Shown here in pieces: positions 1-64,000 of a stretch of 64,000 bases of DNA. Source of the stretch: Candidatus Eiseniibacteriota bacterium (GTDB taxonomy: Bacteria > Eisenbacteria > RBG-16-71-46 > CAIMUX01); NCBI GenBank assembly GCA_903844735.1, contig CAIMUX010000111.1:1-64000 (forward strand). The letters run 5' to 3'. Made by a program: the position numbers and the translations under genes. Each line of letters opens with the position of its first letter. Position 1 is the first letter of the stretch. The notes under the pieces are model-generated. The model saw nothing but the letters and a program-made list of their open reading frames with translations, did no database searches and was not told the origin of the DNA.

Positions 1-1725
1 GCGGCAGATCGCCTGGAACAGGCCGTGGTCCTGCATCGACTTGTCGATGTAGAGGTAGGTGCAGGGGGGAGCGTCGAAGCCGGTGAGGAGCTTGTCCACC
101 ACGACGAGCAGCTTCATGTTCACCGGCTCCTTGGTGAACAGCGCCTTGGCCCAATCCTCGTAGGTCTCGGTCTTGGTCAGGCCCGGCTTGGCGTCGACTT
201 TTCTGAGCAGCTCGGTGTAGGTATTGTAGATGAACTGGCTGAGCACGACCTGCATCGTGCCCCATTGCTTCTTCAGCTCGTCCCTCTGCCAGTCGTTGAG
301 GCCCCTGGTCTTGGCCTCGAACCATGCGTCGATCCTGTCCTCGGAGCCGAGCGTCTGGTCGATGTCCCGCGCTTCGTAGACGAGGTCGAGGATGACCCCG
401 TCCTCAACCCCCTCGCTGAACTTGTAGGTGTGGATGTAGCCGCCGAACACTTCCAGGCTGGTCTGCGCGTCTCTCTTGAGCAGCGGCGTGCCGGTGAACC
501 CGATGAAGACGGCGTTGGGCATCATCGCCTTCATGACCCGGTGCAGCTTGCCACTCTGCGTGCGGTGGCACTCGTCGACGAAGACGAACACCTCGCCGAC
601 CGTCGGGCTGGGCTGGGCCTCCAGCTCCCGGATGAAGGCATCGAAGTCGTCCACGTCTTGGCGGCCGAACTTGTGCACGAGTGAGCAGAGCAGGCGAGGC
701 TTGGCCTGACCGAGCTGGCTCATCAGGTCGCGGCCGCTGCTGGTTCGCCGGATTGCCTCGCCCGCGTCAGAGAAGACGCGCTCGATCTGCTTGTCCAGCT
801 CGTCACGGTCGGTGATGACGACGACGCGGGCGTTGGGGTTGTCCTCCAGGATCCACCTGGCCAGCAGCACCATGACGATGCTCTTGCCGCTCCCCTGGGT
901 GTGCCAGATGATGCCGCCCTTCTTCCGGCGCACTTTCGCCTGGGCGGCCTTGACGCCGAAGTACTGGTGGGCACGCGGCAGCTTCTTGATGCCGCTGTCG
1001 AAGAGCACGAAGTCGTGCATCAACTCGAGCAGGCGGTCCTTGCGGCAAAGCTTGAGCAGGTACTTGTCCAGCTTGAAGCGGCTGTCGTCGGCTTCGTCTT
1101 CCTTCCATTTCAGGAAGTACTTCTCCGGCGTGCCGATGGCGCCGTACTGCAGCCCCTCGGAATCGTTGCCGGCGAGGACGAGCTGCACCGTGCTGAAAAA
1201 CCAGGCGTTGAACTCCGGCCGCTGGTTGGAGAGGTTCTGGCGGATGCCGTCGCCGATGCTGATACGGCTGTTCTTGAGCTCGAGCACGCCGACGGCGATG
1301 CCATTGACGTAGAGCACGAGGTCGGGCCGCCGCTCGTGGTTGCCTTTGAGCGTCACCTCTTCGGCGATGGCGAAGTCGTTTTCCCCGGGCTTGTCCCAGT
1401 CGATCAGGCGGACGGTCTCGGTGACCTGGCCGGCCTCGGTCTTGACCGGCACGCCGTAGCGCAGGAGGTTGTAGACCGCCTGATTGTTGTCGCAAAGGGT
1501 GCGGCTGTGGTTGTCCGCCTCGGTGCGGAGCTTGTGGAGAGCGACGGCGATCTGGGCGGGCGTGTGGCGGCGGCGGGTCAGCCAGGTGGTGAGGAGGGCT
1601 TCCTCGACATTGGTGTTGTTGTCCCGGTCGGTCCAGTCGCCTAGGTAGCGGTACCCGAGGTCGTCGCGGAAGAGGGCGAGGACGCGGGCTTGGGTGGCGC
1701 GTTCGGGGTTGCCGACGGGGGTCAC
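1..1725 (-). CDS. hsdR: Type I restriction enzyme R subunit (HsdR), 3' end cut by window edge
   Basis: This is the ATP-dependent translocase and nuclease subunit of a type I restriction system. About 575 residues are visible. An N-terminal nuclease core shows RPDLVLYV near residue 133 and LELK near 148. The SF2 motor follows: Walker A HTQGSGKS near 275, DEAD-like VDECH near 383 and GFTGTPL near 409. Near the cut end, LTGFDAPP is typical of the second RecA lobe. The start is a GTG preceded by a GGGGAGAGG-type ribosome-binding site. It overlaps the stop of the upstream fragment (GTGA), so the two were once translationally coupled. HsdM and HsdS are not in the window. The visible part is intact. 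Confidence 0.9.
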   Translation of the reverse strand, partial: MTPVGNPERATQARVLALFRDDLGYRYLGDWTDRDNNTNVEEALLTTWLTRRRHTPAQIAVALHKLRTEADNHSRTLCDNNQAVYNLLRYGVPVKTEAGQVTETVRLIDWDKPGENDFAIAEEVTLKGNHERRPDLVLYVNGIAVGVLELKNSRISIGDGIRQNLSNQRPEFNAWFFSTVQLVLAGNDSEGLQYGAIGTPEKYFLKWKEDEADDSRFKLDKYLLKLCRKDRLLELMHDFVLFDSGIKKLPRAHQYFGVKAAQAKVRRKKGGIIWHTQGSGKSIVMVLLARWILEDNPNARVVVITDRDELDKQIERVFSDAGEAIRRTSSGRDLMSQLGQAKPRLLCSLVHKFGRQDVDDFDAFIRELEAQPSPTVGEVFVFVDECHRTQSGKLHRVMKAMMPNAVFIGFTGTPLLKRDAQTSLEVFGGYIHTYKFSEGVEDGVILDLVYEARDIDQTLGSEDRIDAWFEAKTRGLNDWQRDELKKQWGTMQVVLSQFIYNTYTELLRKVDAKPGLTKTETYEDWAKALFTKEPVNMKLLVVVDKLLTGFDAPPCTYLYIDKSMQDHGLFQAICR

Positions 1726-1889
1726 TTGTGGACCTCTCCCCGGGCTTCCCCAAGTACGGTCCCCCTGGCGGTGAGGCGGCACACCTGAAGGCGGCGGTCG
1801 GTTTTGTCGGGGACGGTGATGAAGGCGGTGAACTCGGGGTGCTCGTAGATGGCGGACTTGATGGCCGACTTCTCCACGGCGATCTTTGG
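1722..1889 (-). pseudogene. C-terminal fragment of the gene upstream of hsdR
   Basis: An open frame of about 55 codons ends in a TGA that overlaps the hsdR start (GTGA). Its residues (YEHPEFTAFITVPDK is one stretch) look protein-like and the coupling suggests a former restriction-locus member. I do not recognise the family. Going upstream, the frame enters the 46-bp repeat and meets a stop at 1908-1910 with no credible start codon. The 5' part of the gene is therefore probably lost at that junction. Confidence 0.5.
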
Positions 1890-1897
1890 TCCAATCC

Positions 1898-1943
1898 GTG
1901 CGCCGGGTCAATCGGTCGATCTGAACGACTCGGTCGAGATGCC
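1898..1943. repeat. 46-bp dispersed repeat, copy A
   Basis: The stretch beginning GTGCGCCGGGTCAA matches a second copy at 3750-3795 at 42 of 46 positions, in the same orientation. Weaker similarity continues about 9 bases to the left. It lies exactly between two truncated genes, a minus-strand fragment ending at 1889 and a plus-strand fragment opening at 1925. This suggests a recombination or deletion junction. It does not look like an integron attC site or a tRNA end. Confidence 0.7.
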
Positions 1944-2668
1944 TGCGTGGGTCCTCATCCGACCCTCTCCAGAGGATCCTACTCGATACCCGCCGACGCC
2001 CTCGTGACCAACGGAGGGCCGACGCATCGCGCACGATCTCGCCCACAGACCGCTTCGCTTCGAGGGAGCGGGGTTTCGTCTCTGTCTCCGATGCCGTTGC
2101 GCTCGCCTGCCACGAAGGGTACCCGGGGCACCACGTCCAGAACCTCCTCATCGACGCAAACAGCGTGCGTGCCCGCGGCTGGAACGAGTTCAGCGTCTTC
2201 CCGCTCTTCAGTCCTGGCTCGCTGGTCAACGAAGGGGCGGCCGAGTACGGGGTGACCCTGGCTTTCCCCGACAGCAAACGGGTGGCCTTCGAAATGGACG
2301 TGCTCTTTCCCCTCGCCAGGCTTGACCCCTCCCTCGCGGCGGAATACGGCCGCTTCCGCGAGTTGACACGCAGGTTGCGCGGCGCCGGAATCGAGTGCGC
2401 CCGCCGCTACCTCGACGGACGGATGATGCGCGACGAGGCGATCGCCTTCGGCTGTCGCTACGGCCTTGAGTCGCGCTCCGAAGCGGAGCAATCCATCGCC
2501 TTCTACGACCGCTACCGGAGCTATCTGATCAACTACGAGGCGGGAGAGGATCTGGTCCGCGGGTACATCGAGCGGACCGCGGATGGAGCGGGCCGGACCA
2601 CGGACCAACGGTGGGAATCCCTGCGCGGGCTCGCCGTCTTCCCGTTTCTTCCGTCCGACAGCCGGTAG
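1925..2668 (+). pseudogene. 5'-truncated DUF885-family (HExxH) protein
   Basis: The frame carries the DUF885 signature HEGYPGHHVQ (His codon at 2111), then NEGAAEYG, where the Glu is the expected third zinc ligand, and ends normally at a TAG at 2666-2668. DUF885 proteins are metallopeptidase-like and usually about 550-600 residues; only about the last 200 are recognisable here. The frame opens inside repeat copy A after a TGA at 1922-1924. The first usable start (GTG at 2165) lies downstream of the zinc motif. A functional product is therefore unlikely. The N-terminal two thirds were probably lost by recombination at the repeat. Confidence 0.65.
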
Positions 2669-2837
2669 GGGCCCTGCCGGCTCACCTCGCCCACGGCGAC
2701 TATGTTCCCGGCAGTGCCGGGCACGGCGGACGGACCGCCAAACCGAAGACCAGCGGCGCGACTGCCGACAGGAAGCGCCGAACACGCCAGCCCATGGCGC
2801 CGCAGTGGCGCGTACCGCAGGCCGCTGCTTGCCGTGG

Positions 2838-3617
2838 CTAGGCCGTTAACCCGCCGTGGCCACCCTCCGTGACGCGCCGCCGAAACACATACATCGCCCA
2901 ACCCACGGTATCCCTACCCCACCGCAGATACGTCGCCTTGTTCTTAGCCACCCGCTCAACCACCTCCGCCAGATCCGGATCCTCCGGGTGAGCCCGAGCG
3001 TACTCGGCCGTCGCATACCACTGCAGCCCCTCGTAGACATCCCAGTCGTTCTGGTTGCTCACCAACGTGTGCACGAGCTCCAGCCCGCGCCGCTCCGCCG
3101 CCTCGAGATTCGAGAAGTGGGTGCCGAACGCTTCCCTGGTCTCACCGGAGGCCTCCAGGTAGCCCTCGGACGGCTCGTGCAGCCAGAAAGGCTCACCGTC
3201 GATCACCCAGCCGCCCGGCTCGGTCATGCTGATCAGCGCATCCAGAGTGCCCCCCTGTCCACCAAAGATCCAACTGGCCCCGATGCAAGAGGCCAGGCTG
3301 AAGCCGTGCGGTTCGTCGCACTTAAAGTCGGCGCCGTCCATCTGCGCGAAGGTGACTCTCGCGCCGGGAAGCCTCGCCTTGCATCTGGCCTCGGCCTCGC
3401 GGAGAAAGTAGGGGGAGATGTCGACGCCGGTGCACCGCACGCCATAGACTTCGGCCAGGCGGATCAGAAACTCAGCCTTCCCGCAGGCGATGTCGACCAC
3501 GCTGGCGGTGGGTGGGAGGCGCAGGAGACGGACCAGCCGCGCGAGATTGTCCTCACTCGTGGGGTTGCAGACGACGTGCTCGCGATGGGTGATGTCGTAG
3601 AACTTCCAGGTGTCCAT
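2838..3617 (-). CDS. SAM-dependent class I methyltransferase
   Basis: The product is a 259-residue Rossmann-fold methyltransferase. Motif I is VVDIACGKAEF near residue 40, followed by the acidic motif II region TGVDISPYFL and a motif III-like region ending in FAQMDGADF. The substrate is unknown; the sequence resembles small-molecule methyltransferases of the UbiE type. The ATG at 3617 is preceded by AGGAG at good spacing and is preferred over an upstream in-frame ATG at 3716. The gene stands alone between the two copies of the 46-bp repeat, so it may be cargo of, or a survivor from, a rearranged segment. Confidence 0.8.
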   Translation of the reverse strand: MDTWKFYDITHREHVVCNPTSEDNLARLVRLLRLPPTASVVDIACGKAEFLIRLAEVYGVRCTGVDISPYFLREAEARCKARLPGARVTFAQMDGADFKCDEPHGFSLASCIGASWIFGGQGGTLDALISMTEPGGWVIDGEPFWLHEPSEGYLEASGETREAFGTHFSNLEAAERRGLELVHTLVSNQNDWDVYEGLQWYATAEYARAHPEDPDLAEVVERVAKNKATYLRWGRDTVGWAMYVFRRRVTEGGHGGLTA

Positions 3618-3749
3618 CGTCCGGTCTCCTCTTCCTGGCGGCCGGATGGCAACGCCGCTCCACACCGGCGGACGGGTCACCGATTCCTCTCCGGCCTCGT
3701 TATGCTCGCCCAGCATCCGCAGCTTCGCACGCCATCTTCCGTCCGGTCT

Positions 3750-3795
3750 GTGCGCCGGGTCAACCGGTCGATCTGGACGACTCGGTCGCTATGCC
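3750..3795. repeat. 46-bp dispersed repeat, copy B
   Basis: This is a direct copy of 1898-1943 with 4 mismatches. It lies upstream of the methyltransferase and just before the tandem-repeat region. Together the two copies bracket about 1.8 kb. Confidence 0.7.
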
Positions 3796-3957
3796 GCGCC
3801 GTTCACGGGTCCGGCCGCCCGAGAGCCAGCCCATTGCGTGCGCCAACCAGTTCACAAATCCGAAAAGTGAAATGTTTTCGAGCAAACCTCGAGTCACACG
3901 GCCCCACCCCCGACCTGGGCCAGCCGGACGCGTTGCCGAGATCAGAACCGCCGTGCG

Positions 3958-4440
3958 GAAGAGTTCCGACGGGAGTTCGCAAAACGGAACGAGCAGCCTC
4001 CACATAGCGGCCGGCGCTTCAGATTTCCGTACGGCCGAGGGAACATGTGCCACGACCGGTGCAGATTCGTGTACCGGCCTCTGCCCGAAGTCGGATGCGA
4101 GGGCACAAGTCCGTCCGACTCTCCGAACGAAATCGAACGCCGGTACACAGCCTTGCCCGACCTTCCGCTCGAATTCGGACGCCGGTACCGAACGCTGTAC
4201 GACCTTCTGTCTTGGGTCGGCAGCCGGTACAGAGATGCGCCCTAACCTCCGCTCAAAGTCGGACGCCGGTACCGAAAGCTGTACGACCCTCGGTTTTGAG
4301 TCGACCGCCGGTACAGAAATGCGCCATACCCTTCGCTCGAAGTCGGACGCCAGTACACAAAGCGGTCCGACCTTCCGCTCGATCGCATTCGTCAGTGAAC
4401 AACGTCAACCGGCCATCCGCTCGAAGTATTCTCACTTTCT
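3958..4440. repeat. Degenerate 42-bp tandem repeat array with 84-bp higher-order period
   Basis: About eleven consecutive 42-base units run through a 1.3-kb stretch with no convincing gene. The clearest units start at 4126, 4168, 4210, 4252, 4294, 4336 and 4378. The core is GACGCCGGTAC, followed by a GTACGACC-like block. Units 4168 and 4252 resemble each other (core then CGAA), as do 4210 and 4294 (core then AGA), which gives an 84-base super-period. Outer units are strongly diverged. Because 42 is a multiple of 3, several frames stay open, but none has a credible start, domain or codon pattern. It is probably an old minisatellite or a non-coding repeat RNA. Confidence 0.75.
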
Positions 4441-4566
4441 GACTTTTCTCCCGGTCCGGATCGCGGCCAAAGCCCGCTTTCTTCCCGTTCGGTCGCGTCG
4501 CCGCCCGGGGGAGGCCGCCTCTTCGCCACCGAAACACCGAACAACCATGCGGGGTGCGACGATTCG

Positions 4567-4664
4567 TCACGGCTATTGTCGCACCGTGCAGCTCAGTCAC
4601 GGTCCTTGTCCCACCGTGACGCACAGTCACGGTTTTGGGTCCGACCGTGACTGACAGTCACGCC
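4567..4664. repeat. Array of about three 30-bp hairpin-forming repeats
   Basis: Units begin at 4567, 4597 and 4627, with a partial one at 4658, each starting TCACGG. Units two and three each contain a perfect 7-bp inverted repeat, TCACGGT ... ACCGTGA, with a 9-10 base loop; the first is near-perfect. The array lies between the 42-bp repeats and the start of the gene at 4944. It could be a cluster of protein-binding sites or a structured leader. Confidence 0.65.
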
Positions 4665-4943
4665 TCTCCAGCCGCCGATTTCGTGTTCCGCGCCGGCCGG
4701 ACCGCGTGCCGGACGACGCCATCGGATCGCTTGTGCTTGCGGTGCGACGAGTTACCGCCGCTGCCGGGTTTCTTGTCTTTCACAAGCACACGATCTTCAC
4801 GTTTTGGCCTGCCTCTTGCGTTGCACCAACCCGGATGCGCAGCGGCCGCGGCAAGTCCAAGAGGAACCAACAATTCACGTTCGAGTGTCGGCGCCCGCTT
4901 GCCCCATCAGGACAGGGGGCTGGCGCCGACGGAAGGAGACACT

Positions 4944-5678
4944 ATGCACGCCAGGACCATCCGCTCGGCACCCACCGAGCACCTCGAGGACCTCGCCTAC
5001 CTGACCGCGCACCTCAAGGCGGATCCAGCGGCGAAGGAGTTCGCGGCCGATGTGGAGGCCGAATCCGCGACGTTCCAGACGAAGATCGAGGACTGGAACA
5101 GCAAGCGTCACGCGGTCCAGGAGACGCAAACGGGGCTGGGGAACATGCACGAAACCCTGCTCAACGCCGTCCGGCACGCCCATGACGTGATCCTCGACGA
5201 CCTGCGCCGCAACCGGCGGTCGCCCAAGTTCCTGACCTACTTTCCGCGGGGGCTGGTGGCCTTCGCCAGGGCCTCGTACTTGGAGCTGGTGACGGACGTT
5301 CGCTCCCTGATCCAGCGGTGCGCCCAGGACCCCAGCCCGCGGATCCAGGAGCAGGGCACCGTCCTGCAGGCGGCGGCGGATGAGATGGACGCCGCGTTCG
5401 CTCGTCGCGCCGAGGCGCAGGCCAACGAGGGAGCCAGCTACGGCGAGGTCCAGATAGGGAAGCACCAGGCTATCGAGGCCTGCCGCCGGGCGGCCTTCCA
5501 CCTCGCGGTGATCCATCCGAACGAGCAGGCCCGCGTGCGGTCGTACTTCCGCAGGGTCATCCGCCGGCCGCGCGCAACGGCGGAGGGAGAAACGGCCCCG
5601 GTGGCGGAAACGGCGGCGACGGCGACGGCGGCGGCCACAGGGGCCACGGCCGTGGTGCCGGCTCTGATGCGGACCTAG
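4944..5678 (+). CDS. Hypothetical helical protein
   Basis: The product is 244 residues, with ATG at 4944 behind GGAAGGAG. I do not recognise the family. The first 215 residues are rich in charged and alanine residues and look almost wholly alpha-helical. The last 30 are a low-complexity Ala/Thr tail. No signal peptide or membrane segment is visible, so it is probably cytosolic. Codon use matches the neighbouring core genes. It lies alone downstream of two repeat arrays and is followed by a hairpin at 5709-5740. Confidence 0.75.
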   Translation: MHARTIRSAPTEHLEDLAYLTAHLKADPAAKEFAADVEAESATFQTKIEDWNSKRHAVQETQTGLGNMHETLLNAVRHAHDVILDDLRRNRRSPKFLTYFPRGLVAFARASYLELVTDVRSLIQRCAQDPSPRIQEQGTVLQAAADEMDAAFARRAEAQANEGASYGEVQIGKHQAIEACRRAAFHLAVIHPNEQARVRSYFRRVIRRPRATAEGETAPVAETAATATAAATGATAVVPALMRT

Positions 5679-5708
5679 GCCGACGCGGGCAGCCGACCCG
5701 CTTGTCTC

Positions 5709-5740
5709 GTGAGGCCACTCGGGGAGCCGGGTGGCCTCAC
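5709..5740. terminator. Hairpin between convergent genes
   Basis: A perfect 10-bp inverted repeat, GTGAGGCCAC ... GTGGCCTCAC, with a 12-base loop lies between the converging genes ending at 5678 and 5848. It has no T-run, so it may be a bidirectional transcript-end structure rather than a classical terminator. Confidence 0.5.
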
Positions 5741-5847
5741 TGTCGTCCCGAAGGTAGAGCTGAGTCGGCCCCCGCCGCACAAAGCGTCTTGCCCTGCCCC
5801 CACGGGGGCCACGGCAGGCCGTCTTCTTCTCGTCCTTCCGCCTCCCG

Positions 5848-6462
5848 TTACATGGTCGCCGGGCCGGCGGCCGGAACGCCGGAGACGAACTGCGAAATCC
5901 CCGTCATGAGCATCTGGATCGCGATCGCTACCAGCACCATCCCCATGAGTCGCTCGATGGCCGTCAGCACGCGGTCGCCCAGGATCCGCGAGAGAAGACC
6001 CGACGAAAGCAGGATCAGCCCGCAGACAAACCAAGCGCCCACGACCGCGGCGAGCCACTCCGGCCAGCGCGATGGCTCCCGGTTCATGATCAGCAGGACC
6101 GAGGCGAGTGCGGACGGGCCGGCCACGTAGGGGACCGCCAGCGGGACGATGAACGGCTCGCCGGCGGTGAGATCCGCGGTCAGATCGCCCGACTTGGGAA
6201 ACGTCATCTTCACCGCGATCAGGAAGAGCACCGTTCCCCCCGCCACGGTCAGCGCCGGGCCGGAGATGCCGAGAGTCGAAAGGAGGTATTGGCCGCTGAA
6301 GAGGAACGCCAGAAGCACGACCAGTGCGATCAGAAGCTCGCGAATGATCACCTTCTGCCGCCGCCGCTTCTCGACGTTCTTCAGAGCGGTCACGAAGAAG
6401 ATGATGTTGCCGAAAGGGTCCATCACCAGGAAGAGAAGGACCGCCGCCGAGAGGATCGTCAC
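5848..6462 (-). CDS. MarC-family integral membrane protein
   Basis: The product is 204 residues with about six hydrophobic segments and the MarC/SNARE-associated family pattern. MDPFGNI lies near the N terminus, GISGPALTVAGG in the middle and VPLAVPYVAGPS in the second half. It acts in the inner membrane; the molecular function of the family is not established. The GTG at 6462 is chosen because GGGAG lies upstream and related proteins begin at this point. A TTG at 6480 is an alternative. Confidence 0.85.
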   Translation of the reverse strand: MTILSAAVLLFLVMDPFGNIIFFVTALKNVEKRRRQKVIIRELLIALVVLLAFLFSGQYLLSTLGISGPALTVAGGTVLFLIAVKMTFPKSGDLTADLTAGEPFIVPLAVPYVAGPSALASVLLIMNREPSRWPEWLAAVVGAWFVCGLILLSSGLLSRILGDRVLTAIERLMGMVLVAIAIQMLMTGISQFVSGVPAAGPATM

Positions 6463-6626
6463 CTGTGTTCTCCCGCGCAAGCCGCTGGACGCGTGATTCG
6501 GACCCCGGCGCCGCCGCGGCCGCCCCGTCTCGCGCTGTGCCGGGGCGCCGCTGCCGACTGCCGCTGAAAGCGATCAGGAATCCTATATCACGGGACCGGC
6601 GTGGTGTCAGCATGCGAATCGGAGCA

Positions 6627-6760
6627 TCAACGGCGGCGCGGACGAGTCCGGCGACGGCAGGCCAGCATGATCACGCCGAGCCCAAGGCCCACCAGCGCCA
6701 CCGAAGAGGGAACGACGCTGTTCGAGACGCTGCAGGCGGGGCGCTGAGCGGGGGGAATGC
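6627..6760 (-). pseudogene. C-terminal sorting-signal-like remnant
   Basis: A minus-strand frame ends in a Cys-containing stretch, then VPSSVALVGLGLGVIMLA and an arginine-rich tail RRRTRPRRR before the TGA at 6627-6629. The hydrophobic helix plus Arg cluster resembles PEP-CTERM or MYXO-CTERM anchors. There is no start codon or recognisable upstream domain, and the upstream frame runs antisense into the toxin-partner remnant. It is probably the tail end of a lost surface protein. Confidence 0.3.
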
Positions 6761-6801
6761 CGGCGCGAGCGCTGCTGGCAGTGGCGCGCCGGGATGTCAC
6801 G

Positions 6802-6894
6802 CGATTCCCGAGACTGTGGAAGTCGGAGCTGACGAACGATTTCTTCGGAGCGGCACTGCGCCCCGCGCCCCATTGCGGGGAGGCACTCCGCTGA
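6802..6894 (+). pseudogene. Remnant of a second copy of the AbiEii partner gene
   Basis: The frame reads SELTNDFFGAALRPAP and stops at 6892-6894. It matches AELTDDLFQAALRQAP in the intact gene at 6944-7243, and the DNA is also clearly similar. Only about 30 codons remain. It lies immediately upstream of the intact pair, which points to tandem duplication followed by decay. Confidence 0.55.
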
Positions 6895-6943
6895 TCCTCC
6901 CGGGTATTCCTGTCCTCTCCGGACTCCGCTAGGATTCCATGGA

Positions 6944-7243
6944 ATGAGCACCCAACCTCTACAACGAGCGTCGGATCCGTTGCGGGCCATCGCCGGGAAA
7001 CTCCTCTGGTGGAAGACGGAGGAGGAAGCGTTAGCGGACCCGTATCGCCTCGCCTGCCAGATCATGACCCTCGGAACCTGGGATGACGTCCTGCTCGCGC
7101 GGGCGGAGCTGACGGACGATCTTTTCCAGGCGGCGCTGCGCCAGGCGCCCCCGGGGGTGATGGACGCAAGGTCCTGGAATTACTGGCATCTCGTGTTTGA
7201 ATTGGTGCCCGTTCCTCCCCTGCCGGTGAGGCGATTCCCATGA
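6944..7243 (+). CDS. Small partner protein of the AbiEii-type toxin
   Basis: This is a 99-residue soluble protein with no recognised domain. Its TGA overlaps the ATG of the next gene by four bases (ATGA), so the two are translationally coupled. Small genes in this position usually encode the antitoxin or chaperone-like partner of AbiEii-family nucleotidyltransferases, so an antitoxin role is inferred from context only. It contains LARAELTDDLFQAALR, the segment duplicated at 6802-6894. Confidence 0.65.
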   Translation: MSTQPLQRASDPLRAIAGKLLWWKTEEEALADPYRLACQIMTLGTWDDVLLARAELTDDLFQAALRQAPPGVMDARSWNYWHLVFELVPVPPLPVRRFP

Positions 7244-7917
7244 GCACATTCGATCCGAATCTGTCCATTCTTCCGCCGCACCAGCGGGAGCTCTGGCCCG
7301 AGTTGAGCGCGGTGCCGCCTCACTTTGTTCTCTACGGCGATACCGCGATCGCGCTGCGGTTGGGGCACCGTCAGTCGGCGGATTTCGACTTCATGAGCCC
7401 TCGGTCTTTCACGCCCGAGACGATCGTCAAAGAGGTCCCGTTTCTTGGGGCCGCGGACCGCCTGCAGAGCCAGGAGAACACCCTGACCATATCCGTCACG
7501 CGCGGTGCACCGGTCAAGCTCTCGCTCTTCGGAGGGATCTCCTCGGGTCGCGTGGGATCACCGCATCGCGTGCGGGAGAACGGCATTTGGGTTGCGTCGC
7601 TTCTGGACCTGACGGCTCTCAAGCTCGCAGTCGTCCAGCAGAGGGCGGAGGCCAGAGACTATCTCGACCTCCATGCCCTGCTCCGTTGCGGCATATCGCT
7701 GGAAGAGGGACTCGGCGCGGCCCGGGCTCTCTACGGCGCGCAGTTCAACCCGGCCATCACGTTGAAGGCGCTTGCCTATTTCGGGGATGGCGACCTTCCC
7801 ACGCTGGCGCGAGACGCTACGACCCACCTGGCAGGGATCGCCACCAGGGTGGGGGCGATTCCGGATCTTGTCCGGGCATCGCGGTCATTGGCTCCCGAGG
7901 AGTCGGTCAGTTCCTAG
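7240..7917 (+). CDS. AbiEii/AbiGii-type nucleotidyltransferase toxin-like protein
   Basis: The product is 225 residues. The N-terminal motif LYGDTAIALRLGHR followed by SADFDFM is the nucleotidyltransferase signature of the AbiEii/DUF1814 family (Gly-x-Thr-Ala then Asp-x-Asp). LLDLTALKLAVV and ARDYLDLHALL follow, also typical. AbiEii toxins act by adding nucleotides to RNA targets in phage-abortive or plasmid-stabilising systems. Here the partner is the small upstream gene, not the usual AbiEi-type regulator. All key residues appear present, so it is likely functional. Confidence 0.8.
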   Translation: MSTFDPNLSILPPHQRELWPELSAVPPHFVLYGDTAIALRLGHRQSADFDFMSPRSFTPETIVKEVPFLGAADRLQSQENTLTISVTRGAPVKLSLFGGISSGRVGSPHRVRENGIWVASLLDLTALKLAVVQQRAEARDYLDLHALLRCGISLEEGLGAARALYGAQFNPAITLKALAYFGDGDLPTLARDATTHLAGIATRVGAIPDLVRASRSLAPEESVSS

Positions 7918-8007
7918 ACACGGTTGCCCGATCGCCACCGGACGCTGACGGTCACATCCTCCTTCGACCACCGCGTTACGCATCCGAAGATCCGCGCGCT
8001 ACTCACG

Positions 8008-8946
8008 CTACACGTACCGCCGAATCGCCCTCGTCAGTTCATCCAGATGGCTGGGCCCCTCGATCGCCACGGCCGCCAGGTATCCCCAGACACGCCACAG
8101 GTCACGCCTCTCCCAGAATCCGGGGTCAATGGGCAGCTCTTCCCGGTATCCTTCAAACAACTCGTCGGGCGCCGCCTGGTGCCAGATGTCGACAAACGCC
8201 AGGTCCATCTCCGGGTGTCCGTAGCAGACCGCCGGGTCGATGACGACCGCTCCTTCATCCGTGCTGATGAAGTTGTTCTGCTGGGCGTCGCCGTGCAGAA
8301 GCGTGGGCACGGGCGGGGGGCCGCACAACTCCGGCAGGCGTGAGAGCAGCGTCTCGACCTGCCGGATGACCTCCGGAGGCAGGTGTCCGGAGTCGGTCGC
8401 GGCCCGCAGATTCGGCAGGATCCGGCGCTGTGCGTAGAACGACGGCCAGTCGCTCGCCGGCGTGTTGTCCAGGTGCAGCGGACCGATGTAGCCATGCCGG
8501 TCCAGGCCGAAGCGGTCCCACGTGTTCCGGTGAATGCGGGCCAGGGCTTGCCCGATCTGCCGCCAGTGGCGAGGGGCTCGGTCGACGGCGTGAACCGCCT
8601 CGAGGACCAGGAGAGTTCCGTCCGCAACCACAACGAGGCCAATGGGCGTGGGCGTGAGGACGCCTGAGGATTCGCGGAGGAACCGCAGACCCGCCAACTC
8701 TATCTCGAACTGCGTGGCGCCGTCGGCCGCGTCCGTGAACTTCGCGAACACGGCACAGGAGCCGTCCGTGAGGATGGCACACGGGTGACAGGCGAAGTCC
8801 GCCAGATCCTGGACGGCTGTCGCCGTCCACGGGCGCCCCAGGTGCCTGGAGACAGCCTGCTCTACAGGAACGCGAAGGGCAGGTCCGGCCAGCCGCGCAG
8901 ACGAGGTTCTCACGGCGGTGAGGCTGGGCTTGTTGATGATCGACAC
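8008..8946 (-). CDS. Fructosamine kinase / aminoglycoside phosphotransferase-like kinase
   Basis: The product is 312 residues with the fructosamine-3-kinase family pattern. Family hallmarks are LLHGDAQQNNFI (catalytic loop HGD) near residue 205, VIDPAVCYGHPEMDLAF (metal-binding Asp) and the N-terminal HLGRP and FAKF blocks. The family phosphorylates ketosamines or ribulosamines on glycated proteins for repair. The GTG start at 8946 has GGGAGGT at proper spacing; a GTG at 8913 is possible. It converges with the toxin gene and its role there looks unrelated. Confidence 0.85.
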   Translation of the reverse strand: MSIINKPSLTAVRTSSARLAGPALRVPVEQAVSRHLGRPWTATAVQDLADFACHPCAILTDGSCAVFAKFTDAADGATQFEIELAGLRFLRESSGVLTPTPIGLVVVADGTLLVLEAVHAVDRAPRHWRQIGQALARIHRNTWDRFGLDRHGYIGPLHLDNTPASDWPSFYAQRRILPNLRAATDSGHLPPEVIRQVETLLSRLPELCGPPPVPTLLHGDAQQNNFISTDEGAVVIDPAVCYGHPEMDLAFVDIWHQAAPDELFEGYREELPIDPGFWERRDLWRVWGYLAAVAIEGPSHLDELTRAIRRYV

Positions 8947-8975
8947 GGCGGCACCTACCTCCCGCACCTTCTCTG

Positions 8976-9634
8976 CTACGCAGCCATCAGTACCAGGAGA
9001 CTCCAAGTGCCCATGCCAAGGATCGGGGTCTGCACCCCGTGCTCGAACGACTCCGACACCAGGTAGAGCAGAGACCGCCGGTACGGGGAACAGGTCGGGT
9101 CGTCCTCCTCTGCCTTCTCGCTCAGATGGAACTGCTGGTATCGCTTCACGACGCCCGACTGTCGGAGATCTGCCGGATATCAATCCGGTAGTAGGCGCCC
9201 AGAGAGCGCCGCACCGCGTCCAGCCACCAATCGTCCTCGGCACTCCGTGGCGCTGGGGGAACGTTGATCCCGGTCTTCCAGAGACGATCAAGGCAGGCGC
9301 CGTGTTTCTGCCATCCCTTCAGGGCTCCGCGAAGACTGGACCCGTCGTCGGCCGCGCCGCTGAACTCGTCGTACCGCCGCGCCATCGAGTACAGCATGTA
9401 CGGCGAGATTTCGGCTCTCGCGTCTCGCCCCGATTTTCGCAGGAGGTACTCGACCACGAGAGAGAGGGCAAACCCGCTGCACGCGTTGGTCTCACCCTGC
9501 GACTTGACCTTCAAGGGGATCTCCGGAAACACCGTCGGCCTGGGTGTGATGGCGATGCTCGGTCGAAACGGCAGGTCCCGAAAGTCGACGGTGTCCGGAC
9601 GGACGTTGCGGACGCGGCTTCGATTCTTGGGCAT
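8976..9634 (-). pseudogene. Papain-like (C1) peptidase pseudogene, deleted and frameshifted
   Basis: The ATG at 9634 has an excellent AAGGAGG site. The first 150 residues match bacterial C1 peptidases of the type NVRPDTVDFRD ... TNACSGFAL (catalytic Cys region) ... DGSSLRGALKGW. This frame stops at 9146. A different frame (9143 to 8976) then continues with SLLYLVSESFEHG and TPILGM, which resemble the C-terminal part of caspase-like or composite peptidase proteins. The His and Asn of the papain triad are absent, so an internal deletion has joined two parts out of frame. Confidence 0.55.
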
Positions 9635-9900
9635 GGGATCCTCCTTTCAAGATCGCAGATCGACAATCTAGGGCCCGTTTGCGTCGAGGCGCCTTGCCTT
9701 CTCGATGACGGCCGCGGCGGTCTCGTTCGGTGGGGTAGCTGAATTCCCATCGGCGCACGCGCTGGTTGATCAGCTCCTTGTCGCCGTCCCCGGCCTCGAT
9801 CCCGGCGGGCAGATTCTGGCGCGGGGCGGCACCTTCGACGTCCGGTGACTCTGCGTCGTGGCGCAGGGCAACTGGAGTTGCGAGGCCGTCCGCTCCCGCA

Positions 9901-10716
9901 TTACGGCGCGATGACGACCACCGCGCCATCCGGAACGTACTGGTACAGCTCCCGGATGTCCGGGTTGGTCATCCCGACACAGCCGAGCGTCCAGTTGTAA
10001 AGCAGCTTCAGGGTCGCCGGATCCAGATCGCCGGGTTCCAGCCCCTCACGCCGGTGCCGGCCCCGCTGCTCTCTTCGGACCTGTGCGGTAACTTTCGGGT
10101 TCTGGCCGTGGATGAGGATGTCGCCGCCAAGTGAGGTGTTCGAAGGGGGACACTTCCCAGCTTCCAAGGCGGCGCGCAGGCCGGCGGCCTTCGCTTCCGT
10201 GATTCTCTTGGCCGCCACAGCCTCGTCGATGTCGCTGGCGTTCGGATAGTTGAGAATGAGGCTGCGGTAGTACCGGGAGGCGCGGTTGTGGCGGCACACC
10301 CGGTACGTCCCTTCGGGCGTGCGGCCGTCCCCTCTCCGTTTCTTGTCCCCGACCGGGTACTTGCCGCTGATCTGGATGCGATAGGTCTTCAGGAGCCGAT
10401 CGCCCGAGAATAGCCGCAGCTTGTAGGTGCTCTTCGAGACCTCCAGGCGGGCGTTCGGAACATACTGTCCCGCATCGAGCGTGAGTCCGGCCTGGGTGAC
10501 AATGTCTCCGAGAGGCGTGTCGGGCCCGTACTGAGCCGGGTCGTACGTGATGTCTTTGTAGAACTCACCGCGGGCCGAGCGGGTCGCGACGGTCATGAGG
10601 AGCAGAACCGCCACGGCGCAGACCGCGGCGAGACCTGTTGGAGTTGAGCCGGGCGCACGGGTGAAGGCCCGCCACGATCTCGTTCGATCGCCGGCCTTCG
10701 GGCATTCTGTAATCAA
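9901..10716 (-). CDS. L,D-transpeptidase (YkuD domain)
   Basis: The product is 271 residues. A hydrophobic segment near residues 30-45 is a signal anchor, placing the enzyme in the periplasm. The YkuD domain follows from LEVSKSTYKLRLFSG. Its catalytic region shows DILIHGQNP and TLGCVGMTNPDIREL (nucleophile Cys). Such enzymes form 3-3 cross-links or attach lipoproteins to peptidoglycan. The start is a TTG with AGGA upstream. About 40 residues of charged sequence lie between the HG motif and the Cys, slightly more than in compact homologues. It appears intact. Confidence 0.85.
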   Translation of the reverse strand: MITECPKAGDRTRSWRAFTRAPGSTPTGLAAVCAVAVLLLMTVATRSARGEFYKDITYDPAQYGPDTPLGDIVTQAGLTLDAGQYVPNARLEVSKSTYKLRLFSGDRLLKTYRIQISGKYPVGDKKRRGDGRTPEGTYRVCRHNRASRYYRSLILNYPNASDIDEAVAAKRITEAKAAGLRAALEAGKCPPSNTSLGGDILIHGQNPKVTAQVRREQRGRHRREGLEPGDLDPATLKLLYNWTLGCVGMTNPDIRELYQYVPDGAVVVIAP

Positions 10717-10834
10717 GATGTCCTGATCTCCCAGGCAATCCCATCCGCGGTTTTCCTTCTCGCGGGCCGCGACGCGCGAGCCGACGATTCCAGGGGAGTC
10801 TACCCGAGCAGCGGCCTCGGCGGGGGATGCCTTC

Positions 10835-12421
10835 TCATGCCGGTGGTGAGCCCGCCCCTCCGGCCGGGTCCGTCTCTTCGCCAGCGCTGTCGCGATCTGG
10901 CACCCTCTGAAGCGCGGACGATGACCGGGGGAGGACGCCCCGCGAAACCCCTAAGGAGCCGCCATGATCAGCGGGATGTCCGCCCCGCGAGGACTTCCTT
11001 CGCTCGATCAAGGACCACGCACGCTCCATGACGGGATCGCGGCGATCGAGGATATCTCGAATCGACGGCTCGACCGCGCAGTCGGGTGACACCCCTCGTT
11101 CCCGGGCCATCCCCTCGACCGCTACCGTGTAGGTCGCCCGAGCCACGCGCAAGCGCAGGCCGGTGGCGGTCAGCGTGTCGGTGCGCGCGGCGTCATTGCA
11201 CTCGTACGTGGCGCCGGTCTCACTCCCGACGAACGTGCCGATCCTGTGGAACTTGAGCAGCGCGCAGAGATGGCCGGTGGATGAGAAGCAACCGCCGTCG
11301 ATCAGTGTATACAAACAGCCACGAAATCGATTCTCCGGCAAGACAATGGGTGTGGCGAGCGATGCGTAGGAGGGATAGCTCCTCGCGAAATATGGAACCG
11401 GGGCCGGCGCGAGATAGGCCAGCAAATGGCTGGCGCAGAACGGATCGCCGCCGCCGTTTCCGCGCAGGTCCAGGATCAGGTTCCGGCAACCTGCGGCGCG
11501 GATCCTGGCGAAAGCACCGTCGATGATGGCGTTGAATGTCTCCCGGGATCTGTAGTAGGCAAATGTCTTGATGGTCAGGACAGCGGCGTCCCCGTTCTTG
11601 CTGAGTGTGAAGTCGATATGCGGATCGCCCGTTGACGTCCGGCGATCCACGCCGGCGCCGGCCGATGGGTCGATCACGGCCCGCCGGGATACGGCCGGCA
11701 GACTCGTCTTGAGCTGCCCGCCGCGCGCCCAGGAGCCGGGCGTCCCGGCACGGAAGGTCAGCTCGAATCTCTCCGGAAATCCGAGGAGCAGGGCGTAGAG
11801 GTCGTACAGGAAGCCGCCATTCAGCAGCGCCGTCTTCCAGCCGTCGTTGCGGCCATCGGCGGAGATGGCGGCCCGCATCCGACTCAGAAGAGCGGAGACG
11901 GCGATGCCGTTGACGGTCAGAAGCTCCGCACCGGGAGCCGGAGTATCCGGCAGACCGTCCGCCGTCACGACTGCCTCGCGAACAAAGGCCCGATCCCCGA
12001 GGACGAAGAGCCGCAGCGGCAGAAAGCGGTCGGGATGACTCGTCAGACTGTCCGTGGCCATCGTCAGCGTCGTGTGGCCGCAGCCGACCCGGGCCACGAT
12101 CGGCGCCGCAATCTGGTAGAACTCCCGGGAGGTCATCGGTCGGTCGATGAGACTCTCCGCTTGCGCGAAAAGGCTGTCGAGCGTCATCCGGTCGGTGAAT
12201 GCATAGAGCGCCGGATGCCGGCTTTCGAGCAAGTTCCGCACCAGCCGAAGATCCGCGGCCAGCTCGTGTGCCGAGTAGGCGCGCGGAGCACTCCGAGCCT
12301 GGGCCGGCAGGACTGACGCCAAGACACCCAAACCCACCATGAAGCGCAGGAGGTTCCCGATGGCCGGCACCGGACGGGTCCGCAGGCGCGGGCGCGTGGA
12401 TCGGATGATGACGAGGGTCAT
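10835..12421 (-). CDS. S41-family peptidase-like secreted protein
   Basis: The product is 528 residues with a hydrophobic signal sequence (MVGLGVLASVLPAQA near residue 28). The S41/C-terminal-processing-peptidase core shows ILDLRGNGGGD near residue 320 and GGCFSSTGH, where the serine nucleophile is expected. A helical domain like those of tricorn/CPP-type peptidases precedes it. It is probably periplasmic or exported. The ATG at 12421 is preferred over a TTG at 12457. The last 45 residues are low-complexity. The 299 bases to the divergent gene at 12721 hold nothing else I recognise and presumably contain both promoters. Confidence 0.8.
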   Translation of the reverse strand: MTLVIIRSTRPRLRTRPVPAIGNLLRFMVGLGVLASVLPAQARSAPRAYSAHELAADLRLVRNLLESRHPALYAFTDRMTLDSLFAQAESLIDRPMTSREFYQIAAPIVARVGCGHTTLTMATDSLTSHPDRFLPLRLFVLGDRAFVREAVVTADGLPDTPAPGAELLTVNGIAVSALLSRMRAAISADGRNDGWKTALLNGGFLYDLYALLLGFPERFELTFRAGTPGSWARGGQLKTSLPAVSRRAVIDPSAGAGVDRRTSTGDPHIDFTLSKNGDAAVLTIKTFAYYRSRETFNAIIDGAFARIRAAGCRNLILDLRGNGGGDPFCASHLLAYLAPAPVPYFARSYPSYASLATPIVLPENRFRGCLYTLIDGGCFSSTGHLCALLKFHRIGTFVGSETGATYECNDAARTDTLTATGLRLRVARATYTVAVEGMARERGVSPDCAVEPSIRDILDRRDPVMERAWSLIERRKSSRGGHPADHGGSLGVSRGVLPRSSSALQRVPDRDSAGEETDPAGGAGSPPA

Positions 12422-12720
12422 ACGAACGACCCTAACGGCCCGTCGGGCCGGCTGCAAGAGAGCGAAAGCGGACGGCGCTTGCCGGAACGACAGCTCCGGC
12501 CCGCGACCCGTACGAATGGCGCCACATCCTGAATGACTTCGTAGCGGCCCGTCGACCGGGTGAAGCCATCGCCTCCGGCCGCGGGACGCGGTGCCAAGCT
12601 ATCGCTTGCGGAAGCTCCCCCGCGACGTATTCTCCACGCACGGCTCTGCCCCGTCGGCCGGACACGCCGCACGGGACGCGTTCTTGTCAGCGACAAGGAG
12701 GCACGGCCGGGGGAGGATTC

Positions 12721-15657
12721 ATGGATCTACTCGTGTTGATCGTGTTCGTTCTCGCGGCGATGCCGGCGATCCGGACGATGGTACGGCGCAGTCGCGGCGA
12801 GACCGGTGGATGGCCCGCTGGACTCTGGCTTTCAGGCGCCTTGATCCTTCTCTTGATTCTCGCCCGATGGATGCTCTCGGTCTACGCGGATGTGCTCTGG
12901 TTCCGAGAGATGGGCGCAGCGAGCCGCTACTGGACTGAGCTGCGGGCGCACTGGGCTTCCTTCCTCCTTGGGACCCTGGTTGCCTTCGCGATCCTATGGA
13001 TCAACGCGCTTTTCGTGCGCAGCGCGGGAGGCCCCAACGGACTTCTCGGCGCGGCGGATGACGACGCGAAAACCGGCGGCCTTGGTTTCCGCGACCTGGG
13101 GAATGGCCGATGGGCTTTGACCGACGGATCAACACAGCTTCTTCGCGCTATCGGACGCCTGCGACTCCCCGTCCTTCTCGTCGTCTCGCTTTTCTTCGGG
13201 GCGGCATTCGAGTCCCATTGGTGGACGTTCCTGCTCTGGCTTCACCGGCAACCGTTTCACCGGATAGACCCCCAGTTCGGTCTGGATGTGGGCTTCTACG
13301 TGTTCACCATCCCGGCCTGGAGCGCTTTGGTCTCGTGGTTGACCGGGCTCTTCGTGATCGCCCTTCTCGCCACGGCGGGGTGGTATGTCCATTCATCCGC
13401 CATCGCCCGTGTCGCGATCGGATCCTGGAGCACGCCGATCCAGCGTGGCGCGAGACACTTGGGGGTTCTCGCCGGAGTTCTCTTCCTGTTGGGCGCCGGC
13501 CGCGTGTGGATCTCCCGGTATGAGCTGGTCTATTCGCGGACCGGCCCACTCGTGGGGGCGTCAGCGGCGGACGTCCGCGTCGGCGCGGCACTTCTTGCGA
13601 TCTACGCTCTGACCCTGGTCGTGTTGGGGATCGCGGTCGTGCTCCTGGCGACCCGCTTTCGCTCGCGTCTCGCGCTCGGCTTCCTGGTCGTCTGGCTGGG
13701 AAGCGCCGCTCTTGAGCTCGGGATCATCCCGGCGGCCTACGAGGCTCTGGCCGTAAAGCCGGAACAGCTCCGTGCCGAGCTGCCGTACATCAGGAGACAC
13801 CTCGAGGCGACGCGAGAGGCGTTCGGCCTGGACTCGACACATGTGCAGGTGTCCAACCTGCCCGACGGCATAGAGCTGACCGCCGCCGCCATGCTGACGG
13901 AGGCGCGAACTGTCGGGAATCTCCGCCTGGCGGACTGGCGGCCCTTGCTGCATACCTACAACCAGCTTCAGACTCTGCGTACCTACTATCGGTTCGCGGA
14001 CGTGGACGTCGATCGCTACACAGTCAACGGCCAGGAGAGCGCCGTAATGCTGTCCCTGCGCGAACTGGATCGAAGCAAGGTCCCGGCGTCCGGAAGTGGC
14101 GGTTGGGATATCAATCGCTGGTTCATTTACACCCACGGCTACGGTCTGTGCATGAACAGCATCAATTCCTTTTCCGCCGAAGGGATTCCCGATCTCTTGA
14201 TCCGAGACCTCCCACCTGTTTCCCTCGTGCCCGACCTGAAGGTGACGCGGCCGGAGATCTACTTCGGCGAGCTGACCACCGATCCCGTGATGGTGGGGGC
14301 GCGCGGGCAGCAGGAATTCGACTATCCGAGCGGGGACGACAACATTTTCACGTCCTACGGCGGCCGTGCGGGAATCCCGCTCGGTCACGTGCTTTCGGCG
14401 CGGCGTTTGGCCTTCGCGCTTCGCTTCCACATGGCAAAGTTCTTTCTCTCTTCCTACATCGGGCCGCAGACACGCATCTTGCTGGACCGCGACATCAACA
14501 CAAGAATCGGACGCCTCGCTCCCTTTCTCCTCCCTGACCAGGACCCCTATGTAGTTCTCCGCGACGACGGGTCGCTCGCTCTCGTACGCGATTGCTACAC
14601 GACCCTGGACCGGTATCCTTACGGAGCTGTCTACCATGGACAGGCCTACATTCGCAACAGTGTAAAAGCGACCCTGGATTGCTACAACGGAACCGTACGG
14701 TTCTATGTGGTGGATGAGACGGACCCGCTGATTCGCGCCTATCGCGCGATCTATCCCGATCTGTTCACGCCGGGGACATCAGTGCCGGAGGATATCCGTC
14801 GGCACTTCCGGTATCCGCAGGACCTTCTCTCCATCCAGGCCGCTGTCTACGGAAGCTTCCACGTCCGCGACGCGGTAACGTTTTACAATCACGAGGATGT
14901 TTGGGAGGCGAGTGCCGAAGTGCTGGAGGGCGCGCCGACGGGAACCACGGTGCCGGTGCTGCCCTACTATGTGCTCATGCGCCTGCCGGGACAGCCCAGG
15001 CAAGAGTTTCTTCAGATGCTTCCGCTCACGCCCCGCGACAAGGACAACATGATCGCGTGGATTGCGGGACGAAGCGACGGGGAGAACTACGGTCAGCTCG
15101 CCGCGTACCATCTGCCCAAGGGCACGATTGCGTATGGCCCGCGACAGATCGAGGCGAGAATCGACCAGGATCCGACGATCTCGAAAGACCTGTCGCTTTG
15201 GAATCAGCAGGGATCGCAGGTGCTGCGCGGGAATTTGCTCACCGTTCCGATCGGTGGCGCTTTTCTCTATGTCGAGCCGCTCTACATTCAGGCCACGGGA
15301 GGCAAGATCCCGGAGTTGAAGCGCGTCATTGTCGCCACGCAGAAAGACGTCGGGTATGGATCGTCTCTTGCCGAAGCGCTGCATGATCTGTTTGGCCCGG
15401 AGGTGGCTGCGCTTGCTCCGGCGGTGGAGGGCAGCGTCGCCGCGATGGCGTCGGAGGGAAGTGCACCCGGGACGGCGGGGAGTGCGGAGGGGCCGTCCGG
15501 CCCGGTGACCACCAGCGTGCAGTCGGCGGTGGACCACTTGCGGCGATACCAGAAGCTGATGGGAGAGGGGCGTGCGGCGGAGGCGGGCGCGGAGTTCGAT
15601 CTTCTCGCCCGTGACCTCGAGGCTCTTTCGCGGGGCAATGAACCGACGAGGCGATGA
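12721..15657 (+). CDS. UPF0182 (COG1615) membrane protein
   Basis: The product is 978 residues. About seven transmembrane helices occupy the first 330 residues; the remainder is a large extracytoplasmic region. Family hallmarks include WFIYTHGYGLCMNS, PEIYFGELT and EFDYPSGDDN, all close to the UPF0182 consensus. The function is unknown although the family is widespread in actinobacteria, cyanobacteria and FCB bacteria. The C-terminal 80 residues are Ala/Gly-rich with a helical end. The gene is full length and monocistronic. Confidence 0.9.
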   Translation: MDLLVLIVFVLAAMPAIRTMVRRSRGETGGWPAGLWLSGALILLLILARWMLSVYADVLWFREMGAASRYWTELRAHWASFLLGTLVAFAILWINALFVRSAGGPNGLLGAADDDAKTGGLGFRDLGNGRWALTDGSTQLLRAIGRLRLPVLLVVSLFFGAAFESHWWTFLLWLHRQPFHRIDPQFGLDVGFYVFTIPAWSALVSWLTGLFVIALLATAGWYVHSSAIARVAIGSWSTPIQRGARHLGVLAGVLFLLGAGRVWISRYELVYSRTGPLVGASAADVRVGAALLAIYALTLVVLGIAVVLLATRFRSRLALGFLVVWLGSAALELGIIPAAYEALAVKPEQLRAELPYIRRHLEATREAFGLDSTHVQVSNLPDGIELTAAAMLTEARTVGNLRLADWRPLLHTYNQLQTLRTYYRFADVDVDRYTVNGQESAVMLSLRELDRSKVPASGSGGWDINRWFIYTHGYGLCMNSINSFSAEGIPDLLIRDLPPVSLVPDLKVTRPEIYFGELTTDPVMVGARGQQEFDYPSGDDNIFTSYGGRAGIPLGHVLSARRLAFALRFHMAKFFLSSYIGPQTRILLDRDINTRIGRLAPFLLPDQDPYVVLRDDGSLALVRDCYTTLDRYPYGAVYHGQAYIRNSVKATLDCYNGTVRFYVVDETDPLIRAYRAIYPDLFTPGTSVPEDIRRHFRYPQDLLSIQAAVYGSFHVRDAVTFYNHEDVWEASAEVLEGAPTGTTVPVLPYYVLMRLPGQPRQEFLQMLPLTPRDKDNMIAWIAGRSDGENYGQLAAYHLPKGTIAYGPRQIEARIDQDPTISKDLSLWNQQGSQVLRGNLLTVPIGGAFLYVEPLYIQATGGKIPELKRVIVATQKDVGYGSSLAEALHDLFGPEVAALAPAVEGSVAAMASEGSAPGTAGSAEGPSGPVTTSVQSAVDHLRRYQKLMGEGRAAEAGAEFDLLARDLEALSRGNEPTRR

Positions 15658-15677
15658 ACCTGCGAGGCGATAGGGTC

Positions 15678-15708
15678 GAGACCGGCGGCCGATCCGGCGG
15701 TCGGTCTC
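15678..15708. terminator. Hairpin between convergent genes
   Basis: GAGACCG at 15678 pairs with CGGTCTC at 15702. Several further inner pairs flank a GATCC loop, between the stops of UPF0182 and the Smr gene. No T-run is present. Confidence 0.35.
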
Positions 15709-16009
15709 AGTCCAGTCGCAAGCAGACCAATGTGGCACCCCAGTGTCCGCGCCCGGCCGGGGCATCTGTGAACCGCTCCACGCGCGGATGGGTCGCGAGG
15801 ATCTGGCGCACCCGCTCCCGCTGAAAGCCGGTCCCCTTGCCGTGGATGAGTCGAACCTCGCGAAACCCGAGCCCGGCGGCCTCGTCGAGGTAGTCGGCCA
15901 CCACCTCCGGAATCTGGCGGGGATGGAACGCGTGCAGATCGAGCGCGTCGGTCACCGGCAGCGAGACTGGGGTGTCCGCATCGGGGGCAACGAGTTCGTC
16001 TTCCGTCAT
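15707..16009 (-). CDS. Smr-domain protein
   Basis: A 100-residue stand-alone Smr (small MutS-related) domain. LDLHAFHP near residue 24 and LIHGKGTG near residue 54 are the two defining motifs. Smr domains bind or nick branched DNA or cleave RNA. This minimal form has only a short acidic leader before the domain. The ATG at 16009 has a GGGG stretch upstream. Confidence 0.85.
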   Translation of the reverse strand: MTEDELVAPDADTPVSLPVTDALDLHAFHPRQIPEVVADYLDEAAGLGFREVRLIHGKGTGFQRERVRQILATHPRVERFTDAPAGRGHWGATLVCLRLD

Positions 16010-16230
16010 GACAAACCCCGCAACGGGTTACTGGGTCTTGCCCCGACCTGGGGTGACACGAGGATCATGACACGGGATGGCGGAGGAAGCGACGGGGTGC
16101 GCGGCAAGTCCGTGCTGGGTCGACGGCCGAAGATCGAGGATCCCCCACGACACCCCCACCCCCTTTCTGCTACCTTCTCCCAATCGGCTTCCGGCATCGC
16201 TGGGGCCCGGCAGAAGAAGGAGGAAAAGAG

Positions 16231-16923
16231 ATGAAGAAGTTGTTCGCAGGAGCGCTTTGCCTGATGCTGACTGCTACGTTGGCTGCCATGCTGACTGCCA
16301 CGGTGGCTGCCGCCCAGACCCCGGTCGCGTCAAAGGGAGGTTCCCCCCTCATGGATCCGAAGAGCCCCGAGATGAACAAGAAGGCGCCCGATGTCTTCAA
16401 GGCCACGTTCACGACCACTCAGGGTGACTTCACGGTCGAAGTTCACCGGAACTGGTCGCCCAACGGGGCCGACCGTTTCTTCAACCTGGTGAAGAACGGT
16501 TTCTACAACGACTGCCGGTTCTTCCGCGTCATCTCCGGCTTCATGGTCCAGTTCGGGATCAACGGCGATCCGAAGATCTCCGCGCAGTGGCGTCCGGCGA
16601 CGATCCCGGACGACCCGGTGGTTCAGGGGAACAAGCGCGGCCTCGTCACATTCGCGAAAACCGGTGCTCCGAACTCCCGCACTACCCAGACCTTCATCAA
16701 CTTCGGGGACAACTCGCGGTTGGACGGTATGGGATTCGCAGCCTTCGGCAAGATCGACGAGGCAGGGATGAAGATCGTGGACAAGCTCTACGCCGGCTAC
16801 GGCGAGGGCGCCCCCAGCGGCAGTGGTCCCGATCAGGGACGCGTCCAGTCTGACGGCAATGCCTATCTCTTGAAGAACTTTCCCAAGCTCGACTACATCA
16901 AGAAGGCGGTCGTCCTGGAGTAG
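16231..16923 (+). CDS. Secreted cyclophilin-type peptidyl-prolyl isomerase
   Basis: The product is 230 residues with a signal peptide (MKKLFAGALCLMLTATLAA, cleavage likely after AAAQ). The cyclophilin fold is clear: FFRVISGFMVQFG, KRGLVTFAKTG and TQTFINFGDN match the active-site strands of bacterial PpiA. It should catalyse proline isomerisation in the periplasm. A GGAGG site precedes the ATG. It converges with the helicase gene after 42 bases. Confidence 0.9.
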   Translation: MKKLFAGALCLMLTATLAAMLTATVAAAQTPVASKGGSPLMDPKSPEMNKKAPDVFKATFTTTQGDFTVEVHRNWSPNGADRFFNLVKNGFYNDCRFFRVISGFMVQFGINGDPKISAQWRPATIPDDPVVQGNKRGLVTFAKTGAPNSRTTQTFINFGDNSRLDGMGFAAFGKIDEAGMKIVDKLYAGYGEGAPSGSGPDQGRVQSDGNAYLLKNFPKLDYIKKAVVLE

Positions 16924-16965
16924 GGAGATTCCCAGGCATTCCGGCGAACTGGCAGACTGCAACCC

Positions 16966-19905
16966 TCACTCTGAGGCCGTGTACCTGCAGTTCACGGCCT
17001 CGTCCGCGAATCTCGAGCACCCCAGGAACCACTCCCCGGTAGCGGCGTTCCGTTTCTTCACCAGGCGCCCGCTCCCACACCGGGGGCACTTCCTCTCCTG
17101 GTGCCCACACGTCTCGTCGGAGCATGTCAGCATGGCGTCGTCGATGATCATCATGCCGATCCCACAGGCCGAGCATGACGGCTCCTTGTATTTGCAGGCC
17201 GGCGCGTTCTGGCAGGAGTAGAAAAGACCGTGGGGGCCGCTTCGCGCCACCAGAGCGCCTTCGCGACACGATGGGCAGGGCAGGTTCGGGGCCTTCCCAA
17301 GGGTGATGATCTTGACGCGCCCCTTGGCGATCCCTGCTCGCTCGATCTCCATGACGAACGGTGATGGTTTTGCCAGGTCGCAGACCAGGTAGACGCCCAC
17401 GCGCGCGCGCGTCAGAGCGACGTAGAAGAGCCGGCGCTCCTCGGCGAGGGGAAAACGCTCCGATTCCGGGAGAAGCTCGGCCATGATCGGGTCGTCGAGC
17501 CTCAAGCACGGAAAGCCCAAGCGGTCGTCCGTGAGCCACCCGACCACAACCCAGTCGGCCTCCTTGCCCTTGTACTTGTGGACCGTCGAGAAAGAGATGT
17601 TGAGCCGGGGGTAGCGCTTCCCGAGTGCGATGGCGGTCTCTTTGCCCTCACCCAGCAGCCGTCGATACCTGCCGAGCACGCAGACGGTGGCGCCCGGTGT
17701 GGCACGCTTCTCGATTTCGTCCAGCGCTCGCATGACCGGGCCGATATCGTCGTTCGATGCATGCTGGATGTGCATCGACACCACCTCGCCCCCGTCGACC
17801 GCCGTCCTTGACAAGAGCGTCTTTTGTATCTGCACGGGGTTGTTCTGCACGAACCACCCGCTGATTTCAGCGACCGCCTGGTTGAAACGGAAGGTCGTAT
17901 CGAGCCGGGTCTCCCACGGTTTGCCGCCGACATGGGTTTCGAAGTCGGTCATCAGACCCAGATCGCCGCCGGCGAAGCGGTTGATGGCCTGCCAGTCGTC
18001 TCCGACGCAGGTCAGGCTCGATCCGGGCGTGAGTCCTCGCAGAGCGATCAGAAGCTCTAACTTGGACCTTGAGGCATCCTGGTACTCGTCGATCATGATG
18101 TGGGTGAAGCGTCGGTGCCACGCCCCGGCCGCCAGGGTTTCGCGCGACAGACGGATCATGTCGGAGAAGTCGATGCGCTCCCGCTCCCCCTTCGTCCGCT
18201 GGTAGGCTTTCCAGGCGGGCTCGCAAACCTGTTTGAAGAGTCGGGTGCGTTTGGCGTCCGGGGGACGCTCGGCCTCGGCAAAGACGACGCCGGGATCGTG
18301 TCCTCCCTCGGAAAGAAGCTGGATGTACCGGGAAACCGATTGGTAGAACCAGCGTAGGGCCTGGTCCACCAGGATGCCCGTCTCGGGACCGCTCAGCCCG
18401 GCCAGGACATCACCCCAGTCAAGTTGCGGGACGGTTACCCCGGCATCTTCTAGCGAGTTTCTAAGCCGCATGTCCCAACCGCTGTCGACGAACCACCAAC
18501 TGCATGACTCCACGAGCCGGGTCTCGTAGTCCAGATGGGTGGCGCGTGCCCATGCGAGTTCATCCGCGCATTGTGCGCGGTCCTGAAACCAGGCCGGCAG
18601 CATGCCGGCGGTGTCGAGCGCATGGTGCGCGAGCCACAAGTCCCACTGCGGGAGGTAGAACGTGGGCCTGTACGGACGCCGCGTGCCGGCTCGCGCGGTG
18701 ACTCGCGCCCGAGCGGTCGCGGCCTGTGGGTAGAGCCGCTCATACTCATATTCGATGCCGTGCAGGAAAAGCCAATTGGCGATCCGGAGTTCTTCGCTGT
18801 TCTTCACCCGGTGCCCGCCCTTGTGTGCGCGCAGCGAAGAGGCTTTGATGCTGCGGACATATCCCCTGAAATCCACGCAGGATACCGTCGGGGTCACCGG
18901 TTCGCGATAAAGGAGGATGAGCTCGGCCAGGGCGGATTCGTAGTCCGGACCCCGGCGGAGCTGCTCGACCAGCTCCTGCATGAGTGCCGCCATCCCGGCC
19001 TCGTCCTTCGCCTCTTCGAGGAGCGGCGGGGTCCCCAGGATTCTGTTTCCGAGCGAATGAAACGTCTTGGCCTGGACTCCGGCTCCACCCGCCCGTCCGG
19101 CCCGATCCTGCAGCTCTTCGGCCGCTTTGGTGTTGAAGGCCACGATGAGGATCTCTTCAGGTCTCGCCAGACCCGACTTCACCAGGTAGGCGACTTTCCC
19201 GGCGATCGCTTGCGTCTTGCCGGTCCCGGCGCCGGCGATGACGAGCACATCCGAGTCGTTGCGCACGGCGATCTCGCGCTGCTGGGCGGTCAGGCTCCTG
19301 CCGTTCACGTCATCGAAGAGGGCGGCGTGCTTGACCATTTCCGCTCCTACGAAAGCGTCGTTGGCCCGCTTTGTTGCGCCGTCGTGGTTGGCCCAGAAGT
19401 GCGTCGTGTCACGCAGCATCACCGCTAGGAGTGGCAGGCCCTCCCTGATCTCTTCGCGGTGCACTCTCTCCCAGTCGGCGCTATCAGCCCAGGTTTCCAT
19501 CCATCGGTCGTGTTCCCACCTGGAAATGAACCGAGTGCCGGATACCAGGTCGGCATGACTGCCGGCCCATGCGACCAGCGACGCGAGGCGATCCCGCGAG
19601 GCATGAAGGGTCACCCTCGCCGCCAGTGCAGCAGACATTCTCTCGGCCGCACGGTTCCCCAGTCCGACTGCGTGGAAGCGACGGCCGGAGACGTCCGCCA
19701 ACACGACCGTTCCCCAGATCCGCCCTCTTCTGATCTCCGCGGGTCCCAGGTGTTCGTAGCTGAACGGCTCGCAGGCGGCGGCTCCATCCAGGCCCAGACA
19801 GGACACACCACAGGATCCGAGATGGATTGCCTTGATATTGGCACGCCGGAAGAGCCTGGAGAAGAACCCAGCTCGGAACTCGAGAGCGGCCGGCGAGAGG
19901 TTCAT
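16966..19905 (-). CDS. UvrD/Rep-family helicase, helicase IV-like, with C-terminal zinc fingers
   Basis: The product is 979 residues. An N-terminal domain of about 100 residues resembles the PH-like domain of helicase IV. The SF1A motor follows: Walker A IAGAGTGKT, motif II DEYQDAS, motif IV-VI elements FSTVHKYKGKEADWVV and YVALTRARVGVYLV. The final 110 residues hold three Cys-rich elements of the topoisomerase-I type, with CPSCREGA, CSACGIG and CPRCGSG each starting a Cys4 cluster. It probably unwinds DNA in repair. The ATG at 19905 starts directly before the PH-like domain. Confidence 0.88.
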   Translation of the reverse strand: MNLSPAALEFRAGFFSRLFRRANIKAIHLGSCGVSCLGLDGAAACEPFSYEHLGPAEIRRGRIWGTVVLADVSGRRFHAVGLGNRAAERMSAALAARVTLHASRDRLASLVAWAGSHADLVSGTRFISRWEHDRWMETWADSADWERVHREEIREGLPLLAVMLRDTTHFWANHDGATKRANDAFVGAEMVKHAALFDDVNGRSLTAQQREIAVRNDSDVLVIAGAGTGKTQAIAGKVAYLVKSGLARPEEILIVAFNTKAAEELQDRAGRAGGAGVQAKTFHSLGNRILGTPPLLEEAKDEAGMAALMQELVEQLRRGPDYESALAELILLYREPVTPTVSCVDFRGYVRSIKASSLRAHKGGHRVKNSEELRIANWLFLHGIEYEYERLYPQAATARARVTARAGTRRPYRPTFYLPQWDLWLAHHALDTAGMLPAWFQDRAQCADELAWARATHLDYETRLVESCSWWFVDSGWDMRLRNSLEDAGVTVPQLDWGDVLAGLSGPETGILVDQALRWFYQSVSRYIQLLSEGGHDPGVVFAEAERPPDAKRTRLFKQVCEPAWKAYQRTKGERERIDFSDMIRLSRETLAAGAWHRRFTHIMIDEYQDASRSKLELLIALRGLTPGSSLTCVGDDWQAINRFAGGDLGLMTDFETHVGGKPWETRLDTTFRFNQAVAEISGWFVQNNPVQIQKTLLSRTAVDGGEVVSMHIQHASNDDIGPVMRALDEIEKRATPGATVCVLGRYRRLLGEGKETAIALGKRYPRLNISFSTVHKYKGKEADWVVVGWLTDDRLGFPCLRLDDPIMAELLPESERFPLAEERRLFYVALTRARVGVYLVCDLAKPSPFVMEIERAGIAKGRVKIITLGKAPNLPCPSCREGALVARSGPHGLFYSCQNAPACKYKEPSCSACGIGMMIIDDAMLTCSDETCGHQERKCPRCGSGRLVKKRNAATGEWFLGCSRFADEAVNCRYTASE

Positions 19906-20262
19906 TCTTGAATTCTGCCCATCCGTATGCCATCGCGGGTGATGACGGCCATCCGTCACACAAGCGAACCGGAGCCAAGACCGTGCCTGCGCCGTCCATC
20001 CCTTCCGGTCAACCCGGCCATTGTGGGGGACCGCAGAACCCGAGAGCAGCCGAGGAGCGCGCTCCGTGCCCCCGCGCGTCACCGCTGTCTTACGGCGAAC
20101 ATCAGGAATCGTGCGACTCTGGCGCGGAATCCTGCGCGGAGTGCCATCCCGAGAGTGCAGAACGCAATGCCCGAGTAGGGTGCATTGAACACCCGGGAAC
20201 CCAACACAAGTGCCCGCATTCGTTAGACGGATACGTCGCCGGAAGGAGAAGGCACGGCACTT
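19906..20262. other. Divergent intergenic region
   Basis: These 357 bases separate the helicase (leftward) from the histidine kinase (rightward). I see a GGAAGGAG ribosome-binding site near 20241 but no convincing promoter, repeat or small gene. Confidence 0.4.
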
Positions 20263-22371
20263 GTGGCTCCCTCCAGCGTGAAACTACGCCCTCCCATGCT
20301 CCCGCGCACCCTCCGCGGCCGTTTCCTGGCCGCGTACGGACTCTCGTTGCTTCTTACCTGCGTTTCGCTTGCCCTGCTGTTGTGGGTCCAGGTACGCCAC
20401 ACGATTCACGAGGAGTTCGAGAAAAGGGGGGAGGCTCTCGCTCAGGTCCTCTCCTCCGACGTGCGGGCTACGATGCGCTCCCGCCTGGACCCGACGAATC
20501 CCGCCGGTTTCTCTCCACAGGCGCTGGCCGCCTTGCAGGAGCGTGTGCAGTCGCTTCTGTCGAACGAGGATGTCGAGCTCGCGACGGTTCAAGATCAGGC
20601 TGGCCAACTGCTCGCTCAGGCAGGAGTTGCGGGCTCTGATCTGCGCTGGTTTCGCACCGAAATGACAATGCGAGCGTGGCAGCCGCAGCGCTACACCGTG
20701 ATGGAGCTAAGGACGCCCGATGGAGCGCAGTTGACTGGATTCAGCCTGCCGGTGTTTCCGGAACATTCGTCGATTGCGGTCGGGGCCGCCTCGTCGTCGC
20801 GGGTCAGGGTCGCCTCGCCGGCGGAAAAGATCACCGGCCTCGGCGTCGTGCGCGTGGGCCTCTCCGCCCGGCGCGCACTGGGCCGCGTAAACCGGGCTCT
20901 TTTTGTCTCACTCGGAGCCGGGATCGCCCTCACCCTGCTCGGCCTGATCGGCATGGTCTCGCTCACGCGCTGGACCCTTCGACCGCTCGGACGCATGGCC
21001 CAGATCGCCCGAGCTGTGGCGCAGGGAGATCTCTCGCAGCGGGTGGCGGTGGAATCGCTCGACGAGGTCGGAACGCTGGCGCGGGCCTTCGGGGAGATGA
21101 CCGAAAGCTTGTCGCTGAGCCGCGCGGAATTGGACCACCGGAATCACGCCCTGCTGGAGGCGGTGACGGAGAAGGAGCGGCTCTATCGCGAAACGGAGTG
21201 CTCACTCACGGAACTGCGAAACGCCCAGTCCCGTCTCGCCTATTCGGAGGAAGCCCGGCGCATGGACCGTCTGCGAACCGTCGGCCAGATGGCCAGCGGC
21301 ATCGCCCACAACTTCAACAATGTGCTGTCAGTCATCATCGGCCGGGTTCAGATCCTAAAGCTCCGATCCGAAGCCTGCGCGTTGCCTCCGGCGACGATCG
21401 CGGACGGCCTGGACGTGATCGAGCGGGCCGGCCTCGATGGCGCAGAGACCGTACGCCGTCTGCAGGAGTTCAGCCGTGGGGAGAGCCCCCAGAGGCCGGT
21501 GCCCAGCGACCTGAATGAGATCATCCGCGGAATCCTGGAGATCACGAAACCACGCTGGAAGGACCAGGTGGAGAGAAACGGCGTGCATATCCGGGCGGGG
21601 TTGGAGCTACAACGACTGCCACATGTTGCGGTCGTGGCCTCGGAGATCCGCGAGGTCCTGACGAACCTGATCTTCAATGCCGTGGACGCGATGCCGCACG
21701 GCGGCGATCTCACCATTGGAACCGATCAGGATGCGAGAGGGATCCGTCTCTGGGTCCGGGACAGCGGCATCGGCATGCCGCCCGCCGTCCGGGAGCGGGT
21801 ATTCGATCCATTCTATACCACGAAGGGAGTCAAGGGGACCGGGTTGGGTCTGTCCACCGTGTATGGCATCGTCAAGCGGCACGGCGGGGAGATCGAAGTC
21901 CACACCCAGGAGGGGAAGGGCACCGTGTTCACGATCACCCTTCCCCCTACACAACCGGCCGGTGCCGGAAGAAGCGAGGAAACGATGATGCAGCACCAAC
22001 CCTGGCGGATCCTGGTGGGCGACGATGAGTCGAACGTGCGCGATGTCCTGGTAGAACTTCTGCAGATGTTCGGCCACGAAGTCCACGCGGCGTCGGGCGG
22101 GGCGGAGATCCTGCGGAGCATGAAGACCAATGCCTATGACCTGGTCTTCACCGACCTGGGGATGCCCGACATGTCAGGGTGGGAAGTGGCGGAGGAAATC
22201 CGCAAGGACGACCCGGCGATTCCGATCATTCTGGCGACCGGCTGGGGCTCGCAGATCAGTCCGGCGGATGCCGAGGCCCGCGGGGTGACCAGGGTGCTGG
22301 CGAAGCCGTATACGTTCCAGAAGATCTCTTCGGTCATTGCGGAGATTCAGGGTATGCGGCAGGCGGCATGA
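20263..22371 (+). CDS. Hybrid sensor histidine kinase / response regulator
   Basis: The product is 702 residues. Transmembrane helix 1 lies near 22-42, followed by an extracytoplasmic sensor region of about 170 residues, helix 2 near 213-236 and HAMP to about 290. A coiled-coil leads to the phosphoacceptor box GIAHNFNNVLS (His349), as in NtrB/ZraS-type kinases. HATPase motifs are present, such as GTGLGLSTVYGIVKRHGG. A C-terminal receiver domain (from about 575) has phospho-Asp631 in FTDLGMPDMSG. GTG at 20263 is used; the ATG at 20296 is an alternative. The stop overlaps the next ATG (ATGA), so the kinase is coupled to a TPR lipoprotein that may share its signal. Confidence 0.88.
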   Translation: MAPSSVKLRPPMLPRTLRGRFLAAYGLSLLLTCVSLALLLWVQVRHTIHEEFEKRGEALAQVLSSDVRATMRSRLDPTNPAGFSPQALAALQERVQSLLSNEDVELATVQDQAGQLLAQAGVAGSDLRWFRTEMTMRAWQPQRYTVMELRTPDGAQLTGFSLPVFPEHSSIAVGAASSSRVRVASPAEKITGLGVVRVGLSARRALGRVNRALFVSLGAGIALTLLGLIGMVSLTRWTLRPLGRMAQIARAVAQGDLSQRVAVESLDEVGTLARAFGEMTESLSLSRAELDHRNHALLEAVTEKERLYRETECSLTELRNAQSRLAYSEEARRMDRLRTVGQMASGIAHNFNNVLSVIIGRVQILKLRSEACALPPATIADGLDVIERAGLDGAETVRRLQEFSRGESPQRPVPSDLNEIIRGILEITKPRWKDQVERNGVHIRAGLELQRLPHVAVVASEIREVLTNLIFNAVDAMPHGGDLTIGTDQDARGIRLWVRDSGIGMPPAVRERVFDPFYTTKGVKGTGLGLSTVYGIVKRHGGEIEVHTQEGKGTVFTITLPPTQPAGAGRSEETMMQHQPWRILVGDDESNVRDVLVELLQMFGHEVHAASGGAEILRSMKTNAYDLVFTDLGMPDMSGWEVAEEIRKDDPAIPIILATGWGSQISPADAEARGVTRVLAKPYTFQKISSVIAEIQGMRQAA

Positions 22372-23838
22372 GACGCGGCCCGTCGAAACTCCTGTCATGG
22401 CTGACGCTGGCCACGGCCCTCGCATTCGCGGGGTGCGCTCGTCGTAAAGGCGACCCGGACCGATCGCGAAGTCACGACAAGCTCCGCGGAAGCGTATCGG
22501 TTGTATCAGAGCGGGATGAACCAGTGGCGGAGCGTCAAGCTGGATGCCGCTGATAGCTCCTGGGCCGCCGCGACGGAACTCGACCCTGGCTTTGCCATGG
22601 CCTGGGCGCGTCGCGGCATACTCGCGTACCAACGAGGACAGATGCTGCCCGCGCGGGCCCACGTCACCCATGCGGAATCCTTGGCCAAACGTCTGTCATC
22701 CTCGGAGCGGGTATGCCTCCGGTGGTTCCGGGCGAAGATCGAAGGGGACACACGATCGGAACGGGTGTGCATCGACGCCGTGCTGGGCAAGCATCCCGGT
22801 GATGTCGAGGCTCTGTTCTCGAGATACTGGCTTCAGGTCGATGCAGGCGAGGTGGAAGCGGGTGTCAGCACGTTACGGGAGATCTTGAAGTCCGATCCGT
22901 CGTTTGTGGTTGCCTACAACAACATGGGCTACGCGCTGGCCGACCTCCGACGATTCGACGAAGCGTTGGAGGCCCTGCGCAAGTACGCCTTCGTCAACTC
23001 CGACGAGCCCAATCCCCACGACAGCCTTGGGGAGTTATACGAGAGACTTGGCCGCTACGCCGAAGCCGAGGCCGAGTACGCCCGGGCCATCAGCGCGGAC
23101 AGCACCTTCCTCTGGGCACGCGTGCACCAGGCCCGGCTGTTCTGTTCCATGGGGCGGTACCGGGAAGCGCTTGAGGCGACCGGGCCGGGCAGCGCGGCTC
23201 TCTCCCCTCTGAGCCGGAAGCAACTGCGGAATCGCACGGTCTACACGCTGCTCCAAGCCGGCCGCTACGACGAGGCGCTCAGCATGATGGACGCCATGCG
23301 GGATTCGCTCTTTCAGCCCAGTACATGGTTCCACTGTCGGGCCGAGATTCTTGAGCAGAAGGGTGATGCTGTCGGCGTGGACGCGATGCGAGACAGCCTG
23401 CTTCAGCTCCTCGCCACCCCGGGGGACGCCTCAGCAATGTCGACGGACTTCCTCAGGATGTCCGTTCGGTCACTCTCCTCGGAGGTTCACGGGGACTGGG
23501 GGACGGCCGCCGATTCCCTGCAGGCTTGGCTTACCCGCGTGCATCCGGCGTGGGACGGCAAGCACGAGACGCTTCTCCGTCTGGCGGATGACCTCTCACG
23601 CGCCGGACGTCTCGACGATGCACTTGCGGCTACCGGGCAGGTTCTCGCCGACAATCCGGGCCACGCGCGGGCGCTCTGCCTGCAGGCTCGCGCCCTCGAC
23701 AAGTCCGGGCGTGCTGCCGAAGCGCTCGATGCGTGGCGGCGGACTGCCGAAAGCCTCGACCGCGCCGATCCGGGTGAGCCGATGCGCGAAGAGGCGGCGC
23801 TGAGACTGAGCCTTGCGGGCGCGCGGCCCTCCCCCTGA
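22368..23838 (+). CDS. TPR lipoprotein with probable frameshift
   Basis: The ATG at 22368 (ATGA overlap with the kinase) begins a lipoprotein signal ending LAFAGC. After about 25 codons this frame degenerates. The frame one base away becomes protein-like at about 22444 (EVTTSSAEAYRLYQSG) and runs to 23838 as a TPR protein of about 460 residues. The whole span is one base longer than a multiple of three, consistent with a single-base insertion near 22437-22447. Repeats such as VVAYNNMGYALADLRRFDEA and NPHDSLGELYERLGRYAEA are typical TPRs. It is either a real pseudogene or an assembly error; an internal TTG at 22501 is a weak alternative start. Confidence 0.7.
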
Positions 23839-23842
23839 GCTC

Positions 23843-25054
23843 TCAGAACGCCGAGGCGCGAGATCTCCGGCCGAGCACCGCGATGAGCCCGAGGAAGACG
23901 ACAAGCCCGGCCAGCCCGAACGCCGCTTCGGTATGCAACATGCCCGCCGGTCCCCAGCGCGTGTGGGCCCAACCGTCGATCCGGGTCATGTAGTAGATCG
24001 GCGTGTTGGAAAGTGAGGCGAAGACATTGTACTTGGTGGCCGCGGCGCCCTGGCCCATCGCCTCGAGAACGAAGGCCGTGAAGCCCGCGAACGTGAGTCC
24101 GGTAATCAATGCATAGAGCGTTGTGAAGACAATGTAGCTCATCTCGGTTCGGGGCGCCATCGCCATGGCCACAGCGCAGAGGGCCTGGAGAATGCCGTAC
24201 AACACATAGGCGGTCTTGCGGTTCATACGGTCGCAGATCCATCCGCCAAGGAGGCAGCCGATCGCGGAGACGATCCCGCCGAGCACACCCGTGACGACCG
24301 CCACCGTGTTGGCGGAAGCGTGCCAGTCGTCAGCGCACGCGGACCAGAGGCCCCCCGCCGCACCCGATCCGATCGGCAGGATACAGAGGAATAGGGCCAG
24401 AAAGCCGGCGCGGGCCTTGGCCATGCTCCAAAGATCGACCCCCACGTTGACCAGGCTCCGTCCCAGGCCTCCATCCCGGTGCGCCGACGGCGGCTCGGGC
24501 ACGAAGAGGAGGCCGACCGCACAGAGCAGACAGGCCAGGCCGAGAATCGCGCCGGCCATCCACGGAGCCGGCAGGTGCTGGGCCATCAACAGACCAGCCC
24601 CACCGCCGAGGCCCCCGCCCCCGAGATTCCCCGCCTGAAACCAGCCGCCGGCGCGACCCTGCTCGCTCTCCGGCGTACCGTAGGCCATGAGGCTCTCGAC
24701 CGACATCCCCAGAAAGGTCACGGCGATATTCGAAACGAGCACGACGATCGACAAGATCGGCAGGCTGCTCCCTTTCGCTGGAAACGCGCCGGTCGCCCAG
24801 ATGCCGGCCGCGCTTACGACGCACGCGAGAACATACCAGGTCTTTCGACTCAGGGTGGTGTCGGCGATGGGAGCCCAGGCAAACTTCCAGGTGTGGGGCA
24901 CCAAGCCGAGGGCCAAGAGCGCGGCGGTCTGCGTCAACGAGACCCCGCCCTTCGAGAGCAGGTAGGCGACCGAGACCGAAAGGAAGCCCGCCATCACCCC
25001 AAACGGCAGGATGAGGAACATGAACACCATGGGGTGGGTGTGCCGCGTGGTCAT
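23843..25054 (-). CDS. MFS transporter, AmpG-like
   Basis: The product is 403 residues with about 12 hydrophobic segments. The N-terminal pattern HTWKFAWAPIAD and the later CDRMNRKTAYVLYG loop resemble the AmpG / acetyl-CoA transporter branch of the major facilitator superfamily. The substrate is uncertain; muropeptides or a cofactor are possible. The ATG at 25054 is chosen, with an ATG at 25102 as an alternative. It is divergent from a second transporter across about 218 bases and ends 4 bases from the TPR gene end. Confidence 0.8.
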   Translation of the reverse strand: MTTRHTHPMVFMFLILPFGVMAGFLSVSVAYLLSKGGVSLTQTAALLALGLVPHTWKFAWAPIADTTLSRKTWYVLACVVSAAGIWATGAFPAKGSSLPILSIVVLVSNIAVTFLGMSVESLMAYGTPESEQGRAGGWFQAGNLGGGGLGGGAGLLMAQHLPAPWMAGAILGLACLLCAVGLLFVPEPPSAHRDGGLGRSLVNVGVDLWSMAKARAGFLALFLCILPIGSGAAGGLWSACADDWHASANTVAVVTGVLGGIVSAIGCLLGGWICDRMNRKTAYVLYGILQALCAVAMAMAPRTEMSYIVFTTLYALITGLTFAGFTAFVLEAMGQGAAATKYNVFASLSNTPIYYMTRIDGWAHTRWGPAGMLHTEAAFGLAGLVVFLGLIAVLGRRSRASAF

Positions 25055-25272
25055 AACACCAGCATGGTAGCAGAGCCAATCCCGCGGCCGCATCGGAATC
25101 AAGGTTCAACGGAAACCCATGGCCAAGCCGCGGGGCCGACTTGGTTCCGTGGCGGATTGGATTCTTGACCAAGCCCGCTCCTTACTCCCATACTCGCCTG
25201 GGGCAACAGGGCCCCGAATGGAAATTCTTCGCGCCCCGCCGCGGCCGGGCACCTGCACCAGGGAGGTGACCC

Positions 25273-26622
25273 TTGGCTGAGACCGACGATCCCGCCGCGA
25301 ATGGGCCCCTGGCGGCCGAGCAGCAGGCAGCCCATCTCTCCGATTCCACCTCCGGCGTCACCTACTCCCAGTTTCGGATTCTCGTGGCGGCGGGCGCTTT
25401 TGCCACGACGATCGCGCAAGTCAAGTCGGTCGGCAGGCTCCCGCTCCAGACCCTGCTGAAGGGTCACTATCACTTCAACGCCACCCAGATTGCGACATTC
25501 ATGGGGATCGCGGTCTTCGCTTGGAACCTAAAACCGTTCGCCGGCATCCTCACGGACGCCTTCCCGCTCTTCCGAACGCGCCGGCGCCACTACATGATGC
25601 TCAGCGCGGGTGCGGCCGCTCTCTGCTGGCTCATCATGGGTCTGGTGTACGGGCATTACAGCGTGCTGCTGGGCGCGGCGGTGGCTCTCAACATTTTCAT
25701 GGTCATCGCCAGCACCGTGATGGGCGGACTGATGGTGGAGGCCGGCCAGCGCTACGACGCGGCGGGCCGGATCACCTCCCTGCGGCAGGCCGTGCAGAGC
25801 ACGAGTAGCCTGATCAACGGGGTTCTGGGCGGTTGGCTGGCCACCATCGCCTTCGGGTGGACGGCCGGTGTCGGGGCCTTCCTCTTGTTCCTCCTGGTAC
25901 CCCTGACCTTCAAGTATCTGCGGGAAAAACCGCTGGCTCAGCGTGACACTCACGTATTTGTCAATGCCCGGGCTCAGCTCAAGACCATCGTCCGGGCCCG
26001 CACACTCTGGGCCGCGGCGGTCGTGGTCTTCCTCTTCTACATGGCACCGGGATTCTACACCCCGCTCTATTTCATCCAGACGGACAAGCTGGGGTTCTCA
26101 ACCAGCTACATCGGCCTGATCGAGACGGTGGCCGGCGGGCTGGGCCTCGTGTCGGCCTTGCTCTACGGAAGGTTCTGCAAGAAGCTGAGTCTTCGCGCCC
26201 TGCTCACGATCGGCATCGGAGTCAGCGCGGCCTGGACCCTGATGTACGTCTTCTACGGCCGCACGGTCACTCTGGGCGTTGGTGGCATCGGGCCTTTCGT
26301 CTTGGACGGTCACGCGACCGCCATGGCCATCGACGCCATGATGACGTTTCTTGGGGTCATCGCGGAAGTCGCGATGATGCACTTGGCCGTGCGCGCCACT
26401 CCCAAGGGGTGCGAAGCGCTCGGGTTTTCTTTGATGATGAGCGTGCGCAACTTCGCCCTGACGGCCAACGACATTCTTGGCTCCTGGCTGATCGATTCCC
26501 GCCATTGGGAGTTCAATCGGTTGGTGTTTGTGAACGCGGGCACCACGGCGCTGGTCTTAGTGCTGATCCCGTTGCTTCCGAAAATCCTCATGGATCGCCG
26601 GGAGGGGGACGCGGGGAAGTAG
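25273..26622 (+). CDS. MFS / BT1-type (folate-biopterin-like) transporter
   Basis: The product is 449 residues with about 12 membrane segments after a 35-residue polar leader. KPFAGILTDAFPLF followed by RRRHY resembles the signature of the folate-biopterin (BT1) transporter family, and a central charged loop separates two six-helix bundles. The start is a TTG at 25273 immediately behind GGGAGGTGA. The substrate is not determinable. The adjacent divergent AmpG-like carrier suggests the two may serve a common uptake task. Confidence 0.75.
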   Translation: MAETDDPAANGPLAAEQQAAHLSDSTSGVTYSQFRILVAAGAFATTIAQVKSVGRLPLQTLLKGHYHFNATQIATFMGIAVFAWNLKPFAGILTDAFPLFRTRRRHYMMLSAGAAALCWLIMGLVYGHYSVLLGAAVALNIFMVIASTVMGGLMVEAGQRYDAAGRITSLRQAVQSTSSLINGVLGGWLATIAFGWTAGVGAFLLFLLVPLTFKYLREKPLAQRDTHVFVNARAQLKTIVRARTLWAAAVVVFLFYMAPGFYTPLYFIQTDKLGFSTSYIGLIETVAGGLGLVSALLYGRFCKKLSLRALLTIGIGVSAAWTLMYVFYGRTVTLGVGGIGPFVLDGHATAMAIDAMMTFLGVIAEVAMMHLAVRATPKGCEALGFSLMMSVRNFALTANDILGSWLIDSRHWEFNRLVFVNAGTTALVLVLIPLLPKILMDRREGDAGK

Positions 26623-26794
26623 CGGCAGGCGATTAGCGAGAAGGGGTTGTTTGGCGGGAGCGCCACCGGGCCGTGGGGGATCACGCAACCACTTGGGCCG
26701 TTGGCTAACTGAGGACCACGATCACGCCTGGCGGATGCTGCAGGAGCGGGTTCGGATGACTTCGCCACCCGCCGGACCCTAACCCCTATAACCG

Positions 26795-27640
26795 CTATCC
26801 TCGCACAGCTCTCCCCAGCTCCTCCACACTCTCAAACCACCAGTCCAGCTTCACCCGCCGCATCTCCCCGTCTGGGTCGAACCCCCAGGCGACACCGCAG
26901 ACCGGCATACCGGCCGCCCGTGCGGCCTGTACATCCGGCAGCGAGTCCCCGATCATCGCTGCGCGGTCGGGAGCTATATCGGGGAGCGAGCCGGCGGCGA
27001 CAGCGTGGCCGGAGGCCCGCCCGCGGAGCGAATTCCCACCCCGCCGGTCATCCGGCGTCACAGCCGTGCAGAGCCGAAGCGCGTGCAGCAAGGGCGCGGG
27101 ATCAGGCTTGCGCACCGGCAACGAGTCCCCGCCCAGCACCACGACGAAAGAGTCCAGAAGTCCCATCCGCCGCAGAATCTCGAAGGTAGCGTCTTTCGGC
27201 TTATTGGAGACAATCGCCATAAGCCGCCCCCGTTCCGCCAGTTCGCGCAGGATCTCCGGCATGCCGGGATAGGCGACCGTGGTATCCATGAGGTGGCGCC
27301 AGTAGTGCGCACGGAACACATCGACGCCGTGCTCGATCTCCGATGCATCGCGCGCCGGCCTCCCGGCTTCGGCCAGACAGCCGGCCACAAGGACATTCAC
27401 GCCGCGGCCGACATGGCGAATCACCTGGGCAAGATCGAGCGTCGAACGTCCCAACTCACGCAGCATTTCGACGACGCCGGTGGCGATGTCGATCCGGGTG
27501 TCGGCGATGGTCCCATCCAGGTCCCAGATGAGAACGCGATCGGGGTCAGCCAATCCGTTCGGGACACAAGGCGCGCCCGAAGCGGCCCCATCGCCCCCCC
27601 CGGGGTCGCGCAGGTCGCCGGGGTCGCGCGGGCCGCACAT
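26795..27640 (-). CDS. HAD-superfamily phosphatase, phosphoglycolate-phosphatase-like
   Basis: The product is 281 residues. HAD motif I is IWDLDGTIADT near residue 38 (nucleophile Asp). Motif II is AIVSNKP, the Lys of motif III lies in VRKPDPAP, and motif IV is MIGDSLPDVQAARAAGM. The cap type matches Gph/PpaX enzymes that dephosphorylate 2-phosphoglycolate or similar. About 30 Gly/Ser-rich residues with no known match interrupt the segment before motif IV. The ATG shares one base with the GreA stop (TGATG), so it is the downstream gene of a coupled pair. Confidence 0.85.
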   Translation of the reverse strand: MCGPRDPGDLRDPGGGDGAASGAPCVPNGLADPDRVLIWDLDGTIADTRIDIATGVVEMLRELGRSTLDLAQVIRHVGRGVNVLVAGCLAEAGRPARDASEIEHGVDVFRAHYWRHLMDTTVAYPGMPEILRELAERGRLMAIVSNKPKDATFEILRRMGLLDSFVVVLGGDSLPVRKPDPAPLLHALRLCTAVTPDDRRGGNSLRGRASGHAVAAGSLPDIAPDRAAMIGDSLPDVQAARAAGMPVCGVAWGFDPDGEMRRVKLDWWFESVEELGRAVRG

Positions 27641-30456
27641 CAGGACGGCAGTGGCAGGTCGCTCCCCGGAAGGCCGGTCTTGCCTGCTTCCCCGAGCCCG
27701 GCCTCCGCTGGTTGCGTCTCGGGCAACCGCAGCCGAATCGATCGCACGAAGAAATCCAGCGTCTCCCCTTCGATCGGTACCCTGACTTTGTCACCCACGC
27801 GGCGGCCGAGAAGCGCGCCCCCCAACGGCGCGGCATACGACAGGACCTCCGGTCCGTGGTAGTCGTCTCCCTCGCCGAGAATCCAGTACGTGCGGGCAGC
27901 TCCCGAAATCGGCTCTTCGAGCCGGACTTCGGTTCCCGGCGCCGCGCGGCCATCCGGTGGATGGTATTCCTCGATGACCGTGGCCCGCTCCAGCCGCAGA
28001 CCCATGCTTGCGAGGCGCGCAGTGTAGTCGCGCTGCTTTGCTTTGGCCGCGGAGAACTCGGCGTTTTCACTGAGGTCGCCGAGATCACGCGCCCGCGCGA
28101 TCGTCTGGGCTAGTGTGGTGTGCAACTCGCTGTCGAGGCGCTGGATCTCCCTCCTCAGCTTCTCAAAGGTGGCCCGCGTCATCATTTCGGGCGGCAGGAT
28201 CAGGGTGTCCTGCTCGGCGTGGCTGAGCAGCATCTGGTTGGTGCGCGCCATCCGTTCCGTGCGCAGATCGCGCAAGAGCTGATCAAAACCGCCCGCGCGC
28301 ATAATGTTTTCCAGCGGCTGCAGAAACCGCTCCGACGTCCGCCAGCGCCGGATGAGATTGGAGACGCGGTCGATCTGTGTCTCTGATGGCGAGGTCTTCA
28401 ACAGAAGCTCGGTGAGCGTCGACTTGGGCCCCAGCACGGCAAGGGCCTGCTTGCGGATCGGCTCGCGGATCGTCGTCTCGATCAGGACCGCTGCCCCGTA
28501 GGCCGCATCCCAAACCGGCGGGGCGAACGGCTCGCGCAGGCTCTCCCTGACGGTCGAGAGCGCGATGACGGCGAGCGCCGCCACGGGCCGGTTGTTCGGC
28601 TGTTCGATCAGTTCGGCGAGCAGGCCGCGCGCGGAATCCGGCTCGCTCCGCAGTCGCTCCAGGGCCAGCTCGCGGACCTCGTGGTAGCGCGAAGAAAGGG
28701 CGAAGCAGGCTGTCTGCCTCCACAGCTTCATATGCCCCAGTCCCACCGTGACTAGCAGCGTCTGATCGAGGAGGTCGGCAAAGGTCGATGCCTCGTAGTT
28801 CCCGTCCAGAACCCCGGCCAAGGCCTCGATGAAATCTTCGTCGACACGGCGCTGCCAGCGGTGGAGCTGAAGTCCGATCGCCATCTTCTCTTCGGCGTTG
28901 GTCTTGTCCTGTCGCGCCCAACGCTGCAGGATCGATGTATAGATGCGAGCGGCCCGCCCAGTCTCATCGGGATGCTGATCGAGAAAGCGGCGGATCAGGT
29001 TCAGGTTCGGACGCACGCCACGCCGCGGAACGATCACCGGCAGCGCCAGCTCTTCTCCATCGGATGCTGTGCGGATGCGGTAGGTCTGGCGGAATGCCTG
29101 CGAGAGATCGAAGCGATCGTCCTGTTCGATCAAGGTCTTGGCCGTCTTCCACCAGGCGGTCCACTGCGAAAGAGCGAGCACTTCCTCGGTGACAAGCACC
29201 CGCTTCAGATCCTGCGTGGTGGCCGAACCACCGAGTTGGCGAATCGCAAGGAAAACGATCCCCTCGGGATCATCCTTGGCCTTGCTCTTCAGGCCGGCCG
29301 GATCCTGCACTTTCAGGACGCGAAGGTCGTCGGCCGGGACCACGGTGAGAGCACGCTTGGCCAGGGCTACGGTCATGCGGTGGTTGCTCGCCTCCTGAAA
29401 ATCGAGGATCAGGGTCTCGCCGTCGTTGAGGCGAATGCGCCCAATCCCCCACGAGGCGTGCATGACAAAGTACCCCGGCGCGAGCGCCAGCATCGGCTCC
29501 AGAGCCTTCACGGCCGTCTCGACGTTGGCTTCCGGGTCGAGAAGACCGCTGCGGTTCATGAGGTCGTGGATGCCATCGGCCTCAGGGAACGCCTCGGGGG
29601 CCAGATCACTCAGCCAGCGGCGAATCGTGGTGCCGGAGGGCATCTGGGGCAGGAGGCTGAGAAGATTTCTCCACAGATCGGGCAGGAGCTTGGCCCGGCG
29701 CAGCGCGGGGAGGGCCAGCTCGATGATAGCTTCTACACGTCCCCATCCGCTCTGGTCCGTCGGCTTTTTAGGCACCGCCTGCTCGCCGAGTTTCTTCAGA
29801 GCGGTGACCACATGGCGAAGAACCAGCGGGTTGTCCGACTCCGCAACCTTGAGCAGCGTCTCCTCGATGGACGCATGCCGCTTCAGCGCCACGAAGCCGT
29901 CGAGCGATTCGGCCCAGTATTCGTACGCCTCCCCGAGGAGCGAGCGACCTTCGGCCGTTTCGGCCCCACCCGCCTTCGCCGCTGAGCGCGAACGGTCATC
30001 GCCCATGAGGCCGGCCAGACGGCACTCGTCAGGGAAGAGGCCGTAGGCCTTGTGCAAGAACGCCGGGTCGAGATCCTCGAACCCGGCGCTCTCGAAAGCC
30101 TTGGCGACCTGGAGGGCGGCATCGACATTCGGCTGGTAGTCGAGCGCCCTCCCGCAGAGCAAGGCGAGGGCGGGCCAATGGCTCTCCTGTTCCAGCTTGC
30201 CTGCCAGCCGGAGCACCGACGGCCAGGCCAGATCCGGCTTGCCCAGGCGGAAGAGGGAAAACCCGTGGACATAGAATCGGGCCTGGTCGACCGCCGAGCT
30301 CTTCGGGGGGGCCTCGGTCTCGTTGGCAAGCATCGGCAGGAGGTTCTCCTCCTCCGCCACATCGAGGATGTGGTCGAGCGGCTCGAACGGGTCGGGACGA
30401 AGGGCGGGGTCGAGAACGGCCTGGGTCAACTGCTGCTTGAGAAGATCGCTTTCCAT
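27640..30456 (-). CDS. Giant GreA-family transcription elongation factor fusion
   Basis: The product is 938 residues, about six times normal GreA. The C terminus (from about 760) is a full GreA/GreB module. A coiled coil carries the tip LGDLSENAEFSAAK (catalytic acidic residues kept), then an FKBP-like domain ending near LGRRVGDKVRVPIEGE. The first 750 residues are helical repeat-like sequence with no clear named domain, plus a region near 330-400 resembling the CarD/Mfd-type interaction fold (SWGIGRIRLNDGETLILDF). Spirochaetes carry comparably long GreA proteins, so this is a known but unusual architecture. It should rescue backtracked RNA polymerase. GGAGGT precedes the ATG. Confidence 0.85.
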   Translation of the reverse strand: MESDLLKQQLTQAVLDPALRPDPFEPLDHILDVAEEENLLPMLANETEAPPKSSAVDQARFYVHGFSLFRLGKPDLAWPSVLRLAGKLEQESHWPALALLCGRALDYQPNVDAALQVAKAFESAGFEDLDPAFLHKAYGLFPDECRLAGLMGDDRSRSAAKAGGAETAEGRSLLGEAYEYWAESLDGFVALKRHASIEETLLKVAESDNPLVLRHVVTALKKLGEQAVPKKPTDQSGWGRVEAIIELALPALRRAKLLPDLWRNLLSLLPQMPSGTTIRRWLSDLAPEAFPEADGIHDLMNRSGLLDPEANVETAVKALEPMLALAPGYFVMHASWGIGRIRLNDGETLILDFQEASNHRMTVALAKRALTVVPADDLRVLKVQDPAGLKSKAKDDPEGIVFLAIRQLGGSATTQDLKRVLVTEEVLALSQWTAWWKTAKTLIEQDDRFDLSQAFRQTYRIRTASDGEELALPVIVPRRGVRPNLNLIRRFLDQHPDETGRAARIYTSILQRWARQDKTNAEEKMAIGLQLHRWQRRVDEDFIEALAGVLDGNYEASTFADLLDQTLLVTVGLGHMKLWRQTACFALSSRYHEVRELALERLRSEPDSARGLLAELIEQPNNRPVAALAVIALSTVRESLREPFAPPVWDAAYGAAVLIETTIREPIRKQALAVLGPKSTLTELLLKTSPSETQIDRVSNLIRRWRTSERFLQPLENIMRAGGFDQLLRDLRTERMARTNQMLLSHAEQDTLILPPEMMTRATFEKLRREIQRLDSELHTTLAQTIARARDLGDLSENAEFSAAKAKQRDYTARLASMGLRLERATVIEEYHPPDGRAAPGTEVRLEEPISGAARTYWILGEGDDYHGPEVLSYAAPLGGALLGRRVGDKVRVPIEGETLDFFVRSIRLRLPETQPAEAGLGEAGKTGLPGSDLPLPS

Positions 30457-30643
30457 GTTCTGCTGGCACCTCCGAGGGTCTCCAGCGGGGGTCCAGCAGA
30501 AAGCTGACCCCCGAGGGAAGACAACAACGCAGTCTAGCAGAACGGCACGAGGGTTGTCAGTGAAGGAAATCGTTCTTCCATGCGACCATCAATCTCCGCG
30601 AAGTTTTGCGTCGCAGTTGAGATTCTGAAACGAGTCCTACTGG

Positions 30644-30685
30644 CTTCAGACTTCGGGCTTCAGACTTCGGGCTTCAGACTTCGGG
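30644..30685. repeat. 14-bp tandem repeat, three copies
   Basis: Three perfect copies of CTTCAGACTTCGGG run in tandem between the GreA gene and the VOC pseudogene. They resemble simple intergenic filler seen in many GC-rich genomes. No further role is visible. The surrounding 30457-30850 stretch contains no convincing gene. Confidence 0.75.
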
Positions 30686-30852
30686 CGTCGGGCCGGAGGG
30701 CATCGAGTAGTCTCTGGAGGCCGCGAATCAGCTCGCCGGACCGGGCCACAAGCTCGGCGTGATCCTCCACGCCCAGCATGCCAAGCCGGCGCGCCGGCCC
30801 CGGACGGGCCCCTGCTCATGCCACATCCCGAAGCCAGAAGCCTTCGAAGCTC

Positions 30853-31362
30853 AGATCGCAGTTCGGCGGAACCATCATCGGCGAGCCGTTCAACGTGATG
30901 AATGCCGGGCGGATGGTCCTTCTGAAGGATCCTCAGGGCGCGACGGTCGCGGCGTGGCAGTCGAAATCGCACATCGGCGCCGGGATTATCGATGAGATCG
31001 GCTCTCCTTGCTGGTCCGAACTCAACACCTCCGACTCCTTCGGCGTGGAGAAGTTCTACGAGAGCGTCTTCGGGTGGGGCGTGAGGACCGGCCCCATGCA
31101 AGCCGACACCTACACCGAGTGACTGGTGGGCGGCAAGTTCGCCGCGGGCACGATGCAGATTCTTCCCGAGTGGGGACCCGTCCCCCCGCACCTCCTCGCC
31201 TACCTCCGCGTCGGCAACTGCGATAAGACCGTCGCCAAAGCGGCCGCTATAGGGGCGAAGAACCTGGTCCCGCCCATGGATATCCCCAAGGTGGGACGCT
31301 TCGCCGTCATCCAGGATCCGCAGGGTGCGGTCTTCACGGTGATCGCTTTGAACCCGGCATAA
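30853..31362 (+). pseudogene. VOC-family (glyoxalase-like) pseudogene
   Basis: Two VOC modules in one frame match the two-domain glyoxalase/bleomycin-resistance-like proteins: FNVMNAGRMVLLKDPQG ... FYESVFGWGV, then GPVPPHLLAYLRV ... VGRFAVIQDPQGAVFTV. The first module lacks its N-terminal half and has no start. An in-frame TGA at 31120-31122 interrupts the second domain after YTE, where relatives carry an aromatic residue. A TGG-to-TGA change fits. A selenocysteine reading is unlikely, since the position is not a redox Cys. Confidence 0.7.
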
Positions 31363-31380
31363 GTCGTTACATACCTAGCC

Positions 31381-33735
31381 CTACACATGCTCCGTCCTCG
31401 AGATGATCTCGTCCTGTAACTCGTGGGCGAGGTCACAGAAGTAGTCGCTGTACCCGGCCACGCGGACGATCAGATCGCGATGGGCGTCCGGGTCCGTCTG
31501 CGCGGCCCGCAGCGTCTCGGCCCGGACGACGTTGAACTGGACATGGTGGCCGTCCATACGGAAGTAGCCGCGGACGAGCTGGGCCAGGCGACGGATCCCC
31601 TCCTCGCCCTCCAGGAGCGAAGGGGCGAACTTCATGTTGAGCAGCGTGCCGCCGGTCTTGATCTGGTCCATCTTGCCGGCGGACTTCAGCACTGCGGTGG
31701 GACCGCGGCGATCGGCTCCCTGCACCGGCGAGATCCCTTCGGAGAGCGGCTGTCCGGCCCGGCGGCCGTCGGGCATCGCCCCGGTGACCGAGCCGAAGTA
31801 GATGTGGCAGGTGGTGGGAAGCATCTCGACGCGGTACACCCCTCCATTGGTGTTCGGCCGGCCATCGATCATCCCGAATAACGAGCCGAAGGTGCGGACC
31901 ATGAGGCCGTCGGCGTAGTCGTCGTCGTTGCCGTACTTGCGAGTCTTGTGGAGGAGGCGCTGGCGGAGGGGCTCGTGCCCGACGAAGTCGTGGGCGAGCG
32001 CGTCCATCAGGCCGGACAGTCTGATGGCAGCCTCGTCAAAGACAAGCTGACGAATCGCGGACAGACTGTCGGTGCAACTGCCGATCCCGACAACTTGAAT
32101 GAAGGTGTTGTTGTAGCGAGCTCCGCCGGCGTTGTAGTCCCGGCCGTTCCTGATGCAGTCATCGATGAGTACAGAGAGGAACGGGGCGGGCATTTGGGTG
32201 GCATACATCCGCTCGATCAGCCTGTTGCCGCGAATCTTGATGTCGATGAAGTGGCGGAGCTGGGTCTCGAATGCGGCGTACAGATCTTCGAAGGTGCCGA
32301 AGCTCTCTCCCGGGCCGGTGTGCGGGCCAAGTTGCACACCCGTGCGCGAGTCACGACCGTCGTTGATGGCCAGTTCGAGGACCTTCACCAGGTTGAAGTA
32401 CCCGGTGAGGATGTACGCTTCCTTTCCGAACGCTCCCACCTCTACGCAGCCGCTGCACCCGCCCGCCCGGGCATCTTCGGGCGTCTTACCTTGCCGAAGT
32501 TGCTCTGCGACCACGGCGTCGGCGTTGAAGATCGAAGGAAAGCCGTATCCCCGGCGGACCACCCGCAGTGCGTGCTTGAGGAGGACGTCCGGAGTCTTGC
32601 GCGAGATCTGCACGTTGGTGCTGGGCTGCAGGAGGTGCATCTCGTCCACGATGTCCAGAAGAAGGTGTGAGATCTCGTTGCTGCCATCGGAACCGTCAGG
32701 GAGCAGACCGCCGAGATTGATGTTGGCGAAGTCGGTAAAGGTGCCGCTCTCCGCCGCGGTCACCCCCACCTTGGGCGGCGCCGGGTGATTGTTGAATTTG
32801 ACGAAGAACGCTTCGAGCAGCTCTCTCGCGTGCTCCTTCGTGAGACTTCCGTCGGCCAACCCGTGCTGGTAGAACGGTAGCAGGTGCTGGTCGAGGTGAC
32901 CGGGATTGAAGGCGTCCCACCCGTTCAGCTCGGTGATAACGGCAAGGTGGCAGAACCAGTAGTACTGGAGCGCCTCGTGGAAGTCGCGCGGAGCATGGGC
33001 CGGCACGCGGCGGCAGACCGCAGCGAGGTGGCGGAGTTCGTCGCGCCGACCCGGCTCGGTTTCCACGGCGGCGCGTTCCTCGGCCAGATCGGCGTGCCGC
33101 TCCGCGAAACGGATCACCGCCTCGCAGGCGATGCGCATCGCCTTCAGTTCCTCGTGCCGATCGTGCGCCTCGGCGTCGGTAGTCCAGTCGAGGGCGCAGA
33201 TGGCGGCGGCGATGTCGGCCTGAAAGTCGCGCATCCCTTTGCCGTAGATCTTGTTGTCGAGGACGGTGTGACCGGGGGCTCGCTGCTCCATGAACTCGGT
33301 GAACATCCCCGCTTCGTAGGCGCCTTTCCAATCAGCGGGCAGTTCGGCGAAGATGCGGTCACGCATGGAGCGGCCGTGCCAGTAGGGGATCACCGTCGTC
33401 TCGTAGGCATCTAGGCAGGCACGGTCGACGGCGTAGCTGGTCTTGGGCCGCGAGTCGAGGATCCGCAGGTCATCGAGGCTGTGGCAGGTCAGCTCCGGAT
33501 AGGTCGGGACGACCTTGGGCGCCGGGCCGCGTTCGCCGACGATCAGCTCGTCGGTGTCGTGATAGAGCGTTTTTTTGCCGCAGAGATGCTGGAAGCAGAG
33601 GGCTCGCATCACGGGCGCCGTATGACGCCCCTCGTTCTCCCGGTAGAACTGCGTCACCAAGATCGCCCGCTCCGCGGATAGAGCTGGAAGGGAGGCGAGG
33701 CTCCTCTGCCGTAATCGCTGTGTCCTCTGTGTCAT
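31381..33735 (-). CDS. hypD: Glycyl-radical enzyme, likely trans-4-hydroxy-L-proline dehydratase
   Basis: The product is 784 residues, full length for the family. The thiyl-radical site is GGCSGCVEVGAFGKEAYIL (Cys430, Glu432). The glycyl-radical loop is RVAGYSDYFCDL (Gly761). Residues I recall as catalytic or substrate-binding in Clostridioides difficile HypD (His160, Asp278, Asp339, Phe340, Cys434, Glu436, Tyr450, Gly765) have counterparts here at a constant minus-4 offset. HypD removes water from hydroxyproline to give pyrroline-5-carboxylate, strictly anaerobically. GGGAGA precedes the ATG. The activase gene lies 55 bases upstream on the same strand, so they form an operon. No proC is present nearby. 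Confidence 0.8.
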   Translation of the reverse strand: MTQRTQRLRQRSLASLPALSAERAILVTQFYRENEGRHTAPVMRALCFQHLCGKKTLYHDTDELIVGERGPAPKVVPTYPELTCHSLDDLRILDSRPKTSYAVDRACLDAYETTVIPYWHGRSMRDRIFAELPADWKGAYEAGMFTEFMEQRAPGHTVLDNKIYGKGMRDFQADIAAAICALDWTTDAEAHDRHEELKAMRIACEAVIRFAERHADLAEERAAVETEPGRRDELRHLAAVCRRVPAHAPRDFHEALQYYWFCHLAVITELNGWDAFNPGHLDQHLLPFYQHGLADGSLTKEHARELLEAFFVKFNNHPAPPKVGVTAAESGTFTDFANINLGGLLPDGSDGSNEISHLLLDIVDEMHLLQPSTNVQISRKTPDVLLKHALRVVRRGYGFPSIFNADAVVAEQLRQGKTPEDARAGGCSGCVEVGAFGKEAYILTGYFNLVKVLELAINDGRDSRTGVQLGPHTGPGESFGTFEDLYAAFETQLRHFIDIKIRGNRLIERMYATQMPAPFLSVLIDDCIRNGRDYNAGGARYNNTFIQVVGIGSCTDSLSAIRQLVFDEAAIRLSGLMDALAHDFVGHEPLRQRLLHKTRKYGNDDDYADGLMVRTFGSLFGMIDGRPNTNGGVYRVEMLPTTCHIYFGSVTGAMPDGRRAGQPLSEGISPVQGADRRGPTAVLKSAGKMDQIKTGGTLLNMKFAPSLLEGEEGIRRLAQLVRGYFRMDGHHVQFNVVRAETLRAAQTDPDAHRDLIVRVAGYSDYFCDLAHELQDEIISRTEHV

Positions 33736-33790
33736 AGCATGTCTCCCGGCGACCCTGATTCTTGTTGTTGGGGTTGCATCGTTTCGCCAC

Positions 33791-34675
33791 CTACCTCACG
33801 ACCTTGGCATCCTTCCCCGCGTCCGCGAAGATCTGGGCCATTTGCCCCAGTCGAAACGGGTTCAAGGACCCTGTCCCCGCGAGGCCGTAACTGCGGCCCA
33901 GTCGCGGGAATTTCGGCTCGCCTGCCCGGTGATACGGCAAGAGGTGCACCTCGCGGACTCCAGGAAGGGGCGCCAGAAACTCGACCGCGGCATGGACGGA
34001 GTCGTCGTCGTCATTGATCCCGGGGATGACCGGAATGCGGACCCAGAGGTTCCCGTGCTTCCAGGCGAGCGCTTTCAGGTTGTTGAGAATCATCGCGTTG
34101 GAGACTCCTGTGTACCGCCGATGCCGCTCATCGTTGACAAGCTTGAGGTCGTAGAGAAACAGGTCGGTGCGCTTCGCAACAGCCAGAAGGTCCGGCCACG
34201 AGGCGAACCCGCACGTGTCCACCGCGGTGTGGAGACCCACGGCCCGTGCTGCCTCCAGGGCCGCCAGGAGGAACTCCACCTGGCCCAGTGGCTCCCCACC
34301 CGAGAAGGTAACGCCGCCACCGGACTCCTCGTAGAAAGGCCCGTCTCTCAGGAATTCACGGATGAGACCGTCGACCTCGTATCGCCGCCCGACCATCCGG
34401 CGGGCGCCGGACGGACAGGCCTCAACACAGAGACCGCAGATGGTGCATGTTTCGGATAGATCGAGATCGGTGCTCTCGGGACAGGCATCCCGGCACGCGC
34501 CGCAGTGCAGACACCTGTGCTCCAGGGTCAGGACCGCCGCCTCCCCGTGCTGGCTCTCCGGGTTATGGCACCAGGCGCAGGCCAGCGGACACCCCTTCAT
34601 GAACACCGTCGTGCGGATCCCTGGACCATCCTGGATCGAAAAACGCTGGATGTCGAAGATCAGCGCGTCGGGCAT
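33791..34675 (-). CDS. Glycyl-radical enzyme activating enzyme (radical SAM)
   Basis: The product is 294 residues. The radical-SAM cluster motif is CPLACAWC near residue 30. Two ferredoxin-type 4Fe-4S motifs follow, CLHCGACRDACP and CTICGLCVEACP, as in activases of the non-pyruvate-formate-lyase class. The SAM-binding GGE motif appears in TFSGGEPLGQ. It installs the glycyl radical on the downstream enzyme. The ATG at 34675 with AAGGGG upstream begins at the family start MPDALIFDIQRFSIQDGPG; a longer form from 34714 is less likely. Confidence 0.9.
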   Translation of the reverse strand: MPDALIFDIQRFSIQDGPGIRTTVFMKGCPLACAWCHNPESQHGEAAVLTLEHRCLHCGACRDACPESTDLDLSETCTICGLCVEACPSGARRMVGRRYEVDGLIREFLRDGPFYEESGGGVTFSGGEPLGQVEFLLAALEAARAVGLHTAVDTCGFASWPDLLAVAKRTDLFLYDLKLVNDERHRRYTGVSNAMILNNLKALAWKHGNLWVRIPVIPGINDDDDSVHAAVEFLAPLPGVREVHLLPYHRAGEPKFPRLGRSYGLAGTGSLNPFRLGQMAQIFADAGKDAKVVR

Positions 34676-34792
34676 GCGAGATCCCCTTAAGTCCGGCTTG
34701 GCTTCCGGAATCACCTACAGGCGGTCCCGGCCGAACCCTGACGATACGCGGCCGGAAGCGGTCTAGGCTAGCGGCAGGTCCAACATCCAGGT

Positions 34793-34936
34793 GACCATCA
34801 CAATCAAGCTTCTCTTGTCGAGACGCTACCGTCCATTGGTAAGAATGTTCTGGACATCGGGTGCGGGAATGGCGATAATCCTTGTGGCTCCCTGTGGGGA
34901 TCGCATGTCGTGATCTTCCGGCGGGGGAGTGGATAG
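34793..34936 (+). pseudogene. Fragment of a SAM-dependent methyltransferase
   Basis: About 45 codons read HHNQASLVETLPSIGKN then VLDIGCGNGDN, a methyltransferase motif I. After that the sequence loses similarity and stops at 34934-34936. No start codon is present. It is an orphan gene scrap in the 34676-35196 gap. The rest of that gap shows only the palindrome at 34955. Confidence 0.45.
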
Positions 34937-34954
34937 CCTGAGTTCTGGGCATGG

Positions 34955-34967
34955 AGGGACAGTCCCT
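34955..34967. repeat. Short palindrome in intergenic region
   Basis: AGGGACAGTCCCT is a perfect 6-1-6 inverted repeat. The sequence resembles the core of some REP-like elements, but only one copy is seen in this window. Confidence 0.35.
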
Positions 34968-35196
34968 ACCAGCCCAATCCCATTCGCACTCTGTGCGCTT
35001 TTGGACGAAGCTCCGCTGACCTGACCACCTTTCTCTACCTTGCCGGACATCCTGTCAGTACTTCCCCGGGGCAGACGAAAGATCGGGAATCCAGCGACTC
35101 TGTCGGTGGCTCACTGAGGAAGTACTCGGGTCGTTTTCTGTACACAGGTTCGCGTTCGGTGCGGTGAACGGATCCGCAGAGGAAAGGTGTTCTATT

Positions 35197-35496
35197 ATGG
35201 CAAGCAAACTCTACGTCGGCAATCTCTCCTTCGACACCAGCGATGCCCACCTCCAGGAGCTCTTCGCGGCTATGGGTGAGGTCGTCTCCGCCAAGGTGGT
35301 CACGGATCGCGACACGGGGCGGGCCCGCGGGTTCGGCTTCGTGGAGATGGCCAACGACGAGGATGCCCAGAAGGCGATCGCGGCGCTCGACGGCCGCGAC
35401 TTCATGGGACGCAACCTGAAGGTCAACCCCGCGCAGCCGCGCGAGGGTGGCGGCGGCGGATCCCGGGGCGGTGACTGGAGCCGCGACCGCCGCTAG
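35197..35496 (+). CDS. RRM RNA-binding protein
   Basis: The product is 99 residues with one RNA recognition motif. RNP2 is LYVGNLSF (residues 5-12) and RNP1 is RGFGFVEM near 44-51. A glycine/arginine tail GGGGGSRGG follows. It belongs to the cold-shock-inducible Rbp type found in cyanobacteria and many Gram-negatives. AGGAAAGG lies upstream of the ATG. It is monocistronic and ends in a strong terminator. The leader from 35100 may hold temperature-responsive structure, which is not demonstrable by eye. Confidence 0.9.
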   Translation: MASKLYVGNLSFDTSDAHLQELFAAMGEVVSAKVVTDRDTGRARGFGFVEMANDEDAQKAIAALDGRDFMGRNLKVNPAQPREGGGGGSRGGDWSRDRR

Positions 35497-35526
35497 GCAG
35501 TCCAGGCATCACGCCGATCGGTTTGA

Positions 35527-35555
35527 GGGGAGGCTTCGGCCTCCCCTTTCTGTTT
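35527..35555 (+). terminator. Rho-independent terminator after the RRM gene
   Basis: GGGGAGGC and GCCTCCCC form a perfect 8-bp stem capped by a TTCG tetraloop, followed by TTTCTGTTT. This is the clearest intrinsic terminator in the window. Confidence 0.9.
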
Positions 35556-35773
35556 CGGTCCCCGGCCTCCCGTTTCTGTCGGACGTCCCGACCTCCGCAG
35601 TTGGCGGAAGCTCGTGGACGCTGACCCGCTAAGCCCTCAAATCACTCGCCGAGGAGTGTCCTCAATTCTGACCCCTGAATTCTGACTTCTGACTACCTGA
35701 GTAGTTACCTTCTGGCCAGCTGAGTAGTTACGATTCGTCCTGCCGATCTTGGCCAGAATGATCTCTTGACTTG

Positions 35774-35814
35774 CCATATTGATAAATTTTGGCTCACAAT
35801 ATGGTGGCTACGGG
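35774..35814. promoter_or_regulatory. AT-rich inverted repeat, possible operator
   Basis: CCATATTG at 35774 and CAATATGG at 35807 form a perfect 8-bp inverted repeat around 25 AT-rich bases, with TTGACT just upstream at 35766. No well-spaced -10 box is present. The gap from 35556 to 36109 also contains two copies of CTGAGTAGTTAC near 35700-35730. No gene is recognisable there. Confidence 0.4.
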
Positions 35815-36109
35815 GTCTGATTTGCCTGATACCGGCAACCGCGCTCCCGCGACAATCCTCACGCCGATCATCGACCCGGGTCCCGGCGGCTCGACGGTTC
35901 TCTCGGAGCCCCCAGGGATCCTGCGGCACCCGGGTTGTGGGCGCTCGTGCCGCGGCAGCCTGTGCGAGAAGGCGAGCGGCCCCAAGGAACTGTGCCGTCA
36001 GGACGAATCCGTGTGATGCGACCGACCGATTCGATCGATGTCAAATTGACGAATGACCTTGCTATTCATGATTGATGGAGTCAAGATGTGCTAAGGTGGG
36101 CTAACATTC

Positions 36110-37090
36110 ATGCAAAATTCGGTCATGGAAATTCTTCGCATGGTTGCGGACGGAGTCATTCGGCCAGAGGAAGGCCAGGAGCTCCTGGATGCTCTCCGCA
36201 CGGGATACCCTGAGGAGTTTGATCGCCCCGTGGCTGCACGTACTCCCGGGTCGGCCCCCTTCGGGCTGCCACCCGAGTTGCCTACGGATAGAAGCAGCAT
36301 TCGAAGTGGGCTGGGTGCGGGGGTCGGCTCGTCTGACTCCGATGGATCGACGGACGTTGCTGACCCCTGGCCCGGCTCTTCCCCGAAACAAGCCGCGGCC
36401 GCCGCCGCAACTACGCCCTATCTTCAGCCCGGGGACGTCGTGGAAATACCATCCGGCGTCCTACTTCGAATCGATACAACCGGCCCGGCCCCGGCCGAAG
36501 ACGCTCCCATGAGTTCCGTCGCCATCCGCGGCGTAGAGGGTCAGCTTCTCCGCGTGGTGCGCGGGTCAGGTGTGGAGCTCCACAAGGAGGACGAGGCGGC
36601 CTGGCGCCTGACTTGGCCAGGCGGTCTGCTTTTCCTGGAAATCCCGGTGCAACTGGCGGGCCTAGAAATTCGGGGCATACCGGGGAGTGTCGGGCTATCT
36701 GGCTATGCCGGGCCATTTTCCGGCGAGGAGATTGGCGATGGTTTCACCATTCACGGAGCCTCCGCACCGTTTCGCATCCGCGATGTGCGAGGAACCGTCC
36801 AACTCCATCGCCTGGCTCTTCGGGATGGCATTTCGACGATTGCCTTGGTCAGTCGGGATGTTGAGATCGAGACCGCGAGCGTGGCATCGGTCACGATTCG
36901 CGCATCCTCCCGTGCCGAGGCGCAAGACAGCACCATGGACTTCGAAGCGAGGGGCGAAATCGGTCCGGACCGCGCGGGACGCCGCGGGGTCTGGCGCGTG
37001 GGTGCCGGGACCGCCCAACTCAATGTCAGCCAGGTTCGTGGGCAGCTCCGGCTGCACGCAGTCGGAAGCGAACCGAAAGATGTGGCATGA
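36110..37090 (+). CDS. SHOCT/YvlB_N-like domain protein with DUF4097-like C-terminal region
   Basis: The product is 326 residues. The N-terminal 30 (ILRMVADGVIRPEEGQELL) form the short helical domain found at the start of YvlB/LiaX-like proteins. A low-complexity linker to about 110 is followed by a beta-rich region with repeated polar/hydrophobic alternation, like the DUF4097 beta-helix. In Firmicutes such proteins pair with DUF2089 regulators, and here a DUF2089 gene follows with an ATGA overlap. A role in envelope-stress sensing is therefore inferred from family context. No signal peptide is visible. Confidence 0.65.
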   Translation: MQNSVMEILRMVADGVIRPEEGQELLDALRTGYPEEFDRPVAARTPGSAPFGLPPELPTDRSSIRSGLGAGVGSSDSDGSTDVADPWPGSSPKQAAAAAATTPYLQPGDVVEIPSGVLLRIDTTGPAPAEDAPMSSVAIRGVEGQLLRVVRGSGVELHKEDEAAWRLTWPGGLLFLEIPVQLAGLEIRGIPGSVGLSGYAGPFSGEEIGDGFTIHGASAPFRIRDVRGTVQLHRLALRDGISTIALVSRDVEIETASVASVTIRASSRAEAQDSTMDFEARGEIGPDRAGRRGVWRVGAGTAQLNVSQVRGQLRLHAVGSEPKDVA

Positions 37091-37476
37091 GGATTCCGGA
37101 ACGTTGTCCCGCGTGTGTCGGCCACCTGCAAGTTACTTCTCTGGCGTGCCCGCAGTGCGCGACCCGCATCGAGGGGACGTTTCACGTCTGCCCCGTTTGC
37201 TCGCTGGAGGGAGACGATCGGGCACTCCTGGAGTTGTTTCTCCGCGTTCGTGGCAACGCCAAAGAGGTCGAACGAATGCTCGGCGTATCCTACCCCACCG
37301 TGCGGGCACGGCTTGATCGCCTCTGGTCCCATCTGAACCTGCCGCTGCCGGACCTGGAGTCCGCAGAACGAACCGCCACGGAGATACTCGCCAAACTGCG
37401 CGATGGGACCGTGGGCGTGGCCGAGGCCGTCGCACTGCTTCGCAGCCGCGGGCGCCCGCCTGCGGGAAGTGCGTGA
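37087..37476 (+). CDS. DUF2089-family zinc-ribbon / HTH regulator
   Basis: The product is 129 residues. An N-terminal zinc ribbon holds Cys7, Cys10, Cys21 and Cys24, with further Cys35 and Cys38. The helix-turn-helix region VERMLGVSYPTVRARLDRL follows. The C-terminal SHOCT-like element (ILAKLRDGTVGVAEAVALL) echoes the N terminus of the upstream protein. DUF2089 proteins are presumed transcription regulators. The ATG overlaps the previous stop, so the pair is translationally coupled. Confidence 0.85.
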   Translation: MRIPERCPACVGHLQVTSLACPQCATRIEGTFHVCPVCSLEGDDRALLELFLRVRGNAKEVERMLGVSYPTVRARLDRLWSHLNLPLPDLESAERTATEILAKLRDGTVGVAEAVALLRSRGRPPAGSA

Positions 37477-37566
37477 CCAAAGTCGCGTCGCGGCGTAGAG
37501 TCAGCACTTGTGCATGCGGCGGTAGCGCCCCCACAGGAACCCCGCACCCGGCCGAAGCCGGATCGC

Positions 37567-38814
37567 ATGGAGGCAGCCACGATCTCGAACGACGACAGCG
37601 CGCGTATCCTCGCGGCGGCCGGCTGGCAGTCCGACCCTCGCCGCCTCCCCGTGCTCCGCGATCTTCTTCGGGAACACCTGAGGCGGATCTACTTCTATTC
37701 CTACGAGGAGTCGCGCAACCGCGCAGCGTCCATCGATCGCACCAGGAGCACCCTCATGCGTGTGGCTCGCACGATGCAGTCCATACCGGCGGGGTGCCCT
37801 CTTGTGACCTGGGTTTTTCTGGCTCTCGAAGAAGCCCGCGTCCCGCCGGCGGGAAACCCTGATTTCTGGCGGCTTCTCGTCATCGCCGAGGAGGAGCGGC
37901 GGGCCGTTGCCGGAACCGCCGTTGGTGTCACGGACGGAGCCGCTACTGGAATCACCGGCGGAATTGCTGCGGAGACCAACACCGGAGCCTCGGCGAGCAC
38001 TGCGTCGCACCCGATGCTTCGCCCGCTGGTATCGCTCTATAGGCGTTTTCTCGACGTTCCGGAATCGGGGGACGTCGAGCCACGCGCCAACTGGCCGGCC
38101 GCCGAGACCGATCTCGACTGTTTCCTACGCGCCCAATTCGCCGAAACAGGAGATAGTACCTGTCGCCCTGCCCCAGTTTGGCGCCGCTGGCTCGCGAGCC
38201 GCCCCTGGCGCCGTCCACGGAACATCGCGGCTGCAGCCATTGCCGTGGTTGTGGTGGCTATTGCGTTCGTTGTGGGATTCACGCTCGTGCCGCCGAACGG
38301 GCTCCGGGCAATGATTTCCGGCTCAGCGCGCCCCCCAGCCGCGGACACCACCGGCGCGAGCCGATCCACTGGAGGCGCGCGCGCTGCGCGCACCGGCGAT
38401 CACCCCGGCACGGCGGCATCGAGGCACGCACCCGCTCCACCGATTCCGGAGTCGACCTCGCGCGGACGATCCGCCGACTGCCAGATCACCTCCGCCCGGG
38501 CGGCGCACGGACTCCTCGCCGGCGGCAAGACCTCCGTTCGTATCAACGGCGCGCGATGTGAACTGATCACTCGCGACTCGCTGCGCCTTGCCTGGATGCC
38601 GGCCCAAGGCGTGACGGAATACCGTGTGTGCCTCATCACCGCCAAGCGCGACACACTCGGGATCGTCCCGGCGATCTCGGGAACCTGCGTGACCGTGCCG
38701 GTGAGAGGCATTCCCCACGTGGCGGTCCCGGGCTCCTTTATCTTTCGCGTGGACGGCCTGGCCGGCGGGCAGCTCATCGCGGCCTCTGATCCTCAGCCGT
38801 TCGAGATTCCCTGA
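37567..38814 (+). CDS. Hypothetical single-pass membrane protein
   Basis: The product is 415 residues and the family is not recognised. The first 230 residues are soluble and Ala/Arg-rich. One hydrophobic helix (AAAAIAVVVVAIAFVVGF) lies near 222-240. The last 100 form a compact extracytoplasmic module whose DSLRLAWMPAQGVTEYRVCL resembles a fibronectin-III-like strand pair. The topology resembles that of anti-sigma or signalling proteins, but no catalytic motif is seen. The ATG at 37567 is used; a GTG at 37510 is possible. It overlaps the end of the opposite-strand gene by 41 bases. Confidence 0.65.
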   Translation: MEAATISNDDSARILAAAGWQSDPRRLPVLRDLLREHLRRIYFYSYEESRNRAASIDRTRSTLMRVARTMQSIPAGCPLVTWVFLALEEARVPPAGNPDFWRLLVIAEEERRAVAGTAVGVTDGAATGITGGIAAETNTGASASTASHPMLRPLVSLYRRFLDVPESGDVEPRANWPAAETDLDCFLRAQFAETGDSTCRPAPVWRRWLASRPWRRPRNIAAAAIAVVVVAIAFVVGFTLVPPNGLRAMISGSARPPAADTTGASRSTGGARAARTGDHPGTAASRHAPAPPIPESTSRGRSADCQITSARAAHGLLAGGKTSVRINGARCELITRDSLRLAWMPAQGVTEYRVCLITAKRDTLGIVPAISGTCVTVPVRGIPHVAVPGSFIFRVDGLAGGQLIAASDPQPFEIP

Positions 38815-41239
38815 AGGCCGAACCCCCGGGAAGGGGAAGCCGGTCCCAGCCGCACCGCTCGACCAGATCCGCGGTAGTGTCGATCTGAAAATCGACTGTA
38901 CGTTCTACCCGACGTTCCACCCGGCGATCGTAGACATTGACGCGCAACCGATACATGCCGGGATCGAGGCTCATCATGCCCAGTGAGCGGGCGATATTCC
39001 ACTGTCCCACGCCAGGGCGAGTGAGAGTCAACGTCGGCCCGCCCGTCCCCACGGAATAGTCAATTTCGCCCCTCCTGTCGAGATGCTCCACCACCACCGA
39101 CAGCTCGGCATCTGCGGTATCGTGCTCTCGCGACAGATTGTACGCCTCGAGATAGAAGGCAAGCTCCTCGCCCTGCAGGAAGTGCGGCTCGGCTCTGGGC
39201 ACGAGGTGCGAACGAAGCAGATCTGGACCACTGGCAAGACAGCCCGGGGCGATCTCTCGCTCTTGCCGGTGATCGAGGGTATCAGGAAGCTCGGCCAGAA
39301 GCACAAGACTGGAAGCGTCGAGCCCGCCATCCGAAAATGGCTCTACGGAGAACTCGCGGCCATTGTCCACCGCCATTGTCACAACGCGCCCTGCCGCATC
39401 ACGCAGCACCAACTGGGTGGCAAGCCGCACGGCACCCGGCTCGTCGAGGTCGAGAACCTGCACTCCGGAGCGGCGGCGCAGCGGCCATTCCCCGGATACC
39501 GCCGACTCGTGATCGAGGACGACATCCCCCCCTCGCCACAGGGAAGGAGAGGTCCCGTGCGGCCGAAGCACTGCAGTCCGCACCCGGGCCTCGCCGTCGA
39601 ACCGGAACCCTTGGAGCGGATAGCGCACCGAGTACTCAGGCAACCAGGTGTCGAAGCAGAAGACCAGACGGATCCCTCCCGCGGGCCGACGCAGAGTTTC
39701 GGTCGTCGTGTTCAGGCGATCGTCGAGATTCTCGAAGCCATAGCGGGGAAGCCAGTTCGGCCACTCCGGCCCTCGCAGGCTGTCGAGGGCCGAGAAGTGC
39801 GTCCCCGCGGCGTTACCCAGGAACAGGATCTGCTTCGATCCCGGGGGTGGCCCCGGGAGGCGATAGGAGAAGCTCATGGCCTGAGCGCTCTGCCGGTTGG
39901 CGTCGGCGCGGAACGCGCCGGCCGCGGCGATGAAGGCCCATTCATCGGGACGCCCGAAGCGAAGGATCACCTGGCCCGGATCCGTAAGCGGGCCCGGAAC
40001 GGCCAGGTCGACACCACCGAGGGCAAACCACGCCTCCGCCACGCGCCCCAAATACTCAAGTTGATTCTCGCGTAGCAGCGGCGTGGCAAGGACCGGGTCG
40101 TGCTGGAGCCACCATCGGTCAACCCAGGCGGAGCGATCCGGGTCGATATCGAAGTCAGCCTGCTCCCTCACGCTCCAGAGGTCCCAGGGGACCTGCATCC
40201 ACGACACCAGGCCGGTGAGCGAGGGCTCCCTGACCGCCAACTCACGGACGCGACGAAAATGCTCATCGGCGCGTGGGTAGTCCAATTGCCGAACCGTGAT
40301 CAGCCCGAGGAGCAACTCCGCCTGAGCGGCGGATAGATCGTCGCCAGCGCCCGGGTCTCCGCCGTTTCGCAGGACCAGCCGTGCCGCCATCTCGGCTGCC
40401 TGCAACGAATCAGCCTGGAGCAAGAGCCGTGCGTGCTCGAGGTTCAGCCAGCCCGGCGCAGCGCCCCAGCCACCGCGCCGGTCGGCCATTTCACTGCCCA
40501 GGCTGAGTGCCCCCTGCAGAGCAGCCAGATCCCGCTCTACTTTCCACGGTCGCTCCCGCTTGCGCAGCCGCTGGAGATCAACCGCGTCGTTCGGCCCGTG
40601 CTCGCGCGCCCAGGTGTCGAGAAGGTCGCGCTCGCTCAACCAGAATCCGCCGATCTCCTGACACCCCGCGAGAATCAGTAACGTGATGGGGCTGTCCGGA
40701 TCCCACCTTGCCGCCTCCCGTAACCGCTGGGCGCCCCAGATGCGCCGACTCACATCGCCGGTTCGCATGAGCGCCAATCCCCAACGGAGCTGAAGGTTAG
40801 CGGCTCGGCGAAAAAGTTCCGCTTCCTCCGCCCGCGGCTGGCCGAGGCGTAGACGGAAAAGGCTACCGACACCGAGATGGAGCCGCTCCATCCCAGCGCG
40901 GATAGAGTCGATCTCAGCCTCCACGGGGGCCAGGCGCCAATCCGGTTCAACACCGTCCAGCAAGGCGATCTGCCGGAAGATCTCGTCGATGCGGGCCAAG
41001 GCGTGCGGCGGATCGACGTCGAGCATCCGGTCCAGTTGCCGCTCCGGGAACGGCTCGAACGCCGGACCGGACCGACTTTCCCCTAAACCCGGCTGCAGCC
41101 AGGGGCGTGTCGGCGAAAAAGGCAGCCGGCGGCCATGGAAACAACCCAAGGCGAGTAGGCCGAGACACAACAGCACCAAGGACGACGCCACTGTCAGCAG
41201 CGAGTGTCGAGGCCGTGAGAAAGCAGTCCAAGGCATCAT
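38774..41239 (-). CDS. GWxTD-like secreted protein
   Basis: The product is 821 residues. A signal sequence ends near LLALGC; the Cys could be lipidated although the box is atypical. Residues 100-330 are helical, TPR-like. Around 390-420, LTDPGQVILRFGRPDEW is the pattern that opens GWxTD domains in FCB-group proteins. The rest is beta-rich, with two or three domains that may be Ig-like. GWxTD proteins are found mainly in Bacteroidetes, Gemmatimonadetes and candidate phyla; their function is unknown. The gene ends inside the oppositely oriented gene before it. Confidence 0.65.
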   Translation of the reverse strand: MMPWTAFSRPRHSLLTVASSLVLLCLGLLALGCFHGRRLPFSPTRPWLQPGLGESRSGPAFEPFPERQLDRMLDVDPPHALARIDEIFRQIALLDGVEPDWRLAPVEAEIDSIRAGMERLHLGVGSLFRLRLGQPRAEEAELFRRAANLQLRWGLALMRTGDVSRRIWGAQRLREAARWDPDSPITLLILAGCQEIGGFWLSERDLLDTWAREHGPNDAVDLQRLRKRERPWKVERDLAALQGALSLGSEMADRRGGWGAAPGWLNLEHARLLLQADSLQAAEMAARLVLRNGGDPGAGDDLSAAQAELLLGLITVRQLDYPRADEHFRRVRELAVREPSLTGLVSWMQVPWDLWSVREQADFDIDPDRSAWVDRWWLQHDPVLATPLLRENQLEYLGRVAEAWFALGGVDLAVPGPLTDPGQVILRFGRPDEWAFIAAAGAFRADANRQSAQAMSFSYRLPGPPPGSKQILFLGNAAGTHFSALDSLRGPEWPNWLPRYGFENLDDRLNTTTETLRRPAGGIRLVFCFDTWLPEYSVRYPLQGFRFDGEARVRTAVLRPHGTSPSLWRGGDVVLDHESAVSGEWPLRRRSGVQVLDLDEPGAVRLATQLVLRDAAGRVVTMAVDNGREFSVEPFSDGGLDASSLVLLAELPDTLDHRQEREIAPGCLASGPDLLRSHLVPRAEPHFLQGEELAFYLEAYNLSREHDTADAELSVVVEHLDRRGEIDYSVGTGGPTLTLTRPGVGQWNIARSLGMMSLDPGMYRLRVNVYDRRVERRVERTVDFQIDTTADLVERCGWDRLPLPGGSAFRESRTAEDQRPR

Positions 41240-41336
41240 ATTGCCGCATTCTAACCCACCCGAGACGCCGGCCCGGCAGGTATAATGGAAGAAGTGGATA
41301 CTTCAGCTCGCCAATCCGTCACGGGAGAGACAGCGC

Positions 41337-42133
41337 ATGCGGCCCGATTGTGCCACCGCGTCTCGTTCGATGTACGCCTACTATGTCGACGCGCAGGCGG
41401 GTTTCGGCACCTACCCCCGCAACGCGCAAAAACCGGCTGAGGACGCGGTGGCCGCCGCCGATCCGCTCGTCGACTTCTCGCAGTTCGACAACGACGGCCC
41501 GGACGGCATCCCCGATAGCGGAGACGACGACGGCGTCGTAGACGCGCTCTTCGTCGTGCATGCGGAACCGGGACGCGAGACGACCGGTTCGGACAACGAC
41601 ATCCATTCCCAAGCCTGGAGCATGGCCAATCCGTTGACGGTGGACGGTGTTACCGCCGGCGGCTACTCCATGGAACCCGAGGACGGCCAGCGCGGCGTTT
41701 TCGGACACGTATCGGCCATGTCCTCGGCCTGCCGGACCTCTATGACACCGATTACTCCCCCAACGGCGTCGGCGACTGGTGCATGATGTCGTTCGGCTCG
41801 TGGGGCGGCGGCGGCCTCACGCCGGTGCACTTTTTGTCGTGGTGCAAGGCGCGGCTCGGGTTCCTCGATCCGACAACGCCGCTAGCGAATCAGGCCGCCA
41901 CCTCGATTCCACAGGTCGAGACGAACCCTGAGGCGTACAAGCTTCGGTGGTCGGAAGTTGTACACCCGGACGCTCTCGGCCTCAACCGGCGAGGCTGATG
42001 CACGCGGCACGGCCGGCATCCTGTCGTGGGCAGGAACCTCGACGGACGCCCCCCCCTGCCCAGCGGCATCTACGTTCTCAAGCTGGAGGCGGGCGGCGCG
42101 AGCCGCGTGCAACGCGTGCACCTGGTGCGCTGA
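41337..42133 (+). pseudogene. M6 (immune inhibitor A-like) peptidase pseudogene with FlgD-type tail
   Basis: The frame from 41337 reads VDFSQFDNDGPDGIPDSGDD and ALFVVHAEPG, typical of M6 peptidases, with no proper N terminus. At the zinc motif the DNA reads CAC, then five bases where six are needed, then GGC CAT, so HExxH is destroyed by a one-base deletion at about 41709-41713. The next frame continues GLPDLYDTDYSPNGVGDW. After a further lesion, SGIYVLKLEAGG ... VHLVR ends at 42133 as a FlgD-Ig / type-A sorting tail. Most of the middle is missing. Confidence 0.65.
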
Positions 42134-44255
42134 CGGTGTTGGTCCACCGCTCCAGCCAGGCATGGATCCGCTCCAATCGGTCGATGCGCCGATCGGGCCG
42201 GCCGCCGCGGCTCATTCCGTGCGGCTCGCCCGGGTAGCGTAGAAACTCCACCGGCACACCTTTCCACTTGAGCGCCGTCCAGAGCTGTTCGGCCTGCTCG
42301 ATGGGGCACCGATGGTCCTCTTCCTGGTGCTCGATGAGCGTCGGCGTGCGCATGTTCTTGAGGTAGTACAGCGGCGACATGCGCAGGTAGCGCTCCGGCG
42401 CCTCCCACGGCCCCATGGTCCCGAACTCCTTCGGCCAGAGCCAGCCGAAGTCGCTGGTGCCGACGAAGCTCATGAAGTTGGAGATCGACCGTGAGGTGAT
42501 GGCACAGGCAAACCGGTTCGTGTGGCCGATGATCCAGTTGGTCATGTAGCCGCCGTAGGAGCCGCCGGCCACCGCCACCCGCCGTCGGGCGACGTGCCGG
42601 GCCCGGCGCAGCGCGACATCGGTGAACGCCATCAGGTCGTCATAGTCGATGGTTCCCCACTTGCCGACAATGGCGTTGAGATGCTTCTCCGAGTAGCCGG
42701 TGCCGCCACGCGGGTTACTGTAAAACACCGTGTATCCGCGGGCCGCGAGCACCTGAAACTCGTGAAAGAAGGCGTGGCCGTACTGGGTGGCCGGACCACC
42801 GTGGATGTACAGCACCGCCGGCCCCTTCCGCGCTCGGCTCAAGCGGCGCGGAGCGAGAATCCACCCCTGCAGGTCGTGGTTCCCTTTCCCGGTGAACCAG
42901 ACATCTTCGGGCACAGCGAGCACGCGCTGCGCCAGCCACCCGGTGTTGAGGGCACTACGGACAAGGCCAGTCGGCGGAAGATCGGCGCCGTGCAGTTCCG
43001 CGGCCGGTAGATCGGCGCCGTGCAGTTCCGCGGCCGGTAGATCGGCGCCTGGGAGATCTGCGTCCCGTCCCGCAGGTGGCAGCGGGAAGCTCCGGATTTC
43101 GCCCGGGTTCTCCAGGTCGTTCCAGGTCGTGTGGATCACCCCCCGCTCGAAATCGATGGCATAGGCCAGAACCTGCCCGCGTGCCTGTACCACCGGCTCC
43201 GGCTTGCGATCACGCAGTCCGACGCGCCAGATCTCGCCGTTTCCCTCGTTGCTCACGAGAAAGTAGACCTGTCGGGAATCGGGGCTCCAGATCGCGGGCG
43301 AACCGCCGCCGGTACCCGCGGTGTCGGAGATGGTGGTGTTCCGGCACGTTCGGTCGAGCCGCTCGGTCAGGCAGACCGGCCGCCCGCCCGCGGAGGGAAC
43401 AACCCACAACTTCGTGTGCCGGAGATTCCACGGCTGGTCTGCATCCTTCTTGCCGAGAAAGGCGATCCAGCGACCGTCAGGGCTGATACCGGGCTCGCCG
43501 GCCGGCCCGTCAAAGGTCCGGATCCTCTCGATGGAACCGCCGCGCGTCGGGATTCGCCAGATGTCTTCGCGATCGGCCTGCCGGTCGGGATCGGCTGAGC
43601 GGTTGCTGGTGAAGTAGACCCACCTCCCATCGGGTGAGAAGCAGGGCTCGCTCTCGCTGAACTCGTTTCCCCCGGTTAACGGCCGGGCCTTGCCCGTGAG
43701 GGCGTCAACGATGGAGATGTGTGTCCGTGCTTGGGGCAGGAAGCCGCTCCCGTCGTGCTTGTAGAAGAGTCGCTGCACGGTGCGCACGAGCGGGGCCTCG
43801 GTGCCAGGATCGCCCTTCTTCTTCCGCTCCTCGCGATCTTTCGCCTCGGCGTCGCGCGGGGTGAAGGTCACCACGAGCCTGCGACCGTCCGGACTCCAGG
43901 CAAACTCGCCGATCGCGCCCTCCAGCTTGGTCAACTGCTTTCCCTCGCCGCCGTCAGCGGGGATGGTCCACAACTCGGTGCGCTCGCTGCGCGTCGAGAG
44001 GAAGGCGATGATCTTCCCGTCGGGCGACCAGCGCGGCATGCGCTCGGCATGCTTGCTGTGGGTGAACTGCGAACAGCGCGGCTCAACGGAATCGCCGACC
44101 TCTGCCATCCAGAGGTGGGAGGTGTTCTTCAACTGCTCGCGATCGGCCTGGGTCACGGCCGTGGCCAGGCGGTCGCCGCCGGGTGAGAGCCGACAGTCGG
44201 TCGGAACGCGAATCTCGTAGATGTCCTCGGGGCGGATCGGGGTCCTGCGTGGCAT
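42078..44255 (-). CDS. S9-family prolyl oligopeptidase-type peptidase
   Basis: The product is 725 residues. The N-terminal beta-propeller shows repeated blade motifs such as PRWSPDGKIIAFLS, FSPDGRWVYFTSNR and IWSPDSRQVYF. The C-terminal alpha/beta-hydrolase has nucleophile GGSYGGY, an acid in QEEDHRCP and His in GEPHGM. It resembles acylaminoacyl-peptidases and has no signal peptide. The ATG at 44255 has AAGGAGG at 8-base spacing. That site lies inside a perfect 30-base palindrome (44262-44291), so translation may be controlled. A 10-residue tandem insertion separates the two domains. The last residues overlap the M6 remnant. Confidence 0.88.
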   Translation of the reverse strand: MPRRTPIRPEDIYEIRVPTDCRLSPGGDRLATAVTQADREQLKNTSHLWMAEVGDSVEPRCSQFTHSKHAERMPRWSPDGKIIAFLSTRSERTELWTIPADGGEGKQLTKLEGAIGEFAWSPDGRRLVVTFTPRDAEAKDREERKKKGDPGTEAPLVRTVQRLFYKHDGSGFLPQARTHISIVDALTGKARPLTGGNEFSESEPCFSPDGRWVYFTSNRSADPDRQADREDIWRIPTRGGSIERIRTFDGPAGEPGISPDGRWIAFLGKKDADQPWNLRHTKLWVVPSAGGRPVCLTERLDRTCRNTTISDTAGTGGGSPAIWSPDSRQVYFLVSNEGNGEIWRVGLRDRKPEPVVQARGQVLAYAIDFERGVIHTTWNDLENPGEIRSFPLPPAGRDADLPGADLPAAELHGADLPAAELHGADLPPTGLVRSALNTGWLAQRVLAVPEDVWFTGKGNHDLQGWILAPRRLSRARKGPAVLYIHGGPATQYGHAFFHEFQVLAARGYTVFYSNPRGGTGYSEKHLNAIVGKWGTIDYDDLMAFTDVALRRARHVARRRVAVAGGSYGGYMTNWIIGHTNRFACAITSRSISNFMSFVGTSDFGWLWPKEFGTMGPWEAPERYLRMSPLYYLKNMRTPTLIEHQEEDHRCPIEQAEQLWTALKWKGVPVEFLRYPGEPHGMSRGGRPDRRIDRLERIHAWLERWTNTVSAPGARVARGSRRPPPA
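42981..43049. repeat. 30-bp in-gene tandem repeat
   Basis: Two perfect 30-bp copies plus a partial third encode the 10-residue unit LPAAELHGAD in the S9 peptidase, at the propeller-hydrolase junction. The frame is preserved. This looks like recent slippage in a tolerant linker. Confidence 0.75.
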
Positions 44256-44261
44256 AAGAGA

Positions 44262-44291
44262 ATCCTCCTTCGTCGGCCGACGAAGGAGGAT
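44262..44291 (-). promoter_or_regulatory. Perfect 30-bp palindrome enclosing the S9 ribosome-binding site
   Basis: ATCCTCCTTCGTCGG is followed immediately by its exact reverse complement. In the minus-strand mRNA the downstream arm contains AAGGAGG, eight bases before the ATG of the S9 gene. Folding would give a 13-bp stem that hides the ribosome-binding site. It could alternatively be a dimeric operator. Confidence 0.7.
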
Positions 44292-44338
44292 ACCGCTGGG
44301 CGCGAAGAGCGCCAATGGAAACGATCGCCGTCAGCCGG

Positions 44339-44926
44339 TTACCAGCCGGCCCTCCCGGCGGAATAGGTAGAGAAATGCTGCAGATCTGCGGTCACGGTGT
44401 GCGTCTGCGGAGTGTAGGCGCCCATCAGGTCGACCCAGGAGCGGGCACTCGGGTCCCACCAGTAGATCGTGGCACCCGGACCGTCGCTCGCGTGCCCCTT
44501 CAGGACCATCGCGAGCTGGACCGGCCGGGAGAACTGCAGCCCTTCGGGGTAGAGCCGGCACTCCACGAACGCGCTGTTGTCGCATTCGATGGTGATCGTC
44601 TCGGTACCTTCGAAGGCCCCCGGAGGGAATGTCAGGGTGCAGCGACCGAACTCGACGACGCCACCGACCGCCCCGTCTATTGGGCAAGAGAGGGAAAAGA
44701 CCCGGCTCGGACCTCCAGGGCCCCAGGCATAGCCGTCATGATCCCCTTGGACGGCCGGGGCGGCCTCTGGCGTGGCGGTGACCCGCGCCGACTGCCCATC
44801 ATCGATGCCGAGTGCCTGCGTCGGAGGCGCAAACTGACCGTCCGCACCACAGCCGGCGAGCCCCAAGGCCAAGCCAACCACTATCAAGACAAAGAAGTTC
44901 GGAGAAGTGGGTTGACGCCGGTTCAT
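44339..44926 (-). CDS. Putative lipoprotein with ZU5-like domain
   Basis: The product is 195 residues. The signal ends LGLAGCG, a good lipobox. The mature part has EFGRCTLTFPPGAFEGTETI, which resembles the ZU5/ankyrin-like beta-sandwich found in bacterial surface proteins, and a C-terminal HFSTYSAGR typical of the same group. The role is unknown, possibly a surface scaffold. The ATG at 44926 has AAGGAGG upstream. It lies just downstream of the S9 gene's start region, on the same strand but transcribed toward it. Confidence 0.7.
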   Translation of the reverse strand: MNRRQPTSPNFFVLIVVGLALGLAGCGADGQFAPPTQALGIDDGQSARVTATPEAAPAVQGDHDGYAWGPGGPSRVFSLSCPIDGAVGGVVEFGRCTLTFPPGAFEGTETITIECDNSAFVECRLYPEGLQFSRPVQLAMVLKGHASDGPGATIYWWDPSARSWVDLMGAYTPQTHTVTADLQHFSTYSAGRAGW

Positions 44927-45275
44927 GCCATCGCCTCCTTTGTGGGTGGTGATCCGATCGGCATTCGTAGGTGCAACTCCCATGCCCGTGGACGGAATCG
45001 TGCACTTACCGGGACTTGGCGGACTGACTACCCGCCGCGCGTCGCAGAGTCTGGGGCGAAACCTCCCGCTTGGGTGTTAAGCCGGACGCTATCCATTTGA
45101 GTCCCATGTAGCTGGATGATTTGGCCGGAATGGACCGGGATGTGCCGGATGTCGCGCGGGAAAACCCGGATCTCTGAGGGGACAACTGGGGTATCCTCAA
45201 GGTTGGCAGGTTGCCGCGGTCCCGAGTTCTGGCCGCCGGCCCGCGAACCGTTCTTACCGAGGAGGAACCAAGCCG
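44927..45275. other. Divergent intergenic region
   Basis: These 349 bases separate a leftward lipoprotein gene and a rightward signal-peptide protein. No gene or repeat is recognisable. Confidence 0.4.
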
Positions 45276-46028
45276 ATGTCCCCGCGATGGATCCCCGCGA
45301 TGGTCTTTCTCTGCGTTCTGGCCGGCGGCTCTACCGCTGAAGCTGCTATCCGATCATTCGTTCTCGCCGGCGGTTCGGCCATCAGGGCCGAGAAGACCGA
45401 CCTCGACGAGATGCTCGAAAAGTACACGATTCGAGAGAACGGCAGGGGCTGGGAAGCGGGAGGCGGCTTGCGACTTATTCCGGGGGCCTCGGGGTCGAGC
45501 GCTGCAAATCGAAGTGGCACCGATTCGGCGGGAGAGAGCCCGATGGAGATGCGCCTGCGTTTCACGCTCGGCGGGGGAAGCCTTCCGGACGCACGCTTCA
45601 GCGGCCAGCGCTTCTCCGGCTCCATCTTCTCCTATCCTTTGCGTCCCTTCCCGGTCAGCTCGCGCGAAAGGTTCACCTACAGCTCCTGGGCCCTCGGCGG
45701 TTTCTTCTCGGCGCGGGTGTATCACCGGGTCGGCTTCTACGTGGGTCCGGTGCTGCAAACAGTGAAATACCAAGCCGATCGCACCTGGACCGGATCAACC
45801 GACTGCACGCAATGCGGGCCGGCGAAAGACAAGGCCACGAGCCGTTACGGCGCGGTGGAGGTGGGGGCGCACTACACACTGCACCAATTCCCGTTGAGGC
45901 TGGAAGGATTCTGGGTTCCGAAGCGGGTCAACCTCACGACCACCCACATCGTCCAGTCGGAGAACTACCAGGCGAACTTTGCGTCGTTCAAACGCTCGTT
46001 CGGGGCCCGCGCTTCCTGGGAATTCTGA
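45276..46028 (+). CDS. Hypothetical outer-membrane beta-barrel-like protein
   Basis: The product is 250 residues with a signal peptide (MVFLCVLAGGSTAEA region). The mature part alternates aromatic and polar residues, for example FTYSSWALGGFFSARVYHRV and RYGAVEVGAHYTL, and ends in Phe (RASWEF), as outer-membrane barrels do. Two Cys residues (DCTQCGP) may form a loop disulfide. The specific family is not recognised. The next OMP-like gene, at 47073, has similar character. Confidence 0.65.
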   Translation: MSPRWIPAMVFLCVLAGGSTAEAAIRSFVLAGGSAIRAEKTDLDEMLEKYTIRENGRGWEAGGGLRLIPGASGSSAANRSGTDSAGESPMEMRLRFTLGGGSLPDARFSGQRFSGSIFSYPLRPFPVSSRERFTYSSWALGGFFSARVYHRVGFYVGPVLQTVKYQADRTWTGSTDCTQCGPAKDKATSRYGAVEVGAHYTLHQFPLRLEGFWVPKRVNLTTTHIVQSENYQANFASFKRSFGARASWEF

Positions 46029-46083
46029 GCGAACCGGATCGTCCCCCCTGTGGGGCGCGACCAGCCACCCGACGGAGGTCGGC

Positions 46084-46647
46084 TCACATCACTCGGAAGG
46101 TCCTCTCCGCGGACTTCGCCAGCACCGTACCCGTCTCATCCATCGCCTCGACAGACCACCGGTACTCCCCACGAACCAGCCCGGGGAGCGCTTCGTCCGG
46201 CGGGATCCACTCGGTGCCGTCCACGGGAAGCGCTTCCACCACGATCTGCCCTGTGATCGAGGAGACGCTGAGCCGGTAGATCGTTGCCCCGGGCACCTCA
46301 CCCCACACCAGGTCCAGCGCACCGGCTCGGACGGGATCGGTGGGGCCAGTCGTCTGCAAGAGCGGTACCGTCTCCAGCGGTCCGGCAAGCTTGGCATTCT
46401 CGTGGCGGACATAGACCCGGGCCACGGCAAAGAAGACCAGCGATCCCATGAGGAGCACCCAGAGCCACCAAGCTATTCTGCCGGGCTGGGGCAAGGCGCG
46501 CGCCGCAGGGGCGGCGGCGGTCCGGAGAACCGGCCGCGATGGGGGCGCGTGCGGGTGTGCTCCGTCTGCGCGTAGCTTCATCCCATCCCGATTTCCCGGC
46601 GCCCCGTTCGGCCTCAGTGGCTCCGCTTCGTCCCGTCTTGCGCCCAT
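46084..46647 (-). CDS. Hypothetical membrane protein with Fn3-like domain
   Basis: The product is 187 residues. A charged proline-rich leader is followed by one transmembrane helix (IAWWLWVLLMGSLVFFAVA) near residue 60. The rest is an extracytoplasmic module containing LDLVWGEVPGATIYRLSV, a fibronectin-III-like pattern. This resembles the C-terminal module of the protein at 37567. The ATG at 46647 has GGAGG at good spacing and is preferred to the ATG at 46662. The role is unknown. Confidence 0.6.
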   Translation of the reverse strand: MGARRDEAEPLRPNGAPGNRDGMKLRADGAHPHAPPSRPVLRTAAAPAARALPQPGRIAWWLWVLLMGSLVFFAVARVYVRHENAKLAGPLETVPLLQTTGPTDPVRAGALDLVWGEVPGATIYRLSVSSITGQIVVEALPVDGTEWIPPDEALPGLVRGEYRWSVEAMDETGTVLAKSAERTFRVM

Positions 46648-46815
46648 CCGGTGATCCTCCATCGCCCCTATATCGGCCGGGGCAGGCTCAGGCTTCAGCG
46701 GCTGCGCCCCCGGGTCGCCATCGAAATGCAGAATCTGCTCGCCGCCGGGACGTCCCGGGCATACCCTCGCCGCGCACCCGGCACGGGATGAACGAGGATC
46801 CGAGGAGTACCCAAG

Positions 46816-47049
46816 ATGAAGCTACGGATCGAATACTGCGGCGAGTGAGACTACCTCCCGAGGGCCTCCAGTCTGGCGGCCGAGGCGAAGATGCGGTTCG
46901 GCGTCGAGTCCGAGCTTGTCGAGGGGCACGGGGGTGCCTACAAGGTCTGGATCGACGACGAGCTGATCTGGGACAAGAAATCGATGGGAGGTTTCCCCCA
47001 GGAAGAGGAGATCCTCGAGAAGATTGCGACCCGGGGAGGTCGCACCTAA
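46816..47049 (+). CDS. selW: SelW/Rdx-family selenoprotein (in-frame TGA as selenocysteine)
   Basis: ATG at 46816 follows GAGGAG. The frame reads MKLRIEYCGE, then TGA at 46846-46848, then DYLPRASSLAAEAK and on to TAA at 47047, giving 77 residues. Reading TGA as selenocysteine gives the CxxU redox motif (Cys8, Sec11) after beta strand 1, exactly as in SelW/SelT/SelH proteins. The later VWIDDELIWDKKSMGGFP matches the Rdx thioredoxin-like fold. A hairpin 14 bases after the TGA could be the bacterial SECIS. Standard gene finders would miss or truncate it. The probable role is a small thiol/selenol redox protein. Confidence 0.85.
46863..46881 (+). promoter_or_regulatory. Candidate bacterial SECIS hairpin
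   Basis: GGCC at 46863 pairs with GGCC at 46878. An inner CCA/TGG pair closes a GTC triloop. It starts 14 bases after the TGA, within the usual SECIS distance, and lies inside the coding sequence as bacterial SECIS elements do. Confidence 0.5.
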
Positions 47050-47072
47050 CGCGCATCGAGAGGAAACCAGAC

Positions 47073-47672
47073 GTGACGAGTTGCAGAACACCCGGCCTCG
47101 CAGGTCAAGGCGGTTCCAGAGCCCGGCGTGTAACCTTTTTCGTGACAATAAATTTAGCGTGTGCTGCCATCTTGGCGTCGTCAATTCCTCTGGCCACTGC
47201 GGCCGCCACCGGACGAGATGGCGCCCGCAAGCGGCCCGAAGGGTGGGGTCTGCGAGCGGGTCTCTCCTCCGCACCCGACCAGTTCGTACTTGGGCTACAC
47301 TACGATGCGGGCGAGCCTGCCCGGCGGCTGCGATTCATGCCGAACATCGATCTGGGCGTCGGTGACCACCGCACGGTGGTGACCGTGAACCCTGACCTCG
47401 TCTATTCATTCCCGCTCGAAGCCGCCGGATCCATCTACGCGGGAGGCTCCTGCGGCGTAGTGTGGAGAGACGGGGATGGCTCCACGTACGCCATCCATGC
47501 CAAGGACCGCCGATGGCACGAGGACGACCGAGAGGCCGATCTGGGAATTGCGGGCATCTTCGGCTACCGGTGCCGCTGGTCGGGGCGAACGGTCTTCCTC
47601 GACGCCAAGATCCGCATCAGCGACGCCTACCCCGGAGTGAAGTTGATGGCCGGCACAAACTTCGGCAAGTAG
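47073..47672 (+). CDS. Hypothetical exported beta-rich protein
   Basis: The product is 199 residues. A GTG start lies behind GAGAGGA, 23 bases after selW. A signal sequence (INLACAAILASSIPLATAAA) is followed by beta-strand patterns such as LEAAGSIYAGGSCGVVWR and GIFGYRCRW. It resembles small outer-membrane barrels, though the specific family is not recognised. Proximity suggests cotranscription with selW, but a functional link is not evident. Confidence 0.6.
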   Translation: MTSCRTPGLAGQGGSRARRVTFFVTINLACAAILASSIPLATAAATGRDGARKRPEGWGLRAGLSSAPDQFVLGLHYDAGEPARRLRFMPNIDLGVGDHRTVVTVNPDLVYSFPLEAAGSIYAGGSCGVVWRDGDGSTYAIHAKDRRWHEDDREADLGIAGIFGYRCRWSGRTVFLDAKIRISDAYPGVKLMAGTNFGK

Positions 47673-47723
47673 ACCCGCGAGGCCGGGCACCTCGACTCGT
47701 CGACGCACAACCGGAGGACAAGG

Positions 47724-48623
47724 ATGGACCTGCTGAAAAGGCCGCGTGTGCTGGTCGGGATGGTGCACCTAGCGCCCTTGCCGGGCAGCCCGGGCTTCGG
47801 CGCTGTGATGGAAGCGGTGCACCGGGGGGCGCGCCGGGACGCCGGCGTTCTGGTAGAGGAAGGGTTCGACGCTCTCCTCATTGAGAACTATGGGGATCTC
47901 CCGTTCTACCCGGACACTGTGCCGTCCGCCACGATCGCGGCCATGAGCGTGGTCTTAGAGCACCTCCGCCGGGACCTGCCGGGGATCCCGCTGGGCGTGA
48001 ATGTCCTGCGCAACGACGCCGGCGCCGCCCTTGCGATCGCGGCTGCGGTTGGCGCAGCCTTCATCCGCGTGAACGTGCACTGCGGCGCCGCGATCACGGA
48101 CCAGGGGATCCTGCAAGGGCGGGCGCACGAGACTCTTCGGATGCGGGCGGCCCTCGCCCCCGGGACCGCTATCCTCGCCGACGCCGCCGTCAAGCACGGC
48201 CGCGGGTTCACGCCGGGACCGCTCGCGGAGGAGGTTCTTGACCTGGTGGAGCGAGGCCTGGCCGACGGCGTGCTCGTGACCGGGTCACGCACAGGCATGG
48301 CCGCCTCACAGGAGGAGGTTCAGGAAGCGGCGAGGGCAGCAGGGCGGGTGCCAGTGTGGGTGGCCAGCGGTGTCACGGCCGCCAATGCGACGGAATATAT
48401 CGAGGCAGGGGCTCGCGGGCTCATCGTCGGGACCTCGATCAAGCGCGGCGGGCACGTCGGGGCGGCGGTGGATCGATCGCGTGCGCGTGAGCTCGCGCGT
48501 CGCGTGCGGGCGTACCGCGACAGGGGAGCCTCGGCGGGCAATTCTGTGGGCAACCATTCGGCCAACCCTGCGGGCGGCCCGACGAGCAGCCCGACGGTGA
48601 GACGCGCCCGGAGCCGGCCGTGA
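47724..48623 (+). CDS. BtpA/SgcQ-family protein
   Basis: The product is 299 residues with the BtpA TIM-barrel pattern: VGMVHLAPLPGSP near the N terminus, GFDALLIENYGD, GVNVLRNDA and TGSRTG, ending SGVTAANATEYIEAG. The family includes BtpA, needed for photosystem I stability in cyanobacteria, and SgcQ of enteric bacteria; the enzymatic activity is not settled. The last 30 residues are low-complexity. Its stop overlaps the next GTG (GTGA). Confidence 0.88.
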   Translation: MDLLKRPRVLVGMVHLAPLPGSPGFGAVMEAVHRGARRDAGVLVEEGFDALLIENYGDLPFYPDTVPSATIAAMSVVLEHLRRDLPGIPLGVNVLRNDAGAALAIAAAVGAAFIRVNVHCGAAITDQGILQGRAHETLRMRAALAPGTAILADAAVKHGRGFTPGPLAEEVLDLVERGLADGVLVTGSRTGMAASQEEVQEAARAAGRVPVWVASGVTAANATEYIEAGARGLIVGTSIKRGGHVGAAVDRSRARELARRVRAYRDRGASAGNSVGNHSANPAGGPTSSPTVRRARSRP

Positions 48624-49717
48624 AGCCTGTTGTTGCCGACCACCCGGGCTATCCGTTCCGCGAAGAGTTCCTCCACGCGTTCTCGGCACGCGGACTCTTG
48701 TTCGTGGACGGTCCGGAACCAGGTTCACCCGAGCACCAGCTCCTCCGCGAGTTCCTGGGCCTGGTCCACGCCTATGCCTTCATGGAGCGCTTGGTGCAGG
48801 GCGAGATCCTCTGCGAGCTGCCGGTCCACATCGATCGGACCCTGGCAGGCTTTCTCACCCCCCAAGACGAGGGAGAAAGACTGGCATCCCAGGAGGCAGG
48901 GCTGCTGGACTGGACCCCGGAGTCGGCCGACAGTCTCGTCGATGCGCTGGATGAAATTGGAGTGAAGGTCATCTGTCGAGACGACCCTGACGACGGTCCG
49001 ACCCCGGCGGGCCCTCGGCTCGGGGCTTTCACCTTCGAGGGTGACGCGGGACCGGCTTTTCTTGTCGGGGCGTCCCCGCACACGCCCGAAGCAGCGTTCA
49101 TCGCGGCACACGGGCTCGGACACCTGGCCGCGGACATCGACCCGTACCTGCCCCGACTTTGTCGCTGGGACGCAAAGACTTTCGCCAACCTGTCCGATCG
49201 GCCCGAGGAAGTGCGCGCGGATCGTTTCGCCCGGGCGCTTCTCATGCCGCGGGAGACATTCATCGAGGCAGTGCGGGTTCTGGGCGAGTGTCCCACGGAA
49301 GGGGCGGATCCGCGGGCAGAGCAATTGGCAGCCCTGTTCGGGGTGCCTTGGCCGGTGGCCGTCCGGCGCCTGGTTGATCTGGGACTTCCCGGCGTGGGTA
49401 CGGCGGAGACTGCCGGCCGACCGGCAGAAGCGGTCGCCGATGCAGCTACCGGAGCAGATGGGCCGGGGGCCGAGACCACGAGGGCCGACGAGCCGGCAAG
49501 AGACTCGGCGGAACGGCCGGACGGACAGCCGGACGAAGAACTCTCCGTGTCGCTCACATTACCAGAAAGGTTCGTGAATCTGGCGCTGGCGGCCTACGCG
49601 GGGCACGTGCTCGATGTCGATGGGTTAGCCCGTTTCTTGCGAATCACCCCCCCCGAGGCACTGGAGATGGCAGACATCGCGGGCGTGAGGCCGGAGTGGC
49701 GGGACGGTTGGGAGTAG
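48620..49717 (+). CDS. ImmA/IrrE-like protein with degenerate metal site
   Basis: The product is 365 residues. The central motif AAHGLGHLA corresponds to the HExxH zinc site of ImmA/IrrE peptidases, but the catalytic Glu is Gly165 (codon GGG, one transition from GAG). The downstream EEVRADRFARALLMPRETF, which supplies the third ligand and the LLMP landmark, is intact. Residues 250-310 are a disordered linker, followed by a small helical domain. The missing Glu suggests a binding or regulatory protein, not a protease. Start GTG overlaps the BtpA stop, so the pair is coupled. Confidence 0.7.
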   Translation: MKPVVADHPGYPFREEFLHAFSARGLLFVDGPEPGSPEHQLLREFLGLVHAYAFMERLVQGEILCELPVHIDRTLAGFLTPQDEGERLASQEAGLLDWTPESADSLVDALDEIGVKVICRDDPDDGPTPAGPRLGAFTFEGDAGPAFLVGASPHTPEAAFIAAHGLGHLAADIDPYLPRLCRWDAKTFANLSDRPEEVRADRFARALLMPRETFIEAVRVLGECPTEGADPRAEQLAALFGVPWPVAVRRLVDLGLPGVGTAETAGRPAEAVADAATGADGPGAETTRADEPARDSAERPDGQPDEELSVSLTLPERFVNLALAAYAGHVLDVDGLARFLRITPPEALEMADIAGVRPEWRDGWE

Positions 49718-50311
49718 TGCCCATGCCGCCGCAACCGTCGGCTCCGCGAGCCATGAAACGGTGTTTCTTGATAGGGTTCTCGGAGGGCCCGTCCAATTCG
49801 CAGGCGCACCGAAAGAGGACCAGCTTCCCCGAGCTGATGCAATCTCCCGCGCGGATCCGGCAACAACAGGTCCCGGACTCGAAACAGGAAGCATCAATCG
49901 CCGGATCGAGGGTGCCCGAAGCGAAGCATCGTTACGGGCATCCCGCGACAGCTCGACATCGTCGCGGATCTTCCAGGCCGATCCGCCTCGGCCTGTCGGC
50001 CTCGATGGCGACTCGCGGCGACTCGCCGTCCGTTCGGCCCGGTGGGTTCGGTGGATCTCAACCCCCGCACAAAGCGCGACCGGATCGGGCCGGTGACGTT
50101 TCGGCCAGCGGAGGCGAGGTCCGGAGATCGTCCGACCCGGAAAGCGCTTGTCCGGGCCTTCTCCGCGGAGATATTCTGGATCATCTTTCGCTTCTGCGGC
50201 TGGCGGACGCTGGCCGGGGCGAGAACCGGGGGGAATTCAGCCGGTTTCGGTGCCGGGCCACCATCGGGCCACGGGGGTCGTGGCTTGACCGCGATTTGGA
50301 GGAGGGTAGGG
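49718..50311. other. Non-coding gap before korA
   Basis: These 594 bases hold long open frames on both strands, but none has a credible start, domain or ribosome-binding site. I see no repeat or RNA gene. A GGAGGAGGG site just before 50312 belongs to korA. Unknown content, possibly decayed sequence plus the korAB promoter. Confidence 0.4.
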
Positions 50312-52105
50312 ATGCAACAGGTCCACGACTTTGCGATGGGCATTGGGGGGGAGTCGGGCGAGGGGATCATGCTCGCCGGAGACATCCTCGCCTTGGCCGC
50401 CGCCCGGTCTAACGTTCATGTCTCCAGTGTCCGGGTCTTCCCCGCCGAGGTACGCGGAGGGCCGAGCCTCCACCGCACCCGCTACGGCACGGATCACGTG
50501 TACAACCAGGGGAGCCTCTACGAGATCTTCGTGGCCCTGAGCAATCCCCACTACGAACTGCAGCGCAGTTCGATCGCTCTGGACGCGGTGATGGTCATGG
50601 ACGGCGACCCTGACGCCTTCGACCCGGCCGCGGTCTATCCCGAGCTGGCCAGCCGGGCGGTCTATGTGGTCCCGATGGACAAGATTGCCCGCGAGCAGAT
50701 CAAAGACGCTCACACCAAGAACATGGTCGCGGTGGGAGCCTGTGCCGCTCTCTTCAACTTCCCGAAGGACCAGATCGAGCAGAACTTGGCCGAGCGTTAC
50801 CGTCGCAAGGACGAGAAGATCTACCTGAACAACCTCGCTGGATTCCAGGCTGGGTACGACTACGCTCAGAAGCACCTACAGAAGAAAGACCGCTATGCCC
50901 TGAAGCCGGCGGAAGGTGACGGCTTCCTTCTCCTCTCGGGGAACGAGGCGATCGGGATGGGCGCACTTCTCGCGGGTTGTCGCTTCTTCGGCGGTTACCC
51001 GATCACCCCGGCCAGCGAAGTGATGGAGTTCATGGCCGCGGAACTTCCCAAGGTGGGTGGTTGCATGCTGCAAGCCGAGGACGAGATCGCCTCCATCGGA
51101 ATGGTCCTTGGGGCCTCCTTTGCAGGTGTACGTTCCATGACCTCGACTTCGGGACCCGGGCTTTCCCTGATGACCGAGCTGTTGGGCCTTTCGGCCATGG
51201 CCGAGATCCCGTGCGTCGTGGTCGATGTCCAGCGCGGCGGGCCGTCCACCGGGCTGCCGACCAAGACCGAGCAGGGCGACTTGAACCTCGCCCTCGCCAT
51301 GAGCCACGGCGAAATGCCGAAGGTGATCTTGGCCCCGATCTCGGTGCATGACTGCTTCGACATCATGTTCCAGGCGTTTGATATCGCAGAACGGTTCCAG
51401 GTGCCCGTGCTCGTCCTCACCGAACAGGCCCTGGGTCACCGGCGCACCGACCTGCCGAAGTCGATGCTGCGCGAGCTCAAGGAACTGAGCGTGAAGCGGG
51501 TGCCGCAGGAGTTCAACCCCTCCGCCTATCTCCGCTTCGCCCTCACCGAGTCGGGCGTTTCCCCGCGGTCCATCCCGGGTGACAAGGGCGGGGCCCATGT
51601 CATTACCGGTCTCGAGCACGGTGAGAACGGCGCGCCGCGGCACGATGAAGAGAACCGAAAGGTGATGATGGACAAACGGTGGCGGAAGCTCGACGCGATT
51701 GCCAAGGAGCACGGGACGCCGTGGCGGTTCGGTTCCGACACCGCCGACATCGGCATCATCGGCTGGGGAGCCACCGCCGGCGCCGTACGCGAGGCCGTGG
51801 AAGTGGCCAACAACACCGGGCTCTCCGTGGCGGCCATCTACCCGAAAATTCTCTACCCGAATCCCGACGAAGCGATCCGCCCGTTCATCCGGAAGCATCG
51901 CGTGGTCATCGTGCTCGAGGAAAACCAGACCGGTCAGTACGCGAACTTCCTCCAGGCGATCTATGGCGCGGATCTGGGGTTCACGCCGGAGCGGATCAAC
52001 AAGTACGACGGGGCACCGTTTCGCCCGGACGATGTGCTGGCGGCACTGCGGGACGTAGCGGCACGGCACGGAATCAAGACACCGACCGTGACGGCGAAGC
52101 GCTGA
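50312..52105 (+). CDS. korA: 2-oxoacid:ferredoxin oxidoreductase, fused gamma-alpha subunit
   Basis: The product is 597 residues. The first 190 are the gamma domain (GIGGESGEGIMLAGDILA ... PAEVRGG). The alpha domain follows with GGYPITPASEVMEFMA, EDEIASIGMVLGASFAG and RGGPSTGLPTKTEQGDL, characteristic of KorA-type proteins that decarboxylate 2-oxoglutarate or related 2-oxoacids with ferredoxin. GGAGGAGGG precedes the ATG. korB follows after 18 bases. The pair is the standard two-subunit anaerobic-type enzyme, an alternative to the NAD-linked dehydrogenase. Confidence 0.92.
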   Translation: MQQVHDFAMGIGGESGEGIMLAGDILALAAARSNVHVSSVRVFPAEVRGGPSLHRTRYGTDHVYNQGSLYEIFVALSNPHYELQRSSIALDAVMVMDGDPDAFDPAAVYPELASRAVYVVPMDKIAREQIKDAHTKNMVAVGACAALFNFPKDQIEQNLAERYRRKDEKIYLNNLAGFQAGYDYAQKHLQKKDRYALKPAEGDGFLLLSGNEAIGMGALLAGCRFFGGYPITPASEVMEFMAAELPKVGGCMLQAEDEIASIGMVLGASFAGVRSMTSTSGPGLSLMTELLGLSAMAEIPCVVVDVQRGGPSTGLPTKTEQGDLNLALAMSHGEMPKVILAPISVHDCFDIMFQAFDIAERFQVPVLVLTEQALGHRRTDLPKSMLRELKELSVKRVPQEFNPSAYLRFALTESGVSPRSIPGDKGGAHVITGLEHGENGAPRHDEENRKVMMDKRWRKLDAIAKEHGTPWRFGSDTADIGIIGWGATAGAVREAVEVANNTGLSVAAIYPKILYPNPDEAIRPFIRKHRVVIVLEENQTGQYANFLQAIYGADLGFTPERINKYDGAPFRPDDVLAALRDVAARHGIKTPTVTAKR

Positions 52106-52123
52106 GGCGGGGAGGAGATGCAG

Positions 52124-53056
52124 ATGAGCGACAACAATTCCAAGACGACTGCGGCCCAGGGTCCGGCGTACGGCGACGAAGGGGTCGGCGCGGACGGTCC
52201 GGGCTGCGCGGTCGGACTGAAGGCGGCCGATTACAAGAGCGGGAAGCGCCCGGTCTGGTGCGCCGGTTGCGGCGACTACGGCGTCCTGAACTCCATCTTT
52301 AACGCTCTGGCCGAGCTGCAGGTCGACCCCGACAACCTCGCCGTGATTTCCGGGATCGGCTGCTCCAGCCGCTTGCCGGGCTACATCAAGACCTACGGCT
52401 TTCACGGCGCGCACGGCCGTGCGGTCCCCGTGGCCTGCGGCGTCAAGGTGGCCAACCCCGCGCTCACCGTGCTGACGGTCGGTGGTGACGGGGACGGGTT
52501 CTCCATCGGCGGCGGGCACGTCTCGCACGCGTGCCGGCGCAACATCGATATCACCTACATCGTCATGGACAACGAGATTTACGGCCTGACCAAGGGGCAG
52601 ATCTCGCCCACCTCGCCGGTGGGAGCGCGGGCCAAGAGCAACCCCTACGGGACGGTCGAGAGCCCCGTCAACCCGATGTTGCTCGTCCTCGCCTATGGGG
52701 GGACCTTCGTGGCGCGCGGCTACGCCTCGCAGCCGAAGCAACTGGTACAGTTGCTGGCCGACGGCATGCGGCACAAGGGACTCTCCTTCATTCACGTGCT
52801 CAGCCCCTGCGTCACGTTCAACAAGGCGGCCGGGTACGACTTCTTCAAGGAGCGCGTGCAGGACATGCCGGCCGACCACAAGACCGACGATCTGATGGGA
52901 GCGATGCGCTTAGCCGCCGACGAGAGCCGCTTCTACACCGGACTCTTCTACAAGTCGGATCGGCCCGAGTACACAGAGGGGTTGCGGCGCAGCGGACGCA
53001 AGCTCGAGGCGCCGCCACCGGTGGACATCGAAGCGATGATCCACCAGTTCAGTTAG
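52124..53056 (+). CDS. korB: 2-oxoacid:ferredoxin oxidoreductase beta subunit
   Basis: The product is 310 residues. The TPP-binding motif is VGGDGDGFSIGGGH (GDG) ending with IVMDNEIYGLTKGQ. WCAGCGDYG near residue 45 supplies the first Cys pair for the single 4Fe-4S cluster, with a further Cys in GIGCSSRLPGY. The start at 52124 is preferred to the ATG at 52118 because GGAGG is then 8 bases away. With KorA it forms the holoenzyme. Substrate preference (2-oxoglutarate versus pyruvate) is not decidable by eye. Confidence 0.92.
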   Translation: MSDNNSKTTAAQGPAYGDEGVGADGPGCAVGLKAADYKSGKRPVWCAGCGDYGVLNSIFNALAELQVDPDNLAVISGIGCSSRLPGYIKTYGFHGAHGRAVPVACGVKVANPALTVLTVGGDGDGFSIGGGHVSHACRRNIDITYIVMDNEIYGLTKGQISPTSPVGARAKSNPYGTVESPVNPMLLVLAYGGTFVARGYASQPKQLVQLLADGMRHKGLSFIHVLSPCVTFNKAAGYDFFKERVQDMPADHKTDDLMGAMRLAADESRFYTGLFYKSDRPEYTEGLRRSGRKLEAPPPVDIEAMIHQFS

Positions 53057-53068
53057 CCTGCGCCGTTC

Positions 53069-53140
53069 GTGGAAACTGAGTTGCTCATGGAGACTGAGCT
53101 GTTCGTGGAGACTGGGCTGTTCGTGGAGACTGGGCTGTCC
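53069..53140. repeat. 18-bp tandem repeat, four copies
   Basis: Four consecutive 18-base units of the form GTGGAGACTGGGCTGTTC, with one to four differences each, lie between korB and the EIIA-like gene. They may be slippage filler or a short structured leader. Confidence 0.75.
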
Positions 53141-53214
53141 ATGAACGCTCCGCTGCGACACCGGCTGGCCCCTGAGAGTCCGGCGTGACGACGGGAGGTA
53201 CGGAGGAGGTCTGG

Positions 53215-53727
53215 ATGAATCTGGCGCGACTGCTCAAGCCCGAGCTGATCCTGCTCGAGCTGGAGACTCGGGACATTCCCGAGGAGGAGCGCGAGGAGAT
53301 CCCGCCCGAGCAGTACCTCTGGGACATCAAGGGACGGGTTCTGGGTGAACTGGTCGACTTAGTCAACCGCTCCGGGCGGGTGAGTAACCGCAACAAGCTC
53401 CTCCAGGATTTGATCGGTCGCGAACGTAAGGCCACCACCGGCCTTGCCAGCGGGGTGGCAATCCCGCATGTCCGAACCATCTATGCCAAGGAGCTACTCA
53501 TCGGGTTCGCCCGTTCGACCCCGGGCGTGGGGTTTGACTGCTTGGATGAAGCACCGGCCCACCTTTTCTTCGTGATGGTGGCCCCGCCCTACGACGACAC
53601 TGCCTACCTCAAGTTTTACCGGCAGATGGCAGAGGCGTTTTCGCAGCGTGACTACCGTGAAGACTTCATGGAGGCGCAGACCGAGGGTGAGATCATGCGA
53701 TTGGTGAAGATGATGGGACAGGGATAA
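53215..53727 (+). CDS. PTS EIIA (fructose/Ntr-type)-like protein
   Basis: The product is 170 residues. The EIIA core TGLASGVAIPHVRT carries the phospho-acceptor His (residue 85), as in PtsN and fructose EIIA. No transporter domain is attached or nearby, so it is probably regulatory, like EIIA-Ntr, and may read out phosphoenolpyruvate/pyruvate status. It lies 158 bases downstream of korB and just before a sigma-54-type activator. ATG at 53215 follows GGAGGAGG; an upstream GTG-type start is unlikely. Confidence 0.85.
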   Translation: MNLARLLKPELILLELETRDIPEEEREEIPPEQYLWDIKGRVLGELVDLVNRSGRVSNRNKLLQDLIGRERKATTGLASGVAIPHVRTIYAKELLIGFARSTPGVGFDCLDEAPAHLFFVMVAPPYDDTAYLKFYRQMAEAFSQRDYREDFMEAQTEGEIMRLVKMMGQG

Positions 53728-53768
53728 TCGCCGGCACTGCTCTTGGTTCACGACTTGCCACATCCCCC

Positions 53769-53789
53769 GACGGCGCCCAAGGCGCCGTC
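53769..53789 (+). terminator. Hairpin after the EIIA-like gene
   Basis: GACGGCGCC and GGCGCCGTC form a perfect 9-bp stem with a CAA loop, 42 bases beyond the stop. No T-run follows; it could end the kor-EIIA transcript. Confidence 0.5.
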
Positions 53790-54051
53790 TCTGCCGGGGG
53801 GTGTGCATCGAGCGGAATCCTTGTCGGGTCCGTAGTTACCCGCCATTGGTGCCTCCGCGTCCATGGCCCTTCCCCAGGCAGTCGCCGGCGCCATGGACAC
53901 GTTCCAGGATAGCCCCGCGCGCAACTTTTTGGAGGGGCGTCCATTGCCCGGGTGTTCTTGTCGGGACGAACTCTGCCCGGACGGACACTCCAGGTTGGTC
54001 GGACTCGGCGGCCAGGGCACCAAGACACGCAACATGGAAAGGCCTCCGCCC

Positions 54052-56760
54052 ATGGACAGCAGCGCCAGAGATCCGATCGCGAAAAACCTCGGACATCTGC
54101 GGGACTCCGCCGGGCGGTCGGACCCGCAACCGGTGGAACCTCAAAGTGCGGACCCTCGATCCGAGCACCCCGGCCGACCGGAGGGCATGGGGATCACGGA
54201 GGGCCTCCTCCGATGTCTCCGCGGGGCGCGTCCCGGGGTCGTGCCACGCGAACTCGGGGTGAACGCCGTCACGCTATCCGGCTATCTTCGGGCCGCCCCG
54301 CCCCAGCACGCCCACGAGGTTCTCGAGCCTATCGTGGCCGGCGATCCCCGGTATCTGGGGATGAGCGGGACGCAGCGCCTGGAGATCCTGACCGTGTTTC
54401 TGCGCAACTGCTTTTCTCTCGGGCATCCACACTGCTTCGCGAGGTGGGGAGCGGAGCTCGAGATGTTGTCTGTGAAGCACCTTGGCACCGCACCGGACGA
54501 AGCGGTGTGCGGCCTGCGGCTGACCATGATCTGGAGAGACAGCTTCGGCGAGTATGGCCGAGCCCAGGCACTGGGGGATGGAATCCCGGCCCCAGCCTTG
54601 CAAGGCTGCAGCGTGGCGACCCGCGCCCGCCTGGCGTCTGCCCGTGCCGGGGTGGCGATTCGGCTGGGTGATCTCGATACTGCCGAGATGCTGGGAGCCC
54701 AGGCGGTGGACGCCGCGGACCAGAGTGGTGACGCAGGCCTGCGGGGGCTCGCGCGGGTCTGCCTGGCCGGCGCCCTGAAACAGCGCGGTCGATTTCCGGA
54801 GGCGCTGAGTCTCTACACGCAGGCGGAGGCGTTCCACCAGTTGTCCGGCGATCTGGTCAGCATGGCCCGGAGTCAGCTCAACCGTGGCCTGCTCCTCAAT
54901 CGATTGGGGTGGGTGCGCGAGGCCGCCACGATTCTCGAATGCGCGCACCGCCGGGCCCGCGAGATTGCGCAGCCCCAACTGGTCCTTCGCACCGGGCTCG
55001 GCCTGGGGCTGGTCGCCGTCCGCCGTGGCGAGTTCGACGAGGGCCGCCGCCGACTGCTTCAAGGATGGTTGGAGGCCCGCCGTCTGCGCATGCCCCGCGA
55101 GCAGGCACTGGCCCTGGAGTTCCTGGGCGAGGCGTTGATTCTGGTGGGAAGGCTCAGCACTGCCAGGCGAATCCTGTCCCTGTGTCGCCGTATCGCGGAG
55201 AAAATGGCACCCGAAGGTGACTTGATCGCCGAGTGCGGGATCCGCGAAGCTCTGCTGTCGCTCGTGGCGGGCGATCCGACACAGGCCTGGAAGGCAGCCG
55301 ACACCGCTCGCGCCAGCGCAGCGAAGACCGGACTCCCGTGGGAAGAGTCGCAGGCGCTCCGTCTGGGAGCGATTGCGTTGTACAGACTTGACCGGAGAGC
55401 TGAGGCAAGGACAGCCCTGATAACCGCCGGGAGCCGGTTGCGGGCCATGAACGAGCAGTTGGAGATCCGGCTGGTGGATCGCTGGTTGGAGTTCCTCGAC
55501 AACGAAGGCGACCGCGATGGCCACGGCGAGGGCCGCGGCGAGGAGCCACCGACCCATCCGGCGCGGGCATCCCTTCTGGCGGAGCGAACCTTGGAAGCGA
55601 ATGCCGAGATGGCGCCGGTGATGGCGCCGGAGGCGGCCGCAACCCGGGCGACCGGGACCGACGCCTCGCCGCCGGACCCGGCAGTTGGATGTGGCGCCCC
55701 GTCGTGTCGGTACCTCGCCGTCCCGGCGAGGATCCCCAGCCCCCATTCCCGAGGGCGTCGGCCAGAGGGCCTCCACGAAACCTGGAGGCATCTCGGCCTG
55801 GTCACCCGGTCTCCAAAGCTTCACTCCCTGCTCCGGGACGCCGAGATGATGGCCACCTCCGGCAGCATCGTACTCGTGCAGGGCGAAACGGGCACCGGGA
55901 AGGAACTCGTGGCCCGCGGCATTCACAGTCTGAGCGGGCGCAAGGGGCCGCTCGTGCCGGTGAACATCGGCGCTGTCCTGCCTGACCTCTTCGGGGCGGA
56001 ACTCTTTGGGGTCGAGAAAGGTGCATACACCGGTGCCGGCCAATCGCGTTTGGGCCTGGCGGTCGCAGCACACGGCGGCACGCTCTTTCTCGACGAGATC
56101 GGCGAGGTGGGCCTGCGCGGACAGGTGGCGTTGCTGCGTTTCCTGGATTCAGGCGAAGTGCGTCCCGTTGGTTCGACCAGGATTCTCCATGTTCAACTCG
56201 GCGTGGTAGCGGCCACCAATCGTCCACTGAAGGATCTGGTCAGCAGAAATCGGTTCCGTTCCGACCTCTACTATCGGCTGGCGCAAGGAGTGCTGGAACT
56301 GCCGCCTCTGCGCGACCGGCTGGAGGACCTGCCCGAGTTGGTGGCGTCTCTTTGGACTCGTCAGACGCGTGGGACGGAGTTGCCCGCAGGGCTGCTGGAC
56401 GACGATGCCCTGGGCGTCCTGCGGACGTACGCCTGGCCCGGGAATGTCCGTGAGCTGGACCACTATCTGCGTCGTGTGCGGACTTCGCTCGCGCGGGTGG
56501 GAGAAACGAGGGTCACGCTTCAACGGCTGCAGGGGCACTTGGGTGCGAACAATGGAAGCCCGGCGAAGACAGTGCCGTCTGATCGCCACCCTAAGGCTCG
56601 ATCCCCGATTGTTGTGAAAGCCACGGCGAACCTTCCGCCGGATGCGGCCGAGGTCGACCGTGCGTTGCGGGCGGCGGGGGGAAACCGTTCTCGGGCGGCG
56701 CGGATTCTCGGGATCCATCGGGGCACGCTCTATCGACTGATCGAGAGGTCGGACGGTTAA
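54052..56760 (+). CDS. Sigma-54-dependent transcriptional activator with TPR sensor domain
   Basis: The product is 902 residues. The first 480 are TPR-like helices (for example RGRFPEALSLYTQAEAFHQ), as in MalT/GutR-type regulators, followed by a 100-residue low-complexity linker. The AAA+ domain has Walker A GETGTGKE near 611, GAYTGA (sigma-54 contact loop) near 656 and Walker B TLFLDEIGE. A Fis-type HTH ends the protein (NRSRAARILGIHRGTLYRLI). Start 54052 is tentative; 54034 and an earlier ATG at 53863 are alternatives. It may control the preceding kor/EIIA genes. Confidence 0.82.
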   Translation: MDSSARDPIAKNLGHLRDSAGRSDPQPVEPQSADPRSEHPGRPEGMGITEGLLRCLRGARPGVVPRELGVNAVTLSGYLRAAPPQHAHEVLEPIVAGDPRYLGMSGTQRLEILTVFLRNCFSLGHPHCFARWGAELEMLSVKHLGTAPDEAVCGLRLTMIWRDSFGEYGRAQALGDGIPAPALQGCSVATRARLASARAGVAIRLGDLDTAEMLGAQAVDAADQSGDAGLRGLARVCLAGALKQRGRFPEALSLYTQAEAFHQLSGDLVSMARSQLNRGLLLNRLGWVREAATILECAHRRAREIAQPQLVLRTGLGLGLVAVRRGEFDEGRRRLLQGWLEARRLRMPREQALALEFLGEALILVGRLSTARRILSLCRRIAEKMAPEGDLIAECGIREALLSLVAGDPTQAWKAADTARASAAKTGLPWEESQALRLGAIALYRLDRRAEARTALITAGSRLRAMNEQLEIRLVDRWLEFLDNEGDRDGHGEGRGEEPPTHPARASLLAERTLEANAEMAPVMAPEAAATRATGTDASPPDPAVGCGAPSCRYLAVPARIPSPHSRGRRPEGLHETWRHLGLVTRSPKLHSLLRDAEMMATSGSIVLVQGETGTGKELVARGIHSLSGRKGPLVPVNIGAVLPDLFGAELFGVEKGAYTGAGQSRLGLAVAAHGGTLFLDEIGEVGLRGQVALLRFLDSGEVRPVGSTRILHVQLGVVAATNRPLKDLVSRNRFRSDLYYRLAQGVLELPPLRDRLEDLPELVASLWTRQTRGTELPAGLLDDDALGVLRTYAWPGNVRELDHYLRRVRTSLARVGETRVTLQRLQGHLGANNGSPAKTVPSDRHPKARSPIVVKATANLPPDAAEVDRALRAAGGNRSRAARILGIHRGTLYRLIERSDG

Positions 56761-56769
56761 CGCGGCCCG

Positions 56770-57000
56770 ATGCCCTGCCCCCCCGACGATCCTGTCCTCG
56801 AAGTCGCCGCGGAAGCAGAGGCGGGTCGAGGAGAGTGCCATCTCAGGGCGGGGGTCATTCGGCGTCTCGACGCTCTCCCGACTCAGCTTTACCGGCTGCT
56901 CGACCCGACGAACTACCGCAGGTCCGTCGACCGGGCGCCGTTTCTGTTGCACGTCCTTGACTACGGCGTCGATCTTGTCCTTTGTGCCAAGACCGCTTGA
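56770..57000 (+). CDS. Antitoxin-like HTH fragment or small regulator
   Basis: The product is 76 residues. The stretch LPTQLYRLLDPTNYRRSVDR then LLHVLDYGVDLVL resembles XRE/HigA-type antitoxins whose helix-turn-helix ends in this way. The N-terminal 30 residues are poor matches and part of the repressor domain may be missing. No toxin gene adjoins. It may be a decayed single antitoxin. Confidence 0.35.
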   Translation: MPCPPDDPVLEVAAEAEAGRGECHLRAGVIRRLDALPTQLYRLLDPTNYRRSVDRAPFLLHVLDYGVDLVLCAKTA

Positions 57001-57200
57001 AATGAACCCGGATTTCGCGGGTCTCGGGCTCTGAGGTCCGCGCGTGGCCTGATCGCACTTTCATCCTTTGGATTTCGGGGCATCGTCAAGGGTCGCCCGC
57101 GGCGAAGTCGCGAGGGTACGCCATCGGCGCCGCGCGGATATTTGGCGCCGCCCCGGCCATTCTGGCGGACACCAGCTCCCATGCGTACAATGCCGAACTT

Positions 57201-57530
57201 GTGAAGCAATTGAGCCCGGAAATGCAGGCGACAATCGCCCATTACGGGTCACCGACGGAGATCGTGAACACCGGCCCGGGATCGCTATGGCTGTGTCCCA
57301 CTGTGTCTCGAGAGTCGAGCCGGATCCGATTCGAGTTGCCGCGCCCGGAGCGGGTGACGCTCCGGGTGTTCGACACCGGGGGCCGACTGCGGGGGGTCCT
57401 CCTGAACCGCGATCTCTTTTCCGGCTTGCACCAGATCGATTGGGACGGTCGGGACGCATCGGGCCGGCGGGCCGGCGCGGGCCACTATTTCGTTTGCCTG
57501 CACTCCCTCAGCATCCCGTTCGTCCCGGAG
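57201..57530 (+). pseudogene. FlgD-Ig / type-A C-terminal sorting domain fragment
   Basis: RIRFELPRPERVTLRVFD followed by HQIDWDGRDASGRRAGAG then HYFV is the standard FlgD-Ig-like sorting fold found at the end of FCB secreted proteins. After HYFV the frame loses the usual Arg-Lys C terminus and continues into unrelated sequence. No parent domain precedes it. The region 57530-57869 contains nothing I recognise. Confidence 0.45.
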
Positions 57531-57869
57531 ACAGGTCATCCGCGCCGCGACCGGACAGGGTGCGGTATCGGCAGTGCGTTGCGCTGGCGATCCGTGCGCA
57601 CGCGGTTTGTAGCAAAGCGGATCGGTTGGGGGAGTGACGATCTACGCGGACTTCCGCTGTGTCTCTTCCGGGAACCCGTTGAGGACGAGTCGGGTCAGAT
57701 CCAAGCGTGCTCGGGCGTGGTCGTCTGTCCCCCGCGTTCAAATGCAAGCCGGCGGATCCGGATCCTGGCCGCGTCCGCCGGCACATGCTTCAGCGGCGCA
57801 GGATCCGAAGACCGTGGCTCGCACGATGCATCAGGCTCGTCGCCGCTGAGCGCTCGCGCATCGCACGGG

Positions 57870-60800
57870 TTACGCCCCCGCCTTCTCCCCCGCCGCATGC
57901 CCCTTCCCCGACCGTCCTCCTGTCAGCAGTCTCGAGACTTTCCGCCCCAGGTCATCAAACAGCGAATAGACGACCGGTACCACGATCAGAGTCAGCAGTG
58001 AACCGGTCACCAGTCCCCCGATGACCGCCCGGGCCATCGGGGCCCGGAACTCCGCCCCGGCTCCCAAGGCCAGGGCCAGCGGCATCATCCCGAAGATCAT
58101 CGCGAGGGTGGTCATGACGATGGGCCGCAGCCGGATCTCGCCGGCATCGATGAGCGCTTCGCTGCGGGTCTTCCCGCCGTCCCGGCCCTTGTTGGTGAAG
58201 TCGATCAGCAGAATCGCGTTCTTTGTGACCAGACCCATCAGCAGGATCACGCCGATCATGCTCATGAGGTTGAAGGTGGTGTGGGTGGCGAGCAGGGCGA
58301 TCATGACGCCGACCAGCGAGAGCGGCATCGAGAACATGATCGCCAGCGGCTGCAGGAACGATCCGAACTGGCTGGCCAGCACGAGGTAGATAAAAATGAT
58401 GGCGAGCATGAGGCTCTCCAGGATGTAGCCCACCGTTTCCGAGAACTGCTCGGTCTCGCCACCCATGCGGACGCGGTAACCAGACGGAATCTGAATCTGG
58501 GCGTCGACACCGGTCTGAATATCCTTGCTCACCTCGGTGAGAGCGCGGCCCTCGAAGTTCGCTTCCACCGTGACCACGCGCTTCATGTCGCGCCGTTCGA
58601 TCTTCTGCGGGCTGGAGCTCTCCGAAATGTCGGCGACCTGGCCGAGGGTGACGATCATCGGCGCGCCTGTCCGCGGATCCCGCCCGGCTGAGGCCAGAGG
58701 AAGCGCCGCGAGCTGATCGACGGAGCGTCGGGCTGACTTGGGCAGCCGCACCGTGACGTCGTGGTTCTCGCCGGATGGGTCCTGCCAGGTCGATGCCTTC
58801 GCGCTGGCCAGGGCCGGTCGCAGCGTGCGGGCGAGGGTGCCGATGCCGATGCCCATCTCGTTGGCCACGTCGCGGCGCAGGTCGAGCCGGACCTCGGGTC
58901 GCTCCTCCTCGAGTCCCGACTTGGCCTCGATGGCCCCGGGGGTGGTCCGCACGACCTTCAACACGCCGTCGCTGATGCGGCGCAGTTCCTCGATCTGGTC
59001 TCCCTGAACGTAGATCTGGATCGGCCGCTGGGCGCCCCCAAACCCGCCGGCGTCGAGCACGGCGATGGTCATTCCGGGGAGCGTCTCCAGTTCCCGGCGG
59101 AAGAGCTTCATCATCTCCGCCTGCCGAAGCGTGCGCGTACCCTTCCAGCCGGAGACAAAGTGTTTCTTCCCGTCCTTGCCCTTCTCGAAGCCGAAGGCAA
59201 ACTTCCGTTTCTCCGCCAGCTTGACGAAAATTTCCGCTTCGTTGACCTGAGCGGTGAAACCTCCGGCGATCGTCTCATAGGTATAACCGACGTCCTTGTC
59301 GTGGCGGCGAATGAGGCTCGACACTTCGCGCAAGCGGTCGCGCGTGTAGTCGAGCGTGGAGCCGACGGGAGAGGCGACCGACACTGTGAGTTGTCCGGTA
59401 TCGGCGTCCGGCATGAAGGTCCCGCCCACCAGCGGGAAGAGCACCATCGCTCCGATGAACGCGACGACCGCGATGCCGATGACGATGGGACGATGGGAAA
59501 GTGCCCAGCCGATGACCCCGCGATACCACTTCCCAAGGCCGATGAAGCCGCGGTTGAACTTTTCGAGCGTCTTGCCGATCCCGTGCCGGATAGCGCTCTC
59601 CTCGGCCACCGGGTCGTACCAGACAGAGGAGAGCATCGGGTCGAGAGTGAAGGAGACGAAGAGGCTCACCGCCACGGCGGCGGCCACGGTGACGCCGAAC
59701 TCGCGGAAGAATTTCCCGACGATGCCGCCCATGAACGCCACCGGTACGAAGACGCAGAGCGTGCTCATGGTGGTGGCGAGCACGGCGAAGCCGATCTCGC
59801 TGGTTCCCCGCTTCGCCGCCAGGTAGTGGTCCTCGCCCATGTGCACGTGACGGACGATGTTCTCCCGCACCACGATGGCGTCGTCGATAAGAATCCCGAT
59901 GGCGAGTGAGAGGGCCATCAGGGTCATGGTGTTGAGCGTATAGCCGAAGGTGTGGATAGCGAGGAACGAAGCAATGACCGACACCGGCAAGGTCAGCCCG
60001 GTGATGACCGTCGAGCGCCAGGAATTGAGAAACGTGAAGACCACGAGCACGGTGAGGAGAGCACCGAGGAGCAGGGTGGTCTTGACGTCATCCACCGAGT
60101 CGCGAATCCACTGGGAGTTGTCCCGGACGGTGGTGAGCTCCACGCCGGCGGGAAGGATCTTGCGCAGCTCGTCGGCGGCAGCCTTGGCCCGCTCCGCGAT
60201 CTGCACGGTGTTTCCGCCGGTGATCTTGCGGAGGTCGATGGCGATAGCGGGGGATCCGTTATACATGGCGGCCGACCGTGCTTCCTCGGCGTCGTCGATG
60301 GTGGTCGCGACGTCGCCGAGACGGATCGGCACTCCGTCGCGGGTGTCGACCACGAGCTTGTCGAAATCGGCCGGCTGCAGCAGGCGTCCGGCCACGCGCA
60401 CGAGCTGCTCGCGCGGTCCGAGCTCCAGACGCCCCGCCGGGACCTCCATGTTCTCGGTGCTCAAGACGCCCATCACCTGGTCGACGGTGACGGCCCGCGC
60501 GGATAACCGCGCCGGGTCCAGCTCCACGGCGATGGTCCGCTTCTCGCCGCCGACGATGATCACCTGGCCGACGCCGTCCACCCCTTCGAACGCCTTGCGC
60601 AGGGTCTCGTCGGCGAGCGTGGTGAGTTCGCGCAGGCTCCGGGTGCTGGAGGTCAGGCAGAGAGACACGATGGGGGTGTCGGCGATGTTGAAACGCAGGA
60701 CCTTGGGGTTCTCGATGTCGGCGGGGAGTTCCTCGCGGATCTCCTCGATCTTGGAGCGGACATCCTGCTGGGCCTCGACGTCCTTTACGTTCAGCTCGAA

Positions 60801-61082
60801 CTCGATGAAGATCGAAGACAGCCCTTCCAGGGAGCTGGAAGTGAGATTGCGGACCCCCTGGAGCGGATTCACCGCCTCCTCGATCTTGCGGGTGACGTCG
60901 CGCTCGACCGTCTCCGGGGAGGCGCCCGGGTAGATCGTCTGCACCACGATGAACGGGAACTCCACGTTCGGCCACTCGTCGATGGAGAGGCGGCGGTAGC
61001 TGAAGGTGCCCAGCGTCACCAGCGCCAGCATGAGCATGGTGGCGAAGACCGGGCGTTTGATCGAGACATCGGAGAGGAACAT
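57870..61082 (-). CDS. RND efflux pump, HAE1 family
   Basis: The product is 1070 residues with 12 transmembrane helices and two large periplasmic loops. Family landmarks include MFLSDVSIKRPVFATMLMLA at the N terminus and the TM4 relay GILIDDAIVVRENIVRH with two Asp. GLVTKNAILLIDF lies in the second half. It exports hydrophobic or amphiphilic compounds using the proton gradient. It is downstream of the adaptor gene by 63 bases on the minus strand, last of the three-gene efflux operon. Confidence 0.93.
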   Translation of the reverse strand: MFLSDVSIKRPVFATMLMLALVTLGTFSYRRLSIDEWPNVEFPFIVVQTIYPGASPETVERDVTRKIEEAVNPLQGVRNLTSSSLEGLSSIFIEFELNVKDVEAQQDVRSKIEEIREELPADIENPKVLRFNIADTPIVSLCLTSSTRSLRELTTLADETLRKAFEGVDGVGQVIIVGGEKRTIAVELDPARLSARAVTVDQVMGVLSTENMEVPAGRLELGPREQLVRVAGRLLQPADFDKLVVDTRDGVPIRLGDVATTIDDAEEARSAAMYNGSPAIAIDLRKITGGNTVQIAERAKAAADELRKILPAGVELTTVRDNSQWIRDSVDDVKTTLLLGALLTVLVVFTFLNSWRSTVITGLTLPVSVIASFLAIHTFGYTLNTMTLMALSLAIGILIDDAIVVRENIVRHVHMGEDHYLAAKRGTSEIGFAVLATTMSTLCVFVPVAFMGGIVGKFFREFGVTVAAAVAVSLFVSFTLDPMLSSVWYDPVAEESAIRHGIGKTLEKFNRGFIGLGKWYRGVIGWALSHRPIVIGIAVVAFIGAMVLFPLVGGTFMPDADTGQLTVSVASPVGSTLDYTRDRLREVSSLIRRHDKDVGYTYETIAGGFTAQVNEAEIFVKLAEKRKFAFGFEKGKDGKKHFVSGWKGTRTLRQAEMMKLFRRELETLPGMTIAVLDAGGFGGAQRPIQIYVQGDQIEELRRISDGVLKVVRTTPGAIEAKSGLEEERPEVRLDLRRDVANEMGIGIGTLARTLRPALASAKASTWQDPSGENHDVTVRLPKSARRSVDQLAALPLASAGRDPRTGAPMIVTLGQVADISESSSPQKIERRDMKRVVTVEANFEGRALTEVSKDIQTGVDAQIQIPSGYRVRMGGETEQFSETVGYILESLMLAIIFIYLVLASQFGSFLQPLAIMFSMPLSLVGVMIALLATHTTFNLMSMIGVILLMGLVTKNAILLIDFTNKGRDGGKTRSEALIDAGEIRLRPIVMTTLAMIFGMMPLALALGAGAEFRAPMARAVIGGLVTGSLLTLIVVPVVYSLFDDLGRKVSRLLTGGRSGKGHAAGEKAGA

Positions 61083-61145
61083 GATTTCCCGCCTTCTCGC
61101 GTGAGGTTGAAAGGATCAGCGCGTGCCGGCGCCGCCCTTGGCGAT

Positions 61146-62336
61146 CTACCGACTGCCCGCCGGCTTGTCCGCGGACCGTTCCGCCGGGGTGCCGGCAGGT
61201 GCTGCACCATCGGCACCGGTGCCTTTGATGACCCTCACTCTGGCTCCGTCCCGCAACCCGGGCACCACGCCGGAAAGGAGCGAGTCGCCGGTCTGCACTG
61301 CGCCGATCAACTCGATGATCCCCTGCTCTTCGTCGAGCAGGCCGGTCTGGATCACGGTGCGCGAGGCGACACCACCCCGCAAACGGTAGACGACCTGATC
61401 AACACCCTCGCGGCGGAGAACGCTCACGGACGCGGTCACCGCATCGTCCTTGGACCGATCGACGACACGCCCGCTGGCGAAGAGGCCGCCTACCAGCCGC
61501 CCGTCGGTATTGGGTACCCGGGTGTAGATCCGGATTTGCCGCGTTCCGGGCTCGGTGGCCGGATTGATCCGGTCCACGACGCCGTCAAAGCTTTCGCCCG
61601 GGAACGCGTCGACGCGGATGGTGATCGGGGTGCCGGGCCGCACGCGTCCCAGGGTCTCGGAGGGGATGGTGGCCGACAGTTCGAGGGTGTCGGTGCGGAC
61701 AACGGTGAAGAGAGGGTCGTTTCTCGCGGTTCGGTCGCCGGTATGAACGAAAACCTGGCTGACCCAGCCGGAAATCGGAGCCGGGACCGCGAGCCGATCG
61801 GCGTTGTCATCGGCCAGTTCGCTCTGCGCCAGGGAGGCACGCACCTGCGCCTCAGCGGCTGTCCGGGCCGCCTCTGCCGCCTCGAGATCGCTGGGCGCAG
61901 CCGCTCCGGCTTCGAGAAGCTTCTTCGCGCGACGCTCCGCATTCTGCGCTGAGACTAGAGCCGACTTGGCCGCAAGCAGACCGGCTTCCGCGGCCGACTT
62001 GAGATTCCGCACATCCCGCGGGTTGTACACCGCCATCGACTGACCCTTCCGCAGGTGGGTTCCTTCGCGGACGAAGACGCCCTGAAGGTCGCCGTCAAGG
62101 TGGGCGGTCATTCTCACTTCATCTATCGGCTTCAGCTCACCGGTGAAGGAGATCCCCGCCTCGAGCCGCCGCCGTACCGCCGCGGTCACGTCGGTGGCGT
62201 TGACGAGAATCGCCTGCTCGGCCGCGGCCTTGCGCGCCGCCTCGATCTTCTTCTCCGAGGCAGCCGAGCTGCAGCCTATCGTTGCCACCAGCGCAAGAAG
62301 GCCTCCCGTCGCCAGGATCCGCATCCGGTGTCTCAT
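61146..62336 (-). CDS. RND efflux adaptor (membrane fusion protein)
   Basis: The product is 396 residues. A lipoprotein-type signal ends ATIGCSS, so the protein is probably lipid-anchored to the inner membrane. The lipoyl/barrel-hairpin order is conserved: EAGISFTGELKPIDEVRM, coiled-coil hairpin near 95-170, then the RTDTLELSATIPSETLG barrel. ATG at 62336 is preceded by GGGGAG. A longer form from 62426 would couple by ATGA to the tolC stop, leaving 30 extra residues before the signal. Confidence 0.88.
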   Translation of the reverse strand: MRHRMRILATGGLLALVATIGCSSAASEKKIEAARKAAAEQAILVNATDVTAAVRRRLEAGISFTGELKPIDEVRMTAHLDGDLQGVFVREGTHLRKGQSMAVYNPRDVRNLKSAAEAGLLAAKSALVSAQNAERRAKKLLEAGAAAPSDLEAAEAARTAAEAQVRASLAQSELADDNADRLAVPAPISGWVSQVFVHTGDRTARNDPLFTVVRTDTLELSATIPSETLGRVRPGTPITIRVDAFPGESFDGVVDRINPATEPGTRQIRIYTRVPNTDGRLVGGLFASGRVVDRSKDDAVTASVSVLRREGVDQVVYRLRGGVASRTVIQTGLLDEEQGIIELIGAVQTGDSLLSGVVPGLRDGARVRVIKGTGADGAAPAGTPAERSADKPAGSR

Positions 62337-62422
62337 GGTCGTCCGCTCCCCTGGTTTGTGGCGCTCCAGCCGATGCTTATCGCCCGGATCCCTTCCCCTC
62401 AACGCGACCTCGTGCTCTTCCG

Positions 62423-64000
62423 TCATCGCCCACCCCCCACCGGCGGTGCCGCGCCCGTGAAGAGCGGCCGCCCCGTGTACCGTTCCAACCGGGCGAGCGC
62501 CGTGAAGTAGTCGCGCCGCGCCACAGCCTCGTTGATCTGCGCCATCTGCCAGGCGATCCGTGCGTCGGAGACCTCGAGCGATCCCGACGCGCCTTCCTCG
62601 TAGCGCAGGCCGGAGAGGTCGAGCGCCCGCTTGGCGAGCTGCACGGTGCGCGTCCGCGCCTGCAGGTCGGCCGCGGCGCGATCCAATTCCCAACATGCCT
62701 GCACCACAGCCAGACGCACCATTTCACGCGCCTGGTTCAGATTCTGGCGGGCGGTCGTCTTGTTGGCGATCGACTCCTCCACCAAACCCCTGGTGAGAAA
62801 GCCATCGAAAATCGTCCAGGTGGCCGCGAGTCCGATGTTCTTGTCCCGCCGCCAGTCGCGTCGTCCCGGGAAGGTGTTCTTTGGGAACGCCTGCTGCGAG
62901 ACGTTGGCGAAGAGCGAAAAGTCCGGAAAGTAGCCGGCGCGGGCGACCGTCACGGCGTGTCCTCGTGCCGCCAGAAGCTCATCGAGGGCACGGACACCTG
63001 AGGCTCGGAGTGCATCACCAACGATACCGGTCGTGTCGACCAGCGCCGGGGCGGCCGGGAGGACCGCCTCGTCGAGAAGGGGAGTGGTCAGCCGCAGCGG
63101 CACGCCCTCGGGAAGGTTGGCCAGCCGCCGCAGTTCCCGCGCTGCCAGTTCGCGCTGTGAAAGAGCGGCCCGCACGGAGGGCACCTGGTTCTCCCGCTGC
63201 ACCTCGGCGCCAAGCAGATCGAACTCGGAGGCTTGGCCCGCCTCCTGCCGCAGCCGAACGCGTCGCAACTGAGTGTCGGCCTGCTCCAGCGCCAGGGCAG
63301 CGATCCGTGCCCCCCGCTCGGCCAGCAACGCGTCAAGGTAGGCCGCCCGCACTTGCAGCGAGATCTCCGACCGCTTGTCCTCGAGGGCCTGTCGCGAGGC
63401 TTCGAGGGCGTGGCCGGCTGCCGCTATCGAGGCGACGATCGAACCGCCCTGCAGGAGCTTCTGCCGTAGGCCGAGGGCGGTGTTCCAGGAGTTCTCGCTG
63501 GCGAAACTGCTGTTGGAGAAGAGCTGGGAAATGGCGTAGAACCCGGAGGCCGGAAGCTGGTCTTCAAGATAACGAACGCGATCATCGATGGAAGCCAGAG
63601 TATCCGGCTCAAACTTGTACCCCGAGTCACCGGTCCCCTGGAAGATGCTCTCCAGTTGCCGTGTATACGTCGTGCTCAGCGTGACCTGGGGCAGTGCGGT
63701 GGAACGCGCTTGGAGGTAACGGGCGTGGGCGGTGGAGCGGACCGCCTCGGCGGAACGAACCTCCTCGCCGGAACGCAGCGCCCTCTCGACGCACTGATCC
63801 AAAGAGACGCCGAGTGTGTCGCCTCGGTCCGGCATGAGCAGGAATGGCTCCGGCCCGCGACCCTGCCTGTTTGTGATGGTTCCCGGTTCACCATCCTGCG
63901 CGAGCAGGTCCGGTTCCTGTCTGCCCTCCTGCGGGGCAGCACCCGACGACCCGGCCCGGCCCGGCGTTCCCCACGCGACAGTCGCCGCCGCCACGATCGC
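62423..64000 (-). CDS. TolC-family outer-membrane efflux protein, 5' end cut by window edge
   Basis: At least 525 residues are visible, and the start lies beyond the right edge. The two homologous outer-membrane-factor repeats are present, with LGVSLDQCVERAL near the N terminus and QVRAAYLDALLAERGARI and ARAGYFPDFSLFANV in the body. Helical coiled coils occupy the middle. It is the first gene seen of the TolC-adaptor-HAE1 operon and completes a tripartite exporter. The stop overlaps an in-frame ATG of the adaptor. Confidence 0.88.
   Translation of the reverse strand, partial: AIVAAATVAWGTPGRAGSSGAAPQEGRQEPDLLAQDGEPGTITNRQGRGPEPFLLMPDRGDTLGVSLDQCVERALRSGEEVRSAEAVRSTAHARYLQARSTALPQVTLSTTYTRQLESIFQGTGDSGYKFEPDTLASIDDRVRYLEDQLPASGFYAISQLFSNSSFASENSWNTALGLRQKLLQGGSIVASIAAAGHALEASRQALEDKRSEISLQVRAAYLDALLAERGARIAALALEQADTQLRRVRLRQEAGQASEFDLLGAEVQRENQVPSVRAALSQRELAARELRRLANLPEGVPLRLTTPLLDEAVLPAAPALVDTTGIVGDALRASGVRALDELLAARGHAVTVARAGYFPDFSLFANVSQQAFPKNTFPGRRDWRRDKNIGLAATWTIFDGFLTRGLVEESIANKTTARQNLNQAREMVRLAVVQACWELDRAAADLQARTRTVQLAKRALDLSGLRYEEGASGSLEVSDARIAWQMAQINEAVARRDYFTALARLERYTGRPLFTGAAPPVGGGR

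Follow-up and report, generated by a model that had tools for sequence, protein, structure and literature searches.

The window, a stretch of 64,000 nucleotides from a Candidatus Eiseniibacteriota bacterium (positions 1 to 64,000 of contig CAIMUX010000111.1, forward strand), carries a small selW-like coding sequence on its forward strand at positions 46816-47049. The gene has 77 codons, starts with ATG and ends with TAA, and its sole in-frame TGA is codon 11 (46846-46848, forward strand). When this TGA is translated as selenocysteine (Sec), the product is a protein of 77 residues, including Sec11: MKLRIEYCGEUDYLPRASSLAAEAKMRFGVESELVEGHGGAYKVWIDDELIWDKKSMGGFPQEEEILEKIATRGGRT. Cys8, Gly, Glu and Sec11 (TGC GGC GAG TGA, 46837-46848, forward strand) form a CxxU redox motif, assigned from the sequence and from aligned relatives, where the first strand ends; homologues align a CxxC motif at this point. 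A ribosome-binding site, GAGGAG, is found in the sequence at 46802-46807 on the forward strand, 8 nt 5' of the ATG.

The read-through protein belongs to the Rdx family, as it passes the curated cut-offs of two profiles along the whole domain. Pfam PF10262 (Rdx) matches it with 71.5 bits (cut-off 22.6, E-value: 6.6e-20) from residue 3 to residue 71 of 77, corresponding to profile positions 2-73 of 74, and TIGR02174 (CXXU_selWTH) matches it with 59.1 bits (cut-off 34.2, E-value: 3.8e-16). The best NCBIfam E-value (4.1e-21) is that of NF041051 (SelTWH_Campy), but the score of 75 bits is under the curated cut-off of 88 for this equivalog and the protein is not a member of it. Both flanks of the TGA align with the solved SelW-like chains 3dex and 2fa8, and the homologues viewed, both those of solved structure and those from plasmids, have Cys at position 11. 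The gene therefore has the pattern expected of a selenoprotein, with a TGA at a position that aligns with Cys or Sec and conservation that continues 3' of it.

Fourteen nucleotides past the TGA begins a putative bacterial SECIS hairpin of 19 nt, GGCCUCCAGUCUGGCGGCC (46863-46881, forward strand). Its stem has seven pairs and one U.C mismatch, and there are eight pairs in those relatives where the mismatch position pairs. The apical loop, GUC at 46871-46873, is closed by an A-U pair, and the G-U of the loop lies 22 nt from the UGA. According to a published bSECIS model, the apical loop has 3-9 nt with a G in the first two positions (PMC13188914, Fig. 2), the loop is mostly of the form N1-G-[G/U]-N-N2 with N1 and N2 paired, the upper stem has 4-16 bp, the spacing from the UGA is 16-37 nt and the minimum free energy (MFE) is at most -7.5 kcal/mol (PMC13188914). 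When these rules were applied by hand, the hairpin agreed with every constraint on loop, stem, spacing and energy; its loop follows the pattern N1-G-U-N-N2 and the MFE of the 19-nt element folded alone is -9.5 kcal/mol. An Rfam search of the window at the gathering thresholds gave no match. An earlier note, written from the letters of this DNA, had described the 77-codon frame with Cys8 and a TGA at codon 11, full-length SelW similarity on both sides of the TGA, a good ribosome-binding site and a hairpin 14 bases after the TGA, and had proposed alignment with Cys homologues at position 11; each of these features was recovered here.

Conservation of the TGA and the hairpin

A Pfam Rdx search was carried out over 47 genomes of the class, and the phylum as a whole was represented by these 47 genomes alone (one class). 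An Rdx gene was found in 31 of them, and each of these 31 genes contains exactly one in-frame stop, which is a TGA every time. Thirty of the genes (the window gene and 29 relatives, whose proteins share 44-54% identity with that of the window gene) were aligned; the TGA column is identical in all 30 and the protein is conserved through to its C-terminal end. A chance origin of the TGA is excluded by this recurrence of a single TGA in 31 of 31 genes, at the same column in those aligned. No Cys form of Rdx was found among the 47 genomes. As 16 of the 47 have no detectable Rdx gene, the group as a whole does not depend on the SelW-like protein.

The surroundings of the gene provide no indication of function, since the reading frames nearest to it in the window either have no Pfam match or encode BtpA and an M78-type peptidase, and no neighbour adjoining selW is common to more than one third of the relatives. 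In about 10 relatives (L022, L023, L028, L029, L033, L036, L042, L044, L047 and L050), a MurB-like frame, recognised by eye, lies upstream of selW on the opposite strand; the window genome is not among them. The pattern of a separate search for relatives demanded a codon for Cys where the window gene has Sec, and the search was thus blind to Sec relatives. Its sole match, L051 on an Omnitrophota contig, is short, does not read as SelW and was rejected.

The aligned genes also bear on the hairpin. When the hairpin sequence of the window gene was folded singly and compared with shuffles of this GC-rich DNA, its energy was no lower than that of the shuffles (z = 0.28). Because the energy is unexceptional in this comparison, the case for the hairpin rests on the relatives. 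RNAalifold gives the same hairpin as the consensus of the 30 aligned sequences. Standard pairs occupy 92.1% of the pair cells in this alignment, as compared with 20-51% for structures slid along it, and none of 500 shuffles matches either the observed percentage paired or the covariation score. Covariation is moderate: double changes occur in three of the eight pairs, while three of the eight never vary.

The strongest sign of the hairpin is found in codons 18-20, where residue 19 varies between Ser, Gly and Arg while the RNA motif RGKYUGG stays. Among the 30 aligned genes, codon 19 is AGT in 20 of 20 cases of Ser, GGT in 8 of 8 cases of Gly and AGG in 2 of 2 cases of Arg. Outside codon 19, the same genes use AGT for only 2 of 81 Ser codons and GGT for 26 of 200 Gly codons (Fisher's test, with shared ancestry ignored: 3e-19 for Ser AGT and 2e-7 for Gly GGT). 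Judged from these aligned sequences, nucleotide conservation in the hairpin exceeds conservation of the protein. Eight Cys-type homologues from other phyla have no conserved hairpin, although they are distant and form a weak control.

These data can be set against the possibility that the selenoprotein is real and the hairpin a mere by-product of protein or codon conservation, the true SECIS element lying elsewhere or having another shape. The hairpin does lie within a conserved stretch of the protein (YLPRAxSLAA), in GC-rich DNA, and its folding energy is unremarkable. Protein conservation would not explain why RGKYUGG is kept while residue 19 changes, or why the rare codon AGT recurs at every Ser19, and both the position of the hairpin and its apical loop fit the bSECIS consensus. 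We consider such a by-product to be very improbable, even though it is the least improbable of the alternatives.

Decoding of TGA in the host

The host genome (5.4 Mb in 142 contigs, 95.8% complete) contains a complete Sec machinery. SelA is matched with 485 bits (contig C123), SelB with 325 bits in a frame of 714 aa (contig C53) and SelD with 368 bits (contig C103), and a tRNA-Sec with the anticodon UCA is encoded on contig C2. Across the class, selA was matched in 43 of the 47 genomes. The tRNA-Sec gene, in the region at about 50010-52800 of contig C2 (L013/L004), does not adjoin selA or selB, and is found by eye about 0.9 kb upstream of a gene for a LepA-like elongation factor.

The host selD gene (in locus L010, contig C103, 141522-145445) itself contains one TGA, in the motif CAGU-ASK. 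This motif is typical of Sec-type SelD. A 19-nt hairpin with a G-first loop begins 12 nt past the selD TGA; in this one genome, the selD and selW-like hairpins are thus equal in size and nearly equal in their distance from the TGA.

If the selW-like TGA were instead a true stop, the gene would be a Cys-type SelW gene in decay, carrying a nonsense mutation or a sequencing error. Decay of this kind does occur in the window. A glyoxalase/VOC-like fragment at 30763-31362 (forward strand) contains a TGA in its frame at 31120 and lacks any N-terminal part that could be recognised. It surfaced in a coding-potential scan and serves as a natural negative control: its closest relatives carry Phe or Trp at the TGA site, without a stop, and it was rejected as a selenoprotein in favour of a decayed copy or sequence errors. 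The selW-like gene differs from a decaying gene in several respects. The in-frame TGA is present in all 31 independent genomes with an Rdx gene, the protein downstream of it is conserved, no Cys form was found in the class, and the Sec machinery is in place. The conserved TGA and the conservation that follows it in sister genomes rule out a pseudogene, and a true stop has a very slight probability indeed.

The least probable reading, that TGA encodes some other residue throughout the genome, for example Trp (code 4), can be rejected: one relative of the glyoxalase-like fragment does have Trp at the TGA site, but most of its aligned relatives have Phe there, the SelW TGA aligns with Cys and not Trp, the best-scoring UGA-reading tRNA in the genome is the tRNA-Sec, and TGA is in normal use as a stop, since it terminates 12 of the window's 28 long coding-like frames.

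The earlier note had proposed that the region encodes a SelW-type selenoprotein, had drawn from this that the organism should possess selA, selB, selC and selD, and had pointed to sister genomes as a place where a genuine stop without downstream conservation might appear. All four genes were found on searching, and the sister genomes keep both the TGA and the sequence downstream. The proposal itself is borne out by the Rdx match, the conserved TGA, the Sec machinery and a hairpin that fits the bSECIS model and shows constraint on synonymous codons.

Probable selenocysteine insertion and comparison with known SelW-like proteins

Based on these results, we conclude with high confidence that 46816-47049 encodes a Sec-containing SelW-like protein of the Rdx family, a redox protein with a thioredoxin fold, into which Sec is predicted to be inserted at codon 11 by way of SelB and the hairpin. 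As judged from the established biology of Sec decoding, the TGA almost certainly inserts selenocysteine instead of stopping translation. By the established pathway, SelB carrying Sec-tRNA(UCA) would bind the predicted hairpin, which follows the UGA after 14 nt, through recognition of the apical-loop G-U. Selenocysteine would thereby be delivered at codon 11, and a C-x-x-U redox motif would be formed in the loop that follows the first beta strand. By analogy with other SelW proteins, the product is probably a small selenol/thiol oxidoreductase. More tentatively, it is possible that the phylum keeps SelW solely as the Sec form and that a nearly invariant SECIS apical motif throughout the phylum, CC-RGKYU-GG, reflects a lineage-specific preference of SelB in recognition.

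The gene is a further SelW-like selenoprotein in a family whose bacterial members have been known since at least 2005, and it leaves the general understanding of such proteins unchanged. Its identification confirms a selenoprotein whose gene may be cut short or left out by standard gene callers, which take the TGA for a stop codon. The results also indicate that this phylum decodes selenocysteine, given selA in 43 of 47 genomes and a TGA in every Rdx gene found. The 30 aligned elements are a good comparative set for the recognition of SECIS elements by SelB.

SelW-like proteins were the most numerous selenoprotein family in the Sargasso Sea set of 2005, with 48 genes (PMC1088965), and in 2006 SelW-like selenoproteins were recorded from several sequenced bacteria, with the comment that this family is one of those for which Sec-containing organisms have hardly any Cys homologues or none (PMC1794560). 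Like the bacterial SelW-like selenoproteins of Geobacter, Desulfotalea and the Sargasso Sea (PMC1088965, PMC1794560), the window protein has a CxxU motif close to the N-terminus and matches a thioredoxin-like profile over its whole length, and its gene, in a Sec-decoding bacterium, has a TGA in frame and, beyond it but still within the gene, a putative bacterial SECIS hairpin. By E-value it also resembles NF041051 (SelTWH_Campy, a SelT/SelW/SelH family (seleno)protein), while by score it falls outside that narrow equivalog. It belongs by sequence to the same family as the solved Cys-type SelW-like proteins (3dex SAV_2001, 2fa8 Atu0228, 2obk, 2oka, 2ojl and 2p0g). Those chains are longer (103-108 residues, as compared with 77), Cys occupies the TGA position in 3dex and 2fa8, the two alignments viewed, and the Cys genes examined have no hairpin. 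In the features compared, the window protein shows no substantive difference from the known bacterial SelW-like selenoproteins; here, across 47 genomes, every Rdx gene found is of the Sec form.
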